The notes beneath the pieces were generated by a model. It ran no database searches and had not been told where the DNA came from. It saw nothing but the letters and a program-made list of their open reading frames with translations. A stretch of 64,000 nt of DNA from contig JAUSJX010000029.1 in NCBI GenBank assembly GCA_030647435.1, positions 62,001 through 126,000 on the forward strand, given 5' to 3'. The position numbers and the translations under genes were made by a program. This stretch comes from Candidatus Rokuibacteriota bacterium (lineage in GTDB: Bacteria; Methylomirabilota; Methylomirabilia; Rokubacteriales; CSP1-6). This document shows positions 1 to 64,000 of this stretch, one piece after another. Position 1 is the first letter of the stretch, and each line of letters opens with the position of its first letter.

Positions 1-464
1 GGCGCTTCGACGACGCCGTGGGGGCCTTCCGCCGCGTGCTCGTGCTCGACCCCAAGCACGCCGAGTCCTACAACTACATCGGCTACATGTACGCCGAGCG
101 GGGCCAGAACCTGACCGAGGCCGTGCAGCTCATCAAGCGCGCGCTCGACCTCGACCCCGAGAACGGCTACTTCATCGACAGCCTGGGCTGGGCCTACTAC
201 CAGCAGGGACGCTACGCCGACGCGCTCAAGGAGCTGCAGCGCGCCGTGTCCTTCGCCAAGGAAGACCCGGTCGTCCTCGACCACCTGGCCGACGCGTACA
301 TCAAGACGGGCCGCACCGACGACGCGATCACGGTCTGGGAGCGCGCGCTCAAGGCGGACGTCGACAGCAGCGTCACCGGGACGATCAAGAAGAAGCTCGA
401 CGATGCGCGCGACAAGGCCCGCCGGTCCAAGGGCGGTGACCGTCCCAAGGCCGAGCAGAAGTAA
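1..464 (+). CDS. TPR-repeat protein, C-terminal part (5' end outside window)
   Basis: The reading frame is open from base 3 and ends with TAA at 462-464, so the N-terminus lies before the window. The visible ~153 residues consist of consecutive tetratricopeptide helices (for example YNYIGYMYAERG, IDSLGWAYYQQGRYADALKEL, LDHLADAYIKTGRTDDAI) followed by a Lys/Arg-rich tail. TPR arrays are protein-protein interaction scaffolds. A large TPR protein immediately before lolB in a Gram-negative genome is often exported, but no signal peptide can be seen because the start is missing. The 3' end overlaps the lolB start by about 29 bases, which suggests translational coupling. Confidence 0.85.
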   Translation, partial: RFDDAVGAFRRVLVLDPKHAESYNYIGYMYAERGQNLTEAVQLIKRALDLDPENGYFIDSLGWAYYQQGRYADALKELQRAVSFAKEDPVVLDHLADAYIKTGRTDDAITVWERALKADVDSSVTGTIKKKLDDARDKARRSKGGDRPKAEQK

Positions 465-1194
465 GCTCGCCGGCCTGCTGCTGGGCGCGCTCGCCCTGTC
501 GGGCGGCTGCGCTTCGCTTCCGCCGCGCCAGCCGCTCCCGCCCGACGTCCTGGCCGCGCGCGCCACGCTCGAGGCGCGCTGGCGCGACTTCCACGACCTG
601 CGCTCCCTGGCCGAGATCAGGATTCGCCGGGGCACACGCATCGAGCGCCTCTCGGGCGTGCTCCTCCTCCGCGCGCCTGCCTCGCTCCGCTTCGAAGCCC
701 TGACGCCCTTCGGACCGCCCCTGCTCGTCGTCGCCTCCGATGCCGACGCCGTCACGCTCTGGGAGGTGCTCAGCGAGCGCGCCTTCATCGGGCGCTCCTC
801 CCCGGATGCCACCCGCCGCTGGCTTGGGCTGGCGCTGGGCGCCGAGGAGCTTGTCAGCCTCCTGGCCGGCTATGCCCTGCCCGCCCGCGACCCGCTCTCG
901 GGCCAGATGCTACCGCCGGATGACATCGGTCCATCGCTGGCTTTGGAAACCGCCGACGGCCGCCAACGAATCTGGCTCGACCCGGCCTCCGGCGACGCCC
1001 GCCAGATCGAGTGGACGGGCGGCTCCCAACCGGCCCGCGCCGTCTTCGTCCCTGACGGTGTGCGACTCGCGACGCTCGACGGGAAGCTCGACGTGACGGT
1101 ACGCTACCGAGACCCTCGGCGGGACTCCGGTTTCGACCCCGAGCTGCTCAAGCTGACTGTCCCGCAAGGTGTGAGAATCCAAGACTTCCGTTGA
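436..1194 (+). CDS. lolB: LolB/DUF4292-like outer-membrane lipoprotein
   Basis: 252 residues if the GTG at 436 is used. That start gives a short basic N-terminus, a hydrophobic stretch (LAGLLLGALAL) and a lipobox LSGGC, a type II (lipoprotein) signal peptide; the ORF also extends upstream to 403. The mature part fits the LolB/DUF4292 beta-barrel fold (LEARWRDFHDLRSLAEIRI, FEALTPFGPPLLVV). LolB accepts lipoproteins from LolA and inserts them in the outer membrane. The lolB-ispE-prs order is classical in Gram-negative bacteria and supports the name. The sequence is divergent, so a general DUF4292 lipoprotein remains possible. Confidence 0.72.
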   Translation: MTVPRPSRSKLAGLLLGALALSGGCASLPPRQPLPPDVLAARATLEARWRDFHDLRSLAEIRIRRGTRIERLSGVLLLRAPASLRFEALTPFGPPLLVVASDADAVTLWEVLSERAFIGRSSPDATRRWLGLALGAEELVSLLAGYALPARDPLSGQMLPPDDIGPSLALETADGRQRIWLDPASGDARQIEWTGGSQPARAVFVPDGVRLATLDGKLDVTVRYRDPRRDSGFDPELLKLTVPQGVRIQDFR

Positions 1195-1261
1195 CCGTCC
1201 GCAAGGGGGCGTGGTAGGCTTTACCGCTTTGTTGAAGCGGCCGGGAAGCGCTCGACACTTG

Positions 1262-2122
1262 GTGCTGCGAACCTCGGCCAAGGTCAATCTGGCCCTCGAG
1301 GTTCTGGGCAAGCGTTCCGACGGATACCATGAGTTGTCCACCGTGATGCAGGCGGTGGATCTTTTTGACCGCTTGACGGTGGAGAGGGCCGAAACGATCA
1401 CGCTCGAGACGAGCGACGCCGCCCTCCCCACCGACGACCGCAACCTGGTCGTCCGCGCGGCGCGGCTCCTCCGGGAGGCGTCGGGCATCCAAGCCGGGGC
1501 GCGGATCGTGCTCGACAAGCGCATCCCGGTGGCGGCAGGGCTTGGGGGCGGCTCGAGCGACGCGGCCGCTACGCTCTGGGGGCTCAACCGCCTCTGGGGG
1601 CTGCGCTGGCGTCGGGAGCGGTTGATGGCACTCGCGGTCAGGCTCGGGATGGACGTGCCGTTCTTCCTCGGTCCGGGACGGGCGGTGGGGACGGGGCGCG
1701 GCGAAGTGCTCAAGCCGGTGCCGACCGTGGGCGGCTACGCGATGGTGCTCGTTAATCCGGGAGTCCCGCTGTCCACGAGAGAGGTGTACGGGCGGGTGCC
1801 CGTGGGATGGCACGCGAAGCCCGAGGGCACCAAGCGGATGCTGGAGGCGCTCAGGACGCGGAACGCGGCCAAGGTCGCCGCGGCGCTGACGAACCACCTC
1901 GAGCGCTGGGTCGAGCCGGCCATGCCGGTGATCGGGCGGATGAAGGCGGCGCTGCTGGCCGCAGGTGCGCTCGGCGCGGTGATGTCGGGCAGCGGGCCGA
2001 CGGTGTTCGGCGTGGCGCGCTCGCTGGACCAGGCGCGCCAGATCCAGCGGCGGGTGAACCGCGCGGGCTGGTCGGCCTGGGCCGTGAGGACGAACAGCGG
2101 CGCCGCCATTCGCGCCGTCTAG
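1262..2122 (+). CDS. ispE: 4-diphosphocytidyl-2-C-methyl-D-erythritol kinase
   Basis: GHMP-family kinase that phosphorylates the 2-hydroxyl of CDP-methylerythritol in the MEP isoprenoid pathway. The N-terminal substrate motif (SAKVNLALEVLGKRSDGYHEL), the ATP-binding glycine-rich loop (VAAGLGGGSSDAA) and the C-terminal MSGSGPTVFGV motif are all present. I chose GTG 1262 because homologues begin just before the AKVNL motif; an upstream GTG at 1211 adds 17 residues with no family support, and a TTG at 1259 is also possible. Length about 286 residues, normal for IspE. It lies between lolB and tRNA-Gln/prs. Confidence 0.95.
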   Translation: MLRTSAKVNLALEVLGKRSDGYHELSTVMQAVDLFDRLTVERAETITLETSDAALPTDDRNLVVRAARLLREASGIQAGARIVLDKRIPVAAGLGGGSSDAAATLWGLNRLWGLRWRRERLMALAVRLGMDVPFFLGPGRAVGTGRGEVLKPVPTVGGYAMVLVNPGVPLSTREVYGRVPVGWHAKPEGTKRMLEALRTRNAAKVAAALTNHLERWVEPAMPVIGRMKAALLAAGALGAVMSGSGPTVFGVARSLDQARQIQRRVNRAGWSAWAVRTNSGAAIRAV

Positions 2123-2128
2123 ACTCAC

Positions 2129-2202
2129 TGGGGCGTCGTCTAGAGGTAGGACTCGGGGCTTTGGACCCCGCAACGGAGGTTCGAGCCCTCCCGCCCCAGC
2201 CA
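2129..2202 (+). tRNA. tRNA-Gln (TTG anticodon)
   Basis: A 74-nt cloverleaf with acceptor stem TGGGGCG (2129-2135) pairing perfectly with CGCCCCA (2192-2198), discriminator G and an encoded CCA. The anticodon arm CGGGG-CTTTGGA-CCCCG gives anticodon TTG (Gln). The T-arm is GGAGG-TTCGAGC-CCTCC. tRNA-Gln between ispE and prs is a recurrent arrangement in several proteobacterial lineages. Confidence 0.95.
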
Positions 2203-2216
2203 CATTCCGGGAACGC

Positions 2217-2371
2217 GGTTCGAGCCGAAACGTGGCTGACGAGCCGCAGGCGTGGCGGTTCGAGCCGAAGGGCGAAGCCGTGAGGCGAGGGCTGAATGAG
2301 AGACGCAGTTCGAGCTGAAGCGTGGCCGACGAGCCGCAGGCGAGGAGCACGATGAGGCGAGTGCTGAGTAA
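2217..2371. repeat. Cluster of three dispersed TTCGAGCYGAA-type repeats
   Basis: Directly after tRNA-Gln lie three related copies at about 2217-2253, 2256-2299 and 2305-2371. Each starts CRGTTCGAGCYGAA; the second and third end in GAGGCGAGKGCTGA. Two share GTGGCYGACGAGCCGCAGGCG. The third copy ends six bases before the prs ATG. The TTCGAGC core resembles a tRNA T-loop. Further copies are at 9216-9260 (inside mutS2) and 13341-13390 (after tRNA-Met). Confidence 0.75.
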
Positions 2372-2376
2372 AAACC

Positions 2377-3318
2377 ATGGCCTATGAACTGAAGCTGTTC
2401 TCGGGAAACGCGAACCGGCCCCTGGCCGAGGAGATCGCCCAGCACCTGCACATCCGCCTGGGCGACGCCGACGTCTCGCGATTCTCGGACGGCGAGGTCT
2501 ACGTCCAGATCAACGAGAACGTCCGCGGTCAGGACGTCTTCGTGGTCCAGCCCACCTGCCCGCCCGTCAATGACCACCTGATGGAGCTGTTGGTCATGAT
2601 CGACGCGTTCAAGCGCGCGTCAGCCCGGCGCATCACCGCGGTCCTGCCGTACTACGGCTATGGCCGCCAGGACCGGAAGGTGATGCCGCGCGTGCCGATC
2701 ACGGCCAAGCTCGTGGCCGACCTCATCACGACGGCGGGCTGCCACCGCGTGCTCGCGGTGGACCTCCACGCCGGGCAGATCCAGGGTTTCTTCGATATCC
2801 CGGTTGACCACCTCTTCGCCGCTCCCCCGGTGATCGTGGACTACCTGGCGAAGAAGGACCTCAAGGACCCGGTCCTGGTCTCTCCCGACGCGGGCGGCGT
2901 CGAGCGGGCCCGCGCGATCGCCAAGCGCCTGAACGCGGGGCTGGCCATCATCGACAAGCGCCGCGACGGCCCCAACGTCGCCGTCTTCATGTACCTGATC
3001 GGCGACGTCAAGGACAAGGACGTCGTCGTCATCGACGATATGATCGACACCGCCGGCACCCTCATCCAGGCGGTCGAGGCCGTCAAGCGCGAGGGCGCGC
3101 GCCGCGTGCTGGCCTGTGCCGTCCACGGCGTGCTCTCCGGGCCGGCCATTGAGCGCATCGAGAGTTCGGCGCTCGAAGAGGTCGTCATCACCAACTCGGT
3201 GCCGCTGACGCCCGACAAGGCAAATCCCAAGATCCACGTGCTGTCGGTGGCGCCGCTGCTCGCGGAGGCCATCCGCCGCATTCACGACGAGGAGTCGGTG
3301 TCGACCCTCTTCGTGTAA
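2377..3318 (+). CDS. prs: Ribose-phosphate pyrophosphokinase (PRPP synthase)
   Basis: Makes PRPP from ribose-5-phosphate and ATP for purine, pyrimidine, His, Trp and NAD synthesis. At 313 residues it has the normal class I length. It carries the catalytic flexible-loop region ([18 protein letters not shown]), the PRPP synthase signature ([18 protein letters not shown]) and the PRPP-binding loop ([13 protein letters not shown]). The ATG at 2377 follows the repeat cluster; no strong Shine-Dalgarno sequence is visible. It is followed after 27 bases by rplY. Confidence 0.98.
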
Positions 3319-3345
3319 CTCAAGCAATGAAGGAGCGATCGCATC

Positions 3346-4047
3346 ATGGAAATTCGTGAGCTGACCGTTACGCCCCGCGAGGGCGTGGGCAAGTCCGTGG
3401 CCAGGCGGCTGCGGCGTTCCGGCAAGACGCCGGGCATTCTCTACGGGGGCTCGACCCCCGTCAACATCGCCGTGGACCCGCGGGAGGTCTTCCGCATCAT
3501 CCACGGCCACGAGGGCAGCACGCAGCTGCTCCGCGTGACGTTCGCCGGGGCCAAGGACTCGCGCATGGTCATCCTTCGCGATCTGCAGCTCGACCCCGTC
3601 TCCGAGGACCTGGTCCATGTCGACCTCCAGGAGGTCAACATGGACAAGCCGATCCAGGTGACGGTGGCGCTCCGTCACGTGGGCGAACCGGTCGGCGTGC
3701 GCGACACGCAGGGCATCCTCGAGATGGTGCTGCGCGAGGTCCAGGTCTCGTGCCTGCCGGCGAATATCCCCGAGGACATCACGGCCGACGTCTCCAACCT
3801 CGCGATCGGCGACGTGTTGACCGTGGCCGACCTCGCCGTACCCGAGGGCGTGCGCGTGCTGACCGACAGGGCGCAGGCCGTGGCCACCGTGGCCCCGCCG
3901 GCCGTCGAGGAAGTCGCCGCGCCCGTGGCCGCCGTGGTGGGCGCTGTGGCAGGGGCGCCGGGCGAGCCGGAAGTGCTCACCGAGCGCAAGCTCAAGGAAG
4001 AGCCCGAGGCCGAGGAGAAGGACAAGAAGGGAAAGAAGAAAGAGTAA
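3346..4047 (+). CDS. rplY: 50S ribosomal protein L25/general stress protein Ctc
   Basis: Binds 5S rRNA in the large subunit. 233 residues: an N-terminal L25 domain (residues ~1-95, GKTPGILYGGSTPVNI) followed by the C-terminal TL5 beta domain (VDLQEVNMDKPIQVTVALRHVGEPVGVRDTQG, split here by ordinary turns) and a charged Glu/Lys tail, as in Ctc/TL5-type long forms. A Shine-Dalgarno AAGGAG lies just before the ATG. Its stop codon abuts the pth start directly. Confidence 0.96.
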   Translation: MEIRELTVTPREGVGKSVARRLRRSGKTPGILYGGSTPVNIAVDPREVFRIIHGHEGSTQLLRVTFAGAKDSRMVILRDLQLDPVSEDLVHVDLQEVNMDKPIQVTVALRHVGEPVGVRDTQGILEMVLREVQVSCLPANIPEDITADVSNLAIGDVLTVADLAVPEGVRVLTDRAQAVATVAPPAVEEVAAPVAAVVGAVAGAPGEPEVLTERKLKEEPEAEEKDKKGKKKE

Positions 4048-4605
4048 GTGGCCCAGGGAATCGTCGGGCTCGGCAACCCCGGGCCCGAGTACCGCGACAC
4101 GCGGCACAACATGGGCGCCCGCGCGCTCGACGCCCTGGCCAAGAAGCTCAAGGTGCGCTTCCAGCGCGTGGGCGGCCACCTGGTCGCCCACGCCAAGTGG
4201 CGGGGCGACGTCGTCTACCTCGTCAAACCGCAGTGCTTCATGAACGCCATGGGACCGCCGGTGGCACGCGTCACGCGCAAGCTCCAGCTGGTCGCGGGCG
4301 ACCTCATCTTCGTGTACGACGACCTCGACCTGCCGCTGGGCAGGGTGCGGGTGCGCTTGAAGGGCAGCGCGGGAGGCCACAACGGTATGCGGTCGCTGAT
4401 CAGCACGCTCGGCACGGACCAGCTGCGGCGGGTCAAGGTCGGCATCGGCCGACCGGCCTCGCCCGGTCGGGACCGCGAGGAGATCGTGGACCACGTGCTC
4501 TCGGCCTTCCTCCCCGACGAGCGCCCAACGGTCGAGGCGGCCTGCCTCGAGGCGGGTGCCCAGGCGCTCAGGCTGGTCGAAGCTCACAACGCCCGCCGCT
4601 TCTAG
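4048..4605 (+). CDS. pth: Peptidyl-tRNA hydrolase
   Basis: Cleaves peptidyl-tRNA released from stalled ribosomes. 185 residues, typical for bacterial Pth. It starts with GTG immediately after the rplY stop. Conserved signatures: [17 protein letters not shown] near the N-terminus (catalytic His in the RHNMG segment), [15 protein letters not shown], and [26 protein letters not shown] (substrate-binding Asn/Asp/His). The rplY-pth pairing is widespread and supports joint transcription. Confidence 0.98.
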
Positions 4606-4615
4606 GGAGGCGCCT

Positions 4616-6571
<1,956 letters not shown>

Positions 6572-6581
6572 GTGCAGATGC

Positions 6582-6730
6582 GGCGGGTGGGGCCGGGGGC
6601 ACCCCCCGCGGACCACGCTGACTCGCGGGCGCTTCGCGGCGTCTCGATGGGGCCACGAGATCGAGGTCTCGGGCTTCGGCTGCGCGCAGAAGATACGGGT
6701 CCACGGGGGGTGCCCCCGGCCCCACCCGCC
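6582..6730. repeat. Long inverted repeat (33-bp arms) between hppA and rpsU
   Basis: Arm 6582-6614 (GGCGGGTGGGGCCGGGGGCA, then CCCCCCGCGGACC) is the reverse complement of 6698-6730 with a single mismatch. The arms enclose an 83-base interior. The arms could form a very stable hairpin that might terminate hppA transcription, or mark a MITE-like insertion. No U-tract follows, so a simple intrinsic terminator is not proven. Confidence 0.8.
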
Positions 6731-6767
6731 TCCCCGCCCGGTGCCTCAGCTGGACCCCGGGCCCAAG

Positions 6768-6796
6768 TTGCGGCCTGAGGGGACGCGTGGTATACA
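6768..6796 (+). promoter_or_regulatory. Predicted sigma-70 promoter of rpsU
   Basis: TTGCGG (6768-6773) and TATACA (6791-6796) are separated by 17 bases, and the -10 is preceded by TGG (extended -10). The start of transcription would fall near 6803, leaving a leader of about 33 bases with GAGGGG before the rpsU GTG. This is the clearest promoter I can read in this GC-rich region. Confidence 0.55.
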
Positions 6797-6835
6797 GACG
6801 ATGCTTCAGGATTCGGCGAGAGGGGTGAATTCCGG

Positions 6836-7030
6836 GTGACCAAGGTGATCGTCGAGCCCGACGAGAGCTTCGAGAACGCGCTCAAGCGCTTCAAGAAGTC
6901 CTGCGAGAAGGCCGGGCTCATGTCGGAGCTGCGGAAGCGGCAGCACTACGAGAAGCCCAGCGTCAAGCGCAAGCGCAAGACCCTGGCTGCGCGCAAGAAG
7001 GCCAAGAAACGGGAGCGGTTCTTCGACTAG
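6836..7030 (+). CDS. rpsU: 30S ribosomal protein S21
   Basis: 64 residues, highly basic, matching S21: [20 protein letters not shown] at the N-terminus, then [20 protein letters not shown] and a Lys/Arg tail. S21 helps the 30S subunit base-pair with mRNA leaders. GTG start with GAGGGG upstream. Followed by mutS2, dnaG and rpoD; the rpsU-dnaG-rpoD macromolecular synthesis operon is classical, here with mutS2 inserted between rpsU and dnaG. Confidence 0.97.
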
Positions 7031-7098
7031 TCGCGGCAGGCTGGGGCGCTGAGTGGAGCCGGGTCAGGGACCTCCTGGCCCGGCACACTCACTCGCCG

Positions 7099-9522
7099 AT
7101 GGGGCGCGAACGGGCCCTCGGCCTCGAGCCGCAGTCGGACCTGGACGCCGTCCGGTCCGCCCTCATGGAGACGCGCGAGGGCCGGCAAGCGCTGGCCGCC
7201 GCGGGCATACCTCCGTGGGAGTCCATCCCCGACGTCCGTGATCTCCTCGAGCGCGCCCGTGTCCCCGGATCGGTCGCCGAGGGCGGCGAGCTGGTCACCC
7301 TCCTCCCCCTGCTCGACGCCGCCGGGCGGCTGGCCGGATATGGCCGCGCCATCGCCGCCGAGGCGCCCGGCCTCTCGAAGACCTTGGCAGCCCTGCCGCG
7401 CGTCACGCCGCTGGCCGATCTCCTCCGGCGCTCGCTGGACCCTGACGGCGCCATGTTAGACGACGCGAGCCCCGCGCTCCGAAGGCTCCGCCAGAAAGGC
7501 CGCGAACTCAGACGCGACCTCGTCAAGCGGCTCGAGCAGTACTTCCAGGGACCCGCGGCCGAGCACATCTTCCAGGAGCGCTACGTCACGGTCCGGCACG
7601 GCCGCTACGTGCTGCCCATCCGGGCGGAGGCCAAGTCGCGCTTCAAGGGCATCGTCCACGACCGCTCGCAGAGCGGGGCCACGCTCTTCGTCGAGCCCGA
7701 GGGCGTCGTCGAGGACAACAACGACCTGGTGCAGGCCGCCCGCGAGGAGGAAGCGGAGGTGCTGCGCGTGCTCGCCGCGCTGACGAGCGCGGTGGGCGAG
7801 GCCTTGCCCGAGCTCGAGGCGCTCGTCCACGACGTGGGCAGGCTCGATCTCGCCTTCGCGCGCGCCGAACTGGCGGAGGCCATGGAGGCGACCGAGCCCG
7901 CGGTCGGCGAGGAACGCGTGGCCGACGTCATGGGGGCGCGCAACCCGCTCCTGCTGGCGCAGGCGTGGCAGGCGCCCGAGCGCCCCGTCGTCCCCATGGA
8001 CCTGCGCGTCGGCGGGGAGCGGCCGCTGCTCGTGATCACGGGGCCCAACGCGGGCGGCAAGACCGTGGCGCTCAAAACGCTCGGGCTCTTCTGTCTCATG
8101 GCACAATCCGGGCTCCACCTGCCGGCGCGCGAAGGCGCGCGGCTGCCGGTTCTCTCGACGATCTTCGCCATCATCGGCGACGACCAGAGCGTGGCCGAGA
8201 ACCTGTCGACCTTCTCGGCCTTCGTCAAGCAGCTTTGCCTGGTGCTCGAGCAGGTGGACGACCGGTCGCTGGTGCTGCTCGACGAGCTTGGAGCCGGCAC
8301 CGACCCGGACGACGGCGCGGCGCTGGCCCAGGCGGTCCTCGAGGAGCTGGCCGGGCGCGGCGCCCTCTGCGTGGCGTCGACCCATCTGGAGCCGCTCAAG
8401 GGCTTCGCGTCGAGCTTTCCCCAGGCGCGCAACGCCTCGGTCGAGTTCGACGGCGAGCGGCTGCAGCCGACCTTCCGGCTGGTCTACGATCGGCCGGGGC
8501 AGAGCTACGCGCTCGCCATCGGGGCGAGGCTCGGTCTGCCGGCGCGCCTCATCGAGCGCGCCGAGGCCCACCGCTCGGCCCAGCGGCGCCAGCTCGAGGC
8601 CCTGCTCCAGCGCCTGGAAGAGCGCGACCGGCGCGAGGCCGAGCATGCCGAGGCGATCGAGCGGCGCGAGGTGGAGAGCGCGTCGCTCCTCTCTCGGGCC
8701 GAGGCCCAGCTCGAATCCGCGCGGAAGCAGGCGGCCGAGATGGTGGCGCGCGCCAAGACCGAATCCCAGCGGATACTCACCGAGATCCGCCGCGCGGTCA
8801 ACGCCGAGTGGGACAGGCTCAAGGCCCAGGACAAGACGCGCGACTCGCTCGCGGAGGGCCGGAAGCGGCTCAGCGAGGCGGCGCGCGTCGTGGGCAGCGC
8901 TGCCGAGCCCGTGGACTTCGGCCAGCGCCCGGCCGCGGCAGGCGATAGAGTCGAGGTGCCCCACCTGGGGCTCAAGGGAGACGTGCTGACTGTGGACGGC
9001 GGAACGGCGACGGTGCAGGCGGGCGCAGTGACGGTCAAGGTTCCCGCCCAGGCCCTTCGCGTGGTCGGACGCGCTGACACCGGAAGGACCACCCCTCAGC
9101 ACCAGGCCCCTCAGCACCAGGCCCCTCAGCACCAGGCCCCTCACCCTTCCCTCTCCCCTGAGGGGAGAGGGAAATGGGGAGCCAAGAACCCTCTCCCCCA
9201 TCGGGGGAGAGGGCCGCAGTTCGAGCCGAAGGGCGAAACCGTGAGGCGAGGGCTGAATAGTCAGGGGGCAACGATCGCCGACGAGTTGCACCTGATCGGA
9301 CGCACCACGGACGAAGCCCGGGACATCCTCGAAAAGTACCTCGACGATGCCTTCCTCGCGGGGCTGGCCTCGGTGCGCATCATCCACGGCAAGGGCACGG
9401 GGGCGCTCCGCCGCGCCGTCGAGGAGCTGCTGGCGGCCCACCCGCTGGTCACGAGTCACCGGTCGGGCGAGCCGCACGAAGGCGGAGCGGGCGCCACCGT
9501 CGCTGTGTTAGGACAGTCCTGA
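7099..9522 (+). CDS. mutS2: Endonuclease MutS2 with repeat-derived linker
   Basis: 807 residues from ATG 7099. Anti-recombination or ribosome-rescue ATPase/nuclease of the MutS2 family: core helices, Walker A GPNAGGKTVALKTLG (~residue 315), Walker B LVLLDELGAGTDPDDG, long coiled coil (~480-590), KOW-like segment, and a C-terminal Smr nuclease domain (ELHLIGRTTDEARDIL, IIHGKGTG). Between the KOW-like part and Smr, residues ~665-720 are low-complexity and encoded by dispersed DNA repeats (PQHQA three times, then palindrome-derived sequence). Homology appears to extend upstream of 7099 (in-frame WSRVRDLLARHTHSP from 7054), but no ATG, GTG or TTG lies in that stretch, so the true N-terminus is uncertain. 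Its stop overlaps the dnaG ATG by one base. Confidence 0.93.
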   Translation: MGRERALGLEPQSDLDAVRSALMETREGRQALAAAGIPPWESIPDVRDLLERARVPGSVAEGGELVTLLPLLDAAGRLAGYGRAIAAEAPGLSKTLAALPRVTPLADLLRRSLDPDGAMLDDASPALRRLRQKGRELRRDLVKRLEQYFQGPAAEHIFQERYVTVRHGRYVLPIRAEAKSRFKGIVHDRSQSGATLFVEPEGVVEDNNDLVQAAREEEAEVLRVLAALTSAVGEALPELEALVHDVGRLDLAFARAELAEAMEATEPAVGEERVADVMGARNPLLLAQAWQAPERPVVPMDLRVGGERPLLVITGPNAGGKTVALKTLGLFCLMAQSGLHLPAREGARLPVLSTIFAIIGDDQSVAENLSTFSAFVKQLCLVLEQVDDRSLVLLDELGAGTDPDDGAALAQAVLEELAGRGALCVASTHLEPLKGFASSFPQARNASVEFDGERLQPTFRLVYDRPGQSYALAIGARLGLPARLIERAEAHRSAQRRQLEALLQRLEERDRREAEHAEAIERREVESASLLSRAEAQLESARKQAAEMVARAKTESQRILTEIRRAVNAEWDRLKAQDKTRDSLAEGRKRLSEAARVVGSAAEPVDFGQRPAAAGDRVEVPHLGLKGDVLTVDGGTATVQAGAVTVKVPAQALRVVGRADTGRTTPQHQAPQHQAPQHQAPHPSLSPEGRGKWGAKNPLPHRGRGPQFEPKGETVRRGLNSQGATIADELHLIGRTTDEARDILEKYLDDAFLAGLASVRIIHGKGTGALRRAVEELLAAHPLVTSHRSGEPHEGGAGATVAVLGQS
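9092..9260. repeat. Composite repeat insertion inside mutS2
   Basis: Three exact 15-bp tandem units CCCCTCAGCACCAGG (9092-9136) run into two GC-rich palindromes, CCCTCTCCCC-TGA-GGGGAGAGGG (9149-9171) and CCCTCTCCCCC-ATC-GGGGGAGAGGG (9189-9213). These are followed by a TTCGAGCCGAA-type element (9216-9260). Elsewhere in this window both families are intergenic. Here the whole block is in frame and adds about 55 residues. Confidence 0.9.
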
Positions 9523-11390
9523 TGGCCGCCGGCTTCTCTTCCCAGATCCTCGACGAGATCCGCTCCCGGGTGGACATGGTCGAGCTCGTCGGCCAGTCCG
9601 TCAACCTCAAGCGCGCCGGCGAGAACTGGAAGGGCCTCTGCCCCTTCCACACCGAGAAGACACCCTCCTTCACCGTCAATCCGAAGCGCGGCATCTTCCA
9701 CTGCTTCGGCTGCGGCGTGGGCGGCGACGCCTTCGGCTTCCTCATGCGCCAGGACCGCTTGGGCTTCCCCGAGGCGGTGCGGGCCCTGGCCCAGCGCGCG
9801 GGCGTGGAGCTTCCCACCCAGCGGACCCCCGAGACGGACGGCAAGCTCGAGGGTCTCCGCCGCGTCATGGCGCTGGCGGCCCAGTTCTACACGGACGCGC
9901 TCTGGGCCAAGGACGGCGCCAAGGCGCAGGCCTATATCGAAAGCCGCGGCGTGGACCTCGAGGTCGCGCGCCGCTTCGGTCTCGGCTACGCCCCCGACGG
10001 CTGGAACGCGCTCTTGAGCCACATGGCCAAGGAGGGCGTGACCGACGCCGAGCTCGTCTCGGCAGGCTTGGCGCTGCCGCGCCAGAACGCCCCCGGCTTC
10101 TACGACCGCTTCCGCGGGCGCCTCCTCTTCCCCATCCGGGATCTGCAGGCGCGCGTCGTCGCCTTCGGCGGCCGGGCCATGGGCGCCGAGGAGCCCAAGT
10201 ACCTCAACTCCCCCGAGACCCCGCTCTACGTCAAGGGCCAGATGCTCTATGGCCTCGACCTGGCGCGCGAAGGCATGCGCCAGAAGAACCGCGCCGTCGT
10301 CGTCGAGGGTTATCTCGACTGCCTGATGGCCCACCAGCACGGCTTCACCGAGACCGTGGCGGCTCTCGGCACGGCCTTCACCGCCGCGCAGCTCGGCCTC
10401 TTGCGGCGCTACGCCGACGAGGTGGTGAGCGTCTTCGACGCCGACGCGGCGGGGCAGAAGGCCACGAGCCGGCTCGAGGAGATGCTGACCGACGTGATGG
10501 ATCTCCGGAACCTCGGCTGGTCCGTCTCGCGCACGGGCTCCTTCGAGAAGGCGGGCTACTTCCCCATCAAGGTCGCCGTCCTGCCCGAGGGCCACGACCC
10601 CGACAGCCTCCTCCGCGCCGAGGGCGCGCAAGCGCTCCAGTCACGCCTGGACGCCGCCCGGAGCATCCTCGACTTCGTCCTCGAGCGGGCGCTCGGCGAG
10701 GAGGACCTGACGACGCCCCGCGGCCGCTCGACTGCCCACGCGCGCGTGGCGCTCATCCTCTCCCGCGTGCCCAATGCCGAGGAGGCGACCGCGCTGGCCC
10801 GGGAAGCGGCCCGCAAGCTCGGCGTCGACGCCACCCAGCTCTGGATCGAAGCCCAGCAGCTCCAGGGCGCCCGCGCCCGGAAAGGCGGCCAGGATCGCCA
10901 GGCCGGCACGACGGCCGCCCCGGATGGGCCGACCGGTTCGGCCCAGGCCTGGCCCGCCCCCAGCCTCTCGGAGCGCGACCTCCTCCTCATGCTCCTTCAC
11001 ACGGAGGAGGCGCGGACCGGACTTCTGCCGTATCTTGAAGAGGTGCAGATCGTCCATCCGGGGCTGCGGGCGGTCCTGGGCGCGCTCCGGCGGGCGCCCG
11101 AGGGCGTAGCCCCCGAGGGCCTCATGGCCGAGCTGCCCGGGGAGGCGGAGCGGAGCCTCCTGGCCGCGCTTCTCGTCGAACAGCGGGAGTGGAGCGACAT
11201 ACATATTCAGGTAAGGGAGTTGCAGAAGCGGTACGATATTCGGCGGCGGAAACAGCGGATCCGGGAGCTGAGCCTGGCCATCACCGAGGCCCAGGCGACG
11301 GGCGATCCAGCCGTCGCCGGCCTCCAAGCCGAGCTCCGGAGTCTGCAGGATCAGGCCCAGGCCGTCAGGGGCATGGTCACCGGCCGATGA
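9522..11390 (+). CDS. dnaG: DNA primase
   Basis: 622 residues. Synthesises RNA primers for replication. N-terminal zinc-binding CHC2 domain ([30 protein letters not shown]) at residues ~38-65, then the TOPRIM catalytic core: [17 protein letters not shown] (~residue 263, catalytic Glu) and [14 protein letters not shown] (DxD). The C-terminal helicase-binding region is variable, as expected. Start ATG overlaps the mutS2 stop (TGATG). rpoD follows, as in the macromolecular synthesis operon. Confidence 0.98.
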
Positions 11391-11422
11391 ACCCGCACCC
11401 CCCATCAGGAGAGCCGACGAGC

Positions 11423-13222
<1,800 letters not shown>

Positions 13223-13245
13223 TCGGTGCTATGATCGCCAACCGC

Positions 13246-13321
13246 GGGCCCATAGCTCAATTGGCAGAGCCCCCGGCTCATAACCGGTTCGGTCTTGGTT
13301 CGAGTCCAAGTGGGCCCACCA
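13246..13321 (+). tRNA. tRNA with CAT anticodon (elongator Met or Ile2)
   Basis: 76-nt cloverleaf; GGGCCCA (13246-13252) pairs with TGGGCCC (13311-13317), followed by A and an encoded CCA. The anticodon loop CTCATAA gives CAT. The acceptor lacks the C1-A72 mismatch and the GGG/CCC anticodon pairs of an initiator. Sequence alone does not separate elongator Met from lysidine-modified Ile2. Located right after rpoD. Confidence 0.9.
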
Positions 13322-13340
13322 TTTCAGAAGGAGCAGGGGC

Positions 13341-13390
13341 CGCAGTTCGAGCTGAGACACGAGGAGAGTGGCGAGGCGAGTGCTGAGATA
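13341..13390. repeat. TTCGAGCYGAA-type dispersed repeat after tRNA-Met
   Basis: CAGTTCGAGCTGAGACACGA followed by GAGGCGAGTGCTGA, closely matching the third copy after tRNA-Gln. As there, the element sits between a tRNA 3' end and a start codon: its end touches the ATG of the next gene. Confidence 0.75.
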
Positions 13391-14098
13391 ATGGACGGGC
13401 AGCTCAAGACGCTCATAGATCTGCAGGGCGTGGACACCCGCATCGCCGCGCTCGAGGCCGAGGCGGCCCTCCTGCCCAGAGAGATCGCCGCCATCCACGC
13501 CGCCGTCCAGGCCCTGAAGCAGGAATTCGACGCGGGCAAGACGCGCCTCGACGCCGCCAAGAAGGACCAGCGCGTGCGCGAGAAGGACCTCGAGGTCGTC
13601 CAGGCCAAGCGCTCCAAGACCGAGGGGCGCCTGTACGAGGTCAAGACCAACAAGGAGTACTCCGCGGTCCTGGCCGAGATCGAGGACATCAAGCAGGAGA
13701 AGGGCCGGGTCGAGGAGGAGATCCTCGTTCTGATGGAGAGTCAGGAACGCCTGGCCGCCGACATCAAGGACGCCGAGTCGCGCTTCAAGATTCGCGAGAC
13801 GCAGGGCAAGCAGGAGGAGGCCGCGTTTCAGGAAAAGCTCCGCGCCGTCGAGGCCGACCTGGCCCTGGTCCGCACCGAGCGCGCTGAGCTGGCCCGCCAG
13901 CTGCCCCCGGCCGTGTTGGCCGACTACGACAAGCTGCTCAAGGCGCGCGGCGGCCTCGCCCTCGCGCAGGTGATCAAGCCGAACCTCTGCGGCGGGTGCC
14001 GCATGACCGTCACCCCCCAGCGGCTCCAGGAATTGCGCGCCCAGACCGCGCCCCTTCCCTGCGAGTCCTGCGGCCGCTACCTCTACTGGCTCGCCTGA
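13391..14098 (+). CDS. Coiled-coil protein with C4 zinc ribbon (DUF164/CdsZ-like)
   Basis: 235 residues from ATG 13391. Residues ~10-180 form a long antiparallel coiled coil rich in Glu/Lys/Arg; residues ~195-232 carry a zinc ribbon with CGGC and CESCG. This architecture defines the DUF164/zf-RING_7 family, whose members bind nucleic acid-associated partners but have no settled bacterial enzymatic role. The frame extends upstream to 13295, but that part is repeat and tRNA sequence. It is followed by rnhA after a palindromic repeat. Confidence 0.85.
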   Translation: MDGQLKTLIDLQGVDTRIAALEAEAALLPREIAAIHAAVQALKQEFDAGKTRLDAAKKDQRVREKDLEVVQAKRSKTEGRLYEVKTNKEYSAVLAEIEDIKQEKGRVEEEILVLMESQERLAADIKDAESRFKIRETQGKQEEAAFQEKLRAVEADLALVRTERAELARQLPPAVLADYDKLLKARGGLALAQVIKPNLCGGCRMTVTPQRLQELRAQTAPLPCESCGRYLYWLA

Positions 14099-14120
14099 CC
14101 GATTCCCCTCTCCGAGTCCT

Positions 14121-14150
14121 CCCTCTCCCCTCTGGGGAGAGGGTAGGGTG
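14121..14150. repeat. GC-rich extragenic palindrome
   Basis: CCCTCTCCCC-TCT-GGGGAGAGGG followed by TAGGGTG. It belongs to the same palindromic family as 9149-9213, 16715-16749, 47780-47850 and 50875-50938. It ends one base before the rnhA ATG and could form a hairpin in the mRNA leader. Confidence 0.85.
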
Positions 14151-14151
14151 A

Positions 14152-14601
14152 ATGTCCATGACCTCCCCCTCCGTCGTCAGCATCTACACCGACGGAGCCT
14201 GCAGCGGCAACCCGGGCCCCGGCGGCTGGGGCGCCATCGTGATCGACGGCGGCCGCGAGATTGAGCTCTCGGGCGGCGAGTCTCCCACGACCAACCAGCG
14301 CATGGAGCTCGCGGGCCCGATCGAAGGCCTGCGCGCGCTTGCGGGCCGCCGCGTCGTCGCGATCTACAGCGACAGCGCCTACGTAGTCAACTGCTTCCGC
14401 GACAAGTGGTATGTCCGCTGGCGGCAGAACGGCTGGCGCAACGCCCAGAAGAAGCCCGTGGAGAACCGCGATCTCTGGGAGGCGCTCCTGGCCGAGGTCG
14501 AGCGCCACGACGTCGTCTGGCACAAGGTCGCGGGCCACAGCGGCCACGAGATGAACGATCGCGCCGACGCGCTCGCCCGCTCGGCGATCCCGCCGCGCTG
14601 A
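14152..14601 (+). CDS. rnhA: Ribonuclease HI
   Basis: 149 residues. Degrades the RNA strand of RNA-DNA hybrids. Catalytic carboxylates are visible: Asp in YTDGACSGNPGPGGWG, Glu in QRMELAG, Asp in YSDSAYV and the last Asp in MNDRADALA, with the conserved His in GHSGHEMN. Two candidate ATGs (14152, 14158) differ by two residues. Confidence 0.97.
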   Translation: MSMTSPSVVSIYTDGACSGNPGPGGWGAIVIDGGREIELSGGESPTTNQRMELAGPIEGLRALAGRRVVAIYSDSAYVVNCFRDKWYVRWRQNGWRNAQKKPVENRDLWEALLAEVERHDVVWHKVAGHSGHEMNDRADALARSAIPPR

Positions 14602-14658
14602 GGCGTATCCGGGAGTGGACATTGACTCCACGATCGGCCCAGCGTTAGTCTGCTTCCC

Positions 14659-15240
14659 ATGAGCGAATCCGTTGTTCGCACACGCCGGTGGAGCCGTCTC
14701 GAGTATGACCGGCTAATCGAAGAGGGTGTCTTCCAGCCCGGCGAGCGCCTCGAGCTGCTGGCCGGGCAGCTGGTAGTCCGCGAGCCCCAGGGAACGCCGC
14801 ACGCCACGGGGATCCGGCTGGTCACGCGCGCCCTGCGTGAAGTGTTCGCAGACGACAGGTGGATCGTGGACATGCAGCTCCCCGTGGCCCTCGACAAAGA
14901 ATCCGAGCCGGAGCCGGACGTCACGGTGACCGCCGGCGACCCGCGGGATTTTCTGCCGTCACACCCGGCCCGGCCGGTGCTCGTCGTCGAGGTCGCCGAG
15001 GCGAGTCTTGCGCTCGATCGCGAGGAGAAGGGCGGCCTGTACGCGCGCGCTCACGTGCCCGAGTACTGGATCCTGAACCTTCGTGATCGCGTGCTCGAGG
15101 TCTATCGAGAACCGCATCCCGATCCCTCCGCTCCCCAGGCCTGGGCCTACCGCTCGCGCCAGAGCCTGGCCGCCGGAGAGCACGTCACGCCGTCCGCCGC
15201 GCCCACGGCGCGCATCGCCGTCGCCGACCTCCTGCCATGA
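14659..15240 (+). CDS. Uma2 family (DUF820) PD-(D/E)XK nuclease-like protein, copy 1
   Basis: 193 residues. The Uma2 restriction-endonuclease-like fold is indicated by the start region RRWSRLEYDRLIEEGVFQPG, the acidic EPEPDVTV, LVVEVAEASLALDREEKGGLYARA and PEYWILNL. The expected PD-(D/E)XK residues are the Asp in EPDV, the Glu in VEVAE and the following Lys. Physiological role of the family is unknown. Its stop overlaps the ATG of a paralogue (ATGA), so the pair is a tandem duplication with coupled translation. Confidence 0.88.
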   Translation: MSESVVRTRRWSRLEYDRLIEEGVFQPGERLELLAGQLVVREPQGTPHATGIRLVTRALREVFADDRWIVDMQLPVALDKESEPEPDVTVTAGDPRDFLPSHPARPVLVVEVAEASLALDREEKGGLYARAHVPEYWILNLRDRVLEVYREPHPDPSAPQAWAYRSRQSLAAGEHVTPSAAPTARIAVADLLP

Positions 15241-15812
15241 GCGAGTCGGCGGTGCGACCGCGTCGTTGGACCCGCGTCGAGTACGACAAGCTGATCGAGA
15301 CCGGGTTCCTCGGCCCGGGCGACAAGGTGGAGCTCCTTGGCGGCCATCTCTGCGTCAGCGAACCCCAGAACAGTCCCCACGCGAGGGCGATCTCTCTCGG
15401 CCTCGAGGCCATACAGCGGGCTCTGGTGCCGGGCTGGCACGTGCGCGTCCAGTTGCCCATCGCGCTCGACGACGAGTCCGAGCCCGAGCCGGACTTGGCG
15501 GTAGTCTCGGGCGGACCACGCGACTATGCGGATCATCCGTCCAGACCTGCGCTGGTCGTCGAAGTCGCAGACTCGAGCCTGGCGCTCGACCGCGAGCACA
15601 AGGGCAGTCTCTACGCGCGCGCGCGTCTGCCAGAGTACTGGATCGTGAATCTCGTGGACCGGGTCCTCGAGGTCCACCGTGAGCCCGGCCCAGACGCCGG
15701 GGCGCAGTACGGCTGGGCCTACCGCGTGCTGCTAACGCTCGGGCCCGACGAGCACGTCACGCCCCTTGCCGCGCCGTCGGCCCGCATCGCCGTCGCCGAC
15801 TTCCTGCCGTAG
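15237..15812 (+). CDS. Uma2 family (DUF820) PD-(D/E)XK nuclease-like protein, copy 2
   Basis: 191 residues, clearly paralogous to the gene before it (RRWTRVEYDKLIETGFLGPG, EPEPDLAV, LVVEVADSSLALDREHKGSLYARA, PEYWIVNL). The nuclease-like acidic residues are retained, so both copies may be active. The ATG lies inside the stop of copy 1. The two proteins diverge substantially, so the duplication is not recent. Confidence 0.88.
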   Translation: MSESAVRPRRWTRVEYDKLIETGFLGPGDKVELLGGHLCVSEPQNSPHARAISLGLEAIQRALVPGWHVRVQLPIALDDESEPEPDLAVVSGGPRDYADHPSRPALVVEVADSSLALDREHKGSLYARARLPEYWIVNLVDRVLEVHREPGPDAGAQYGWAYRVLLTLGPDEHVTPLAAPSARIAVADFLP

Positions 15813-15838
15813 CGGCGCCCCGGGGCCGGGCCCCGCCC

Positions 15839-16740
15839 ATGACGCTCTCGAGTCTGCATCGCGAGTTCCTTCGTCACTGCGAGGTCGAGAAGCGCTTGGC
15901 CCCGCAGACCATCACCGCCTATCGCAGCGACTTTGCCCAGTTTCTCGGCTACCTGCTCGATGGACGCCCAGGCCCGGCGCGCCGGGATAGTCTGCGGGCC
16001 TGCACGACGGCGGGCCTCCGCGATTACCAGCGTCACATGGCCACCCAGCGGTGGCGCACCAACACCCTGCGCCGGCGACTGGTCGAGCTAGGCTGTTTCG
16101 GCAGCTGGCTGGTCGACCGCGGCTACCTCAAGCGCAATCCCGTCCGCGCGCTCACGGTGCCGAAGCGCGAGCGCCATCTACCCCGAGTGCTCGAGTGGAG
16201 CCAGGCCGAAGCCGCCGTCGCCGGCGAGCCCAACCCCCGCGATCGCGCCATCCTGGCGCTCCTGGCCTTCGCGGGACTCCGCCGCGCCGAGGTGATGGCG
16301 GCCAGCACGGGCGACTACTCGCGGGAGTCACGCAGTCTGCGGGTTCGTGGCAAAGGGAGCAAGGATCGCGTCGTGCCGCTCCATGCCGTCGCCGTAGGGG
16401 CGCTGGAGACCTATCTCGCCGCGCGGGGGCCGTTGGACGCCCGCGATCCACTCTTCGTGTCCTGGCGCGGGCGGATCGGCAAGCGGCCCATCATCAATGC
16501 CGTGGCGCGCGCCGGCCGTCGTCTCGGCATCCGGCTCCACCCGCATCTCTTCCCCACACCTTCGCGACCGAGCTCCTCAACCGCCGCGCTGACCTCCGCG
16601 TCATCCAGACGCTCCTCGGGCACGAGTCGCTCGAGACGACCGAGGTCTACACGCACGTCAGCCCTGGCCGGCGCCGCGAGGCGATCGATCTCCTAGGTGT
16701 CCCCCTCGATAGGTCCCTCTCCCCTCAGGGGAGAGGGTAG
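15839..16740 (+). pseudogene. Tyrosine recombinase (XerC/D-like), single-base frameshift
   Basis: The first frame (15839-~16553) encodes the SAM-like N-domain (LAPQTITAYRSDFAQFLGYL) and the catalytic domain up to GLRRAEV (Arg I) and RGKGSKDR (beta-hairpin Lys). The next frame continues with [20 protein letters not shown] and [16 protein letters not shown] (His and Tyr nucleophile) to TAG at 16738. Adding one G between 16553 and 16554 restores [15 protein letters not shown], including the HxxR motif, so the lesion is one deleted base. As read, the product would lack Arg II and the Tyr and be inactive. The last residues are encoded by an extragenic palindrome. Sequencing error cannot be excluded. 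It sits just before rnpB, next to a probable integration site. Confidence 0.8.
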
Positions 16741-16749
16741 GGTGAGGGG
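16715..16749. repeat. GC-rich extragenic palindrome at the recombinase 3' end
   Basis: CCCTCTCCCC-TCA-GGGGAGAGGG then TAGGGTGAGGGG. The TAG in the right-hand flank provides the stop codon of the frameshifted recombinase reading frame, so the repeat has been partly absorbed into coding sequence. Confidence 0.85.
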
Positions 16750-16760
16750 TGGTCACGCGG

Positions 16761-16769
16761 TGCTATACT
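16761..16769 (+). promoter_or_regulatory. Possible extended -10 of rnpB
   Basis: TGCTATACT reads as an extended -10 (TGn-TATACT) about 30 bases upstream of the P1 helix of RNase P RNA. No convincing -35 is seen at the right distance. Confidence 0.4.
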
Positions 16770-16798
16770 TCCTCTCGCTTCCACACGCTCTTTGATTC

Positions 16799-17198
16799 GC
16801 ACCAGAGAAGGCTGGACGGTCGCCGGCGCGGGGCAACTCGCGCGGGAGGAAAGTCCGGGCTCCGCAGGGCAGGGTGCTGGCTAACGGCCAGGGGGGGCAA
16901 CCCCACGGACCAGTGCCACAGAAAACAAACCGCCGTCCGGCAACGGGCGGTAAGGGTGAAACGGTGAGGTAAGAGCTCACCAGCGGCGCGGGTGACCGCG
17001 CCGGCTCGGTAAACCCCACCCGGAGCAAGGCCCAATAGGAGAGCGATCCGGTCCGCAAGGACTGGTGAAGCGCGGCCCGCGTGGCGCTCTCGGGTATGGC
17101 CGCTGGAGGCGCCGGGCAACCGGCGTCCTAGAGAAATGACCGTCTCCTCGGGCTCACGCCCGGGTGACAGGACCCGGCTTACAGGCCCTCTCTGGTGC
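16799..17198 (+). ncRNA. rnpB: RNase P RNA, bacterial type A
   Basis: Catalytic RNA that matures tRNA 5' ends. Conserved blocks are all present: GAGGAAAGTCCGGGCTCC (CR-I region), CCACAGAAAACAAACCGCC, GGTAAGGGTGAAACGGTGAGGTAAGAGCTC (split motif), TAAACCCCACCCGGAGCAAG, GCCCAATAGG, and GACAGGACCCGGCTTACAGGC near the 3' end. Helix P1 is formed by 16799-16812 and 17185-17198 with 13 of 14 pairs, which sets the ends. About 400 nt. Its last 26 bases are part of a 33-base sequence repeated at 26908-26940. Confidence 0.95.
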
Positions 17199-17205
17199 GA
17201 TTTAT
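17173..17205 (+). repeat. Direct repeat, left copy (candidate attL in rnpB 3' end)
   Basis: CCCGGCTTACAGGCCC plus five bases plus GGTGCGATTTAT. The same sequence with two substitutions lies at 26908-26940 in the same orientation. This copy preserves the rnpB P1 helix; the distant copy would break two more pairs. Confidence 0.75.
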
Positions 17206-17242
17206 ATGTTGCGCGCACGTAGCCTCTAAGAATTATGTGCAC

Positions 17243-19359
17243 TCCCCCTAGCCTGGATTTCCACGGACCGGAATTCGCCTAAGATTCAGGCTCATCGCCG
17301 CCAGTGTCTCACGTCGTCAATCGAAGCGGCACTCCGTTCCACCAGGGAACCTTTACGGGCTTATTGAGCCGGCCCGAGGCGATCACGATGGGCAGATGGG
17401 CGCGGCGATGGAACTGCACGATGACCTCGGTCTTTGTCACCTCCACGGTCGCGGGCATGTCGATGAGGTCGCGGAAGATCTGACGTGCCTGGGCGTCCGC
17501 GTAGCCCCGCATCGTGCGGGCAAGGAGGCGGTAGAGGCCACTGGCGATCACCAGCAGGGCCATGTCAAAGTCCACCTTGAGGCCCACCGCGGACGACAGG
17601 GCGTCCAGGTGGAAGAAGCGCACGGCGTCGGACAGCGCGTTCTCGATGAGCATGCGCTGCGCGTAGCGCGTGATCACCGCGGCGGCCCCCCGGCGGTCGT
17701 TCGTTACGAGGATTGTCGCGTCGTCGTGACCCAAGTCCTCAATGAACATCTGGCGGAAGGTATGGTCCTTCACCAGCTCGACGGGCTGCTCAACGACGCG
17801 GGGGAACCGGTACTTCCGGGTCGGCACATCCAATTCGACGGTGCGCCACGCGGAGCGAGGGACGAGCGCGATCTCCTTGCGGAGCCGGGGGGACCGGCGG
17901 CGCAGGGTGATGAACGTGATCCCCAGGGCATCCAGCCGCCCCAAGTTGCCGTAGGTCGTCAGGCGGGAGTCGAACACGAGGTGCCGGGGCCGGTCCCCGT
18001 GGGTGCGCGTCCAGAAGTCAATGAAGCGGAAGATCTCCTCCGTCTCGTCACCCTTGCGGAGGTCCGCATTGGCGTAGCAGAAGGCGTGCCCCTCAGCATC
18101 CTGGGCCAAGAAGGTGAGCACACTCTTCTGCTGCCGGCTGCGCATCGACACGTAGTGGCGCTCGATGACGGGATGCTCCCCGTAGTACGGGACGGAGTGG
18201 AAGTCGAGATTGAAGGAGCGGCCGGGCCAGAGGCGGGCCTCCCCGCCGGGTTCCTGCCAGGCGGCCAAGAGCTTGGTGGTCATCGCGTGATCGATCCGCG
18301 ACGAGTACTCCGCGAGGTAGCTCCGCTTGGGGATGGCGTTGAGCCCAGCGAAGAGCGCCAAGCCCTCATCGGCCACGAGCGCCATGATGTGACTCTTGCG
18401 CTCGATCGACCAGAGCTTGAGGGCCAGGGCCGCCCGCAGCGCGTGGGGGGCAGGAATCATCTTCGAGCCGGGCAGCCGCGCGGCCTGGGCCATCTCGGTG
18501 AGGTGGAGGCGAATGAGCTCCGGGACGAACAGGAACAAGCCCCCGCAGCGGGTCTGGAACCGCCGGGGGGCCAGGGAGAACGCGCGCGCATCGGCCACGG
18601 GCTCGACCGTCGGATGCGGTCGGGCCGGACGTTCCTCGTCCAAGCGGCGCGGCAGGGCCGCGAACCCCTCGGCTTTGAGCACCTCCCGCACCGCCGTCGG
18701 GCTGAGAGGGAGCTTGCGTTCCTTGAGGGCCTCGCTGATCTCGTAGATCGAGTAGTTCCGCTTGCGCAAGGCGATGATGGACTCTCGAGCGGCGGACTTC
18801 TTGGGCTGGGCGCGGGGCCCGGGCCGCGGGGAGGCAAAGAAGACGGGCGCGGCCTGGCGCCGGAAGTGATGGCACATCACATGGAAGGCGCCCGGCGAGT
18901 ACCCGAAGTCCCGGGCTGCCTCGGCGGCGGGCCGCTCGTCGACGTAGTACGCGCGCAGGGCCTCGTACTGGCGCTGCTTGGGCGACGTGGCGTGCAGGAA
19001 GAAGCGCTTGCAGGTGCTTAGATTCTTCGGTGCACCCAACGGCATAATACATGAGTACTACATACCATCTCTGGGGCCAAGCAATAAATCGGCCCCCAAC
19101 CGGTGGTTGCCCGAGATACGAGGCGGAACGGCGAAGACTCACTGCCCCAGCGCCACAGGACGCCGTGAAGCTCCGGCAATCAAAGACCATAGAAATAGGA
19201 CGGATCAGTGCACAAATATGCTAAGACACCGATCGAGGCGGGTCGGCTAGGTTGCCCAGATCTCGAAGGGAGGAAGCATCCACAGAACGCTGGTGACGCC
19301 GAGTTTGACTCCGGTTCGCTTAGGGAGTTACGCTTCTGTGGAAATCCAGGCTAGGGGGA
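17243..19359. mobile_element. Complete insertion sequence with 22-bp terminal inverted repeats
   Basis: Left end TCCCCCTAGCCTGGATTTCC (17243, plus AC) and right end 19338-19359 are perfect inverted repeats of 22 bp; similarity continues imperfectly inwards. They enclose one transposase gene on the - strand. About 2117 bp. No clear target-site duplication is visible in the flanks (GTGCAC on the left, TGTAAC on the right). Confidence 0.85.
17309..19045 (-). CDS. IS4-superfamily-like DDE transposase
   Basis: 578 residues. The N-terminal ~130 residues contain helix-turn-helix segments (ERPAAEAARDFGYSPGAF, then IALRKRNYSIYEISEALKER). The RNase H-like core supplies candidate DDE residues: Asp in FNLDFHSVPYYGE, Asp in LVFDSRLTTYGNL and Glu in YAQRMLIENALSDAV, the last resembling the Y-R-E signature of IS4-type enzymes. 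It is full-length and inside intact terminal repeats, so probably active or recently so. Family assignment within the IS4 superfamily is uncertain. Confidence 0.82.
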   Translation of the reverse strand: MPLGAPKNLSTCKRFFLHATSPKQRQYEALRAYYVDERPAAEAARDFGYSPGAFHVMCHHFRRQAAPVFFASPRPGPRAQPKKSAARESIIALRKRNYSIYEISEALKERKLPLSPTAVREVLKAEGFAALPRRLDEERPARPHPTVEPVADARAFSLAPRRFQTRCGGLFLFVPELIRLHLTEMAQAARLPGSKMIPAPHALRAALALKLWSIERKSHIMALVADEGLALFAGLNAIPKRSYLAEYSSRIDHAMTTKLLAAWQEPGGEARLWPGRSFNLDFHSVPYYGEHPVIERHYVSMRSRQQKSVLTFLAQDAEGHAFCYANADLRKGDETEEIFRFIDFWTRTHGDRPRHLVFDSRLTTYGNLGRLDALGITFITLRRRSPRLRKEIALVPRSAWRTVELDVPTRKYRFPRVVEQPVELVKDHTFRQMFIEDLGHDDATILVTNDRRGAAAVITRYAQRMLIENALSDAVRFFHLDALSSAVGLKVDFDMALLVIASGLYRLLARTMRGYADAQARQIFRDLIDMPATVEVTKTEVIVQFHRRAHLPIVIASGRLNKPVKVPWWNGVPLRLTT

Positions 19360-19527
19360 TGTAACCACCCGGCGCGAACTGCTCCCTTCCAACACCTGAA
19401 TCGCCTGCACGATTTCAGGTGAACGACCCTTAGTGACATCTCCGCCCATCCACTGGAACTGCTCCAGCGCTCCTAAACGACATCAGGAGACGCTAGCCGC
19501 CACGGACACCCGCGAAGGACCCGGGTC
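19046..19527. other. Non-coding right part of the IS and its flank
   Basis: 19046-19337 is an unusually long leader between the transposase start and the IS right end; I see no gene in it. 19360-19527, outside the IS, holds a - strand open frame containing SPEIVQAIQVLEGSS that runs into the IS end and stops there. It may be the tail of a gene cut by the IS, but I cannot identify it. Confidence 0.4.
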
Positions 19528-21537
19528 TCAACGCAGCGAGACGATCTTCCCGGTGTCCCGGTCGAAGCACTGCGCCTTACGCAGATCAACCGCCCAGCGA
19601 TTGTCCGCCGGAATGCGCTGCATGTACGGCTTCGCTTCGTCACAAAAGCCGCGGATCACGAGTGCGCGGACCAAATTTGCATTAGCGTTGATGCGTAGAT
19701 CGCGCTCATTTGGTTTTTCCTTTCCGCCGAGCCGCTGGTAGCGCGCCTCGAGCCTGGGCACCGCGTAGCGCAGATCGCCAATCCCGGCGATCCAGTTGAG
19801 CTGGTTCACCATCGCAAGACCGCGTCTGGCTCGGAGAAACGTTGCCTCGTCGTCGCTGAGACCGTCAGGCGTCTGCATCGCGGCTGAGAAGATTGCTGCT
19901 TTCTCCGCATCGGTAGCATTTGCCGCGGCCTTCTTCGCCTGCACGTAGTCCGGGCACGCTGAGACACCGCACAAGGCATCATTGAACGCCAAGGTGGTAT
20001 TCCAAGCCTCGATCGTCAGCGCATATATCGGATCGCGCTGATTCGTTTCGCTCTGCCGCTCATAGACGGCAAGCATGTCGTAGGGATGGACCTGAAGCCC
20101 CCCCGCAGCGGCGTAGGCCGCCAGGAAGACCGGATCGCTGGCCGCCTTCCGCATCAGTTGCGTCGCATACCATCCGTTCAGCAATCTGGGCAATCTCTGG
20201 GTGAAGAACTCCTCGTGGAACACCTTGTCCTCTGCCAGATTGCCGTGCACGCTATACACACGCGTGGCGTCGGCCGCGCGCGACTGAATCGCAGTTGGCA
20301 TCGCCGAGTTGAATGGTACTCTGCCGTCCCCGTCCACCGTGTGCCATTCCTCGCGCGCATCGGGCGCGTAGGTCGGCGGCACGAGCTTCGCTTGCATCGG
20401 CGTGTCCCACATTTCGCTCGCGAAGAGGTAGGTCGGCGACGTTAGTGGCTCGACTCTGAACGTCGCGCGGAAGTCGTTCGCGACGGAAAGCACGTAACCG
20501 TAGCCCTCTGGGAGCGGTTTGCCCGACAGCAGGCCTGAACCGGTCGACCCGGTCCAGAAGAGCGATTCGTAGTGACTAACTACGGCTGGGTCGGTGTCGT
20601 CGCCCGGGTTTCTCGGCACCGCCGCGCAATTTGTATCGTCCTTAGTCTGCGCCGCAGGCGGGCTGAGGTCAAACGCCCCCGGCCAGGTGAGGACGAGCGG
20701 GCGCACGTCGTCGCTGAAGAATCCGGTCACGGCATTTACAACGCGATCCTTCATGTTCTTTACGTCGGTCGCGAATCGTCCGAGCCAGCCCTTGGTCGTG
20801 TGGCGGTCGTTTGCGGTCGGCTGTACGTAACCTTTCGATATCATGCGTACGATCTCGCAGGAGCCAGCGAGAGGCGATCCAAGCGTCACCACCGCAATTA
20901 CGGGCACGCCGCCAGGAAGCACACCGTCCGCCGCGTTGTCCCGATGCCACTGGTACGTGACCAAACCGCCCATGCTGTGCGCGATCACGATCAGGGCCTC
21001 GATGCCCTTAAGTGCCTCGGCGGTCTCAATGCAGCGTTTCAGGTCGCGGGCTCCGGCGCGGATGTCGCGCCGCCAATCGTAGCCGCACGCCACAATGCGA
21101 TCCGGCGCAATGCCGGCCCGTACCGCGTTGGCGCGGATTAGGGTCATCGCATCGCCATACAGGTCCAGGGTTCCATTGCCGTCCGCGATCGTCGCGCTCA
21201 CGTCCGACTCCGCACTCGGGTCGATCAACCCGGACGGCAGTCGCAGACCGTCCGACATTCGAAGGCTGTAACCCCAGATTTCCTCGCCCGTCCCACTCTT
21301 GAGCGCAGAGCCGAGAATCCCCGGCACGAATACGAGGCCGACGTTAACTTTACGCCGCCTTAGTTCATCGCGATACGCTGGCACCTTGTCCACGCGTTCG
21401 ACCGACGCGAGGAAGTTGACAATCGTGGACCCGTTTCGGGAGTCGTTCTTCGTCAGCCAGTCCCTCAGCTGCGCATGCGAGGTGCCGGTCGCCACGAACA
21501 CAGACGCCATGCCGACGAGAATCAGTATGCGCTTCAT
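19528..21537 (-). CDS. Exported LCAT-like lipase/acyltransferase
   Basis: 669 residues from the ATG at 21537, which has AAGGAGAG upstream and opens a Sec signal peptide (MKRILILVGMASVFVATGTSHA). An alpha/beta-hydrolase of the lecithin:cholesterol acyltransferase type is indicated by GLVFVPGILGSAL (oxyanion region), GYDWRRD and the nucleophile elbow IAHSMGGLVTYQW with Ser; GDGRVPFNSA and VHGNLAEDKVFH probably hold the other triad residues. The C-terminal ~200 residues are helical and unassigned. Periplasmic or secreted lipid hydrolysis is inferred. An in-frame TTG/ATG upstream (21588) would precede the signal peptide and is not used. Confidence 0.8.
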   Translation of the reverse strand: MKRILILVGMASVFVATGTSHAQLRDWLTKNDSRNGSTIVNFLASVERVDKVPAYRDELRRRKVNVGLVFVPGILGSALKSGTGEEIWGYSLRMSDGLRLPSGLIDPSAESDVSATIADGNGTLDLYGDAMTLIRANAVRAGIAPDRIVACGYDWRRDIRAGARDLKRCIETAEALKGIEALIVIAHSMGGLVTYQWHRDNAADGVLPGGVPVIAVVTLGSPLAGSCEIVRMISKGYVQPTANDRHTTKGWLGRFATDVKNMKDRVVNAVTGFFSDDVRPLVLTWPGAFDLSPPAAQTKDDTNCAAVPRNPGDDTDPAVVSHYESLFWTGSTGSGLLSGKPLPEGYGYVLSVANDFRATFRVEPLTSPTYLFASEMWDTPMQAKLVPPTYAPDAREEWHTVDGDGRVPFNSAMPTAIQSRAADATRVYSVHGNLAEDKVFHEEFFTQRLPRLLNGWYATQLMRKAASDPVFLAAYAAAGGLQVHPYDMLAVYERQSETNQRDPIYALTIEAWNTTLAFNDALCGVSACPDYVQAKKAAANATDAEKAAIFSAAMQTPDGLSDDEATFLRARRGLAMVNQLNWIAGIGDLRYAVPRLEARYQRLGGKEKPNERDLRINANANLVRALVIRGFCDEAKPYMQRIPADNRWAVDLRKAQCFDRDTGKIVSLR

Positions 21538-21701
21538 GGATGTCTCTCCTTGAGAGAACACTCGCTTCACCATTCCGCTCTCTCTCACGCTGAGTCGAAC
21601 TTCCAGAAAGAGAGTAATTAGTCATTCCAGAATTCCGTCCTTCGCTCCATTCAAAGATTCCCGATCACAGATTTATCATCTGGAGTCCACATTCCTTCAA
21701 G

Positions 21702-23138
21702 TCAGAGGCCACAGGAACTCAAATCTGCCCCTACTGCCTTCGCAAACCATGTCTTGACGATAGTCGCGCGACGCTTGAAGTCCTTCACATCGTCGGGTCG
21801 AAAGTATTTCTCTACTCCCTCTCTCCAGGTCCCTAGAAGCGCGCACTCACCATACGGCTGCTCTCGAGCACGCAAAAATGCCACAATCCGAACGACCGCC
21901 GCCTCACCCCACTTGTTGGAAAAGTCCGCGGCTAACAGCCTGGCAAGCAGTTCAGCCTTCCCGGAGAAGCGGATCGTGGCGAGCTTGTAGTCTGCATTGG
22001 CCATTTCGAGCAATCCAGTGGCGTAGACCTCGATAACTCGATCGCCATGGATACCAAGCCGATCGTTGAATCGTCTTGTGACGTCGGAGTACATGATCCG
22101 GAGGTCTCTCAACCGCATTGCTTCGATTGGTCGAAGGAAACGATTGCTCCAGTCAGCTTCTTCCGCGTCCGTCTTATCGATGAGGTAGTCGGCTGCAAAC
22201 TTACGGGCATCATTTCTCCCCTGACCAAGGTCCAACTGGCGAGGGCCGAATGCTAGCCCGCTATTGTCCAAGGCGTCGCTCACGGACAGCGGGTTAGCCT
22301 TCCCGAGTTCTGTTTCCATGAATGCGACGTTCAAGATGCAGGCCGCTAAGTCGGGCCGACTTCCGCAATCATTTCCACGTCTTTTAAGTTCCTCAAAGGT
22401 GGCCGCTTTGAACCTCTCTCTGTCCTCCTTTTCAATGGCTGGAGCTGAGTATCGGGACCTGCGAATGATGTTGAACAGCAGCCGCTCGAAGTGAACCGGA
22501 CGGGCCCGCGGATCCGTAGAGTTACGAACGTTGCTAATGTACAGGTCAAACCGCTGTCGCCAAAAGACGTCTTGCCGAAGTTTAGCTAGATTTATCAAGT
22601 AGAATTGTTCAGAACTGTCAAACGCAACGAACCTAGACACCCCCTCACCGACCGATATAAGTTTGGGTGTCTTGCGCTCCCATCCAGACACTAAATAAGG
22701 CACTCCCCCATGGGCTTCGTAGACGGGTGCCATAACCCGGAACATCAGCCGAATACAAGGTTGCTTGTCCGACTCATCTTTGTTTGTCACGTGAACGCCC
22801 ATAAATTCGAACGGGACACCACCGTAGGTTACCCTAGTAGACGGCCATTTCGTCCAATCCAGCCGCACATCTTCGGGCATCTCATAGGGCGACACGGCAG
22901 TTTGTGCGTTCGGTGGTGGCTGGGTATACGAGATATCTCCAGCTCTAACCTTCGGGATTGACGGCGGGCTCGCGGGGTCGCCAGATCCTCGGTGGTCATA
23001 GGCGATTAGCCGCGCTTGCGCACCCGCATCACTGTTCAAGCACTTGGGGTTCACGCCTGCGATTGCGTCATGCGGAATCAAGGCCGGGTACAACAGAATA
23101 AGCGGCGCGAGTAACGCTAGTGCTAACGATCTACACAT
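21702..23138 (-). CDS. Exported protein with possible lysozyme-like region
   Basis: 478 residues from the ATG at 23138; the first ~27 residues (MCRSLALALLAPLILLYPAL and beyond) look like a Sec signal. I do not recognise the family. The segment NVAFMETELGKANPLSVSDA followed by SGLAFGPRQLDLGQGRND recalls the Glu-helix and Gly-rich turn of lysozyme-like domains, so a muramidase role is conceivable but weak. Cys residues at the start and end of the mature protein fit an extracytoplasmic location. It lies between the lipase and the lipoprotein, all on the same strand, in the island. Confidence 0.6.
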   Translation of the reverse strand: MCRSLALALLAPLILLYPALIPHDAIAGVNPKCLNSDAGAQARLIAYDHRGSGDPASPPSIPKVRAGDISYTQPPPNAQTAVSPYEMPEDVRLDWTKWPSTRVTYGGVPFEFMGVHVTNKDESDKQPCIRLMFRVMAPVYEAHGGVPYLVSGWERKTPKLISVGEGVSRFVAFDSSEQFYLINLAKLRQDVFWRQRFDLYISNVRNSTDPRARPVHFERLLFNIIRRSRYSAPAIEKEDRERFKAATFEELKRRGNDCGSRPDLAACILNVAFMETELGKANPLSVSDALDNSGLAFGPRQLDLGQGRNDARKFAADYLIDKTDAEEADWSNRFLRPIEAMRLRDLRIMYSDVTRRFNDRLGIHGDRVIEVYATGLLEMANADYKLATIRFSGKAELLARLLAADFSNKWGEAAVVRIVAFLRAREQPYGECALLGTWREGVEKYFRPDDVKDFKRRATIVKTWFAKAVGADLSSCGL

Positions 23139-23455
23139 GGCTCCGGCCAACACTATCTGTAGTTTCGGGCGGGAGCTGGAACGCCGATGCAGTTGATGGC
23201 TGCGCCATTCCCACAAGCGCCACTATCAACCAAACCATTGCGAATCATACACTCTTAACTGGAGAAGAACCTAGCACGCTCGCCTCCTCCCTGCGCTCTT
23301 CACGAACCGGCGGAGCGGCCAGTGCTCTTGCCACCTGACTCCCTGGAGGCAGGTTAGCCAAGTGTTCCCGGAGCTTGCTTCCTCACACGAATTCTTGGGT
23401 ACTCGTGCCCGGCCTCGATCGCGGCCCCTGCATAGCTTCGGAATCGCCTGCTCTA
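23139..23455. other. 317-base gap without a convincing gene
   Basis: Separates two - strand island genes. It presumably holds the promoter of the downstream exported protein and the end of the lipoprotein operon. Only a weak stem (CCTGACTCCCTGGAGGCAGG) is seen near 23335-23355; no RNA gene or ORF with family support. Confidence 0.4.
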
Positions 23456-24391
23456 CTAAGGCTTCTCATACGTGTAACTCTGTCCGCCTGGAATGATCAC
23501 TCCGTCGATCTTTAGTCTTACAACCACGCGATCCTTGCCCTCTGGCTTCGACGGCATCGTAACCTCGACCGTGTCCGCGGACTTCACCTCGGCCTTGGCG
23601 GACTCCCCATCGATGAGGGCCTGGATCTTGCCCTTGAACTTAGTCAGGTCGACCCCACTCGTCGTTAGGGTCGCAGGCTTTTGCGCCTTGCCGGAAGCGG
23701 GGTCAATCGCTACGAGCGCAGCCTTCTCAACGAGCGCGAGTTTGTCCTGCATTTGTTGAGTAGCCTGCTCCTTCTGTGCGGCCGCCGCCGCCGCGGCTGC
23801 CGCCTCGGACCGCTTCGTCTCCAGCCAGATTGCAGCCGCCTCCACCTTATCGTGAAGAATCACAGTCGCAGCCGTATAGGATTGCGCTGTGGGGGGCGTC
23901 CCCACTCTTCTGGCGGCCTCGGCAAGAGCCGACGCAATTTCGTTCGCTGCCACTGTGTAAAAGCCTGCTCGGGCGCTGTTGTTGAGCAGGCCGAAGAACC
24001 CGGAGGCAAAGCCGCTCGACACGCCGATGAGACCAATCGTCGTGGTAGACGCGGCAGCGGCTATGCCAAGGCCACCGACTGCACTGAGCGCGCCGAGCGC
24101 GATGGTGCCCGCAAGGTAAATCGACCATTCGTTCATGGTCGCACGGGTCCGATACGCTTCGTTGAGCTGCTGGGCCCATTCCACGTGGCTGAGGTACCCT
24201 TCACAGTCGAGCGCGAGTAAGGTTCCGGCGATCCTGTCGCGCCTAGCGCACTCAGTCTGAACATTGCTGCTGGGCGTGATTGCCGGGCTATCCGGACGGA
24301 CCCCGAAATAGGTTCCGAACGTGCCACAGCCACTGGAAAGAAGTGAGGCGGCGACTAGCAAGGCAATCGCACGGCGCGAGGGCCTTCCCAT
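23456..24391 (-). CDS. Putative lipoprotein with hydrophobic helical segment
   Basis: 311 residues from the ATG at 24391, chosen because it begins a lipoprotein signal (MGRPSRRAIALLVAASLLSS then GC). Longer in-frame starts up to 24601 would bury that signal. After ~90 residues comes a Gly/Ala-rich hydrophobic region (IYLAGTIALGALSAVGGLGI, GLIGVSSGFASGFFGLL) that could form two membrane helices, then an Ala-rich helix and a beta-rich C-terminus. No family recognised. Membrane-anchored cell-envelope role inferred only from topology. Confidence 0.65.
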   Translation of the reverse strand: MGRPSRRAIALLVAASLLSSGCGTFGTYFGVRPDSPAITPSSNVQTECARRDRIAGTLLALDCEGYLSHVEWAQQLNEAYRTRATMNEWSIYLAGTIALGALSAVGGLGIAAAASTTTIGLIGVSSGFASGFFGLLNNSARAGFYTVAANEIASALAEAARRVGTPPTAQSYTAATVILHDKVEAAAIWLETKRSEAAAAAAAAAQKEQATQQMQDKLALVEKAALVAIDPASGKAQKPATLTTSGVDLTKFKGKIQALIDGESAKAEVKSADTVEVTMPSKPEGKDRVVVRLKIDGVIIPGGQSYTYEKP

Positions 24392-24590
24392 CCATCCCTG
24401 AACACAAAGGAGTGGACACATGGAGATCCGAAGCCCGGGCGAGTTGATGAGATTCATTCTGTACCTCATGTCGGAGGACAAAAGGCTCTGCGGAGCTTCT
24501 CTTGGATCTGGAAGGAAGCCATGCCGCCCCCTTGGTGACCGGCAGTCCGACGCATAGGAGCCTCCTTCTACAGGGTCGGCGGGCCCTGGG

Positions 24591-24612
24591 CCATACGTCA
24601 CTTGACGTATGG
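24591..24612. promoter_or_regulatory. 22-bp perfect dyad, candidate operator
   Basis: CCATACGTCA-CT-TGACGTATGG has 10-bp perfect arms and a 2-base centre, about 104 bases upstream of the LuxR-type gene and upstream of the divergent lipoprotein gene. Length and symmetry match the binding site of a dimeric regulator such as LuxR. The rest of 24392-24716 shows no gene. No U-tract follows, which argues against a terminator. Confidence 0.55.
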
Positions 24613-24716
24613 GCTGTAGGACGTCGGCTCGGGCGACTTGACTAAGGCAACGGCCTGCCGCACTGTTCCGGCACCGACCAGCAGTTCACGACCAGTCCGA
24701 CAGCTGAGGGCAGAGA

Positions 24717-25802
24717 ATGCATCGATTGAGCCGCCGTGATCTAGGGGCCGCCCTGGATTGCCTGCGGATGACCTACGCGACGCTGGATCTTGAGGCGTTC
24801 CCGCGACAGGCCGTTGCGGGGTTGCTCCGGGTCGTGCCGGCTCCCTTCGGCTCGTACAACGAGATCGAACGCGGGGCGACACGGATCAGGTATGTGGTGG
24901 AGCCGAGAGATGCCCGGATACCACATCTCGAGCTGAGTGCCGGACAGTATCGGCACGAGCAGCCGGTGCTCGCCCATTACCTGCGGACGGGCGATGGGTC
25001 ACCACACAAGCTGTCTGACTTCCTGACCCCCCAGCAATTGCACAGCCTGTCGATTTACAACGAGAACTATCGCCGCACCGGGGTGGAGTACCAGATGACG
25101 TTCATGCTCAAGAGCCTCCAGCGGCAGTCGGCCCCGACGATCGCCATCGCGCTCGATCGAGGCCGTGCCGAGGCCGATTTCACCGAGCGTGACCGGCTCA
25201 TCTTGAGCCTGCTCCGCCCTCACCTGATGACCGCCTACGCGAACGCAGAGACCGTGTCCACGCTCCGCCGGACGGCCCCCGCGGCAGGCGTGGCACCGGA
25301 GACGCGCCGGCGTGAGGTCGTCTTCTTGCGCCGGAGCGGCCGGCACCTCATCTCCCCGCGCGCAAGATACTGGCTGACGCTGTACTTTGACGACGGCGCG
25401 GCGCGAGGGCATCAGCTGCCCGAGGACCTCCAGCGCTGGGTCCGGGAGCAGGCGGAGCGCCTGGGCCGCGGCAACACGCTGACTGCACCGCCTCGGCCCC
25501 TGGTCGTGCAGCGGGAGGATACGCGTCTCAGCATCCGGCTGATTCCTGACTCGCCGGACGATCTCCTTGTCCTTGAGGAAGAAAAGACGAAGGTCGACTA
25601 CGCGGCGCTCCTACAGCCCGGGCTGACCCCGCGCGAGGCCGAGGTCCTCCACTGGGTGGCAGAAGGCAAGACGAACAAGGACATCGGGACGATCCTTCGG
25701 GCAAGTCCCCGCACGGTGGGCAAACATCTCGAGCGGGTCTTCTCGAAGCTGGGCGTCGAAACACGCACCGCTGCGGTCGCCCGCGCCCACGCTTCCGCCT
25801 GA
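24717..25802 (+). CDS. LuxR-family transcriptional regulator
   Basis: 361 residues. The C-terminal ~60 residues are a LuxR-type helix-turn-helix (LTPREAEVLHWVAEGKTNKD, then RTVGKHLERVFSKLGVETRT). The N-terminal ~280 residues resemble a GAF-like sensory region but lack a motif that would name a ligand; there is no receiver Asp pocket and no acyl-homoserine-lactone signature that I can see. Divergent to the island lipoprotein, with a dyad between them that may be its own operator. Confidence 0.88.
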   Translation: MHRLSRRDLGAALDCLRMTYATLDLEAFPRQAVAGLLRVVPAPFGSYNEIERGATRIRYVVEPRDARIPHLELSAGQYRHEQPVLAHYLRTGDGSPHKLSDFLTPQQLHSLSIYNENYRRTGVEYQMTFMLKSLQRQSAPTIAIALDRGRAEADFTERDRLILSLLRPHLMTAYANAETVSTLRRTAPAAGVAPETRRREVVFLRRSGRHLISPRARYWLTLYFDDGAARGHQLPEDLQRWVREQAERLGRGNTLTAPPRPLVVQREDTRLSIRLIPDSPDDLLVLEEEKTKVDYAALLQPGLTPREAEVLHWVAEGKTNKDIGTILRASPRTVGKHLERVFSKLGVETRTAAVARAHASA

Positions 25803-25818
25803 GACGCGCGGCTCAGCC

Positions 25819-26646
25819 CTACGCGAGGCCCTCCTCGAACAGCTTCGCCTCGCGCTCGCGCCGGTCGCGCAGGCCGTTGCCCTCGGGCCAGAGCCGCTTC
25901 ATGGCGCGCAGCGCGGCGGGGACATCAGCCGTGCGCCCGGCGGCGACGGCGTCGCGGATATCACGCATTTCCTTGCGGCTGCCCGGGTAGCCGGGCGTGT
26001 CAGCCATGGCGCTGCCACGGTTGTAGACCAGGCTGACCAGCACGCCGAGGCAGAGCGGGGACAGCAGCGCCGGGCCCGTGAAGGTGGCGCGGGTGGTAGC
26101 AATCTCCGCCGGCAGTGTGCGGCGAATAAACACGGTCCAAGCAGCGTGCCAGGGGATGGTGTTGCCTGTGAGCTGCGCCGGGCCGGCCGAGGCGGCCTGA
26201 CCCTTGCGGCCGAGCCAGGGGCGCAGCCCCCCTATCTGCGCCGGAGTGAGCAGATTCGACCAGTCGGCGTCGAAGGCGACCTGATAGCCGAGGTCATAGC
26301 CGACGCCTATCGTGACTCCGCTGGCGCCGCCGGGCCATGTGGGGCGGGTGCACTGGGTGTCGTAGTATCCGCGGCTTCCTACCTCCTCGCGGGCGATGAA
26401 AGCGACCGCGCGCGCCGGGATGTCGGGAGAAGGTTCGGGTAGGCCGCGCAGTCTCTGCCATGTGGCGGCATCGATGGTGCCGTTGTTCGGTAGGCCGCTG
26501 GCCGCCTGAAACTCGCGCACTGCCGCCTCAGTGCCGCCACCGAAGCCTCCGTCAAGATCGAGGATCGCGCCGGCGCGGTTCAGCAAACCCTGCGCCTCGA
26601 TCACATCTACGCCTTTGTCGTGTTGCTTCAGCACACGGTCAGGCAT
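25819..26646 (-). CDS. PG-binding and lysozyme-like domain protein (endolysin-like)
   Basis: 275 residues from the ATG at 26646 (MPDRVLKQHDKGVDVIEAQG). N-terminal peptidoglycan-binding domain 1 (DLDGGFGGGTEAAVREFQAA, NNGTIDAATWQRL) is followed by a lysozyme-like catalytic region: FIAREEVGSRGYYDTQ provides a Glu, then GGASGVTIGVGYDLGYQ and LVSLVYNRGSAM, as in GH24/pesticin-like enzymes. No signal peptide is evident, so export would need a holin-like or other route; a phage origin is plausible. It is convergent with the LuxR gene, the two ends being 17 bases apart. Confidence 0.78.
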   Translation of the reverse strand: MPDRVLKQHDKGVDVIEAQGLLNRAGAILDLDGGFGGGTEAAVREFQAASGLPNNGTIDAATWQRLRGLPEPSPDIPARAVAFIAREEVGSRGYYDTQCTRPTWPGGASGVTIGVGYDLGYQVAFDADWSNLLTPAQIGGLRPWLGRKGQAASAGPAQLTGNTIPWHAAWTVFIRRTLPAEIATTRATFTGPALLSPLCLGVLVSLVYNRGSAMADTPGYPGSRKEMRDIRDAVAAGRTADVPAALRAMKRLWPEGNGLRDRREREAKLFEEGLA

Positions 26647-26907
26647 GGAAGGGGCTCCGATCCAATGCTGTAGTAGCAGCCAGCCCAGTGTGGCGCATGG
26701 CACGAACTACCGGAAGACCTTCTGGACACTGCACTGACGGGTTCAGGTCAGAGATCATTCCGCTGTGGCATTCCATCTTGCGGCAAGAGTAGCTGCCCGT
26801 CGATTCTAGTCAACGGAAATCTGCCCTTACTCGGTGTGAAGGCAGCGCCGAGTGCCTCGGAAAGAGCGAGCGGCCCCGGTTGGCGAGGATCCCCTGAGGC
26901 GGTCGGG

Positions 26908-26940
26908 CCCGGCTTACAGGCCCGCTCCGGTGCGATTTAT
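26908..26940 (+). repeat. Direct repeat, right copy (candidate attR)
   Basis: Free-standing copy of the rnpB 3' end (CCCGGCTTACAGGCCC, five bases, GGTGCGATTTAT), 31 of 33 identical to 17173-17205. No other part of rnpB precedes it. The surrounding gap 26647-26953 contains no gene that I can support. Downstream of it the strand bias and polyphosphate operon resume. Confidence 0.75.
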
Positions 26941-26953
26941 TCCCGGTAACCAT

Positions 26954-27112
26954 TCAGCGCCCACGCCGGCGGCGCCGTTTGGCAGTGGTGCGGCCGGGCG
27001 ATCGCCGGGTGCCGTGCCGCAGGCCGTCCATGAAGATGCCGCGGCAGGCCTCGCTGCAGAATCGCTTCGCGTCGTCGGTGAGCTCTTTCCCGCACGCTTC
27101 GCATTTCATCAT
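26954..27112 (-). CDS. Small Cys4 zinc-finger-like protein
   Basis: 52 residues from the ATG at 27112 (or 27109), with GAGGAG upstream. Contains CEACGKELTDDAKRFCSEAC, a CxxC...CxxxC metal-binding knuckle similar to TRASH/zinc-ribbon modules, followed by a very basic tail (TAKRRRRRGR) that suggests nucleic-acid or polyphosphate contact. It is the last gene of the ppk operon, 40 bases after ppk. Function unknown. Confidence 0.7.
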   Translation of the reverse strand: MMKCEACGKELTDDAKRFCSEACRGIFMDGLRHGTRRSPGRTTAKRRRRRGR

Positions 27113-27152
27113 GGCCGAACTCCTCTGAGAGCAGCGTGGATCGTTGGGGAGA

Positions 27153-29213
27153 CTACGCGAAGATGCCGTGCGCTCCCGTGACTTCGTAGAGGCGCTCCTG
27201 CGAGCGCAGCGCGGGCTGCCCGTCCGCCGTGATGCGCACGGAACTGCCATCGGGCAGGATGCGCCGCGCCTTCACCGTATCGGCAAGCTGGATCTCGAGG
27301 ATCTCGCGGACCTGGGCCTGGAGTCCGGGGTCCAGCACGGGGAAGGCGATCTCGACGCGGCGGTCGAGGTTCCGCGGCATCCAGTCCGCTGAGGCCAGCA
27401 GGTATTCCGGCTCCCCAAGGTTCTCGAAGTAGAAGATCCGCGCGTGCTCGAGGAAGCGGTCCACGATCGAGACGACGCGGATGTTCTCCGACAGCCCGGG
27501 CACCTCGGGGCGCAGGCAGCAGATCCCGCGCACGATCAGGTCGATCCGCACCCCCGCCCCGCTGGCCTCGTACAGCTCCTCGATCAGGCGGGGATCCGCG
27601 AGCCCGTTCATCTTCGCGATGATCCGCGCCGGCCGACCGGCCCTGGCGTGCTCGGCTTCGCGGCGGATGCGCTCGACGAGGCCCTCGCGCAGGTCGCTGA
27701 GCGCCAGCAACAGGTGGTGGAAGCCGTGCGGGCGCGTGTAGCCGGTGAGGAGGTTGAACAGCTCCGTCAGGTCCTCGCCGAAGGTTTCGCGGCTGGTGAA
27801 GAGCCCGAGGTCCTCGTAGACGCCGCCCGTCCGAACGTTGTAATTGCCGGTGGCGAGATGGCAGTAGCGCCGGATGCCGTCCGCCTCCTGGCGCACGACG
27901 AGGCACGCCTTGCAGTGGGTCTTGAAGCCCGCGAGGCCGTAGACTACATGGGCGCCCACTTCTTCGAGCGCTCGCGCCCAGCGGATGTTCGCCTCCTCGT
28001 CGAAGCGGGCCTGCAGCTCCACGAGAACGGCGACCTCCTTGCCGTTCTCGACGGCGGTGCGCAGCACGTGCGCGATCGGTGAGGCCGGGCTCACGCGGTA
28101 GAGCGTCATCTTGATGGCAAGCACCTTGGGATCGATGGCGGCCTCGCGCACGAAACGCGTGACGGCGTCGAAGGTGTGGTAGGGGTGATGCACCAGGACG
28201 TCCTGCGTCCGGATGGCGCTCCAGATATCCGGCGCGTGATCGAAGGCGGGGACGGGATGCGGCGGCAGCGGCCGGTCCTTGATCCGCGGCACGTCCACCG
28301 CCGCGTAGAGCTGGAACAGGTCCGAGAAGGCTGTGAACCCCTCGTCCTCGTAGAGGTCCTCCGGGGACAGCTCCAGCTCGTCCAGCAGCGTCGCCAGGAT
28401 GTCGGGCGGCAGGTCGCCGTCGTGCTGCAGCCGCACGGCCGTGCCTAGGCGGCGCTCGCGCAGGCTTTCCTCGATGCTGGCGAGCAGGTCCTCCGGGCGG
28501 CCCGGCGGCTGCAGGACCGCGTCGCGCGTCACGCGGATGGCGTGGGTCGACAGGATGTCGTAGCCGTTGTAGATATTCGGCAGGTGCAGGCGGATGACGT
28601 CCTCGAGCAGCATGAACACCTGCTTGCCGGCCGGATCGGGCAGCGGGACGAAGCGCGGCAGCACCTGGCTCGGGATGTGGATGACGGACAGCGCGCTGTG
28701 CGGCAGCACGGAGGGCGCCGACGGCCGGACGGAGGCCACGAGGCAGAGCGAGCGGTTGCCGAGGTACGGGAACGGGTGGCCGGGGTCGACGGCCAGCGGC
28801 GTCAGCACGGGCAAGAGCGTGCGGCGGAAGTAGTCCTCAAGGAAGCGCTGCTGCTCTTCACTCGTTTCCTTGGGGCGGAGCAGGACGATGCCTTCCGCGG
28901 CGAGCAGCGGCTGGACCTCCTCGAGGAAGCAGCGGTGCTGCTCGTCCACCAGCTCGTGGATCCGCACGACCATGGCGGCCATGGTCTCCCCGGGCGTGAG
29001 CCCGTCGGGCCCCGGCGCCTTGTCGCCGGCTTCGATGCGCCGCTTCAAGGTGGCGACGCGCACCATGAAGCACTCGTCCAGGTTCGCGCTGAAGATGGCG
29101 AGGAACTTCACGCGCTCAAGGAGCGGCACGCTCGGGTCCTGCGCCTCTTCGAGCACGCGCCGGTTGAACTCGAGCCACGACAGCTCACGATTGATGAACG
29201 CGTCCGTGTTCAT
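27153..29213 (-). CDS. ppk: Polyphosphate kinase 1
   Basis: 686 residues. Reversibly transfers the gamma-phosphate of ATP to polyphosphate. N-domain FINRELSWLEFNRRVLEEAQ, the catalytic core KMTLYRVSPASPI, and the autophosphorylated His in CHLATGNYNVRTGGVYEDLG are all intact; the C-terminal PLD-like domain has RIIAKMNGLADPRLIEELYEA-type sequence. Start ATG lies one base beyond the ppx stop, so the two are cotranscribed. Full family length. Confidence 0.97.
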   Translation of the reverse strand: MNTDAFINRELSWLEFNRRVLEEAQDPSVPLLERVKFLAIFSANLDECFMVRVATLKRRIEAGDKAPGPDGLTPGETMAAMVVRIHELVDEQHRCFLEEVQPLLAAEGIVLLRPKETSEEQQRFLEDYFRRTLLPVLTPLAVDPGHPFPYLGNRSLCLVASVRPSAPSVLPHSALSVIHIPSQVLPRFVPLPDPAGKQVFMLLEDVIRLHLPNIYNGYDILSTHAIRVTRDAVLQPPGRPEDLLASIEESLRERRLGTAVRLQHDGDLPPDILATLLDELELSPEDLYEDEGFTAFSDLFQLYAAVDVPRIKDRPLPPHPVPAFDHAPDIWSAIRTQDVLVHHPYHTFDAVTRFVREAAIDPKVLAIKMTLYRVSPASPIAHVLRTAVENGKEVAVLVELQARFDEEANIRWARALEEVGAHVVYGLAGFKTHCKACLVVRQEADGIRRYCHLATGNYNVRTGGVYEDLGLFTSRETFGEDLTELFNLLTGYTRPHGFHHLLLALSDLREGLVERIRREAEHARAGRPARIIAKMNGLADPRLIEELYEASGAGVRIDLIVRGICCLRPEVPGLSENIRVVSIVDRFLEHARIFYFENLGEPEYLLASADWMPRNLDRRVEIAFPVLDPGLQAQVREILEIQLADTVKARRILPDGSSVRITADGQPALRSQERLYEVTGAHGIFA

Positions 29214-29214
29214 G

Positions 29215-30165
29215 TCAGCCTCGACCGTTGAATGTTTCGCGCAAAAGGATGCCGTCGCGCACGCCGCGCGTGCAGACGACGAGCCGTAGGTAGCCGCCGA
29301 AAACCATGGCCTCCTCGATCACGATGGCCCCGGCCAGGATGATATCGGCCCGTTCCGCCTTGAGGCCGCCGATCTTCCGGCGCTTCCGCCGGGAGAGGCT
29401 CTCCAGGCGCTCACGGACGGCGGTGACGTCGGACTGGTAGAGCTGCAGCCCGTGGCGGTGCTTCCGCTCGCCCTGGTGCGACCGGAGGTGGATGCTGGCG
29501 AGGGTGCGGACGGTGCCGCCCAGCCCCACCATGACCTCGCCGCGCCTCGCGGGCGGCAGGCCGTCCAGAAGCTGGGCGCGGATTTCGCTGCGGAGCGCCT
29601 GGAGCGCGCGCGGCTTGGGCCGGTTGTCGCGCAGAAAGCGGCTCGTGGTCCGCACCGTGCCCAGCGGAAGGCTCGCGGTGGAGACAACCCTGCGGTCCCG
29701 CACCCGGCTGAGCTGCAGGCTCGCGCCGCCGAGGTCCGCGACCACGCCGTCCCTGAAGGACAGGCTGTCGAGCGCGGCTTCGACGCCGAGCCGCGCTTCG
29801 TCTCGCGCGCTCAGGACCTGCACCTCGATCCCCTCCTTGCGGCGCAGCGGCTCGAGCAGCCGTTCGCGGTTGCGGGCTTCTCGCACGGCCGACGTCGCGA
29901 CCGCGATCACGCGCGGGCCGCGCCCGTTCAGCGAGTGCCGGGCGAAGAACCGGTGCACGGCCCGGAGCGTCTGGTGGATCGCCTCCCGCGGCAGGACGCC
30001 GGGCGCGCCGCCGCCCAGCCGCGTGGGCTCCCGCTCCTCCACGAGCAGGTGGAAGCCGGAGTTCGGGTTGATCCGGGCGAGCAGGAAGCGAACCGCCGTC
30101 GAGCCTAGATCGACGACCGCCACCAGCTCCGCTTTCTTGCGAGATTCCCGCCGCCGGCGTCCCAC
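29215..30165 (-). CDS. ppx: Ppx/GppA exopolyphosphatase-like phosphatase
   Basis: 316 residues from a GTG. Sugar-kinase/Hsp70 actin fold: phosphate-1 loop VAVVDLGSTAVRFLLAR, TSAVREARNRE, phosphate-2 DGVVADLGGASLQLSRV and GLGGTVRTLASI. Shorter than the ~500-residue E. coli Ppx and corresponds to the catalytic N-terminal half only, which is common. Degrades polyphosphate or pppGpp; the neighbouring ppk favours polyphosphate. Starts four bases after the sixA stop. Confidence 0.92.
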   Translation of the reverse strand: MGRRRRESRKKAELVAVVDLGSTAVRFLLARINPNSGFHLLVEEREPTRLGGGAPGVLPREAIHQTLRAVHRFFARHSLNGRGPRVIAVATSAVREARNRERLLEPLRRKEGIEVQVLSARDEARLGVEAALDSLSFRDGVVADLGGASLQLSRVRDRRVVSTASLPLGTVRTTSRFLRDNRPKPRALQALRSEIRAQLLDGLPPARRGEVMVGLGGTVRTLASIHLRSHQGERKHRHGLQLYQSDVTAVRERLESLSRRKRRKIGGLKAERADIILAGAIVIEEAMVFGGYLRLVVCTRGVRDGILLRETFNGRG

Positions 30166-30169
30166 GGGG

Positions 30170-30664
30170 TCAGTCGCCCGCGAGCGCCCGCAACACCTTC
30201 GGCTTCAGGAACCAGAGGAGCACGCCGAGGCCGGTAGGCCCGTCGGGCAGATCCACGAGGGCGGCGCCGCCCTTTTTGAATGCGAGCCGCTCACCGTGCG
30301 CGGCGCCGAGCAGGCGGGCCAGGAGCGCGGAGAACGTGGGCTCGTGGCCGACGATCGCCACTGTCGCGCCGGGCGGGCGCGTGCCGAGCGCGGCCACGAT
30401 GCCGTCGAGGCTCTCGTGACCGAGAGCCGGCTCGACCGTGGGCTCGATGCGCTTGAAGGCCCGAGCGGCAATCTCAGCCGTCGCCCGCGCGCGGGGCAGC
30501 GGGCTCGTCAGCAGCACATCGGGCCGACGGGCGATGCGGGCGAGCCCCTTGGCGGCCACGGTAAACTTGGCCTTGCCCTTCGGCGTGAGGGGGCGCTCGT
30601 CGTCGGGAACGCCGGGCGTGCCCGTGGGCACAGCGGCGGCATGACGGACGAGCAGGAGCTTCAC
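30170..30664 (-). CDS. sixA: SixA-type histidine phosphatase
   Basis: 164 residues. Histidine phosphatase superfamily: N-terminal LLLVRHAAAVP (RHA catalytic His), DDERPLTPKGKAKF, LLTSPLPRARATAEIA, and the second catalytic His in IVGHEPTFSALLARLLG. SixA removes phosphate from phospho-His of HPt domains or PTS proteins. In many genomes it neighbours ppx/ppk, perhaps in phosphate regulation. Confidence 0.93.
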   Translation of the reverse strand: MKLLLVRHAAAVPTGTPGVPDDERPLTPKGKAKFTVAAKGLARIARRPDVLLTSPLPRARATAEIAARAFKRIEPTVEPALGHESLDGIVAALGTRPPGATVAIVGHEPTFSALLARLLGAAHGERLAFKKGGAALVDLPDGPTGLGVLLWFLKPKVLRALAGD

Positions 30665-30680
30665 CTCACACCAGCCCCCG

Positions 30681-30896
30681 CTACCGGCGCCGCAGATGCG
30701 AGGTCGAGCGGGTGACGCGCGCGACGACCGAATTGTCCACGACGTTCATCTGCACGAGCCGCTTGTTCCCGTCGGCCACGGCGCTGACGATCGTCGGATA
30801 TGTCTCGTGGGACTCCTCGATGATCTCGCCGGCGTAGTTGATGATGCGCCAGCGCCAATCCGGGCTCTCTGGAGTCGAGAACGCTGCGACCTGCAT
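30681..30896 (-). CDS. Small conserved-looking protein of unknown function
   Basis: 71 residues from the ATG at 30896, with AGGAG upstream. Sequence MQVAAFSTPESPDWRWRIIN, then EIIEESHETYPTIVSAVADG, suggests a small alpha/beta domain that may resemble a compact DNA- or RNA-associated fold, but I do not recognise it. Situated between the RRM protein (13 bases after its stop) and sixA, so within the operon. Confidence 0.65.
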   Translation of the reverse strand: MQVAAFSTPESPDWRWRIINYAGEIIEESHETYPTIVSAVADGNKRLVQMNVVDNSVVARVTRSTSHLRRR

Positions 30897-30909
30897 GGTC
30901 GGCTCCTGA

Positions 30910-31245
30910 CTACCAGCGGCCGCCGCCGCCCCCCCGATTTCCACCACCACCACCGCCGCCGCTCCGGTACCCGCCGCCGCTCCGGCCGCCGCCCGAGCCC
31001 GAGGGATTCGCCAGCTCGACCTTCAGCGTCCGGCCATCCACTTCCTGCCCATTGAACTTCTTCACCGCCTCGGTAGCTTCTTCGACCGTCGCCATCTCGA
31101 CGAACCCAAACCCGCGCGAACGGCCGGTGTCACGGTCCGTCACCACCGCGGCCGACTCGACGGTGCCGGCAGCGGCGAACAGCTCGCGCAGGCGTTCGTC
31201 GGTCGTGGAGAAGGACAGCCCCCCGATAAACAGTTTCTGCGCCAT
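30910..31245 (-). CDS. Single-RRM glycine-rich RNA-binding protein
   Basis: 111 residues from the ATG at 31245, with GGAGG six bases upstream (a TTG at 31251 is rejected). Residues 1-80 are an RNA recognition motif with RNP2 KLFIGGLSFS and RNP1 RSRGFGFVEM; the rest is a Gly/Arg/Ser-rich tail ending GGGGGRW. Such bacterial RRM proteins are often cold-inducible RNA chaperones. The 171-base upstream gap (31246-31416) probably holds the promoter and leader of the whole polyphosphate operon. Confidence 0.94.
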   Translation of the reverse strand: MAQKLFIGGLSFSTTDERLRELFAAAGTVESAAVVTDRDTGRSRGFGFVEMATVEEATEAVKKFNGQEVDGRTLKVELANPSGSGGGRSGGGYRSGGGGGGGNRGGGGGRW

Positions 31246-31416
31246 GAGCAACCTCCGAGTACATCTCCCGCTGCGGATGACGCGCTCTGGACCGCGGAAG
31301 GGGGAACCAGAGTGCGGTCTGGTGAGGAGGGGTCCGCAATGAACCGACGGCCGAGCCAGACACCACTATCATGACACAACTGGGCGCGATTCGTCGTCCC
31401 CTTTCGGGCGGCGCGC

Positions 31417-31815
31417 TTACGGGGAGGGACGCTTGCCGAAGGGCGACCGGTAGTCGAGCACGGAGCGCACCGCCGAGGCCAGGCTCTCCATGGTGAAGGG
31501 CTTGACGACGAAGGGCTCACCCGGGGCGAGCCGGATGCCGTAGTCCTCGACGGTCTCGGTGGTGTAGGCCGACATGTAGAGGGTCTTCATCGCCGGGCGG
31601 ATCGCGCGGATCTGATCGACCAGCTCCCGCCCGTTCATGAGGGGCATGACGACGTCGGTCAGCAGCAGGTGGATGGGCTGGGACTCGGTCCGCGCGATCC
31701 GGAGCGCCAGCGTGGGATCGCCCGTGTCGAGCGTGGTGTAGCCCTTGGCCTTGAGCATGTCGCGCGCGACGGCGCGCACTTCGGGCTCGTCGTCCACGAT
31801 CAGGATGGTTTCCAC
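31417..31815 (-). CDS. Single-domain response regulator
   Basis: 132 residues from a GTG. CheY-like receiver: acidic pocket ILIVDDEPEVR, phospho-acceptor Asp in LLLTDVVMPLMNGREL, conserved Thr/Ser at LYMSAYT and Lys in VVKPFTMESL. It has no output domain. No cognate kinase is adjacent, so the partner is unknown. Confidence 0.93.
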   Translation of the reverse strand: METILIVDDEPEVRAVARDMLKAKGYTTLDTGDPTLALRIARTESQPIHLLLTDVVMPLMNGRELVDQIRAIRPAMKTLYMSAYTTETVEDYGIRLAPGEPFVVKPFTMESLASAVRSVLDYRSPFGKRPSP

Positions 31816-31860
31816 GTCCGGCCTACTCCGCTGCGCGCCGCTGTGGACGCGTGGTCGCCG

Positions 31861-32121
31861 CTACGCCGGGATGCAGGTGAAGGTCTGACGGCGCAGCATG
31901 TACGTGGGCCAGGGCTTGGAGTTCCAGTCGAAGCTCCCGACCTCCTGCTGGCTGAGGTCCACCTGCCACTGGCGGCGAGTCACGGCCTGTGCCTCGCACG
32001 CGTCCTGGGTCTCGTGCACGCTGAGCTTGACGATGTCCCGGGGCATCTCGGGCTTCTTCTCCAGGTCCTGGACCCACCAGAGAGCCCACGCCAGCAACAC
32101 GGTCGTCAGAATTTTCCGCAC
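31861..32121 (-). CDS. Small exported or membrane-anchored hypothetical protein
   Basis: 86 residues with a hydrophobic N-terminus (MRKILTTVLLAWALWWV) that is a signal peptide or anchor, then a soluble Cys-containing region (ACEAQAVTRRQWQVD, FTCIPA) consistent with one periplasmic disulfide. No family recognised. Situated between the response regulator and the ABM-fold protein on the same strand. Confidence 0.6.
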   Translation of the reverse strand: MRKILTTVLLAWALWWVQDLEKKPEMPRDIVKLSVHETQDACEAQAVTRRQWQVDLSQQEVGSFDWNSKPWPTYMLRRQTFTCIPA

Positions 32122-32148
32122 GGCGGTCCCCCCGTTCTCCTCGAGGAT

Positions 32149-32436
32149 CTAGCCGACCTCGCGGAGCCGCATCACCTCGGCGCGGCCGTCCATATACTCC
32201 CCCATCTTACGCCCGAGCGCCTTGAAATACTCCGTTCCGCGATGGGCGTCCACGGCGGCCTGGTCGGCGTAGCGCTCCAGGAAGACGTAGGTCTCCGGCG
32301 CCTCGCCGTGGTGGAGGGCGTACAGCTTGCAGCCGGGCTCGCTCGAGTTGACCTTGGCCACCAGCTCCTTGGCCACCTGCTCGAACTCCTTGTTCATCCC
32401 AGGTTTCACCTTGATGGTCGCGACGATGCCTATCAC
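32149..32436 (-). CDS. ABM-fold monooxygenase (putative quinol monooxygenase)
   Basis: 95 residues from a GTG. Dimeric ferredoxin-like antibiotic biosynthesis monooxygenase fold: VATIKVKPGMNKEFEQVAKE at the start, EPGCKLYALHHGEAPETYVF in the middle and ERYADQAAVDAHRGTEYF. Relatives (YgiN type) oxidise quinols without cofactors. Starts 13 bases after the molybdopterin oxidoreductase stop, so they are probably cotranscribed. Confidence 0.9.
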   Translation of the reverse strand: MIGIVATIKVKPGMNKEFEQVAKELVAKVNSSEPGCKLYALHHGEAPETYVFLERYADQAAVDAHRGTEYFKALGRKMGEYMDGRAEVMRLREVG

Positions 32437-32449
32437 GCGGGTCTCCCTC

Positions 32450-34477
32450 TCAGCGCGCGGCGCGGACGTCGAGCCGCGTGCTCTGGTAGGTCGCTCCTTC
32501 GCCCATGTCGCTGTAGCGGTCTCCGCACAGCATGTTGATCGTCCCGCCGCCTGCCTCCGCCGCCGGGCGCTGGCCGGGCACGAAGGCCACGCCGCGCGCC
32601 GTCTCGTCGCTGACGCGGAGTCTCAGCCGCACCGTCCCGTGGTCGTTGTGCAGCTCGACCACCTGGCCGTTCTCGAGCCCGCGCGCCGCCGCATCCTCCG
32701 GGTGCAGCACGCACTCGGGCGCTCCCGCGCGCTTGCGCAGGGCCGCGACGCCGGCATACGCCGTGTGCGCCTGGAAGTAGCCCGGCGCCGTCAAGAGCTG
32801 CAGCGGGAAGCGCGCGCGCGCCTCGGGCTCGAGCGGGTCGGCGACCCAGTCGGGCATCGCCGGCAGACCCTGCGCCGCCAGGCCCGCCGAATAGAACTCG
32901 AGCTTACCCGACGGCGTCGTAAAGCGCTGCCGTCCCGGCTTGGGAGCGAGCTTGATAGGTCCGCCATCCCGCAGATCCTTCAGGTCCACCTCCGCCGCCG
33001 GTGAGGCGGCGCCGCCGAAGAGCTCGCGGAGGAGCCCGTCCGTGTCCATGGAAAAGATCGGGTCCTTGAGGCCGAGCCGCTGCGCCAGCTCCTGCGCGAG
33101 GCGGCCGTTCGACCACGCCTCGCCCTGGGGCGGCACGACCTGCCGGACCATCTGGATGTAGTACGAGCCGTAGGAGCGGACGACATCCTCGCTCTCGAGA
33201 TAGGTCGCCGCCGGGAGGACGATGTCGGCGTAGCGCGCCGTGTCCGAGAGGAACGGGTCGTGGACAATCGTGAAGAGATCCTCGCGCGCGAATCCGCGGC
33301 GCACCGTCACCGAGTCGGGACAGGTGACAGCCGGGTTGTTGGCGGCGACGAAGATCGAACGGATCGGCGGATCGCCCAGCTCGAGGAGCGCCTTGCCGAG
33401 CCGCGAATGGTTCACGATCCGCGTCGTCGCGGGGCCCGAGGGCTTGCGGATCCCGCTACTGTCCAGGCCGAAGCCCGTCGCCGTCATCAGGAGCGCGCCC
33501 CCGCCCACACGGTTGTAGGCCCCCGTCAGCCCTGGGAGGAGCGCGACGGCGCGGATGGCCTGGCCGCCGTTCACGCAACGGGACATGCCCTCGCCCATGC
33601 GGATGAAGGGCGCCCGCGCGCGGCCGTAGAGGAGCGCGAGCCGCTCGAGGTCGGCGACGGACACGCCCGTGATCGCCGACACGGAGGCCGGATCGAAGCG
33701 CGGCAGGACTCCCAGCTCGAGCCGGTCGAAGCCGATCGTCTCGCGGGCGATGTAGTCGCGGTCGCAGAGGCCGGCGCGCGCGAGGATATGCATGACCCCG
33801 AGGGCGAGCGCCGCATCCGTGCCGACATTGACTCTCAAGTGCCAGTCGGCGCGCTCGGCGGTGCGGCTGCGCCGCGGCTCGATCACGACGAGCTGGGCGC
33901 CGCGCGCGCGGGCCCGCTCGACGAGCGGCCACATGTGGACGTTGGTCGTGAGGAGATCGGCGCCCCAGGAGATGACGAGGTCGGACTCGGTCACGGTCTC
34001 GGGATCGGCCCCGCCGGTGCTGCCGCACGCCGCGTCCCAGCCGGCCTCGGCGCAGGAGTCGCAAACGGTCCCGGCCCAGAGCCGCGTGACGCCGAGCGCG
34101 TGGAACAAGCCCAGCAAGAGCCCGCGGTTCAACTGGCCCTGGTGCGCGCTGTAGGCGTAGCCCAGGATGCCCAGCGGCCCGTCCGTGCTGATGATGGCCT
34201 GCCAGCGGCCGACGATCAGGTCGAGCGCCTGGGCCCACGAGATGGGCTCGAAGCGGCCTTCGCCCTTGGCGCCGGCGCGCCGGAGCGGCGTGAGCACGCG
34301 GTCGGGGGAATGGACCCACTCGTGCTCGCGGTTCACCTTGGCGCAGGCGAAGCCCGCGGTCATCGGATGGTCGGGGTCGCCCTGGAGCTTCAGCAGCCGA
34401 CCGTCGTCGACGGTGGCCAGCAGCGAGCATTGGTCGGGGCAGTCATGGGCGCATGCGGTGCGAACGGTCTGGATCAC
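32450..34477 (-). CDS. Molybdopterin-dependent oxidoreductase (DMSO reductase family)
   Basis: 675 residues from a GTG. N-terminal [4Fe-4S] motif CAHDCPDQC plus a distal Cys (GFACAKV), then the molybdopterin core (ISWAQALDLIVGRWQAI, GTVCDSCAEAGWDAACG, VVIEPRRSRTAERADWHLRV) and a C-terminal MPT-binding beta domain (HNDHGTVRLRLRVSDETARG). No Tat signal precedes the cluster, so it looks cytoplasmic. Substrate is unknown; annotation as formate dehydrogenase alpha would be unsupported. The upstream sequence contains three repeats that duplicate its start region. Confidence 0.93.
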   Translation of the reverse strand: MIQTVRTACAHDCPDQCSLLATVDDGRLLKLQGDPDHPMTAGFACAKVNREHEWVHSPDRVLTPLRRAGAKGEGRFEPISWAQALDLIVGRWQAIISTDGPLGILGYAYSAHQGQLNRGLLLGLFHALGVTRLWAGTVCDSCAEAGWDAACGSTGGADPETVTESDLVISWGADLLTTNVHMWPLVERARARGAQLVVIEPRRSRTAERADWHLRVNVGTDAALALGVMHILARAGLCDRDYIARETIGFDRLELGVLPRFDPASVSAITGVSVADLERLALLYGRARAPFIRMGEGMSRCVNGGQAIRAVALLPGLTGAYNRVGGGALLMTATGFGLDSSGIRKPSGPATTRIVNHSRLGKALLELGDPPIRSIFVAANNPAVTCPDSVTVRRGFAREDLFTIVHDPFLSDTARYADIVLPAATYLESEDVVRSYGSYYIQMVRQVVPPQGEAWSNGRLAQELAQRLGLKDPIFSMDTDGLLRELFGGAASPAAEVDLKDLRDGGPIKLAPKPGRQRFTTPSGKLEFYSAGLAAQGLPAMPDWVADPLEPEARARFPLQLLTAPGYFQAHTAYAGVAALRKRAGAPECVLHPEDAAARGLENGQVVELHNDHGTVRLRLRVSDETARGVAFVPGQRPAAEAGGGTINMLCGDRYSDMGEGATYQSTRLDVRAAR

Positions 34478-34523
34478 TCGTACCTCCGGATCACTCGTAC
34501 CTTCACTGGCGGATCACTCGTAG
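34471..34523. repeat. Three short direct repeats at the oxidoreductase start
   Basis: GGATCACTCGTACC occurs at 34471-34484 and 34488-34501, and GGATCACTCGTA at 34511-34522. The first copy includes the GTG start of the - strand oxidoreductase. On the - strand each copy reads TACGAGTGATCC, so the repeats multiply start-like codons. They may also be operator half-sites in this divergent intergenic region. Confidence 0.7.
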
Positions 34524-34627
34524 CTCCACGGGTTCGGGACATCGTGCGGGAGACCCTCGGCCTTGTCAACCGATTGGCACGCGGCCTGCTACAATGGCTG
34601 CCTCCAACCGAGCGAAAGGGGGCGTCT

Positions 34628-35056
34628 ATGGCTGAGGGGACTCAGGGCGTCAAGATCGACACGGTGCGGTCCTACTCGACCGGTACCCCGGGCCGCGCGC
34701 TGAACAGCGCGCGCCACAACCACTTCGTGCTGGACTCGCCCTCGGGCCCCAACGAGGCGCTGACCAACGGCGAGGCTTTCCTGGCCGGCGTCTCCTCCTG
34801 CGGCGTGACGCTCATCGAGAAGTACGCGCTGGAGAAGAACGTGCCCGTCAAGGGCATGCAGGTCGCCATCGAAGGCATCCGCAGCAACGCCGAGCCCAAC
34901 CGCTTCCAGTGCATCAACGTCTCGTTCGAGATTTGGGGCGTGAGCCAGGGGCAGGCCGAAGAGCTCGTGGAGGTCTGGAAGAGTCGCTGACCGCTCTACC
35001 GCACGGTCGCGGTCGCGACCGACGTGAAGGTGGACGTCCTCGCCGTTCTCGGGTGA
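34628..35056 (+). CDS. OsmC-family selenoprotein (in-frame UGA as Sec)
   Basis: 142 residues if TGA 34988-34990 is read as selenocysteine (residue 121); otherwise it stops at residue 120. OsmC/Ohr proteins reduce organic hydroperoxides with two cysteines. The first is in GVSSCGVTLIEKYAL. The second, in the C-terminal CPx motif, is replaced by UGA: KSR-U-PLYRTVAVATDVKVDV, after which a further 21 family-like residues run to TGA 35054. A hairpin with a 6-bp perfect stem and GGUC loop follows the UGA. Sequence up to residue 120 lacks the C-terminal strands of the OsmC fold, so termination there would make a defective protein. Confidence 0.85.
35005..35020 (+). promoter_or_regulatory. Candidate bacterial SECIS hairpin (OsmC-like gene)
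   Basis: GGTCGC (35005-35010), loop GGTC (35011-35014), GCGACC (35015-35020). Six perfect pairs; the GGU-containing loop begins 21 nt after the UGA. Position and loop match the SelB-binding element of known bacterial selenoprotein mRNAs. Confidence 0.7.
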
Positions 35057-35075
35057 CCTGCCGCCGGCGCCCGGT

Positions 35076-35922
35076 CTACCGCGTCCGGTAGGCGTAGAGC
35101 GTGAGGTTGTCCGCGCTGACGAGGAGCGTGCCGTCTTCAGTGAGCGCCATGCCCATGGGCCAGCCCCAGAGCCGCCCGCTCCAGAGAACGGCGCCCGTGC
35201 GCGTCTCGAAGGCGTAGACGCGGTTCGGCCCCTGCCCCGCGACGTAGAGCACGTTGCCCTTGAGCACCGGCTGCACCGGGACCGAGCCCGCCCGCGCGCT
35301 CCACGCGACCATGCCAGTACCCCGCGAGAGGGCCACGAGGGTCTCTGCGCTCGAGTTGGAGGCGGTGGCGACGAGCGAGCCCATGACGATGGGCGCGACG
35401 GGAGAGCTCGAGTCGAGCGGGCGGCTCCAGCGGTCCTTCTGCGTCGCCGGGTCGAAGGGTGGAAGACGCAGGTACCTGACGCCGACTGGGTCGTGACGTA
35501 GAGCGTGTCGTCGGCCGCCGCGATGCCCGCAGTCGGCGCGCTGCCGAGCGGCACGATCCACTCGAGGCCTCGGCTCTTGATGTTGACGGAGCCGAGGGAC
35601 GCCGCCCCGAGGAGATAGAGGTGGTCACCCAGAGAGACTGCGGGTAGGCGAGCGCCGCAGGCAGCTCGAGACTCTACCGCGCTCCTCCGTCGCCGGCCGC
35701 AACGGCGCGGAGCGTCTGCCCGTCCATGAAGAGCGCGGTGTCTCCAGCCGCGACCGGCTCGTCACCTGCCGCGGACGTCCCCGTCGGCGACGAGGAGCAG
35801 CCGCATAGGAGTGCCAGGACGGCGGCGAGGTCGGCGTGCGCGCGATGGCGCGGAGCATGCGCCGCCTTATCACGCCGGCTTTGACTTCGCAGGGGGCCGA
35901 GGGCAGACTTGGGGGCACTCAA
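35076..35922 (-). pseudogene. PQQ-type beta-propeller lipoprotein, frameshifted
   Basis: Three consecutive frames are needed. An N-terminal piece has a lipobox (AVLALLCGC) and DTALFMDGQTLRAVAAGDGG. A +/-1 shift near 35670 leads to LPAVSLGDHLYLLGAASLGS and APTAGIAAADDTLYVTTQSA. A second shift near 35475 leads to LRLPPFDPATQKDRWSRPLD, ALSRGTGMVAWSARAGSVP and YAFETRTGAVLWSGRLWGWP. The blade repeats (xxVYAFxxxTGxxxW) identify a PQQ-like propeller. Even the start is unclear: an ATG in another frame near 35860 suggests a third indel. Either a decayed gene or local sequence error. Confidence 0.7.
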
Positions 35923-35936
35923 GGAGACTTCCCCCC

Positions 35937-37007
35937 ATGCCCTCGAACCTCGACGAGCAGTTCCAGACGCTCCACGAAATCGCCCGCGCGGCGCGGCGCA
36001 ACCTGGCCGACGGTCCGTGGGACTATCTGGTCGGCGGCACCGAGACCGAGACCACCGTGAAGCGCAACCGCACGGCGATCGACTCGCTCGCCTGGAGACC
36101 CCGGGTGCTGCGCGACGTCTCCAAGGTGGACACCTCGTCCACCTTCCTCGGCAGGCCCGTGCGCATCCCCGTAATGCTGGCGCCGGTGGGGTCGGTCGAG
36201 AGCTTCGCGCCCGGCGGCGGCGCGACGGCGGGGAAAGCCTCCGGTGCCTTCGGCGTGCCGCACATGCTCTCGAGCGCCTGCAACCCGGGCCTCGAGGCGA
36301 CGGCGGCGGCGGCGGACAACTACCGCATCTTCCAGCTCTACGTCCGCGGCGACGACGCCTTCGTGGACGACCACGTCAAGCGCGCGCTGGACCACGGCTA
36401 CCACGCCTTCTGCATGACCGTGGACTCGGCGTCCTACAGCCGGCGCGAGCGCGACCTCGACAAGCGCTTCGTGAAGCCGTGGCGCGTCAAGGCGACGGGC
36501 GCGGAATACCAGGCCGCGCTCTCGTGGGACCAGGTCAAGCGCTTCAAGGACGCGCACGACGTGCCGCTGATCCTGAAGGGCATCGCCACCGGCGAGGACG
36601 CGGCGCTGGCCTGCGAGCACGGCGTGGAGGTCGTCTACGTCTCTAACCACGGCGGCCGCCAGCTCGACCACGGCCGGGGCTCGCTCGACGTGCTTCCCGA
36701 GGTGGTGGCGGCCGTCGCGGGCCGCGCCGCCGTCATGGTGGACGGCGGATTCATGCGCGGCACCGACGTGGTCAAGGCGATCACGCTCGGCGCGCAGTGC
36801 GTGGGGCTCGGCAGGCTCCAGTGCCTGGGCCTGGCGGCCGCGGGGCAGGCTGGGCTCGAGCGCGCGCTCGAGCTCCTCGAGGAGGAGATACGGATCTGCC
36901 TGGCGCTCCTCGGCGTGACGGGCTACGGCCAGCTCGACGCCTCGTATCTCCACGAGGCGAGGTCCGTCACCGAGCCCGGCGCGCTCTCCGCCTTCCCCCT
37001 GCTTTAA
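35937..37007 (+). CDS. FMN-dependent alpha-hydroxy acid oxidase/dehydrogenase
   Basis: 356 residues from ATG 35937, with AAGGAG upstream. TIM-barrel family of lactate/glycolate oxidase: MLAPVGSVESFAPGGGATAG, FQLYVRGDDAFVDDHVKRAL, catalytic His in YVSNHGGRQLDHGRGSLDVL and the FMN-phosphate region VMVDGGFMRGTDVVKAITLG. Oxidises an L-2-hydroxy acid to the keto acid; the substrate is not resolved. First of a + strand run of redox genes. Confidence 0.93.
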   Translation: MPSNLDEQFQTLHEIARAARRNLADGPWDYLVGGTETETTVKRNRTAIDSLAWRPRVLRDVSKVDTSSTFLGRPVRIPVMLAPVGSVESFAPGGGATAGKASGAFGVPHMLSSACNPGLEATAAAADNYRIFQLYVRGDDAFVDDHVKRALDHGYHAFCMTVDSASYSRRERDLDKRFVKPWRVKATGAEYQAALSWDQVKRFKDAHDVPLILKGIATGEDAALACEHGVEVVYVSNHGGRQLDHGRGSLDVLPEVVAAVAGRAAVMVDGGFMRGTDVVKAITLGAQCVGLGRLQCLGLAAAGQAGLERALELLEEEIRICLALLGVTGYGQLDASYLHEARSVTEPGALSAFPLL

Positions 37008-37022
37008 CCGAGGGACCGCACC

Positions 37023-37631
37023 GTGAAACAGACGCTGCTCACACTGGCAGTCATCGCTCTCGCGGCGGGCTGCGTGACGCCCTATGGCGAGGGCCAGTCG
37101 GCCTTGCAGAAGGGGCGCTTCGCCGAGGCCGAGGGTTACTTCAGCCAAGCCCTGGCCGCCGACCCTGGCCGCACTGACGCGCTGGTGGGGTTGGGCATCG
37201 CCCAGTACAAGCAGGGGGAGATCGACCAGGCAAGCGACACGCTCCAGAAGGCCGTCCTGATCCGCCCCAATGAACCGAGCGTGCGCCTCTACCTGGGCTT
37301 GGCCTATCTGCGGAATCAGGACTCGCTCCAGGCCGAGCAGCAGCTGACGGCGCTCCGTTCACTCAACATCGACCCGCGCGTCGCACAGCAGATCGACCGC
37401 GCGCTCGAGGTGATCAGGCAGGGGCCGCTCAGCGATCCCGTTCGCGACTTTCTCGTCGGCAGCCTCGAGACTCAGGCGCAGCTCAGTCGTGATGCGCAGG
37501 ACGCGCTCCTTCAGGCCCAGCGGGCTCAGGCCTACTACTTTCCCTACTACCCCTATGTCTATCCCTACTTCGCCGCCCCCTTCGGCCCCTGCGTCCTCGT
37601 GAGGCGTGGCGGGGGCTGGTTCTGCATGTGA
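37023..37631 (+). CDS. TPR-containing lipoprotein
   Basis: 202 residues from a GTG. Lipoprotein signal peptide (MKQTLLTLAVIALAAGC), then four or five TPR-like helices (AEGYFSQALAADPGRTDALV, GIAQYKQGEIDQASDTLQKA, LYLGLAYLRNQDSLQAEQQL) and a Tyr/Phe/Pro-rich C-terminus (YYFPYYPYVYPYFAAPFGP). Probably a periplasmic scaffold anchored in a membrane. 15 bases after the preceding gene. Confidence 0.88.
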   Translation: MKQTLLTLAVIALAAGCVTPYGEGQSALQKGRFAEAEGYFSQALAADPGRTDALVGLGIAQYKQGEIDQASDTLQKAVLIRPNEPSVRLYLGLAYLRNQDSLQAEQQLTALRSLNIDPRVAQQIDRALEVIRQGPLSDPVRDFLVGSLETQAQLSRDAQDALLQAQRAQAYYFPYYPYVYPYFAAPFGPCVLVRRGGGWFCM

Positions 37632-37658
37632 TGTAGGATGTTGCCCCAGGGGGGTTCC

Positions 37659-38537
37659 ATGACGATCTCGACGGGCACGCTCCAGATGCACAGGCTCCAC
37701 CCCGCCTTCGGCGTCGGAATCGAAGGCGTGGATCTCCGCCAGCCGCTCGATGACGGCACATGGGCGCACATCTGGGAGGCCTTCAACGAGCATTCCCTCC
37801 TGGTCTTCCACGGCCAGCCGCTGTCGGACGACGAGCAGATGCGCTTCAGCCTGCGCTTCGGCCCGCTCGAGACGACCGTCAAGACGCTGGGCAAGGAAGA
37901 CCGCCTGCACCCGAACCTCGTCGGGCTGGCCAACGTGGACGAGGACGGCAAGCTCATGGACTGGACGGACCGGCGCATGGTCTACCAGAGCGGCAACCAG
38001 ATGTGGCACAGCGACTCGTCGTTCAAGCAGGTGCCGGCCCAGGCCTCCCTCCTCTCCGGCCGCCTGGTGCCGCCCGAGGGCGGCGAGACGGAGTTCGTCT
38101 CCTGCCGCGTCGCCTGGGAGGCGCTTGCCCCCGAGATGCAACGCCGGCTCGAAGGCAAGGTCGCCGTCCACTCCTTCGCGTACTCGCGCGGGCTGATCGA
38201 CCCGACGCTGCTCGGCCCCGACGTCCAGCAGGCCCTGCCGCCCGTGCGCCAGGCCCTCGTCCGCGCCAATCCCCTCAACGGAAGGAAGAGCGTCTACATC
38301 GGCTCGCACGCCTCGCACATCGAGGGCACGCCCGTCGAGGAGAGGCGCGCGCTCTTGAAGGAGCTGCTCGAGCTGGCCACGCGCCCGGAGCGCGTGCACC
38401 AGCACGCGTGGCGCCAGCACGACCTCGTCATCTGGGACAACCGCTGCCTGCTGCACCGCGGCCGTCCCTGGGACGCCAAGCGCCACACGCGCGTCATGCA
38501 CCGGACCACCGTCGCCGGCGAGGGACCCACCGCATGA
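37659..38537 (+). CDS. TauD/TfdA-family Fe(II)/2-oxoglutarate dioxygenase
   Basis: 292 residues from ATG 37659 (an ATG at 37638 precedes the purine-rich ribosome site and is less likely). 2-His-1-carboxylate facial triad: HxD in MWHSDSSF, and the distal His with the 2-oxoglutarate-binding Arg in LLHRGRPWDAKRHTRVMHRT. Relatives hydroxylate sulfonates, phenoxy acids or other small acids; substrate unknown. Its TGA overlaps the ATG of the next gene (ATGA), so it is translationally coupled to the UGSC selenoprotein. Confidence 0.93.
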   Translation: MTISTGTLQMHRLHPAFGVGIEGVDLRQPLDDGTWAHIWEAFNEHSLLVFHGQPLSDDEQMRFSLRFGPLETTVKTLGKEDRLHPNLVGLANVDEDGKLMDWTDRRMVYQSGNQMWHSDSSFKQVPAQASLLSGRLVPPEGGETEFVSCRVAWEALAPEMQRRLEGKVAVHSFAYSRGLIDPTLLGPDVQQALPPVRQALVRANPLNGRKSVYIGSHASHIEGTPVEERRALLKELLELATRPERVHQHAWRQHDLVIWDNRCLLHRGRPWDAKRHTRVMHRTTVAGEGPTA

Positions 38538-40183
38538 GCGGCGCGACGACGATCACGGCCCTGAACCCGGTCGGCTTCGCCCCGAAGGTGACCCGCAAGG
38601 CGTTGGCGCCCAGGCTCGATACGCTCGAGGGCAAGACCGTCTACCTGGTGGACTGCCGCTTCGACGATTCCGACGTCTTCCTCAAGCAGATGCAGGCGTG
38701 GTTCGCTTCGCACATGCCGGGCGTGCGCACGGTCTTCAAGCCGATCTCGAGCGTGTACCTGCACGACGACCCGACGACCTGGGAGGAGATCAAGGCGAAG
38801 GGGCACGCCGCCATCCTCGGCGTCGGCCACTGAAGCACCTGCGCGCCGGCGGTCGCCGCGCACGCGATGACGATCGAAGCGGCGTACGGGATCCCCGTCG
38901 TCGCCATGCATACCGACAAGTTCGACCGGGTGGTCCGCTCGGTGGCGGCGGTGAACGGGATGCCGGGGCTCCGGCAGGTGTTCGTCCCCCAGCCCATCAT
39001 GGGCAAGACGGCCGCCCAGCTGCGCGCGTACGTCGACGGCACGGATCCCATCACCGGCCGCCCGGTCATGCAGGAGGTCATCGAAGGACTGACCCAGCCA
39101 TTCGACCCGAAGGACCTGGGCGCTGTCGAGTTCGACCGCTCGACACCCAGGCTCGTCGAGCCCGGCACGGAGGCGGAGCTCCACCGTCTCTTCCTCGACA
39201 ACAACTGGACGGACAAGCTGCCGATCGTGCTGCCGACCGAGGAGCGCGTGGCGGCGATGCTGGCCGCGACGCGCCGCAAGCCTGATGAAGTCGTCGGGCG
39301 CATGCGCTCGACCCACTTCCGAGAGTACTGGGAATACACAGTAGAGAAGGTCGCCGTGAACGCGGTCATGGCGGGGGCGCGGCCAGAGTACTTCCCGGTG
39401 ATCCTGGCGCTCGGCGCGACGGGCGTCACCGCGCGGAGCAGCAGCTCGAGCGCCATGGCGTCCATGGCCGTCGTCAACGGACCGATCCGCGACGAGATCG
39501 GCATGAACGCGGGCACGGGCGCGCTCGGCCCGTACAGCCACGCCAACGCCACCATCGGAAGAGCCTACGGCCTCCTTTCCCAGAACGGCCAGGGCGGCTC
39601 CGTCCCGGGCCACAGCTACATGGGCAACCAGGGCAACAACTACGCCTACAACAGCGTCACCTTCGCCGAGAACGAGGAGCGGAGCCCCTGGGAGCCCTTC
39701 CATGTCCAGCACGGCTTCAAGCCGGCGGACAGCGCGGTCAGCGTCTTCAGCGGCTGCCGCTCGACATCCTTCACGCTCGGGCTCCGCGAGAAGCACTGGC
39801 GCCTACACGTGCGCAGCATGCTGCGCGGCATGGACCCGCACACGCCGCCGACGCTCCTGCTCGATCCCATCGCCGCGCGCCAGTTCATCGACCGCGCGGG
39901 GTTCACGAAGAAGGACGCGCTCATCGACTGGCTCTTCGAGACCGCGACGATGCCGGCCGGCGAGTACTGGGACTCCCAGCTCATCCAGAACTACATCTAT
40001 CCGCGCGCGACCTTCGGCGAGGAGCCGTGGGCATCGAAGCTCAAGGCCGCGCCCGACGAGCTGATCCCGATGTTCCGTCGAGAAGACATCCATGTCGTAG
40101 TCGTCGGGGGTGAGACCAACGGGTACTGGCGCATCATGGGCTGCAACTACCAGAAGACCGTCTCGATCGACGAGTGGCGGTAG
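38534..40183 (+). CDS. UGSC-family selenoprotein (in-frame UGA as Sec)
   Basis: 549 residues when TGA 38831-38833 (codon 100) is decoded as Sec. The N-part (TVYLVDCRFDDSDVFLKQMQ, AAILGVGH) joins without any frame change to U-STCAPAVAAHAMTIEAAYGI and PVVAMHTDKF, giving a U-x-x-C redox motif of the UGSC type. The C-part (residues ~170-549) contains ILALGATGVTARSSSSSAMA and GHSYMGNQGNNYAYNSVTFA. A separate gene starting at 38867 would lack the motif. A GGUC-capped stem follows the UGA. Reaction unknown; a selenol redox enzyme is inferred. Coupled to the TauD-like dioxygenase upstream. Confidence 0.88.
38843..38861 (+). promoter_or_regulatory. Candidate bacterial SECIS hairpin (UGSC gene)
   Basis: CGGC (38847-38850), loop GGTC (38851-38854), GCCG (38855-38858). 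It is extended by GCG/CGC (38843-38845 with 38859-38861) past a single bulged C. The loop begins 18 nt after the UGA. Confidence 0.65.
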
Positions 40184-40222
40184 GACGATCGCCCCGCACA
40201 GACACCATGAGGGAGTACCCGT

Positions 40223-40846
40223 ATGAATGCTGACCGTCTAAGGATGCCTCTCGGCGAAGCCCTGTTCACCCAGCGCTCGATGCGCAAGCTCCGGCCCGAC
40301 CCGATCCCGGACGAGGACATCCGCCTGATCCTCGAGGCCGCGGTCAAGGCGCCCAATGGTGGCAACCACCAGACCGCGCGCTTTCTCGTGGTCACCGACC
40401 GGCAGAAGATCCGCGAGTTCGGCGAGCTCTACCGCGAGGCGTGGTGGGCCAAGCGCAAGGACGACCACGGCTGGACCGGGCCCCAGGACGTCCCGCCGGG
40501 GGAGAAGAACTACGCCTCTGCCATGGGGCTCGCCGACGCGATGAAGGACGTCCCCTGCGTCGTCTTCGCGCTTACGGAGCCGACCGGCGGAGCCAACTCG
40601 GTCATCCCGGCCTGCCAGAACCTCATGCTGGCGGCCCACGCGCTCGGGATCGGCTCGCTCCCAACAACGCTCCACGCCGTGGTCATGGACCGCTTCCGCG
40701 CGCTCTTCGCCATCCCGAAGGAGCTGACCTTCCACTTCTGCATCCCGCTCGGCTATCCGGCCGTCAAGTACGGGCCGAGCCGGCGCAAGCCGATCGAGGA
40801 GACCACCTCGTGGAACCTCTGGGGGGGACGCGTGCCGTGGGCGTGA
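40223..40846 (+). CDS. Nitroreductase-family flavoprotein
   Basis: 207 residues. FMN-binding nitroreductase fold: ALFTQRSMRKLRPDPIPDED (phosphate-binding Arg pair), AAVKAPNGGNHQTARFLVVT, and the C-terminal ACQNLMLAAHALGIGSLPTT and IPLGYPAVKYGPSRRKPIEE. Reduces nitro, quinone or related groups with NAD(P)H; the substrate is open. The stop overlaps the GTG of the following LLM oxidoreductase (GTGA). Confidence 0.94.
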   Translation: MNADRLRMPLGEALFTQRSMRKLRPDPIPDEDIRLILEAAVKAPNGGNHQTARFLVVTDRQKIREFGELYREAWWAKRKDDHGWTGPQDVPPGEKNYASAMGLADAMKDVPCVVFALTEPTGGANSVIPACQNLMLAAHALGIGSLPTTLHAVVMDRFRALFAIPKELTFHFCIPLGYPAVKYGPSRRKPIEETTSWNLWGGRVPWA

Positions 40847-41751
40847 CGCGCAAGCCCGCGGTCAGCCTGGCGGCCGCGCCGGGGCGGCGGCGCGCCACCA
40901 TCGAGGTCGCCCAGCGCTTCGAGAAGGAGGGCTTCGCCGGCATCTACTGCCCGAGCTACGGCGACGGCCTGGGGCTCTGCGAGGCGCTGGCGCTCGAGAC
41001 CAAGGAGATCCGGTTCGGGACGTCCATCGCCAACATCTACTCGCGCCACCCCCACGACTACGCGCACACGGCCGCGTTCATCCACGAAATCTCCGGGGGC
41101 CGCTTCCGCTTCGGAATCGGCGTCAGCCACGGCCCCACGCTCGCGCGGCTCAAGGTGACCGCGGGCAAGCCCCTCGAGGACATGCGCCGCTTCGTCACTG
41201 AGCTCGGCGCGGGCGCCAAGCAGGCGGGCGCGCTGCCTCCCATCGTGCTGGCGACGCTCAGGCAGAAGATGGTCGCCCTGGCCGGCGAGATCGCCCAGGG
41301 CGCGGTGTGGGCCAACGCGGCGCGCTCTCACATGGCCGCGTCGCTCAGCCACCTCCCGGCCGCCCTGCGCAGCGACCCCGGCTTCTTCGTCGGCAACATG
41401 CTACCGACCTGCATCGACAACGACAAGTCCGCGGCCGCGGCCGTCAACCGGCGCACGCTGATAAGCTACGTCAAGCTCCCCAACTACCAGAACTACTGGA
41501 TCGAAGCCGGCTTCGAGGATGAGATGCTGGCGATCCGGAAGGCCATCGCCGCCGGCGAGGAGGACCGCATTCCCTCGCTCATGTCCGACCGCTGGCTCTC
41601 GCAGGTCACCCTCTACGGCAGCGCCGCGGAGGTCCGCGACGGCATCGAGGCCTGGTACGCGGCGGGCGTCAACACCCCGATCGTCGTGCCGTCCTCCACG
41701 AAGGGCGGCCAGATGGTCGCCATCCAGGAGCTCATCGACCTTTACCGCTGA
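40843..41751 (+). CDS. LLM-class flavin-dependent oxidoreductase
   Basis: 302 residues from GTG 40843, which overlaps the nitroreductase stop. Luciferase-like TIM barrel with F420/FMN-type features: AQRFEKEGFAGIYCPSYGDG, FGTSIANIYSRHPHDYAHTA, GRFRFGIGVSHGPTLARLKV and the C-terminal YGSAAEVRDGIEAWYAAGVN. Probably a flavin- or F420-dependent monooxygenase or dehydrogenase. A much longer frame start at 40441 only overlaps nitroreductase. Confidence 0.92.
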   Translation: MTRKPAVSLAAAPGRRRATIEVAQRFEKEGFAGIYCPSYGDGLGLCEALALETKEIRFGTSIANIYSRHPHDYAHTAAFIHEISGGRFRFGIGVSHGPTLARLKVTAGKPLEDMRRFVTELGAGAKQAGALPPIVLATLRQKMVALAGEIAQGAVWANAARSHMAASLSHLPAALRSDPGFFVGNMLPTCIDNDKSAAAAVNRRTLISYVKLPNYQNYWIEAGFEDEMLAIRKAIAAGEEDRIPSLMSDRWLSQVTLYGSAAEVRDGIEAWYAAGVNTPIVVPSSTKGGQMVAIQELIDLYR

Positions 41752-41768
41752 CCGAGGACCAACAGCCC

Positions 41769-42239
41769 ATGCTGCGCTACGGGTACGAGGCTCCGGCGTT
41801 CTCCCTCCCCTCGACGAGCGGCCGCGACATCTCGCTGGCCGAGTTCAAGGGCGCATCCGACGTCGTGCTGTTGTTCTACTGCTACGACTGGGGGAACATC
41901 TGAACGCCCGAGCTCCGCGACCTCGGTGAGGTCGCCGGCGAGCTTCAGGCCAAGGGCGCCGTCGTGCTCGGGATCAGCGGGGACACGCCCTTCTCGCACG
42001 CGGAGTACCACAGGCGGCACGCGCTGCCGTTTCCGCTCCTGAGCGACGTGCACCGGAGCGTGATCCAGGCGTACGGCGTGTGGGACGAGGAGCGCAACGT
42101 CGCCTACCGCTCGACGGTCGTCGTGGACCGCGACGGCCGGGTGCGCTGGTCGCAGTCGGGCGACCGGCTGATGACCCGGAGCGGCGCCGAGATCCTCCGC
42201 GTCCTCGACTTGATCCACCGCCTCCGCACGGCGGGCTAG
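41769..42239 (+). CDS. Peroxiredoxin-like selenoprotein (in-frame UGA as Sec)
   Basis: 156 residues when TGA 41901-41903 (codon 45) is Sec. Thioredoxin-fold AhpC/TSA protein: PAFSLPSTSGRDISLAEFKG, VVLLFYCYDWGNI-U-TPELRDL, AVVLGISGDTPFSHAEYHRR, FPLLSDVHRSVIQAYGVWDE and STVVVDRDGRVRW. The U occupies the peroxidatic Cys position (usual C-T-x-E-L). Upstream GAGGA serves the ATG. A later-starting ORF at 41964 lacks the active site. The mRNA after UGA forms an 8-bp perfect stem with a GGU loop, the strongest SECIS candidate here. Reduces peroxides, by family analogy. Confidence 0.9.
41917..41935 (+). promoter_or_regulatory. Candidate bacterial SECIS hairpin (peroxiredoxin gene)
   Basis: GCGACCTC (41917-41924), loop GGT (41925-41927), GAGGTCGC (41928-41935): eight perfect pairs closing a GGU triloop 22-24 nt after the UGA. 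Confidence 0.75.
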
Positions 42240-42327
42240 CCGCGGCCGTCTGCTCTGCCGGTCCCTGATGGTCGCGTGGAGGGCTCCCGCCCTGTGATTC
42301 CCGACCCCGAGTTGACCTCTGATTCCC

Positions 42328-42440
42328 GCTCTGGCAGGATCGGCGCGAGGTGGGAGGGGGGAGTTATCCGCGCTGTGACAAGGAAAGCCCTCGGGCTCGA
42401 CGGGCGATGACTGAGAACGGGTTTTATGTTATCTACCCTC
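42328..42440. repeat. Left arm of ~113-bp inverted repeat flanking a methyltransferase
   Basis: GCTCTGGCAGGATCGG through GTTATCCGCGCTGTGACAAG to TTATGTTATCTACCCTC. It matches the reverse complement of 43445-43558 at most positions, with small indels. It contains the methyltransferase stop codon on the - strand and, on +, an ATGTTATCTAC that copies the methyltransferase start. The 42240-42327 gap holds nothing recognisable. Confidence 0.75.
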
Positions 42441-43460
42441 CCGTTCTGGGGATGCACGAGGCAGCACGGAGGAACATGCTGCCGCGGGCTTCGTGGCAAG
42501 CACCGTGTTGTACGCGTTGCCGAAGACGAACCCTTTCGATGTGCGCCAAATGATCCCTTCCAATTCCACGAATGTGCGCATCTTGAGCCGGTACTTCCAC
42601 AACAGCATGTGTCGAATGAAGTTCCAGGTGAGGCCCCAGGCCCAGAACGGCAGTCGCCGATACCGGATCGGGTCGAAGCCGAGTCGGCGCGTCTTGTAGA
42701 CGAGAAGATTGGCGCCGAGAAAATTGTAGCGCCAATTGTCGAAGAAGGCAGTGACGCTCCGGTAATCCTCCTCACGGCGACAATGATCCAGCGACCCTGG
42801 TGAGCGGATCATCAGGCGTCCTCCCGGCTTGAGCATCCGCCAGCACCGCGCCAGCCAAGCGTCCAAGTCCTTGGTGTAGCCGATCGATTCGAGCGCATAG
42901 ATGGCGTCAAAACTCTCGCTCGGGAGATCGAGAATGTCGAAGTCGGTGAGAATCACGCGGACGCGCCCGCCAAACTTCGCAAATTTCCGCCGGCAGATGT
43001 CCGCTTGCACAGAGGAATTGGTCACGCACACGATTTCGATATTGCACCGGCTGGCGAGGTAGTAGGCCGCCGCGCCCGAACCGCACCCGAGCTCCAACAG
43101 CCGCATCCCGTCCCTCGGTTTCAGAAGAGCGCACTCGGCTTCGTAAGGATACGTGAATGCCGCACGGGGAAAAACACACGTGCTGTAATTCGCTTGCTCG
43201 TCGCGATATGCGCGGAACACGTCATCATATGTGCGATTCTCGTCGTCGTGCTTGAGAAAGTCGTCCACCCGCGGTGTCCACTCGACTAGTTGGCGCTGCT
43301 CGAATTCATTCAACTGGTGGCCGAGCTTGCTTGCGTCCTTCGGATGCGTGACGAGGAGAAAAAGGGCGTAATGAAAAAGGTTGTACGCCACGAACAATCC
43401 GACGATGATCGCCGCGGCCAATGGGAGTATCGAAACAGTACCCAAGAGCGTAGATAACAT
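42429..43460 (-). CDS. Membrane-anchored SAM-dependent methyltransferase
   Basis: 343 residues from the ATG at 43460; N-terminal hydrophobic helix (MLSTLLGTVSILPLAAAIIV, then GLFVAYNLFHYALFLLV). Class I methyltransferase: motif I LLELGCGSGAAAYYLASRC, EIVCVTNSSVQADICRRKFA, then ILDLPSESFDAIYALESIGY and MLKPGGRLMIRSPGS. The arrangement recalls sterol/gamma-tocopherol C-methyltransferases; substrate unknown, probably lipid. Start and stop codons both lie inside flanking inverted repeats. The tail VLPRASPEREGR is partly repeat-encoded. Base composition is lower in GC than its neighbours. Confidence 0.88.
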   Translation of the reverse strand: MLSTLLGTVSILPLAAAIIVGLFVAYNLFHYALFLLVTHPKDASKLGHQLNEFEQRQLVEWTPRVDDFLKHDDENRTYDDVFRAYRDEQANYSTCVFPRAAFTYPYEAECALLKPRDGMRLLELGCGSGAAAYYLASRCNIEIVCVTNSSVQADICRRKFAKFGGRVRVILTDFDILDLPSESFDAIYALESIGYTKDLDAWLARCWRMLKPGGRLMIRSPGSLDHCRREEDYRSVTAFFDNWRYNFLGANLLVYKTRRLGFDPIRYRRLPFWAWGLTWNFIRHMLLWKYRLKMRTFVELEGIIWRTSKGFVFGNAYNTVLATKPAAACSSVLPRASPEREGR

Positions 43461-43558
43461 ACACCCCGTTCTCAGCCATGGCGACCCGCGGCCCAGGCTC
43501 TTCCCCTTGTCACAGTGCGGATAACGCGCCTCCCATCTCGGGCCGATCCTGCCAGAGC
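43445..43558. repeat. Right arm of ~113-bp inverted repeat flanking a methyltransferase
   Basis: GAGCGTAGATAACATACACC through CTTGTCACAGTGCGGATAAC to CGATCCTGCCAGAGC, the partner of 42328-42440. It includes the methyltransferase ATG and its probable leader. Confidence 0.75.
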
Positions 43559-43667
43559 ACGTCGGAGCAGTCAAATCGGCGCCTCGACGCAGGGGGCGAG
43601 AGCTGTCACCCGGGGCGCAAGCAGCGGCACGGCAGACGTCCGCGGCTGCCTGGGCCCCCGGCACCGC

Positions 43668-43853
43668 CTAGAAGGTTACGCGGGGGAGTGCCAGCTGCTC
43701 GACTCCTGCCTCAGTCATGGAAAACGAAGGCTGCGGGCCGTCCCGCGTGCCCGGGAGTTCGAGATGGGCGAGGATCGGCTCAATGACGGCCGGATCGTCG
43801 ATCGTGAGCCACATGTACGATCGCATCTTCGCCGTCGTCGTGCCCAAACGCAT
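43668..43853 (-). pseudogene. Short fragment, possibly a transposase C-terminus
   Basis: 61 residues containing LTIDDPAVIEPILAHLELPG, a pattern like the C-terminal end of IS91-type transposases (DPxVIxxILxHLGLP). No upstream transposase sequence remains. The rest of the 43461-43923 gap contains only the inverted-repeat arm and GC-rich sequence. May be a decayed element or a chance frame. Confidence 0.35.
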
Positions 43854-43923
43854 TTCTCCGACGGGCTCCTAACCCGAACCCCTCACCTGATCTGACGCGT
43901 GAGGCGGCCGGCCATGAAGCCGG

Positions 43924-44892
43924 TCAGGTGAGCTCGGGGATTACCCAGCGCGGCTTGTCGCCGGCGGCGACGCGCTGGATGTTGTCGAAGCCGTTGCGGA
44001 AGCGGGCGGTCCAGTTCTCCCAGGTGGGCCCCGCCGAGTGCGGCGTGAGCGTGACGTTCGGCAGCGCGAAGAGCGGATGGCTCGGCGCGGGAGGCTCCTC
44101 GACGAACACGTCGAGCCCGGCGCCCGCGATCTGGCCCTGCGTGAGCGCCCGGTGGAGCGCGTCTTCGTCCACCACGGGCCCGCGGCAGGTGTTGATGACA
44201 ATCGCGCTCCGCTTCATCATCCCGAGCTCGCGCGCTCCCAGGAGCCTGCGCGTCGAGTCCGTGAGCGGCACGTGCAAGCTCACGACGTCCGAGGTGCGCA
44301 GGAGCTCCTCCAGGAGCACGAAGCGGGCCCCTATCGCGTCCTCCTGGTCCTCGGTGAGGCGGGCGATGTCGTAGTACTGGACGGCCATGTCGAACGGCGC
44401 CGCCCGGCGGGCGACCTTCTTGCCGATGTTGCCGAGGCCCACGATACCGAGCGTCTTGCCCGCCAGCTCGTAGATGCGCGACTCGTTCGGGTTGCCCGCG
44501 CGCCACTTCCCCGCGACCACGTCGTTGTGGAAGCGGACGACCCGCTTCAGGACGGCCAGCATGAGCATGATCGTGTGCTCGGCCACGGCGATGGCGTTGG
44601 CACCGCCGTTGTTCGCCACGGGCACCTTCGCTTTCCGGGCCGCTTCGATATCGACGTGGTCGTACCCGGCGCTGATGAGTTGGACGAGGCGCATCTTCGT
44701 CGCCGAACGGAAGAACTCGCCGCCCATCTGGCGCGCGAGACCCAGGTAGAACTCGGCCGTCGGGGCCGCTTCGTAGAACTCCGGCGTACCGGGTTCCGCC
44801 ATCACCAGCTCGAAATCGGGCGGCGTCAGGCTCCGCGCGATCTCCATGATCGCGTCGGCCTGCTTGGGAGCGAAGAGGATCTTGGTCGCCAT
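43924..44892 (-). CDS. D-2-hydroxyacid dehydrogenase family protein
   Basis: 322 residues. NAD(P)-dependent: LQLISAGYDHVDIEAARKAK-like substrate domain (here VQLISAGYDHVD), Rossmann GLGNIGKKVARR, catalytic Arg in INTCRGPVVDEDAL, Glu in VFVEEPPAPSHPL and His in TLTPHSAGPTWENW. Acts on glycerate/lactate-like acids. Followed upstream (28 bases) by a cupin on the same strand. Confidence 0.94.
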   Translation of the reverse strand: MATKILFAPKQADAIMEIARSLTPPDFELVMAEPGTPEFYEAAPTAEFYLGLARQMGGEFFRSATKMRLVQLISAGYDHVDIEAARKAKVPVANNGGANAIAVAEHTIMLMLAVLKRVVRFHNDVVAGKWRAGNPNESRIYELAGKTLGIVGLGNIGKKVARRAAPFDMAVQYYDIARLTEDQEDAIGARFVLLEELLRTSDVVSLHVPLTDSTRRLLGARELGMMKRSAIVINTCRGPVVDEDALHRALTQGQIAGAGLDVFVEEPPAPSHPLFALPNVTLTPHSAGPTWENWTARFRNGFDNIQRVAAGDKPRWVIPELT

Positions 44893-44920
44893 GGGGTCTC
44901 CTTGGTCACTGCTGCTGGGG

Positions 44921-45262
44921 TCACTGCTGCTGGAGCGGAATCGTGGTCGTCAGGCAGGGCTGGGTGCCGTAGACCTTCGTGGTGTGTCCCTGCCCCGTTG
45001 TGTCCTCGACCAGCCGCGCGTCGCCGGGACCGAAGAGGTGCTTCGAGCCGTCGCCCAGGCCGATCTCGAGCTGGCCCGACAGGATGATGACGAACTGCCG
45101 GCGCGGAGCCGGATGCCAGTCCAGGAAGCGCCCAACCGGGTCTTCCCTGAACGAGATCTGCGTCGTCGCCAGGCCCTTGCCCCAGTCGGGGGTCTTGTCG
45201 AGCGCGATCGGCTCGACGCGGGACTTGCTGTCGGCGCCCGTGTACAGTCGGAACAGTGCCAT
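44921..45262 (-). CDS. Single-domain cupin protein
   Basis: 113 residues from the ATG at 45262, with GGGAGG upstream. Compact beta-barrel: FLDWHPAPRRQFVIILSGQL and GDGSKHLFGPGDARLVEDTT, then GQGHTTKVYGTQPC. Metal-ligand His residues in the first motif are partly replaced (HPAPRRQ), so it may bind a ligand without catalysis. Divergent from the LLM gene. Confidence 0.85.
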   Translation of the reverse strand: MALFRLYTGADSKSRVEPIALDKTPDWGKGLATTQISFREDPVGRFLDWHPAPRRQFVIILSGQLEIGLGDGSKHLFGPGDARLVEDTTGQGHTTKVYGTQPCLTTTIPLQQQ

Positions 45263-45384
45263 CGCTGCCTCCCGGTCTCGTGGTGAATAACCTCGTAGTG
45301 GAAAACGACGGGATAGTAGCACGCGGTGGGGGCCCTGAAACGCGCCTTGAACACGGAGGACCCCCGCGCTACTCTTGCCCCCTT

Positions 45385-46431
45385 ATGCACTTCGGCGTAT
45401 TCATCGAGGAGCTGCGGCCCGGAGTCGGCGAGGCCGACGCGTTCCGCGAAAGCTTCGAGACGGTGGACGCCGCCGAGACCCTGGGGTTCGACTGCGTGTG
45501 GCTCGGCGAGATCCACTTCAACCCGGCCCGCTCCGTGCTCTCCTCGCCGATCGCGATGGCCACCGCGATCGCCGCCCGCACCAAGCGGATCCACGTCGGG
45601 ACGGCGGTGCAGGTCCTGCCGCTGAACCATCCGCTCCGCATCGCAGAGGACACCGCCACCGTGGACCACCTCAGCGAGGGACGCTTCGAGTTCGGGATCG
45701 GGCGCAGCGGAGCCCCGCGCGCCTACGACGTCCTCGGCATTCCCTACGGCGAGAGCCAGGCCCGCTTCCGCGAAGCGCTCGCGATCATCAAGGAAGCCTG
45801 GAAGGGCCAGCCGTTCAGCTACGAGGGCAAGTTCTACCGCTTCGAGAACGCGACCGTCGCGCCGCGCCCGTACCAGAAGCCGCATCCGCCCATCCGCATG
45901 GCCGCCAATACTCCCGACACGTTTTCGCTTGTCGGCGAGCTGGGGCTGGCGCTCTTCGCGGGCCTGCGCGACCTGGACATCCCCGAGCTGGTCGAGTGTC
46001 TTCAGCTGTACCGTCGCGCCTGGCGCGAGGCGGGCCACCCGGGACGGCCGAGCGTCTACCTCCGCATCCCCGTCTACGCGGGTCTCACGGAGTCGGGCGC
46101 GCTCGAGGAGCCGCGGGAGAGCATCACAGCCTTCTTCCGCCGCCAGGCCGACCTCATGAAGACCTCGGTCGGGCGGGCGGGCGCGGGCCCGGCGGACCGG
46201 CGCGCGGCCAAGGCGGAGCGGCTGGGGCAGCTGCCGTACGAGGAGATCCTTCGCACGCGCGTGGCATTTGGCACGGCCGCCCAGCTGATCGAGCGCCTGA
46301 CCGAGCTCCGAGACGAGCTCGGCCTCGACGGCATCGTGGTCGAGCCGAACCCCGCCGGCCTGATCCCGACGGAATACGCCGCGCGGAGTCTCAGCATCGT
46401 AGCCCGCGACGTCATGCCCGCGTTCAAGTAA
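45385..46431 (+). CDS. LLM-class flavin-dependent oxidoreductase
   Basis: 348 residues from ATG 45385. Bacterial luciferase-like barrel: MHFGVFIEELRPGVGEADAF, GFDCVWLGEIHFNPARSVLS, VGTAVQVLPLNHPLRIAEDT, GRFEFGIGRSGAPRAYDVLG and PRPYQKPHPPIRMAAN. Closely fits FMNH2-dependent monooxygenases (alkanal monooxygenase-like). Substrate unknown. Divergent from the cupin; convergent with the DUF411 selenoprotein. Confidence 0.93.
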   Translation: MHFGVFIEELRPGVGEADAFRESFETVDAAETLGFDCVWLGEIHFNPARSVLSSPIAMATAIAARTKRIHVGTAVQVLPLNHPLRIAEDTATVDHLSEGRFEFGIGRSGAPRAYDVLGIPYGESQARFREALAIIKEAWKGQPFSYEGKFYRFENATVAPRPYQKPHPPIRMAANTPDTFSLVGELGLALFAGLRDLDIPELVECLQLYRRAWREAGHPGRPSVYLRIPVYAGLTESGALEEPRESITAFFRRQADLMKTSVGRAGAGPADRRAAKAERLGQLPYEEILRTRVAFGTAAQLIERLTELRDELGLDGIVVEPNPAGLIPTEYAARSLSIVARDVMPAFK

Positions 46432-46455
46432 GTATCGTTGGTTCTTCGCGCAGCC

Positions 46456-46914
46456 CTAGCGGGTGGCGAAGACGGCGGTCTTGCCGGAGCGGTCGAAGAT
46501 CAGGACCTGGTAGGGCTCGGACGTCTGGCCCGAGGACTCCATGCCGGGCGAGCCGGCGGGCATGCCGGGCACGGCGAGGCCCGCCGCGCGCGGGCGCTCC
46601 CGCAGCAGGCGGTCGATGAGATCGGCCGGCACGTGGCCCTCGATCACGTAGCCCTCGACGAGAGCGGTGTGACAAGCCTCGAGGCGCTTGGGGACGCCAT
46701 AGCGCCGCTTGATCGGCGTGACGTCGGGGACGTTCTCCTCCTTGACCGGATAACCGCTGGCGCGCAGGTGACCCACCCACCCTTCGCAGCAGCCTCAGGT
46801 GGGCTCCTTGTACACAAGCACCGTGGGCTTGCCCGCCGCCGCGGCCGGCGTTCCGAGCAGGCCGATTAGCCCGACGGCGAAAAATCCTCTCCGAGAGATC
46901 CGGCCCGCGCTCAT
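46456..46914 (-). CDS. DUF411 selenoprotein with Tat-like signal (in-frame UGA as Sec)
   Basis: 152 residues from the ATG at 46914 when TGA 46797-46795 (codon 40) is Sec. The N-terminus SRRGFFAVGLIGLLGTPAAA has a twin-arginine-like motif, so periplasmic export is likely. DUF411 proteins carry K-x-P-T-C-G-C-C; here it reads LVYKEPT-U-GCCEGWVGHLRAS, so U takes the first Cys. The remainder (KRRYGVPKRLEACHTALVEG, YVIEGHVPADLIDRLL, LAVPGMPAGSPGME) is typical. DUF411 genes are often near copper-handling genes; none is adjacent here. A GGU-loop hairpin follows the UGA. The ORF starting at 46776 lacks both signal and motif. Confidence 0.85.
46764..46780 (-). promoter_or_regulatory. Candidate bacterial SECIS hairpin (DUF411 gene)
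   Basis: On the - strand GGTG (46777-46774), loop GGT (46773-46771), CACC (46770-46767), extended by G-U, U-G and G-C pairs outwards. The loop is 22-24 nt after the UGA. It is the weakest of the four stems because part of it uses G-U pairs and G-rich slippage is possible. Confidence 0.55.
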
Positions 46915-46973
46915 AGACGGGAGCATACACGATATGTTATCTAGGTTCCCAGTGAACCCCAAGGAGAGCATCC

Positions 46974-47768
46974 ATGAGTGACGCGGCGCCCCTCTTGATG
47001 GAGAAGGACGGACCGATCGGCTGGCTCATCTTCAACCGGCCGGAGAAGCGGAATGCCGTGGGCATCGAGACGTGGCAGCTCATGCCGGACTACGTCAAGG
47101 ACCTGGCCTCCGACGACGCCATCCGCGTGGTCATCCTGCGCGGGGCCGGCGACAAGGCTTTCGTCGCGGGCGCCGATATCTCGCAGTTCAAGGACCGCCG
47201 GCGCAACATGGAGGACGAAGCGGAGTACCGCCGCATCGGCGCGCGCGGACGCGAGGCGCTCGCCACGCTGACGAAGCCGCTGCTCGCCATGATCCACGGG
47301 TACTGCGTGGGCGGCGGCGTCGCCATCGCCATCGGCTGCGACATGCGCATCGCGTCGGACGACGCGCGCTTCGGCATCCCCGCGGCGCGCCTCGGCCTCG
47401 GCTACCACTACAGCGGCATGGAGCAGCTGATGGCCCTCGTCGGCCCGTCGTTCACGAAGGAGATCTTCTTCACCGCCCGCACCAACTGGAGCGCCCAGGA
47501 CGCGCTCCGCATGGGCCTGATCAACCAGGTCGTGCCCAAGGCGGAGCTGGAGGCCTTCACGCGCGAGTACGCGCTCACGATCGCGAAAAACGCGCCGCTG
47601 ACGATCCGCTCGGCCAAGGCCACCGTGAACGAGCTCTCGCGGCCGGCGGAGAAGCGCGATTTCGCCATGCTCGAGCGCCTGATCGCCGACTGCTTCAACA
47701 GCGAGGACTACCAGGAGGGCGTCCGGGCCTTCTCGGAGAAGCGTCGCCCGCAGTTCCAGGGGCGGTAG
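46974..47768 (+). CDS. Enoyl-CoA hydratase/isomerase family protein
   Basis: 264 residues, with AAGGAGAG upstream. Crotonase fold: FNRPEKRNAVGIETWQLM, oxyanion-hole FVAGADISQFKDR, GYCVGGGVAIAIGCDMRIAS, RFGIPAARLGLGYHYSGMEQ and RMGLINQVVPKAELEAF. The usual Glu general acids around residues 115 and 135 are not both obvious, so hydratase versus isomerase or hydrolase cannot be decided. First gene of a + strand catabolic run. Confidence 0.92.
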   Translation: MSDAAPLLMEKDGPIGWLIFNRPEKRNAVGIETWQLMPDYVKDLASDDAIRVVILRGAGDKAFVAGADISQFKDRRRNMEDEAEYRRIGARGREALATLTKPLLAMIHGYCVGGGVAIAIGCDMRIASDDARFGIPAARLGLGYHYSGMEQLMALVGPSFTKEIFFTARTNWSAQDALRMGLINQVVPKAELEAFTREYALTIAKNAPLTIRSAKATVNELSRPAEKRDFAMLERLIADCFNSEDYQEGVRAFSEKRRPQFQGR

Positions 47769-47779
47769 CAGGCACATAG

Positions 47780-47850
47780 CCCCCTCACCCTTAGGCCCCC
47801 TCACCCTGCCCTCTCCCCGCGACGGGGGAGCGGGAAAGACGGGGAGAGGG
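47780..47850. repeat. GC-rich extragenic palindrome, expanded loop
   Basis: Contains CCCCTCACCCTTAGG, then CCCTCACCCTGCCCTCTCCCC (47800-47818 region) and, after 22 bases, GGGGAGAGGG (47841-47850). Same family as 16715-16749; here part of the right arm is diverged. It fills the gap between two catabolic genes. Confidence 0.75.
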
Positions 47851-47872
47851 AGATACGCGCAGGAGGTGCCCG

Positions 47873-49306
47873 ATGAGCGGCAACGGTCATGGAAGCCCGG
47901 CAGCCATTCGAGCGCGCTTGAACCATCCGGTGATCGACGCCGACGGGCACTGGCTCGAGTACCGCCCCGTCCTCGCCGAGCAGCTGCGGAAGGTCGGCGG
48001 GAGCGTTGCTGCGGACGGCTTTGCCTCGGTCGGGCGCGATACGCGCGAGGCGCTGTCCATGTCGGTGGACGAGCGGCGCCGGCGCCGGATCTCGCAGGAG
48101 GCATTCTGGGGTTCGCCCGAGCGGAACACGCGCGATCGGGCCACGGGCCTGCTGCCGCAGCTCCTCTACGAACGACTCGACGAGCTCGGCATCGACTTCG
48201 CGGTCCTGTACCCGACGGTCGGGCTGCGCGTGCCCCGCATCAGCGACGACGCCCAGCGGCGCGCCACGTGCCGGGCGTTCAACGTGGTCACCGCCGACTA
48301 CTTCCGGGACTTCGCCGACCGCATGACGCCCGCGGCGGTCATCCCGGTGCACACGCCGGACGAAGCGATCGAGGAGTTGGAATACTGCGCGCGCCAGCTC
48401 GGTTTCAAGGTCGCGATGTTCGGCAGCCTCATCGCCCGCCCGGCTGCCGCCCAGGACGGCGCCGTCACGTGGTACGACCCGCTCGGCCTCGACAGCGAGT
48501 ACGACTACGATGCGCTGTGGGCCAAGTGCGCCGAGCTTCGCGTCGCGCCGACCTTCCACACCGGCGTCCGCCGGCAGGGCCTGCGGCTGTCGCCGACGAA
48601 CTTCACCTACAACCACATCGGCCACTTTGCCGCCGCCGGCCACGCCGTCTGCAAGGCGCTATTCCTGGGGGGAGTCACGCGGCGATTCCCGGGGTTGAAC
48701 TTCGCGTTTCTCGAGGGCGGCGTGGGCTGGGCGTGCATGCTCTACGCCGATCTCATCGGCCACTGGGAGAAGCGCAACCGCAAGGCGCTCGAGCATACCG
48801 ATCCCCGCTCCCTCGACCGCGCGCTGCTCATGGACCTCGTGCGGAAGTACGGCAGCGAGGACATGGCGGCCGCGCTGCGCGAGCGCGACGGCTGGCCCAA
48901 CCCCGACGCCGTCACGGCCACGGGCGGCATCGCCGATCTGGACGACTACTCCGCGTGCCGGATCGAGCGCAAGGAAGACCTGCGGGATCTCTTCACCAAG
49001 CAGTTCTATTTCGGCTGCGAGGCCGACGACCGGAGCAACGCCTGGGCGTTCGACCGCCGCGTGAACCCGTTCGGCGCGCGGCTCAACGCCATCTTCGGCT
49101 CCGACATCGGCCACTTCGACGTGCCGGACATGCTGGACGTGCTGCCCGAGGCCTACGAGCTGTGCGAGGATGGCCTCATCACCGCCGACGACTTCCGCGA
49201 TTTCACGTTCGCCAACGCCGTGCGGCTCTGGGGCACGGTCAACCCAGCCTTCTTCAGCGGTACCGTGGTGGAGAAGGCAGCCGCCCAAGTGCTCGGGACG
49301 GCCTGA
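47873..49306 (+). CDS. Amidohydrolase-2 family protein
   Basis: 477 residues. Metal-dependent TIM-barrel hydrolase or decarboxylase (ACMSD-like): DADGHWLEYRPVLAEQ takes the place of the usual DxHxH, AVLYPTVGLRVPRISDDAQR, PTFHTGVRRQGLRLSPTNFT (His), FAFLEGGVGWACMLYADLIG, and FGSDIGHFDVPDMLDVLPEA with the metal-binding Asp. Long for the family because of an insert after residue 330. Acts with the following alpha/beta hydrolase in an unknown degradation pathway. Confidence 0.9.
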   Translation: MSGNGHGSPAAIRARLNHPVIDADGHWLEYRPVLAEQLRKVGGSVAADGFASVGRDTREALSMSVDERRRRRISQEAFWGSPERNTRDRATGLLPQLLYERLDELGIDFAVLYPTVGLRVPRISDDAQRRATCRAFNVVTADYFRDFADRMTPAAVIPVHTPDEAIEELEYCARQLGFKVAMFGSLIARPAAAQDGAVTWYDPLGLDSEYDYDALWAKCAELRVAPTFHTGVRRQGLRLSPTNFTYNHIGHFAAAGHAVCKALFLGGVTRRFPGLNFAFLEGGVGWACMLYADLIGHWEKRNRKALEHTDPRSLDRALLMDLVRKYGSEDMAAALRERDGWPNPDAVTATGGIADLDDYSACRIERKEDLRDLFTKQFYFGCEADDRSNAWAFDRRVNPFGARLNAIFGSDIGHFDVPDMLDVLPEAYELCEDGLITADDFRDFTFANAVRLWGTVNPAFFSGTVVEKAAAQVLGTA

Positions 49307-49317
49307 GGAGCGAATCA

Positions 49318-50192
49318 TGGCCATCAACGCAGCCGTCACGTCCGCGATCGACGTCGAAGATGTCGAATATCTCCGCCATGGGGACAAGCCGCTCCTGGCG
49401 CGCCTCTTCAAGCCGCGCGGCACGGGACCCTTCCCGCTGATCGTCGAGCTCCACGGCGGCGCCTGGTGCAAGGGCGATCGCCTGAACGACACCGCACTCA
49501 ACGAGCCCCTGGCGAAGAGCGGCGTGGTCGTGGCGGCGCTGGACTTCCGCATGCCGCCGGAGGCCGGGTACCCTGCCTCGATGGCCGACATCAACTACGC
49601 GATCCGCTGGTTCAAGACACGCGCGACCGAGCTCGGCAGCCGCCCCGCCATGGTCGGCGTCCTGGGCATCTCGAGCGGCTCGCACCAGGGCATGCTGAGC
49701 GCGATGCGTCCGCGTGACTCGCGCTACTCGGCGATTCCGCTGCCCGCCGGCGCCCCTGCGGTCGATGCCACGGTCCGCGCCGTCGTCCTGTGCTGGCCGG
49801 TTATCGACCCGCTGGGGCGCTATCACTACGCGAAGAAGCTGAAAGCGGGCGGCAAGCCGTACCCGGACGTCGTGGATCAGGTGCTGCCGCTCCACGATCA
49901 GTACTGGCAGACGGAGGCCGCCATGGCCGAGGGCAATCCGGTCCTCGCACTCGAGCGCGGCGAGCGGGTCGAGATGCCGCCGGTCCTCTACCTCCAGGGC
50001 ACCAACGACCCGGCGCACCCGCGTCCCCACCTCGATCGGTTCGTGGCCGGGTACCGCAAGGCGGGCGGCCAGGTCGAGCTGGAGCTCTACGACGACGCCG
50101 GGCAGTCGTTCATCACAAAGAACCCAACTTCACCTACCGCCGTCCGGGCGATGGACAAGATCATCGAATTCGTGCACAAGCAGATCCGGTAA
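49318..50192 (+). CDS. Alpha/beta hydrolase (esterase/BD-FAE-like)
   Basis: 291 residues from ATG 49318, 12 bases after the amidohydrolase. HGG-type oxyanion hole LHGGAWCKGDRLND, nucleophile elbow GVLGISSGSHQGML (Ser in GxSxG), acid near LYLQGTNDPAHPRPHLDRF and a C-terminal segment ELYDDAGQSFITKN where the His would usually lie: the triad His is not evident, with Gln-Ser in its place. Carboxyl-esterase activity inferred. Confidence 0.85.
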
Positions 50193-50198
50193 CGCCGC

Positions 50199-50867
50199 AT
50201 GCCGACCAAGCTGAAGGGCGCGGGGCTCCTCATGGTCTGGGCGGACGTCCCGGCCGACAAGGAGAAAGAGTTCAACCGCTGGTACAACGAGGAGCATCTG
50301 CGCGAGCGGCTGGCCGTGCGGGGTTTTCTCTCCGGAGCCCGCTATGAAGCCGTGAAGAGCGGGCCGAAGCACCTCGCCTGCTACGAGCTGGAAGACGTCT
50401 CCGTGCTGGAGAGCGCGGCGTACAAGCGCGTCCAGGCGCACCCGACGGAATGGACCCAGCGCTGCTCTCCCGAGGCCATCGGCACGACATTCATCCGCAA
50501 CGTCTACACGATGATCCACCCGAAGACGCTCACGCCGGAGGCGGCGCAGGGCGGCATGGCGCCTGCGCTCCAGATCGGGCGCATGGATGTGCCGCCCGAA
50601 GTCGACGCGGATTTCAACGACTGGTACAACACCATCTACGTGCCCAACTATGAAAAGGTGCCGGGCGTGATCCGTGGCCGGCGCTATCGAGCGGTGGTCG
50701 GCTCGCCGACGTACCTCACGCTCTACGAGTTCGAGCGGCCCGATGTATCCGAGAGCGCCGCATGGCTGGCCCAGCGGGACATCTCACCGGTGACGCACCG
50801 CATACGCCCGCACATGCGGCACGCGCCGGGCTCTCCCGGCATCTGGGTGAAGACGGTCCAGGGTTGA
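50199..50867 (+). CDS. Tandem dimeric alpha/beta-barrel (DUF4286-like) protein
   Basis: 222 residues. Two similar halves with the motif FNRWYNEEHLRERLAVRGFL in the first and FNDWYNTIYVPNYEKVPGVI in the second, each followed by a strand ending in YELE or YEFE. This is an EthD/DUF4286-type ferredoxin-like fold duplicated in one chain. Such proteins accompany ring-degradation pathways but most have no assigned activity. Confidence 0.8.
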   Translation: MPTKLKGAGLLMVWADVPADKEKEFNRWYNEEHLRERLAVRGFLSGARYEAVKSGPKHLACYELEDVSVLESAAYKRVQAHPTEWTQRCSPEAIGTTFIRNVYTMIHPKTLTPEAAQGGMAPALQIGRMDVPPEVDADFNDWYNTIYVPNYEKVPGVIRGRRYRAVVGSPTYLTLYEFERPDVSESAAWLAQRDISPVTHRIRPHMRHAPGSPGIWVKTVQG

Positions 50868-50874
50868 CGCGGCA

Positions 50875-50938
50875 CCCCTCACCCTACCCTCTCCCCAGTG
50901 GGGAGAGGGAGAGTTAGCGCTCCCCAGGGGGGAGAGGG
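50875..50938. repeat. GC-rich extragenic palindrome pair at convergent gene ends
   Basis: CCCCTCACCCTACCCTCTCC-CCAGTGG-GGAGAGGG (50875-50909), followed by a second partial copy CTCCCCAGGGGGGAGAGGG (to 50938). The element lies between convergent genes and supplies the last ten codons and stop of the - strand LLM gene. Confidence 0.85.
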
Positions 50939-51987
50939 AGACTTAGGGCGCGGCGCACGCGCGGGAGCACCTCGCGCGCCATCCGAGCCGTGTAGCCGCT
51001 CTCGGGATCGTCGGGGAACTCCGGGTTCGGGATCGGATGCAGGACGACGTAGTCGAACTCGGCCGGCGCGCCGCGGAGCACGTCGGTCAGCCGGTCGGCA
51101 ACCTCGCGGGGGCCCCCGCGGAGGCTGAAGGCGTCGGCCGCGCTCTCCGGCAGGAAATCCACGACCCGTCCGCTCGCCTCGAGGTCGAGCGCGTGGTGGA
51201 AGTCGGGCCAGACCTTGTGTTCCCGCTTGAGCGTCTCCGGATCCTCCCCCGTCCACGTGAGGCGCGGCGGGTCGAACAACGCCGGCGAGTACTCGTAGTA
51301 TCCGGCCGCCATGGACTTGGCCATCGTCAGCGCACGGGCCGGATCGTCCACGAGCACGGTGTGGAATACGGCGCCCAGGCGGACGGCGGCAGGGTCGCGC
51401 CCCGCGTCGGCTGCGCCCGCGCGGATGGCCTCGACGGCCGTCGCGATGTTCGCCTCATGCGTGCCCACGCGGATGAAGACCCCGTCAGCAACTCCGCCCG
51501 CCATCCGGAGCGTGCGCGGGCCGCCGGCGGCGATCCAGATCGGCACGGGCCGGTGGTGCGGCAGTCGCGCGGGCCGCTCGGCGCCGACGTCGACCGCCTC
51601 GCCGTCCAGCAGCGCGCGCATCAGGCGCGTGGCCGCCTCGAGCTCCTTCACCCGCGCCGGCTTCAGGCCGGCGAGTCTCACGGCCGTGTCGCCGACGCCC
51701 CAGCCGAGGAGCGTGCGCCCGGGCGCCAGCTCGTCGATCGTCGCGATCGAGGACGCGGTGACCGTGGGGTGCCGGTTCACGGGATTGGCAAGGAGGGTCC
51801 CGAGCGTGATGCGCTCGGTCGCGCGGGCCGCCGCCGCGAGCAAGACGTAGGTATCGCGCCGCCGGAGCTGCGAGTCCGGCTGGAGCGCCGCATCCCAGCC
51901 GAGCATCTCCGCCCGCCGCACGTCGGCGGCAAACGCGTCCACTGAGCGTGAGTCGAACCGGTTCAATCCGAAGCGGGGAATCTTCAA
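50914..51987 (-). CDS. LLM-class flavin-dependent oxidoreductase with repeat-encoded tail
   Basis: 357 residues from a TTG at 51987 that overlaps the preceding stop (TTGA); no better start is seen, since earlier codons run into the dehydrogenase gene. Luciferase-like barrel: VRRAEMLGWDAALQPDSQLR, TERITLGTLLANPVNRHPTV, GRTLLGWGVGDTAVRLAGLK, PVPIWIAAGGPRTLRMAGGV. The C-terminal SLPLPPGER is translated from the extragenic palindrome. Substrate unknown; F420 or FMN likely. Confidence 0.88.
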   Translation of the reverse strand: MKIPRFGLNRFDSRSVDAFAADVRRAEMLGWDAALQPDSQLRRRDTYVLLAAAARATERITLGTLLANPVNRHPTVTASSIATIDELAPGRTLLGWGVGDTAVRLAGLKPARVKELEAATRLMRALLDGEAVDVGAERPARLPHHRPVPIWIAAGGPRTLRMAGGVADGVFIRVGTHEANIATAVEAIRAGAADAGRDPAAVRLGAVFHTVLVDDPARALTMAKSMAAGYYEYSPALFDPPRLTWTGEDPETLKREHKVWPDFHHALDLEASGRVVDFLPESAADAFSLRGGPREVADRLTDVLRGAPAEFDYVVLHPIPNPEFPDDPESGYTARMAREVLPRVRRALSLPLPPGER

Positions 51988-52946
51988 TAGCCCTTCTGCT
52001 TGTCGATCAACGCGAGGAGCGGCCGTCCGTCCTGGAGCCGGCGCAGGTTCTCGCAGAAGGTCGCGATCACGCGACCCGCGCGGCGGGGCGACCCGCCCGC
52101 GGTGTGCGGGGTCACGATGACTCGCGGGTGCCGCCACAGCGGGTGATCCTTGGGCAGCGGCTCGGGATCGGTGACGTCGAGCCCAGCGCCCCAGATGAGC
52201 CCCTCGTTGACGGCCTCCCACACATCCTCGCCGCGGATGATCTCGCCCCGGGTGACGTTGATCAGGATGGCGTGCCGCCGCATCTGGGCGAAGCGCTCGC
52301 GGGTGAAGAGGTGGTGCGTCGCCTTGGTCAGCGGCAGGGCGATCACCACCACGTCGGATGCGCCCAGCAGATCGGCCAGGCGATCGGGCGTCCAGATCGC
52401 CTCCACGCCCGGCTCGGGCTCGACGGGCTCGATATCCACGCCGAGCACGCGCATCCCGAAGGCTACCGCGCGCTTCGCGACGGCGCGGCCGGTTCCCCCG
52501 AAACCCACGATGCCCATCGTCTGCTCGTAGAGCTCGCGCTGGTGCACGCGGATGGGCTCGCGCAGGTCGTAGTCCGGCGTGCGGATCGCGGTGTGCAGCC
52601 CGCGCGTGAGTCCCAGGAGGAGCGCAAAGGCGTGCTCCGAGAGATGGATGCCGACGTCGCCCTTCTCGCTGGCCAGCGGCACGTCGCTGTTCGCGAGCTC
52701 AGCCGTGAGGATATTGTCCACCCCCGCGCCGATCGAATGGTACAAGCGGAGCTTCGGGGCGAGAGAGAAGTTGTCGGGATGCACGCGCCCAAAGATGATG
52801 TCGGTGTCCGGCAGCTCGCGGCGCTGGGTGGCGATGTCCTTGGCCTCTACGATGCGGCCGCCCGATCCCGCGGCCTCGAGGATATTCGCGCGGTCGGCTT
52901 CGCTCAGCGCGGACACGATCAGATTCGGGACGAAGAGGATCTTCAT
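51984..52946 (-). CDS. D-2-hydroxyacid dehydrogenase family protein
   Basis: 320 residues from the ATG at 52946. LYHSIGAGVDNILTAELANS, Rossmann GIVGFGGTGRAVAKRA, catalytic Arg in INVTRGEIIRGEDVWEAVNE, Glu in DVTDPEPLPKDHPLW (where Glu replaces by position) and His in VIVTPHTAGGSPRRAGR. A different subfamily from the copy at 43924. The start codon is embedded in the stop of a relic amidohydrolase (ATGA). Confidence 0.93.
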   Translation of the reverse strand: MKILFVPNLIVSALSEADRANILEAAGSGGRIVEAKDIATQRRELPDTDIIFGRVHPDNFSLAPKLRLYHSIGAGVDNILTAELANSDVPLASEKGDVGIHLSEHAFALLLGLTRGLHTAIRTPDYDLREPIRVHQRELYEQTMGIVGFGGTGRAVAKRAVAFGMRVLGVDIEPVEPEPGVEAIWTPDRLADLLGASDVVVIALPLTKATHHLFTRERFAQMRRHAILINVTRGEIIRGEDVWEAVNEGLIWGAGLDVTDPEPLPKDHPLWRHPRVIVTPHTAGGSPRRAGRVIATFCENLRRLQDGRPLLALIDKQKGY

Positions 52947-53099
52947 ACCGCGAAGGTGTAGAGGCGCGCGGCGTTCTCGCACACGATCTTCCGCCGCACG
53001 CCGGCGGGCAGGTGCCCCATCTCTCGCGCGATGTACTCGCGCGAGTCGGGCCAGATGCCGTCGGGATGCGGGAAGTCAGAGCCCCACATGATCTGGGCC
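52943..53099 (-). pseudogene. Relic C-terminal fragment of an amidohydrolase
   Basis: About 50 residues (QIMWGSDFPHPDGIWPDSRE, then YIAREMGHLPAGVRRKIVCE, NAARLYTFAV) directly homologous to the end of the adjacent complete amidohydrolase (LMWGSDYPHGDGVWPESSRY). The rest of the gene is missing and there is no start region. Its TGA still overlaps the ATG of the downstream dehydrogenase. Probably the remnant of a deleted or recombined tandem copy. Confidence 0.85.
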
Positions 53100-53101
53100 G
53101 G

Positions 53102-54244
53102 CTACTTAATCAAACCGTAGAACTTCCCGGCGTTTTCGCAGGTGATCCTGTGCGTCGTCTCGGCCGGTAGGTGGCCGAACTGCTCGTCGATATATCTCGA
53201 GGACTCGGGCCAGACGCCGTCGCCGTGCGGGTAGTCGGAGCCCCACATGAGCGTCTCGACGCCCATGTCGTCGATCAGCTTTGTGCCGATCCGGTCGAAC
53301 TGGAACGTGGCCTTGCACTGCCGGCGCCAGTAGTCGGAGGGCTTCATCGTGAGCCCCAGGTCGTGGAAGCGGTCCTCCCACTCGAAGTCCATCCGGTCGA
53401 GCGCGTAGGGTACCCAGCCGATGCCGCTCTCACCGAACGCGATCCTCACTCGCGGGTAGCGCTCCAGCACGCCGGCGCCGATGACGGCGGCCAGGATGTT
53501 GACGAGGTTCATCTGGAACCCGGAGACGACGGTGAAGAAGGCGGCGCGGCGGGTCCGGCCGGTCTGCTTGTCGAGCACGCCCGGCGGGAGCGCCGGGAAC
53601 GTGTGGAAATGCAGCGGCAGTCCCACGTCGTTCACCGCCTGCCAGAGCGGCTCCCAGTCCGGATGCCACATGGGCTCCATGTCCCAGGAGCAGGAGAGCT
53701 CCATGCCGCGCACGCCCGAGCCGGCGACGCGATGGATCTCCTTGACGGCCGCGCCGATGTCGCCGTACGGCAGGCAGGCGAGCCCGATGTACCGATCGGG
53801 GTCGTGACGGACGAAGTCGGCGAGCCAGTCGTTGTAGACGCGGAACATCTCCGTGGCGGCCTCGTGGTCCCCGAGCCGCGTTGCCGCCCCGAGGATGCCG
53901 TAGAGGACCTCGGCCTGGACGCCGTCGCGATCCATGTCCTTGGCGCGCAGGTGAGGGTCCGCTGGGCGGCGGATGCCCTTCTTGCCGTCTGCGTAGAGGC
54001 CGGTCGCCGCCATGACATCCACGCGATGGTGTTGGCCCGGCACGTACTTCGACCCGGCGGGGCCGACGCCGCCCACGAGCCCGAAGGAGGTGCCGTTCTT
54101 GGACGTCCAGAACGGGCCGTCCGGTCCGTCGGTGACGTACGGCATCCTATCTTTCAGACCCGCCGAGGCGCCCGAGGTGAACAGATCCGGTGGCACCCAG
54201 GGCAGATCGATGTGGCAGTCGGCCGAGATGCGCGTGTAGTTCAT
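53102..54244 (-). CDS. Amidohydrolase-2 family protein
   Basis: 380 residues. ISADCHIDLPWVPPDLF (variant DxHxD metal site), YGILGAATRLGDHEAATEMF, GLPLHFHTFPALPPG (His), RIAFGESGIGWVPYALDRMD and LMWGSDYPHGDGVWPESSRY with the metal Asp. Hydrolase or decarboxylase of the ACMSD/OMP-decarboxylase-like group; substrate unknown. Same family as the partial gene at 63382 and the fragment beside it. Confidence 0.92.
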   Translation of the reverse strand: MNYTRISADCHIDLPWVPPDLFTSGASAGLKDRMPYVTDGPDGPFWTSKNGTSFGLVGGVGPAGSKYVPGQHHRVDVMAATGLYADGKKGIRRPADPHLRAKDMDRDGVQAEVLYGILGAATRLGDHEAATEMFRVYNDWLADFVRHDPDRYIGLACLPYGDIGAAVKEIHRVAGSGVRGMELSCSWDMEPMWHPDWEPLWQAVNDVGLPLHFHTFPALPPGVLDKQTGRTRRAAFFTVVSGFQMNLVNILAAVIGAGVLERYPRVRIAFGESGIGWVPYALDRMDFEWEDRFHDLGLTMKPSDYWRRQCKATFQFDRIGTKLIDDMGVETLMWGSDYPHGDGVWPESSRYIDEQFGHLPAETTHRITCENAGKFYGLIK

Positions 54245-54268
54245 GGTGTCATCCTCGCTGGAGTCGGT

Positions 54269-55804
54269 TCACGGCTTGAGACGCACATCCTCGTACGGCG
54301 CCGAGTACGGGTGGAACGGGATCAGGGCGAGCGCCGGCTCCTCGACCCTCGGGCCGACGCCGCGGATGAACCCGTTCTCCCAGATCGGCGCGAAAATGGT
54401 GCGGTCGTGCAGGATCCGCTGGATCTGGTGGAGCAGCTCTTCTCGCTTGCGCCGGTCCAGCTCGCGCGCCTGCCTCTCGAAGAGGTCCTGGACCTCGGGC
54501 AATGATCCGGCGGCGAATGCCCCGCCCTTGACCGCCATGATCTGGAGCCGCGTCGCCGCGTTACCGGACGGACCCAGCCCCGCAAAGACCACGCCCTTGA
54601 GCTTGCCCTCCCGCCAGGCGGAGAAGAAGGCGGCGCGCTCCATCGTGCGGATCCTGAGCCGGATGCCGACGGCGGCTAGGTAATTCGCGATGGCCTCCCC
54701 GGCGCCTTCGTACGGCGGCGCGATGGTGAAGTCGCCGCCGTCGAAACCCCCCGGATGCCCGGCCTCGGCGAGCAAACGCTTGGCCCGGGCAGGGTCGTAC
54801 GGGTCGGCGGCGATCGGCAGGGCGAACTCCATCGCGCGCGGCACCACGTTCCCCGTCAGCCCCGCGAAGCCCAGCTGCTCGGCCGTGTTGAGCGCGGCGC
54901 GGTCGATCGCGAGGCTGGCCGCCAGCCTGACGCGCGCGTCGCGCCACGGCGAGGCCGCGTCCCACTGGTCCCGGAAGTCGAGGGAGAAGATGGTGTTGCT
55001 GCGGACCGCCATGAGCTTGAGCCCCGGCGTGCGCCTGACGTCCTCGGCGATCGGCCCGTTCAGGAAATACGCGATGTCCACGTCGCCCCGCTTGAGCGCG
55101 GCGGCGCGGGTGGTCTCGTCCGGCAGGCTGCGGAAGACGAGCCGCTTGACGCGCGGGACTTTTCGCCAGTAGCCCTCGAAGGCCTCGAGCGTCATCTCGA
55201 CGCCGGGTGAAACACTGATTACCCGGTAAGGCCCGGCGCCGACCGGCGCCTTCTTGAATCCGCCCTCGCCCACGGCCTGGACGTACTTGCGGGGCACGAT
55301 CCACCCGGCGCTCGTCGCCGTGGTGCCGTAGAACGTGATGAAGTCCGGCCAGGGCTCCTTGAGGCGGAACTGGATGCGCCGCGCGTCGAGGGTCCGGACC
55401 TCTTTCACCTTGTCCTTGAGGAGCTGCGAATTGGCGCCCTTGTAGCGCTCGAAGGAGAACTTCACGTCGTCGGCCGTCAGCAGCTCGCCGTTGTGGAAGC
55501 GGACGCCGCTCCGAAGCAGGAACTCGTACACGAGCCCGTCGGGGGACAGCGACCACGATTCGGCCAGGCAGGGCGCGGTCACGCCCGAAGGCATCGGCTT
55601 CAAGAGCGCGTCGTGGACTGCGTAGAGCGTTAGGTACGGCGTGATCGAACCCTCGTTCTCTGCCGGATCGAGCCAGCGGGGGGCGAGCGTGAAGTGCACC
55701 GCCCAGGTCACCTGGCCCGACGGCGCCGGATCGGCCGCCACCGCCGGCGTCGCGGAGGAGACGAGACAGAGCGCCAGGAGGACCCCGCGGGCGAGCGTGC
55801 TCAC
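54269..55804 (-). CDS. ABC transporter solute-binding protein (family 5)
   Basis: 511 residues from a GTG at 55804 that overlaps the alcohol dehydrogenase stop (GTGA). Sec signal (MSTLARGVLLALCLVSSATP, AVAA), then SBP_bac_5 fold: HFTLAPRWLDPAENEGSITP, LAESWSLSPDGLVYEFLLRS, GVRFHNGELLTADDVKFSFE, AGPYRVISVSPGVEMTLEAF. Periplasmic receptor for peptides, nickel or similar; no permease or ATPase gene is adjacent, so it is an orphan receptor here. Confidence 0.93.
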   Translation of the reverse strand: MSTLARGVLLALCLVSSATPAVAADPAPSGQVTWAVHFTLAPRWLDPAENEGSITPYLTLYAVHDALLKPMPSGVTAPCLAESWSLSPDGLVYEFLLRSGVRFHNGELLTADDVKFSFERYKGANSQLLKDKVKEVRTLDARRIQFRLKEPWPDFITFYGTTATSAGWIVPRKYVQAVGEGGFKKAPVGAGPYRVISVSPGVEMTLEAFEGYWRKVPRVKRLVFRSLPDETTRAAALKRGDVDIAYFLNGPIAEDVRRTPGLKLMAVRSNTIFSLDFRDQWDAASPWRDARVRLAASLAIDRAALNTAEQLGFAGLTGNVVPRAMEFALPIAADPYDPARAKRLLAEAGHPGGFDGGDFTIAPPYEGAGEAIANYLAAVGIRLRIRTMERAAFFSAWREGKLKGVVFAGLGPSGNAATRLQIMAVKGGAFAAGSLPEVQDLFERQARELDRRKREELLHQIQRILHDRTIFAPIWENGFIRGVGPRVEEPALALIPFHPYSAPYEDVRLKP

Positions 55805-56922
55805 ATCGAGATCGCGGCGCGGGAGAGGCGCTGCGGCCCGGCCTGGCGTTCCCGCCAGTCGGCCTGCTGGAAGGCGTCCGAGATGCGCTCCAGCGGGAAC
55901 ACGTGGGAGACGACGCGCTCGAAGGGAAAGCGCTTGAGGTTGCGTCGCAGGAACGCCAGCGACTGCTCGAGCGCCCATGGAGAATAGTTCGAGGTCGCCA
56001 CGAGGCGCACGTTGCCGCGCACCAGCGCGGTGGCGTCGTAGGAGAAGACATTGCCGGGCGCGATGCTGCCGACCTCGAGGTAGCAACCGCCGCCGCGCAG
56101 CATGCGCAGGCCTTCGGGAATGACCTCGGGATAGCCGACTAGGTCTGCGACGACATCCGCGCCGAAGCCGCCCGTCAGCTCCTTCACCGCGTCCACGCGC
56201 CGATCGGCCGTCGGCAGCTCGACGGCGTTCAGCGTGTGGTCGGCGCCGAACGCGCGGGCGAGCTCAAGCCGGTCGGGCAGCCGGTCGATCACGATGATCT
56301 GGTCCGCGCCCATGTCGCGCGCCACCGCCACCGCGTTGATGCCGAGGCCGCCCGCGCCCTGCACCACCACCGTGTGCCCCGCGCGGAGCCCCGAGCGCCT
56401 GAGGCCGTAGAGCACCTGGGAGAGCGCGCAGTTGCTTGGCGTCGCGACGTCGTCGGAGATCTCGTCGGGGATCTTGAAGACGAAGTGCCCGGGGCGCAGG
56501 TAGTAGTAGTCGCCGTAGGCGTTGTTGAAGTAGGGCGGCGTGCCCGCCACCCGGTTGGGCCGCACCTTGCGCTGGCAGCTGCCCATCTCGTCGTGGAGAC
56601 AGACGGGACAGCGTCCGCAGGGGAAGAAGTAGCAATACGTCACGCGGTCGCCCTCGCGCAGCGGCTGGCCCATCGAGTCGGCGGTGACGCCCGCCCCCAG
56701 CCGCTCGACGCGCCCGCACATCTCGTGGCCGAACGTCAGATCCTGCGGGCTCGCGCCGTAGGTCTCCTTCATCTCGCCGCGCCAGATGTGCAGATCGAAG
56801 CCGCAGACTCCCGCGCGCGTCAGCCGCACGAGGATGGCGCCGGGCTCGACCTCCGGCACGGGATACTCCCGCAGCTCGAACTCGCCTCCGTACGCCCGCA
56901 GCACCGCCACCCGGCCCTTCAT
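55801..56922 (-). CDS. Zinc-dependent alcohol dehydrogenase family protein
   Basis: 373 residues. MDR fold with catalytic zinc ligands in RAGVCGFDLHIW and FGHEMCGRVERLG; structural zinc loop CYFFPCGRCPVCLHDEMGSC with four cysteines; cofactor domain VVVQGAGGLGINAVAVARDM. Acts on a small alcohol or sugar derivative. Coupled to the solute-binding gene by a GTGA overlap. Confidence 0.93.
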   Translation of the reverse strand: MKGRVAVLRAYGGEFELREYPVPEVEPGAILVRLTRAGVCGFDLHIWRGEMKETYGASPQDLTFGHEMCGRVERLGAGVTADSMGQPLREGDRVTYCYFFPCGRCPVCLHDEMGSCQRKVRPNRVAGTPPYFNNAYGDYYYLRPGHFVFKIPDEISDDVATPSNCALSQVLYGLRRSGLRAGHTVVVQGAGGLGINAVAVARDMGADQIIVIDRLPDRLELARAFGADHTLNAVELPTADRRVDAVKELTGGFGADVVADLVGYPEVIPEGLRMLRGGGCYLEVGSIAPGNVFSYDATALVRGNVRLVATSNYSPWALEQSLAFLRRNLKRFPFERVVSHVFPLERISDAFQQADWRERQAGPQRLSRAAISM

Positions 56923-56952
56923 ACGCCCTCCCCGACGGATCGCAGCCCCATG

Positions 56953-57255
56953 TCAGCCTCCGGGCGTCGGCGCCTTGGCGGCCGGCGCGCCGCAGCTGGG
57001 GCAGTGCGTCCACGCCGCCTCGAGCGCGCCCTTGCAGGAGCCGCACAGCCGTGCTGACACCGGCGCCGGGCCCGCGGAGGCGGCAGGCTGGGGCTTGGGC
57101 GCCTGCTCCTCCTCCGACTCCGACGCGACCCCCTTCTTGAACTCCCTCATCGATTTGCCGAGCGACTTCACCAGGTTCGGGAGCTTGCTCCCCCCGAACA
57201 GCACCAGCACGATGACCAGGATGATCATCATCTCCAGCGCGCCCATGCCAAACAT
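56953..57255 (-). CDS. tatA: TatA/E translocase subunit with C-terminal zinc ribbon
   Basis: 100 residues. N-terminal transmembrane helix and amphipathic helix of TatA: MFGMGALEMMIILVIVLVLF, then GGSKLPNLVKSLGKSMREFK. After an acidic/Pro linker there is an unexpected zinc-ribbon-like tail, CGSCKGALEAAWTHCPSCGA, with two CxxC knuckles. Ordinary TatA tails are disordered and Cys-free. It may bind metal or a partner in the cytoplasm. tatB/tatC are not adjacent. Confidence 0.85.
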   Translation of the reverse strand: MFGMGALEMMIILVIVLVLFGGSKLPNLVKSLGKSMREFKKGVASESEEEQAPKPQPAASAGPAPVSARLCGSCKGALEAAWTHCPSCGAPAAKAPTPGG

Positions 57256-57281
57256 GTCTGATTACCTCCCTTCGCTCAATA

Positions 57282-58097
57282 CTACGGCCGGCGCGCCGAG
57301 AACACGAGGGCGCGCAGGGGGAACGTCACGGGGTGATCGCCGAGCTCGGCCGCGATCGCGGCGGCCACGGCCTGCTTGATCTCGCCGAGCGCCTCTGGAC
57401 GGCGCTCCATGATCGCACCCAGGATCGGGTTGCCCTCGATCAGCCCCGTCGCCGCATCCGCGGCGGACGGGCTCGTCCCGGTCTTCTCGAGGCGCATCCA
57501 CGCGATCTCTCCGAACCCCGCCTGGCCGAGGAGCGCCCGCACCGGCTCCGGGTCGTGAAGCGAGAACGGCACCTTGTAGAACGTCGGCGGGTCGGCGGGG
57601 AAGAACGTGGCGACCGTCTCGTGGGCGATCCGCGCGACCGGGTTGTGGACGATCGCATCCCAGACGTTGAACAGGTAGCGGCCCCGCGGCTTGAGCACGC
57701 GGAACGCCTCGCGAATGCCGGCCGCCTTGTCCGGGAAGAACATGAGCCCGAACTGGCAGACCACGGCATCGAAGGAGCCGACCGGGAACGGGAGCTTCGT
57801 GGCGTCCGCCGGCTGCCACTCGACGAGGCCGGGCCCGGCCGGGAGGTTGGCGCGACCGTGCGCGAGCATCGCCTCGTTGAGGTCGGTGGCCACGAGCGAG
57901 CCGTGGCCGCGGATCCGATCGGCCAGGCGCCGCGTCACGATGCCGGTGCCGCACGCCGTCTCGAGGACTCGCATGCCGGGCGCCACGGGCAGACGGGCTG
58001 CGAGGTCGTCGGCGTAGCCATAAAAGAAGATCGGGCCGAGATACCGGTCGTAGTTGCCGGGGATCTCGCCCACGAACGCCGCATTGCGGTCTGCCAT
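57282..58097 (-). CDS. SAM-dependent class I methyltransferase
   Basis: 271 residues from the ATG at 58097. Motif I VLETACGTGIVTRRLADRIR, VATDLNEAMLAHGRANLPAG, SFDAVVCQFGLMFFPDKAAG and RVLKPRGRYLFNVWD. UbiE/arsenite-methyltransferase-like small-molecule methylase; the substrate is unknown. A very long ORF that runs past 59400 in this frame is an artefact of GC-rich sequence. Confidence 0.92.
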   Translation of the reverse strand: MADRNAAFVGEIPGNYDRYLGPIFFYGYADDLAARLPVAPGMRVLETACGTGIVTRRLADRIRGHGSLVATDLNEAMLAHGRANLPAGPGLVEWQPADATKLPFPVGSFDAVVCQFGLMFFPDKAAGIREAFRVLKPRGRYLFNVWDAIVHNPVARIAHETVATFFPADPPTFYKVPFSLHDPEPVRALLGQAGFGEIAWMRLEKTGTSPSAADAATGLIEGNPILGAIMERRPEALGEIKQAVAAAIAAELGDHPVTFPLRALVFSARRP

Positions 58098-58108
58098 GGT
58101 TCCGCCCG

Positions 58109-58579
58109 TCACGCGCGCCATTCGCGCGGGCCGTCGTCGGCGTAGCCGCACTGCTCGCACGGGCTGTAGTAGTGCGCCGCGGGCGGCATGGCGACGGCCA
58201 GGCGCAGCGACAATCCCTCGCCGACGTTCCGGATGTGGTGGACGGTGCCGCGCGGCACCCACACGATGTCGTCCTTGGCCGCCTGGATGACGGTACCGCC
58301 GGTCAGCTCCCACTCGAGGCGCCCCTCGAGCACGACCCACCACTCGTCGAACTCCCGGTGCCAGTGCGGGCGGTTGCCGCCCCCGGGCGCGCTCGCGATC
58401 AGCGTCACGAGCTGGCGCTCGTCGGCGATCAGCCGCTTCACCCACGGCGCGGGTCCCATCGTGGCGGCCACGTCCGCGACGCGCGTGTGCAGGACATTGG
58501 GCCACGTCGCGCCGGCCGCGGGCGGGCTCGGGCCGTCCGCCAGCCTGCCGATGACGATGCTGACCGGCGCCTCCGCCAT
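58109..58579 (-). CDS. Cupin domain protein
   Basis: 156 residues from the ATG at 58579, with GGAG upstream. Conserved cupin: NRPHWHREFDEWWVVLEGRL (His-His-Glu metal ligands) and DDIVWVPRGTVHHIRNVGEG (His), ending with a CxxC (PCEQCGYAD). Likely dioxygenase or isomerase acting on an aromatic or keto-acid; the function is not resolved. Confidence 0.88.
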   Translation of the reverse strand: MAEAPVSIVIGRLADGPSPPAAGATWPNVLHTRVADVAATMGPAPWVKRLIADERQLVTLIASAPGGGNRPHWHREFDEWWVVLEGRLEWELTGGTVIQAAKDDIVWVPRGTVHHIRNVGEGLSLRLAVAMPPAAHYYSPCEQCGYADDGPREWRA

Positions 58580-58666
58580 GGGGACTCCGTCCTCTCGATG
58601 GGTTGGGGTCATCACTCCAAGTGAAGCCCGGTACTCTAGCACGAAAGACGGGGCGGGGAGATCGGG

Positions 58667-59431
58667 TCAGATGCCTCCGGTCACGTCGATGGTGACGCCG
58701 GTGACGAAATCCGCGTCGCTCGAGGCGAGGAAGCAGATCACCCGCGCCTGGTCCCGGGCCTCGGCCATGCGGCGCAGCGGCGTGCGCGCGATCTCCCGCG
58801 CCTGCTCCTCCGGCGTCCGCTTCTCCCAGAGCGGCCGGATGCGCTCGGTCAGCGTCATGCTGGGGGCGATCGCGTTGACCGTGATGCCGAAGGGCCCCAG
58901 CTCGTGCGCCAGCTTCGTCGTGAAGGCGATGATGCCGCCCTTGGCGGCCGCGTACGCGCTGCTGCTGCTCGGGCTGATGCCGCGGCCGGCGATGGACGCG
59001 ATGTTCACGATCTTGCCGCTCCGCTGCCGCTTCATGACCGGCACTACCGTGCGGCAGCCGAGAAACGTGCCCTCGAGGTTGAACGCGATGAGGCGCTGCC
59101 AGTCGTCGAGCGTGAGCTCGTCCACCGTGGCGGCGGGCCGGGGGATGATGGTACTCCCGCCGACCGCGTTGAGGAGGATGTCGATGCGTCCGAGCTCGCG
59201 GACCGTCTGCTCGACCACGGCTTCGACTTGCTTGGGGTCGAGCGCGTCGGCCCTGCGGGCGTGAGCGCGCCCTCCCGCGGCATTGATCGCGGCCACCGCC
59301 GCGTCGAGCCTGCCCTCGTCGGTGTCCACGGCAACGACGGTGCCGCCCTCGGCGCCGATGATCCCGGCCGTGGCCCGGCCGATCCCGGCCGCCGCCGCCG
59401 TGATGAGTGCCACCTTCCCGTCGAAGCGCAT
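58667..59431 (-). CDS. Short-chain dehydrogenase/reductase
   Basis: 254 residues. Rossmann TxxxGIGRA (ITAAAAGIGRATAGIIGAEG), NNAG-equivalent LLNAVGGSTI, catalytic Ser in IVNIASIAGRGISP and YxxxK in SSAYAAAKGG. C-terminal FLASSDADFVTGVTIDVTGG. NAD(P)-dependent oxidation or reduction of an alcohol/ketone in the surrounding catabolic cluster. Confidence 0.94.
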   Translation of the reverse strand: MRFDGKVALITAAAAGIGRATAGIIGAEGGTVVAVDTDEGRLDAAVAAINAAGGRAHARRADALDPKQVEAVVEQTVRELGRIDILLNAVGGSTIIPRPAATVDELTLDDWQRLIAFNLEGTFLGCRTVVPVMKRQRSGKIVNIASIAGRGISPSSSSAYAAAKGGIIAFTTKLAHELGPFGITVNAIAPSMTLTERIRPLWEKRTPEEQAREIARTPLRRMAEARDQARVICFLASSDADFVTGVTIDVTGGI

Positions 59432-59445
59432 CGTCGATCTCCTCC

Positions 59446-60675
59446 TCAGGCCGCGGCCGACGCCGGCCCTTGAGCAAAGGCGATGCTCACCGGAGCATCG
59501 GCCTCGAATGGACTCAGGAGGCCGAGCTCCTTACCCATCTCGCGGACCGCGGGGAGCACTTCCTGCCCCAGCAGGCGTATGCAGGCGGCGGCATCCTCGT
59601 TGCTGACGAAGCCGTCACTCGTCCAGAAGCCTAGGATGGACGGGCGCGTCTCTTCGAGCAATCGGCGGAGCTTCTTGATGACGGTCTTCGGCGTCCCGGC
59701 GATGATCTGCTGATCCCGGACCTGGTCCTCGAACTCCGCCCCGCGGGGGTTCGCGCGGCGACCCACCGCGTATTCGACGAACGCCTTGCGGTACGACGGC
59801 GAAAAGTAGCCCGAAGGGCTCGACCACACCGGATGGGCGAGACCGGTGAATTCTCCCTGCATCCACATGAACTGCCGCGCATTGGCCATCGCCTTCTCCT
59901 CGGTCTCGGCGACATGGCAACGCTGAAGGTAGCCGCGGTTCTCCGGCCCTGACGTATACCCCGCCTCGGCGGCGACCGAGTCGTACAGCTCCCAGATCTT
60001 CTTCGTCGCGTCGATCGCGGTGCTGAGCGCGATGTACGGGTAGCGCTGGCGCGCCGCCCAGACGATGGTCTCCTTGCTCACCACGCCCGGGATCCACACG
60101 CGCGGGTGCGGCTTCTGGAGCGGGACCGCCCACGGGTTCACGACCCGGTGCTGGTAATGGGCACCTTCCCAGCGAAACGGCCCCGGCTGCGTCCACGCGC
60201 GGACGATCAGCTCGTGCGCCTCCTCGAACCGCTCGCGATTGTAGGCCGGGTTGACGCCTGCGGCGAGCTGCTCCTGACCGCCGCCACGGACGAAACCCGA
60301 GACCAGGCGGCCCCGGGAGATCATGTCGATCATGGCCAGTTCTTCAGCGAGGCGCACCGGGTTGTCGGCCAGGGGCAGCGGGTTGCCGAGCAGCACCAGC
60401 TTCACGCGCTTGGTCATCGCGGCAAGGATAGACGCGAAGACGTTGCACTTGGCCTGCATGCAGAACGGCGCGTTGTGGTGCTCGTTCAGCATGATGCCGT
60501 CGAAGCCCACTTCCTCGGCCAGCCGGTAGTGCTCCAGGTACTCGTTGTAGAGCCGGCTGCCGGCAACGGGATCGAAGTGCTTGTTCGAGAACATCAGGGC
60601 CGTGGCGCCGAACTTCAGCCCCTCGTCGGCCGGATACGCCGACATCGGCTGCTCGGTGAAGTACATGAGATGCAT
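59446..60675 (-). CDS. LLM-class flavin-dependent oxidoreductase
   Basis: 409 residues. Luciferase-like: FGATALMFSNKHFDPVAGSR, GFDGIMLNEHHNAPFCMQAK, RVKLVLLGNPLPLADNPVRL, GRLVSGFVRGGGQEQLAAGV. Two-component FMNH2-dependent monooxygenase subfamily. 14 bases after this gene's stop the SDR begins, so they are probably cotranscribed. Confidence 0.93.
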   Translation of the reverse strand: MHLMYFTEQPMSAYPADEGLKFGATALMFSNKHFDPVAGSRLYNEYLEHYRLAEEVGFDGIMLNEHHNAPFCMQAKCNVFASILAAMTKRVKLVLLGNPLPLADNPVRLAEELAMIDMISRGRLVSGFVRGGGQEQLAAGVNPAYNRERFEEAHELIVRAWTQPGPFRWEGAHYQHRVVNPWAVPLQKPHPRVWIPGVVSKETIVWAARQRYPYIALSTAIDATKKIWELYDSVAAEAGYTSGPENRGYLQRCHVAETEEKAMANARQFMWMQGEFTGLAHPVWSSPSGYFSPSYRKAFVEYAVGRRANPRGAEFEDQVRDQQIIAGTPKTVIKKLRRLLEETRPSILGFWTSDGFVSNEDAAACIRLLGQEVLPAVREMGKELGLLSPFEADAPVSIAFAQGPASAAA

Positions 60676-60720
60676 GCGGGTCTCCCGGTCAGTATCGGGC
60701 CTCAGCGGGCCCGTCCGTCC

Positions 60721-61524
60721 TCACGGCTCGGCGGCGAACTCCACGATGAGCCTGGCGAGGGCCTCAGGCTGCTCCATGTCGACGAAATGACCCGACCCGG
60801 GGACGACGGCCAGGCGGCTCCGCGGCAGCGCCCGCGCGTACGCCTCGCCGCACTCCGGCGGCACGATCTTGTCGCCGCGCCCCCAGACGATCAGCGCGGG
60901 CGCCTTCACCCCGCCCAAGAGATGCGGCAGCGTCGGGTTGTACATATACGGCTTCCATGCGATCCGGAACGTCATCTCCCGGTTCAGGTCCCACTGCTCA
61001 AGCCGTTCCGTCGGCGGCTCGGCGCCGAACAGGCGGTCGAAGACGCCCTGGTCCTCGAAGCCGGCGCGGACATAGTCGATGTAGCTCACGAGCGCCTGGT
61101 CGAGAATCTCGCCGTGGACCGGCTTCACGCCCATCGCGCCGACCAGGACGAGCCGCCGGAAGGCCTGGGGGGACATCGTCGCCATCTCGGCGGCAATCCA
61201 GCCGCCGAAGCCCAAGCCGACCAGGGACACGTTCGCCACGTTGATCGTCGCGAGGAGCGACTGGTAGGTGACGGCAACGTCCCGGACGCTGCGCATCCAG
61301 CTCGGACGCTCCGACCCATCGTAGCCCGGATGCGACGGGACGTAGACGGTGAACCGCCGCGCCAAGGCGTCGTAAAAGGGCAGGCGCTCGAGGCTCCCGA
61401 TGTCGTGGGGCAGCACGAGCAGTGGGTCACCGGCTCCGCCCTTCCGGAGGCGAAGCGTCGCCCCTGCCACCTGAATATCTTCCGTGGACCAGTCCATGTC
61501 GGTCGTGGCGGTCACAGGGCTCAC
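60721..61524 (-). CDS. Alpha/beta-hydrolase fold protein lacking the usual Ser
   Basis: 267 residues. HG-region LLVLPHDIGSLERLPFYDAL, YVPSHPGYDGSERPSWMRSV, elbow SLVGLGFGGWIAAEMA, acid in LIVWGRGDKIVPPECGEAYA and His in VVPGSGHFVDMEQPEALARL. In the elbow the nucleophile position of GxSxG is Gly (G-L-G-F-G), so hydrolysis by a Ser triad is unlikely. It may be a catalytically unusual or inactive member, or use another residue. Confidence 0.85.
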   Translation of the reverse strand: MSPVTATTDMDWSTEDIQVAGATLRLRKGGAGDPLLVLPHDIGSLERLPFYDALARRFTVYVPSHPGYDGSERPSWMRSVRDVAVTYQSLLATINVANVSLVGLGFGGWIAAEMATMSPQAFRRLVLVGAMGVKPVHGEILDQALVSYIDYVRAGFEDQGVFDRLFGAEPPTERLEQWDLNREMTFRIAWKPYMYNPTLPHLLGGVKAPALIVWGRGDKIVPPECGEAYARALPRSRLAVVPGSGHFVDMEQPEALARLIVEFAAEP

Positions 61525-62645
61525 GCGCGTTCCAGGATGTGGAGCCCGCGGCCGCGGTCGATCAGGTAGAGGAGCCCGCGGTCGTCCACCTCCACGTCAT
61601 TGCTGGACACGCGGGAGTGTCCCTCCGGCGGCTCGGGGAGGAAGTGCGCGGCTTCGCGCGGCGCGTGCGGGTCGGCGATGTCCACGATGCGGAGACCGTG
61701 GGCGAACCAGGCGACCGGGATCTCCGTCCCCGTCACGCGCTCGCACGGCTGATGGCAGCCGGTGAACTCGGGCTGCGCGAGCCCCGCCAAACCGTCGAGC
61801 TGAAAGCTCGCGAAGGGCATCGGCCGGCGCTCGACGGTGATGTCCACCAGCCACAGGAAGGACGGCGGACCGGGCTCGAGCTTCGCCACGTCCTCGTCGG
61901 CCGCGATCATGATCCGGCGGCCCCGCAGCGGAAACGGCAGCGGCAGCGCCGTGTGCGTCGGGGTGATGAACGGCGGGCTCCAGTCGAGCCCAGAGACGAA
62001 CGTCGGCTTGGACATGTCCTCGATGTCGAGGATGACGAAGCCGCCGTGCCAGTAGCTGACGTAGAGCCGGTTGCCGAGGCGGATCGGATGGTGGCAGCGG
62101 TGCTGGCGCCCGGCCCACGACGGCGTCTCACCGCCCGCGGTCCACTGCCCCGGCATCCACCAGCGCCCGATTTCAAGCGGCCGGGCCGGGTCGGCCAGGT
62201 CGAGGATCATCACGATGTTGCCGACGTAGCCGTCCATCTCGGGGGAGATGTAGGCGTAGCGCCCGTCGAAGGTGAAGCGGTGGACCCCTGCGCCGCCGCA
62301 CTGCCAGAAGGTGATCTCGCGCGGCCGGCTCGGATTCGACACGTCGTAGATGCCGAGCCCGCCGACGGTTCCAGGCGGCGGCTGGTGCGCGGGCTGACGT
62401 TCCCGGTTCACGAGCATGAGGCCGTTGGCCGCGCGGACCTTGTGGGAATGCGTGCCGGCCGGGACCTCGAGCGTGGCAAGCTGCCTGGGCGCGGCGGGAT
62501 CGCTCACGTCCACCACGCTTGTGCCGTGGGGCGCTTTCATGTGGGCGATGTAGGCGACGTTCCGGTCGACGACCACCTGCCCGCCCCCCGGGCAGTCGAA
62601 GTAGCCGACCTGCTGGAGGCCCTGCGCGCTCGCGGGAGGCTTCAC
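61521..62645 (-). CDS. LVIVD-repeat beta-propeller protein
   Basis: 374 residues from a GTG at 62645 overlapping the preceding stop (GTGA). Repeated blades of the form VSVVDVSDPAAPRxLA: GTSVVDVSDPAAPRQLATLE, LGIYDVSNPSRPREITFWQC, VMILDLADPARPLEIGRWWM, VILDIEDMSKPTFVSGLDWS, LRIVDIADPHAPREAAHFLP. Probably a seven-bladed propeller. No signal peptide visible, so the location is uncertain. The role of such proteins is unknown. Confidence 0.85.
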   Translation of the reverse strand: MKPPASAQGLQQVGYFDCPGGGQVVVDRNVAYIAHMKAPHGTSVVDVSDPAAPRQLATLEVPAGTHSHKVRAANGLMLVNRERQPAHQPPPGTVGGLGIYDVSNPSRPREITFWQCGGAGVHRFTFDGRYAYISPEMDGYVGNIVMILDLADPARPLEIGRWWMPGQWTAGGETPSWAGRQHRCHHPIRLGNRLYVSYWHGGFVILDIEDMSKPTFVSGLDWSPPFITPTHTALPLPFPLRGRRIMIAADEDVAKLEPGPPSFLWLVDITVERRPMPFASFQLDGLAGLAQPEFTGCHQPCERVTGTEIPVAWFAHGLRIVDIADPHAPREAAHFLPEPPEGHSRVSSNDVEVDDRGLLYLIDRGRGLHILERA

Positions 62646-63370
62646 GCGCGGGGGCGGACGAATGCTTCGAGCAACCCGTCGGCGCAGATGCGGCGCGCCG
62701 TGATCGCGCGCCGCATGCCGAGGAGACCCCGCGCCTGGTCCGCGTCCGTGACGGCCAGCTTCTCGAGGATGCGTACGGCGCGGTCGGCGTGGTCGCCCTC
62801 CACCTCCATGTGGACGTAGTAGAAATCCAGCGTGGATGCGGGGACGCCGTAGTGCTTCTCCATCGCGTGGGCCATCCGCTGCATGTGGATCGGGTTGATC
62901 GACTCGGTGGCGATGTTCCCGCCGCAGAGCGCCTCGATCGTCGAGGAGCGCTGCAGGAGGAACAGCTCGTCCTTTTCGATGATCGTCGTCGGCAGGTACT
63001 CTGTGTTGAAGATCTCCTCCCGCGTGAGGCCAAGGGCCTCGCACAGCCTGACGAAGAGGAAGGCGTGCGCGGTCCGCTTGCCGCCGACGGTGTCCTCGCC
63101 GCCCTCCTCGACGACCAGCGGGATCAGCTGCCGCTGGCGCTCGAGGTCTTCCCACGTGGGCGTGTAGCCGCCGACGGAGATGATCTTCCAGGCTGCGTGC
63201 CGGAGCGTGTCGAGGAAGAAGCAGCCCTGCTGGCGGATCACGCTCTGGAGCTGGGCCCGGCTCAACTCGCCGTCGTAGATCATCCGGAAGAGCGGATGGT
63301 GCAGCCACGGGTGCGTCTCCTGCGCCTCCTTCAGGAGGGTCCTGGCGAACTCGGCCGGCGGCAGTGCCAT
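62642..63370 (-). CDS. Heme-oxygenase-like diiron/TenA-PqqC family enzyme
   Basis: 242 residues. All-helical HDO-like fold: HPWLHHPLFRMIYDGELSRA, LIPLVVEEGGEDTVGGKRTA (Glu ligands), TTIIEKDELFLLQRSSTIEA, and DFYYVHMEVEGDHADRAVRI (Glu/His cluster typical of iron-containing redox enzymes of this superfamily). Activity not assigned. Coupled by overlap to the propeller gene. Confidence 0.83.
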   Translation of the reverse strand: MALPPAEFARTLLKEAQETHPWLHHPLFRMIYDGELSRAQLQSVIRQQGCFFLDTLRHAAWKIISVGGYTPTWEDLERQRQLIPLVVEEGGEDTVGGKRTAHAFLFVRLCEALGLTREEIFNTEYLPTTIIEKDELFLLQRSSTIEALCGGNIATESINPIHMQRMAHAMEKHYGVPASTLDFYYVHMEVEGDHADRAVRILEKLAVTDADQARGLLGMRRAITARRICADGLLEAFVRPRA

Positions 63371-63381
63371 GGGGCGCCTTC

Positions 63382-64000
63382 CTAGCGCAGGTTGTAGAGC
63401 TTAATGACGTTCTCGGAGGTGATCTTGCGGCGCACGCCCTCGGACAGCATGCCGAGGTTTTTCTCGATCGTCCGCCGGGACTCGGGCCAGATGCAGTCGG
63501 GGTGCGGGTAGTCGGCGCCCCAGATGATGTTGTCCACGCCCACGAGCGGGATGATCGGCTCCATGTACTTGTCTTGCTGATAGGTCGTAAAGCCCTGGCG
63601 CCGGAAGTAGTCACTGGGCTTCATGGAGAAGCCGAGGGCGCGCCCGCGGTCCTCGTACTCCGTATCGAGCCGGTCGAACACGTACGGCAGCCACGTCACC
63701 CCCGACTCACCGAGGACGAACTTGAAGTCGGGATACTTCTCGCAGGCGCCCGAGGCGATCAGCGACACGAACACTTCCATCGTGTCGAGCTGGAAGAGTG
63801 CCGACCGCACGAGTCGCCACTGGAGCGTGTACTCCTTCTCCATCTCCGGGGTGTCGGGAGTGCGGAGGCCCTTGAAGCCGGTCGAGTGGAACGAGATCGG
63901 GAAGCGGCACTCGGCCGCGGCTTCCCACAAGGGATACCAGTCATGGTGGTAGAGCGGCAGGCTCATGCGCTTGAAGGCGAGATCCCCGCCCTTGAGCCCC
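63382..64000 (-). CDS. Amidohydrolase-2 family protein, C-terminal part (5' end outside window)
   Basis: The frame is open through base 64000, so the N-terminus lies beyond. Visible residues include FPISFHSTGFKGLRTP (His), FKFVLGESGVTWLPYVFDRL, FSMKPSDYFRRQGFTTYQQD and IIWGADYPHPDCIWPESRRT with the metal Asp, and end at LYNLR. Same family as the genes at 53102 and 47873. 11 bases upstream of the heme-oxygenase-like gene. Confidence 0.92.
   Translation of the reverse strand, partial: GLKGGDLAFKRMSLPLYHHDWYPLWEAAAECRFPISFHSTGFKGLRTPDTPEMEKEYTLQWRLVRSALFQLDTMEVFVSLIASGACEKYPDFKFVLGESGVTWLPYVFDRLDTEYEDRGRALGFSMKPSDYFRRQGFTTYQQDKYMEPIIPLVGVDNIIWGADYPHPDCIWPESRRTIEKNLGMLSEGVRRKITSENVIKLYNLR

Follow-up and report, generated by a model that had tools for sequence, protein, structure and literature searches.

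We found that four genes in the stretch of DNA analysed here are very probably genuine bacterial selenoprotein genes, decoded by SelB and tRNA-Sec and conserved independently of one another, and that their proximity reflects a gene arrangement at the level of the genus. The stretch (64,000 nucleotides, hereafter the window) is part of contig C29 in a 5.79-Mb genome assembly that is 98% complete and comprises 176 contigs. A sequence-only reading had proposed that four genes of unrelated families each carry exactly one in-frame TGA, and we recovered all four, with Pfam support for each family: an OsmC-like gene, a UGSC-family gene, an AhpC/TSA-like gene and a DUF411 gene. The recoding signals, the decoding machinery, the conservation and the gene order are demonstrated by computation. 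From the sequences, we infer that the proteins are synthesised with selenocysteine (Sec) and work as selenol-based redox enzymes. SelB and tRNA-Sec would decode the in-frame UGA of each gene, directed by a hairpin whose loop contains GG and starts 20-24 nt 3' of the UGA. The host would be an uncultured bacterium of the Rokubacteria type (Methylomirabilota) whose selenoproteome is large.

Every TGA in the 64 kb was ranked by a codon-usage scan that was trained on long reading frames and was blind to the four-gene finding. The four in-frame TGAs took ranks 1 (AhpC-like), 2 (OsmC-like), 3 (UGSC) and 5 (DUF411), and they were among nine TGAs in the window with coding signal on both sides. Two of the others (54271 and 60723) were rejected as Sec codons, as they stand at the ends of long frames with another frame adjoining and are read as gene junctions; those at 14961, 27390 and 37361 were likewise not accepted. 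All four genes combine an in-frame TGA with coding sequence that is conserved on both sides and in orthologues. Counting the window, TGA is kept at the same residue in 12 UGSC, 15 OsmC-like, 10 AhpC-like and 6 DUF411 sequences, that is, in all sequences of each set; in genomes of the same family, identity to the window proteins is 80-94% for UGSC, 55-97% for OsmC, 63-96% for the closest AhpC-like group and 57-89% for DUF411. These counts bear on the view that the four TGAs represent normal termination codons or errors of sequencing, the frame beyond each being fortuitous or a pseudogene remnant, a view that could appeal to the fragmented assembly and to a nearby PQQ-like frame that looks broken. 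However, TGA, never TAA or TAG, occupies the same residue in 6 to 15 sequences from different genomes, and coding signal on either side, hairpins and Sec machinery also speak against it; because the TGA is conserved in orthologues, the view is refuted in practice, and we assign it almost no probability.

We found that the genome encodes SelA, SelB, SelD and tRNA-Sec. The genes for tRNA-Sec (71 bits, anticodon tca), selB (380 bits) and selA (584 bits) lie together on one contig, C56, and selD, which is itself Sec-coded with an in-frame TGA, lies on contig C98 (G000:C98:94090-95046, locus L026). The observation that the window holds none of these genes was borne out: ARAGORN detected no tRNA-Sec in it, and the sel genes are located on other contigs. 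The objection that the host might lack Sec machinery clearly fails. The presence of tRNA-Sec(UCA) and SelB also argues against a change of the genetic code that would make TGA a sense codon for something other than Sec, as does the rarity of TGAs that appear to be read through, which number just a handful per megabase; we found no point in favour of such a code change and regard its probability as negligible.

As the standard for a bacterial selenoprotein hairpin, we took an apical loop that is rich in G and lies about 16-25 nt 3' of the UGA. The best hairpin 3' of the TGA, sought without an assumed position, has such a loop in the OsmC-like, AhpC-like and DUF411 genes; the UGSC hairpin is a weaker case, being bulged, invariant and read manually. 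The apical loops, which the sequence-only reading had described as GGU-type at +18 to +24, begin at +20 for UGSC (GGUC), at +23 for OsmC (GGUC) and at +24 for both the AhpC-like gene and DUF411 (GGU).

The OsmC-like gene (34628-35056, forward strand; PF02566, 44 bits) encodes 142 amino acids, with Sec at codon 121 (TGA 34988-34990, forward strand) in the motif SRUPLYRT. Its SECIS-like hairpin, CGGTCGC-GGTC-GCGACCG (35004-35021, forward strand), has a stem of 7 bp and a loop of the GGNN type, and 7 of 7 pairs are intact in 15 of 15 sequences. Third codon positions in the stem are invariant and most of those outside it vary, the single exception being the loop codon. The Sec residue aligns to the resolving-Cys position of Ohr/OsmC proteins, and all 15 orthologues retain Cys at the peroxidatic position, Cys58 (in the site SSCGVT). 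Sec in this protein is thus predicted to stand for the resolving, not the peroxidatic, Cys. The proposal that Sec always occupies the catalytic Cys position consequently holds only in part: it is correct for the AhpC-like protein (peroxidatic position), plausible for UGSC and DUF411, where Sec is the first residue of a UxxC and a CGCC-type motif, respectively, and incorrect for OsmC. Between the OsmC-like gene and the FMN dehydrogenase gene, a PQQ-like beta-propeller frame (35076-35922, reverse strand) appears to be split over frames, by a frameshift or as a pseudogene; a homologue (56-57%) occurs near OsmC in two genomes of the same genus, G002 and G004.

The UGSC-family gene (38534-40183, forward strand; PF24696, 88 bits against a cut-off of 25) carries its Sec codon at 38831-38833 (forward strand), in the motif GVGHUSTC, and Cys42, Sec101 and Cys104 (numbered from 38531) are invariant. 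The automatic search returned no clean uninterrupted hairpin here; by manual reading, we identified a plausible SECIS-like hairpin at 38843-38861 (forward strand) with one bulged C, which is identical in the 12 sequences and therefore carries no covariation information. In an AlphaFold model of moderate confidence (pLDDT 76), the first domain is predicted to be Rossmann-like and Sec to lie at the start of a helix, and Foldseek returned no match to this model below E 0.001. A resemblance of the UxxC site to that of GrdB/PrdB is conceivable. The UGSC domain is fused to a partner domain of about 330 amino acids for which we found neither a Pfam family nor a significantly related PDB entry; when a homologue of the partner domain was modelled from its sequence alone, the pLDDT was 33. 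Many paralogues of the partner domain are present in the genome (for example at L064 9547-11133 and 13662-14998, and at L150 12636-14326), often fused or close to UGSC genes, and the domain also occurs as a separate gene near UGSC genes. This association suggests that UGSC and the partner domain may form a two-part enzyme.

The AhpC/TSA (AhpE-like) gene (41769-42239, forward strand; PF00578, 126 bits) has its Sec codon at 41901-41903 (forward strand), in the motif YDWGNIUTPEL. Sec aligns to the peroxidatic Cys of Mycobacterium tuberculosis AhpE (Rv2238c; PDB 5id2), so that the protein combines an AhpC/TSA domain with Sec at the peroxidatic position. The SECIS-like hairpin, GCGACCTC-GGT-GAGGTCGC (41917-41935, forward strand), keeps its pairs in nearly all of the 10 sequences, with a paired share of 0.98-1.0 that varies with the loop size, and has GGU or GGC in the loop at +24. 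Two pairs of the stem occur in two types, and there is one double change, in the sequence L095.

The DUF411 gene (46456-46914, reverse strand; PF04214, 93 bits) encodes 152 amino acids, with Sec40 (TGA 46797-46795, reverse strand) in the motif PTUGCC and, as read by eye, a Tat-like signal, SRRGFF. The PTUGCC motif aligned with the CGCC of a Cys-containing homologue (PDB 6wis, E 1.5e-38), which places the protein among the CGCC-type members. In an alignment of 69 sequences, the SECIS-like hairpin (46764-46780, reverse strand) was paired in 84% of cells, as compared with 35-58% for slid partners, and 0 of 1000 shuffles matched it. We predict an exported copper-handling product in which Sec takes the place of the leading Cys of CGCC.

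We found Sec-coded DUF411 in many phyla. Searching GTDB genomes for the pattern PTUGCC..W yielded more than 117 matching stretches, and among these, 64 of the 80 loci taken further carried a DUF411 homologue that runs through the TGA. The taxa include Methylomirabilota, Acidobacteria, Gemmatimonadota, Chloroflexi, several proteobacterial classes and Helicobacter; the homologues L219 and L239, found among records of Candidatus Rokubacteria, Rokuibacteriota and Methylomirabilota, are 73-74% identical to the window protein, which is our basis for the probable placement of the host in this group. Named strains among the carriers include Parendozoicomonas callyspongiae. A tRNA-Sec above the cut-off was present in 23 of 29 genomes with Sec-DUF411, as compared with 5 of 13 in which the pattern match was spurious, and these two figures are comparable. 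When selB or a more permissive tRNA search is included, the first figure rises to 27 of 29, which is not strictly comparable with 5 of 13, since the more permissive searches were applied only to the six DUF411 genomes that initially failed. Helicobacter brantae and H. cholecystus (L199 and L240) both have a Sec-coded DUF411, and in their genomes selB is present and a weak match to tRNA-Sec lies nearby; a gene next to DUF411 in H. cholecystus that a Pfam hint had marked as a possible selD is purM.

Copper P-type ATPases adjoin Sec-DUF411 in two Chloroflexi, a MerB/SaoL-like gene adjoins it in a Rokuibacteriota genome (L219 4193-4732), and a MerR-family regulator and a heavy-metal ATPase neighbour a plasmid-borne Cys-DUF411. 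The copper-ATPase neighbours suggest that the protein may be an exported, copper-binding selenoprotein; since most other neighbours scanned are unrelated, this assignment to copper or another soft metal is a moderate one. The 119 prokaryotic selenoprotein families catalogued in 2026 (PMC13188914) do not include Sec-DUF411 (PTUGCC), and NCBIfam holds no model that matches the window protein. Our search found no publication joining 'selenoprotein' and 'DUF411'; Haft and Tolstoy 2025 and Deng et al. 2026, which lie outside this comparison, might report it. Sec-DUF411 is thus probably an uncatalogued selenoprotein family. We give slightly better than even odds to a broader proposal, namely that Sec-DUF411 is undescribed and very widespread, is Tat-exported here and uses its selenol for copper or a soft metal, and that OsmC-like proteins of this bacterial family carry Sec at the resolving position.

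The sequence-only reading had also noted flavin and 2-oxoglutarate oxidoreductases nearby, and Pfam identified FMN_dh, TauD, a nitroreductase and two luciferase-like monooxygenases. Seven genes on the forward strand (35937-42239), with gaps of at most 40 bp and two overlaps, form a probable operon in the order FMN dehydrogenase, TPR protein, TauD dioxygenase, UGSC, nitroreductase, luciferase-like monooxygenase, AhpC-like. UGSC and the AhpC-like gene therefore probably share one operon, and the OsmC-like gene and DUF411 are separate units. By random placement, four TGAs would fall within 11.9 kb with a probability of 0.0014 for 35 selenoprotein genes and 0.0144 for 65, in a simulation that scored any such cluster genome-wide for a window that was itself picked for its cluster; the local density of in-frame TGAs is thus above chance (0.14-1.4% for 35-65 genes). 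The genome-wide number is an estimate from a 1.28-Mb sample (0.66 Mb of it unbiased), in which we counted, roughly and with acceptance by eye, about 19 Sec genes, including other AhpC-like and UGSC genes, some of them paired; by the same rough acceptance, the 662 kb chosen regardless of known matches held two further clear Sec genes. Other close pairs in this genome are an AhpC-like with a TlpA-like gene (L148, 15128 and 15676), an AhpC-like tandem (L146, 10164 and 10822) and two UGSC genes (L064, contig C137, 29823 and 34996). One Methylomirabilota assembly is cited as having 63 predicted selenoproteins (PMC13188914). We conclude that the concentration is real, and that with a very large selenoproteome it would not be extreme.

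Such clustering, being unlikely by chance, could indicate a dedicated selenium-dependent redox module in which selection holds the four genes together. In keeping with such a module, a genome of the same genus, G001 (L051), retains the order FMN dehydrogenase, TauD, UGSC, nitroreductase, luciferase-like monooxygenase, AhpC-like, and thus the operon shared by UGSC and the AhpC-like gene; in another genome, G016, the OsmC and AhpC-like genes lie 8 kb apart. A second genome of the genus, G003, has the order molybdopterin enzyme, OsmC, FMN dehydrogenase, followed further on by UGSC, and the luciferase-like monooxygenase gene adjoins DUF411 in both G001 and G003. Beyond the genus, however, UGSC orthologues (80-85% identity) stand among unrelated neighbours, and orthologues of OsmC, DUF411 and the AhpC-like gene are mostly on different contigs, a comparison limited by the fragmentation of many of these genomes. 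In the window itself, DUF411 stands alone between genes of the opposite strand. We therefore consider a selected module unlikely. The suggestion of a selenium-using redox neighbourhood, if read as one functional unit, is not supported by this comparison, as the order is conserved within the genus only. Relatives in which the genes are dispersed and Cys-coded had been named as a finding that would count against the cluster; outside the genus they are mostly dispersed, but every readable close orthologue remains Sec-coded. We read the cluster as a genus-level arrangement in which each Sec gene is conserved independently; it does not constitute a conserved 'selenium island'.

These findings add a probably uncatalogued selenoprotein family, whose genes, in many phyla, are truncated at the UGA by standard reading, and an OsmC protein with Sec in an unusual position, that of the resolving Cys. 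If a selenol does occupy what is probably a copper-binding motif, it would tie selenium to copper homeostasis in a way that can be tested. More generally, the data point to an uncultured bacterial group with a large selenoproteome, and indicate that clusters of selenoprotein genes need to be checked across genera before they are read as functional modules.

Three of the four proteins can be assigned to known kinds of selenoprotein, as members or as variants, and one, DUF411, is without an entry in the published family list. The AhpC-like protein shares with Sec-peroxiredoxins (PF00578; TxxU) a Sec at the AhpE-type Cys position, but in its sequence there, FYCYDWGNIU, C40 and G44 replace the Pro and Thr of PxxxTxxC/U, both invariant in orthologues. 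Because Pro and Thr are missing, we call it AhpC/TSA-like rather than a peroxidase; judged by sequence, peroxidase activity is uncertain. The UGSC protein shares the UGSC domain and a Sec-containing UxxC motif with its family (PF24696, NF041046), but the motif is USTC, not UGSC, and the protein is fused to the partner domain. It scored 55.9 bits against the NCBIfam equivalog NF041046 (cut-off 125) and is thus a UGSC-domain protein, not the equivalog. Published OsmC-like selenoproteins, whose motif is UxxT (PMC1088965, PMC13188914), likewise have an OsmC domain and one Sec; in the window protein, however, Sec lies in UPLY and the CxxT site keeps its Cys, so that it falls outside the UxxT group, and it scored 19.7 bits against NCBIfam NF041052 (cut-off 95). 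Judged from the motif string alone, the published UxxT would fit the other (CxxT) site. The DUF411 protein belongs over its full length to the same family as Cys-containing DUF411 proteins (PF04214; 6wis and 6wje), and differs in having Sec as the first Cys of CGCC.

Among the window proteins scanned, which represent part of the window's genes, we detected no Sao or Tso proteins. Like the SAO and Tso selenoprotein operons (PMC13188914), the window brings several unrelated selenoprotein genes close together; it differs from them in that two of its four genes lie in one operon and the arrangement is restricted to one genus.

Follow-up and report, generated by a model that had tools for sequence, protein, structure and literature searches.

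A predicted selenocysteine peroxiredoxin subfamily in Rokubacteria that lacks the PxxxT motif

The window, a stretch of 64,000 nucleotides from a genome of the Rokubacteria (phylum Methylomirabilota), contains a peroxiredoxin gene (41769–42239, + strand) whose in-frame UGA codon at 41901–41903 is, judging from comparative sequence evidence, almost certainly read as selenocysteine (Sec). We are highly confident that the product belongs to the Sec peroxiredoxins of the AhpE/BCP-like size class, with the UGA decoded through SelB, tRNA-Sec, and a downstream hairpin, and with peroxide reduction followed by recycling as its probable chemistry. Selenocysteine peroxiredoxins are an already known kind of protein; what appears to be new is a Sec-only subfamily without the PxxxT motif that retains the catalytic arginine. 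Because standard gene finders stop at UGA, the enzyme is likely missed or truncated in databases.

The gene opens with an ATG at 41769 and closes with a TAG stop at 42237–42239, giving a product of 156 amino acids when the TGA is taken as one residue. The original prediction held that this TGA falls exactly on the peroxidatic cysteine and that the sequences on both sides of it share one frame and one AhpC/TSA fold, and aligning the translation to AhpC/TSA proteins with the TGA as U bears out both claims. Pfam AhpC-TSA gives one match over residues 5 to 127 (E = 1.5e-36), uninterrupted by the TGA, and the best PDB sequence alignment places U45 on Cys45 of AhpE from M. tuberculosis.

A search of 95 genomes of the phylum at a threshold of 1e-30 yielded 37 matches, 35 of which, from 35 genomes, are full-length members of one family at 57% to 99% protein identity; against the window copy the range is 57% to 97%. 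Relatives at 67% to 79% protein identity are carried by Candidatus Rokubacteria/Rokuibacteriota MAGs. The other matches are a distant Sec protein from another family of the same class (G001, 45% identity) and one that is interrupted by an assembly gap of Ns (G088). All 35 orthologues have UGA at codon 45, none has TGC, TGT, TAA, or TAG there, and a Cys form of the family was found neither in the 95 phylum genomes nor in 388 genomes sampled across the domain, where further homologues occur only at about 46% identity or below. Plasmid-borne homologues have less than 40% identity, taking the best among the matches listed. The family is recovered as one clade with support of 99/99 in a tree with the motif residues masked and 100/100 in the unmasked tree. 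In ten sequence pairs, dN/dS 3′ of the UGA is 0.15 to 0.37, and the synonymous and non-synonymous differences there resemble those 5′ of it; purifying selection acts on both sides of the codon.

This conservation bears on the possibility that the UGA reflects a nonsense mutation or sequencing error, leaving either a pseudogene or a split pair of genes that restarts after the UGA. A single UGA in one MAG could be an error, and an in-frame ORF with a GTG start is present at 41964, 3′ of the UGA. However, the same UGA is common to 35 assemblies, with the frame kept on both sides and dN/dS well below 1 after it, and a downstream start would drop the peroxidatic residue along with half of the active site. 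The original prediction had argued that a nonsense mutation would not suffice as an explanation, and had named a stop with a separate initiator, or TGC or TGT at this codon, as observations that would count against Sec; instead, all 35 orthologues read through the UGA with the downstream frame kept, and 0 of 35 have TGC or TGT. We therefore reject a nonsense mutation or split gene, both refuted by conservation, and consider their probability negligible.

The host genome (5.79 Mb, 98% complete) contains the genes needed for Sec insertion. Its selB scores 380 bits, above the curated cut-off, and its tRNA-Sec scores 71 bits and is called tRNA-SeC with anticodon TCA by ARAGORN. A selA ORF, identified from its sequence beside selB, directly adjoins that gene on the same contig (L025, 7875–9269), and selA, selB, and tRNA-Sec all lie inside about 5 kb. 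The selD gene (L121, G000:C98:94090-95046) is above its cut-off and, because it contains one in-frame UGA, is itself a selenoprotein candidate. A genome without selA, selB, selC, and selD, which had also been named as grounds for doubt, is thus not what was found. Of the 95 phylum genomes, 84 have a SelB that exceeds its cut-off. Three genomes that bear the peroxiredoxin gene (G076, G077, and G087) gave no full selB, selA, or tRNA-Sec match above cut-off, and G087 is rated 100% complete; since the three loci lie so close together in the host, one assembly gap or missing contig could explain each case.

Many in-frame UGAs occur in the host genome, as would be expected if UGA were reassigned genome-wide or read as Trp or Cys without Sec machinery. 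Against this, the gene upstream of the peroxiredoxin ends in TGA (41749–41751), the Sec machinery is complete, including a tRNA-Sec with anticodon TCA, and the in-frame UGAs sit at redox positions. Genome-wide recoding is rejected on these points and seems to us very improbable, leaving Sec insertion as the preferred reading of the codon.

The UGA-containing relatives of the window protein in its own genome are numerous. One in-frame UGA, mostly at a redox position, is present in 13 of the 22 matches (L026–L035); leaving aside the window gene, twelve matches each contain a single UGA, in most cases at the catalytic position. Their motifs include UAFC, UPHC, UPTC, UGC, UPKC, PTUAAN, and TPGUSTC, and by sequence the host genome seems to hold a large thioredoxin-fold selenoproteome. 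Similar short loops, AGUUG or AGGAA, are found at a spacing of 16 to 18 in five of the UGA paralogues (L027, L028, L031, L033, and L034), which suggests that SECIS types may be shared within the host genome. The peroxiredoxin family also agrees with recent hints that Methylomirabilota have some of the largest bacterial selenoproteomes; in one MAG of that phylum, 63 selenoprotein genes have been predicted (Deng et al. 2026, as cited in PMC13188914). In the same gene row as the peroxiredoxin, a 549-amino-acid ORF at 38534–40183 (+) contains an in-frame TGA at 38831–38833 within a GVGHUSTC motif, followed 3′ by a bSECIS-like hairpin. This candidate second selenoprotein has an N-terminal region that resembles the UGSC (seleno)protein family NF041046, at a score of 55.9 bits that falls short of the 125-bit cut-off.

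Downstream of the peroxiredoxin UGA lies a SECIS-type hairpin, GCGACCUC-GGU-GAGGUCGC (41917–41935, +), with stem strands at 41917–41924 and 41928–41935 and the triloop GGU at 41925–41927. The perfect 8-bp stem and GGU triloop that had been predicted were recovered as 8 perfect pairs, with 21 nt between the UGA and the loop. The free energy of the hairpin is −24.5 kcal/mol in the bSECIS model test, under a generic model that is permissive. Because 62% of random window positions reach −7.5 kcal/mol under the loose published bSECIS model, this model is not discriminating by itself, and by its free energy the hairpin stands out only weakly (z = −1.6). Only 0.6% of window positions have a bSECIS-like hairpin whose perfect stem reaches 8 bp or more.

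The discriminating evidence is conservation: each of the 35 orthologues has the UGA and keeps the stem in register. Among 35 distinct sequences, 95.4% of stem cells are paired versus 88.4% in column shuffles, and 18 cells are changed on both sides versus 6.9 in shuffles, with sequence relatedness inflating both the covariation counts and the shuffle control; when the strands are slid, only 24% to 45% of stem cells pair. Double-sided changes occur at three pairs. The loop-closing pair is C-G in 13 sequences and G-C in 19, and in four sequences, which represent two genera, the fourth pair changes from A-U to G-C, with the consequence that Asp51 and Val55 of the protein change jointly to Gly and Ala. 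This paired coding change is best explained by RNA pairing. The first base of the loop is G in 35 of 35, even where the codon specifies Val or Ala instead of Gly.

The protein is predicted to adopt a peroxiredoxin fold. The AlphaFold model (pLDDT 88.5, pTM 0.88) starts the active-site helix at U45, so that the peroxidatic residue stands at the helix N-terminus; the active-site loop is its least confident part, with a pLDDT of 71 for the block 41–50. Foldseek ranks AhpE (1xxu) first, with 33% identity, a TM score of 0.89 to 0.91, and an rmsd of 1.5 Å, and VIA gives a Z score of 24.8 to AhpE and of about 25 to many peroxiredoxins. Arg114 (codon CGC, 42108–42110, +) occupies an invariant column and aligns with the conserved active-site Arg of peroxiredoxins in the AhpE alignment. 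The hallmark motif P-x-x-x-T/S-x-x-C(U), however, is replaced in all 35 orthologues by C-x-x-x-G-x-x-U, which in the window protein reads CYDWGNIU and is followed by TPE. Cys38 (codon TGC, 41880–41882, +) takes the position of the Pro, and Gly42 (codon GGG, 41892–41894, +) that of the catalytic Thr/Ser; both are invariant in the family. Cys38 is the only family-invariant cysteine, Cys76 being common in the family and replaced by Ser in the window protein. Because of this replacement, the window protein is best described as a derived peroxiredoxin, assigned by homology, and not as a canonical one.

We surveyed the motif among homologues gathered from one query, setting aside seven UxxC/CxxC thioredoxin-like matches. 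The Cys-form peroxiredoxins from the same searches keep both the Pro and the Thr/Ser in 33 of 33 cases, whereas the 77 Sec forms divide into 26 with both residues kept, 13 missing only the Pro, and 38 missing both; these 38 are the 35 family members and three others. On the masked tree, Pro/non-Pro requires seven changes and Thr/non-Thr two. An independent-pairs test of whether Pro loss goes with Sec had too few supported pairs for significance, and because it is underpowered, Sec-driven relaxation of the motif is treated here as a hypothesis. In L135 (G028), a more remote Sec peroxiredoxin from the class to which the family belongs, Cys likewise replaces the Pro while the Thr is kept (FYCLDWTPGU). 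In G079, a natural Cys form (PLDWTPGCSKCMP, L156) lies inside a Sec clade with the motif PLDWTPGUSTCMP and is apparently a recent Sec-to-Cys change. A peroxiredoxin-like group (L085, L086, L087, L119, and L145) has its UGA three residues upstream of the usual peroxidatic position, in a UxxC motif (FYMGATUGMCRGQL), and is without the peroxiredoxin Arg.

Fast peroxide reduction is held to require the PxxxT motif, and the absence of this motif means that peroxidase activity is not to be assumed for the window protein. One alternative is therefore a selenoprotein that is not primarily a peroxidase, in which the Cys38/U45 pair would act, on a peroxiredoxin scaffold, either as a redox sensor or in thiol/selenol oxidoreduction. 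The invariance of Cys at the Pro position and Gly at the Thr position in 35 orthologues is consistent with such a role, as is the status of Cys38 as the only family-invariant cysteine, and the gene neighbourhoods offer no conserved partner suggestive of peroxide metabolism. A conserved operon was looked for among the orthologue loci, and no general partner was found: the upstream nitroreductase and LLM-class neighbours recur in the closest genome (G059) only, an alpha-hydroxy-acid oxidase adjoins the orthologue in two genomes (L076 and L080), and genes that by their sequence resemble MoxR/DUF58 lie downstream in one subclade. With no neighbour conserved, gene context gives no hint on the reductant. 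On the other hand, Arg114 and the peroxiredoxin fold are retained, the spacing from C to U (i, i+7) matches no known CxxC-like redox motif, and the phylum's other Sec peroxiredoxins also vary at the Pro. We consider the oxidoreductase or sensor role unlikely, and the enzyme is most likely a Sec-peroxidase.

In related families, the peroxidatic chalcogen is known to attack the peroxide, after which either a resolving thiol or an external reductant regenerates the chalcogen. By analogy, SelB and tRNA-Sec, helped by the downstream hairpin, would decode the UGA at 41901–41903 as Sec, and the Sec45 selenolate would reduce peroxide to yield a selenenic acid. Recycling could then use either the invariant Cys38, by way of a selenylsulfide, or an external thiol acting directly. 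Cys38 is a possible resolving thiol: it lies at the base of the active site, seven residues before Sec45, and may resolve or protect the Sec. The high intrinsic reactivity of Sec might render the Pro and Thr of PxxxTxxC dispensable. Extending this to evolution, we tentatively propose, as an idea with somewhat less than even prospects, that Sec freed a Rokubacterial peroxiredoxin from the otherwise universal PxxxT/S constraint, that the Pro gave way to an invariant Cys pairing with Sec45, in a resolving or regulatory role, in a new CxxxGxxU peroxidase subfamily, and that such release recurs among the Sec peroxiredoxins elsewhere in the phylum. In a Sec-only clade without the Pro and Thr, nature itself provides a way to test how much catalysis owes to selenium.

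Among known systems, the 1-Cys peroxiredoxin AhpE of M. tuberculosis (PDB 1xxu/4x0x) is the best match in both sequence and Foldseek comparisons and shares the length class, the peroxidatic residue 45, and the conserved Arg, but has Cys and P-x-x-x-T (PLAFTGIC) where the window protein has Sec and C-x-x-x-G. The PDB and Foldseek rankings suggest a possible grouping with the AhpE subfamily, whereas the VIA Z scores tie the protein with 2-Cys peroxiredoxins. Like the window protein, Eubacterium acidaminophilum PrxU and the marine Sec-Prx (TxxU) have Sec at the peroxidatic position, but their published motif is (Pxxx)TxxU, the motif of Sec peroxiredoxins being given as TxxU or PxxxTxxU (PMC1088965, PMC13188914). 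With the NCBIfam PrxU model, NF040737, the window protein scores 58.3 bits where 270 are required, and no NCBIfam model reaches its cut-off for this protein. A 2026 inventory of selenoproteins, which covers 119 families and subfamilies and uses the Sec motif to tell subfamilies apart, has no CxxxGxxU AhpC/TSA entry (PMC13188914), and none of the papers searched on selenoproteins in Rokubacteria or Methylomirabilota describes the family, a mention in Deng et al. 2026 or Haft and Tolstoy 2025 being possible. The Prx-SUH thiol peroxidase (NF045827, CxxU) is likewise a selenoprotein peroxidase with an altered motif, but its model does not match the window protein at E 0.01 and matches 11 of 36 orthologues only at 1.9e-5 or weaker. 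The peroxiredoxin-like thiol:disulfide selenoproteins (UxxC) and the cd02970 UxxS family share an AhpC/TSA-type domain with Sec; the window protein differs from them in having Sec-TPE and neither UxxC nor UxxS, and its Arg114 and alignment register are those of true peroxiredoxins.
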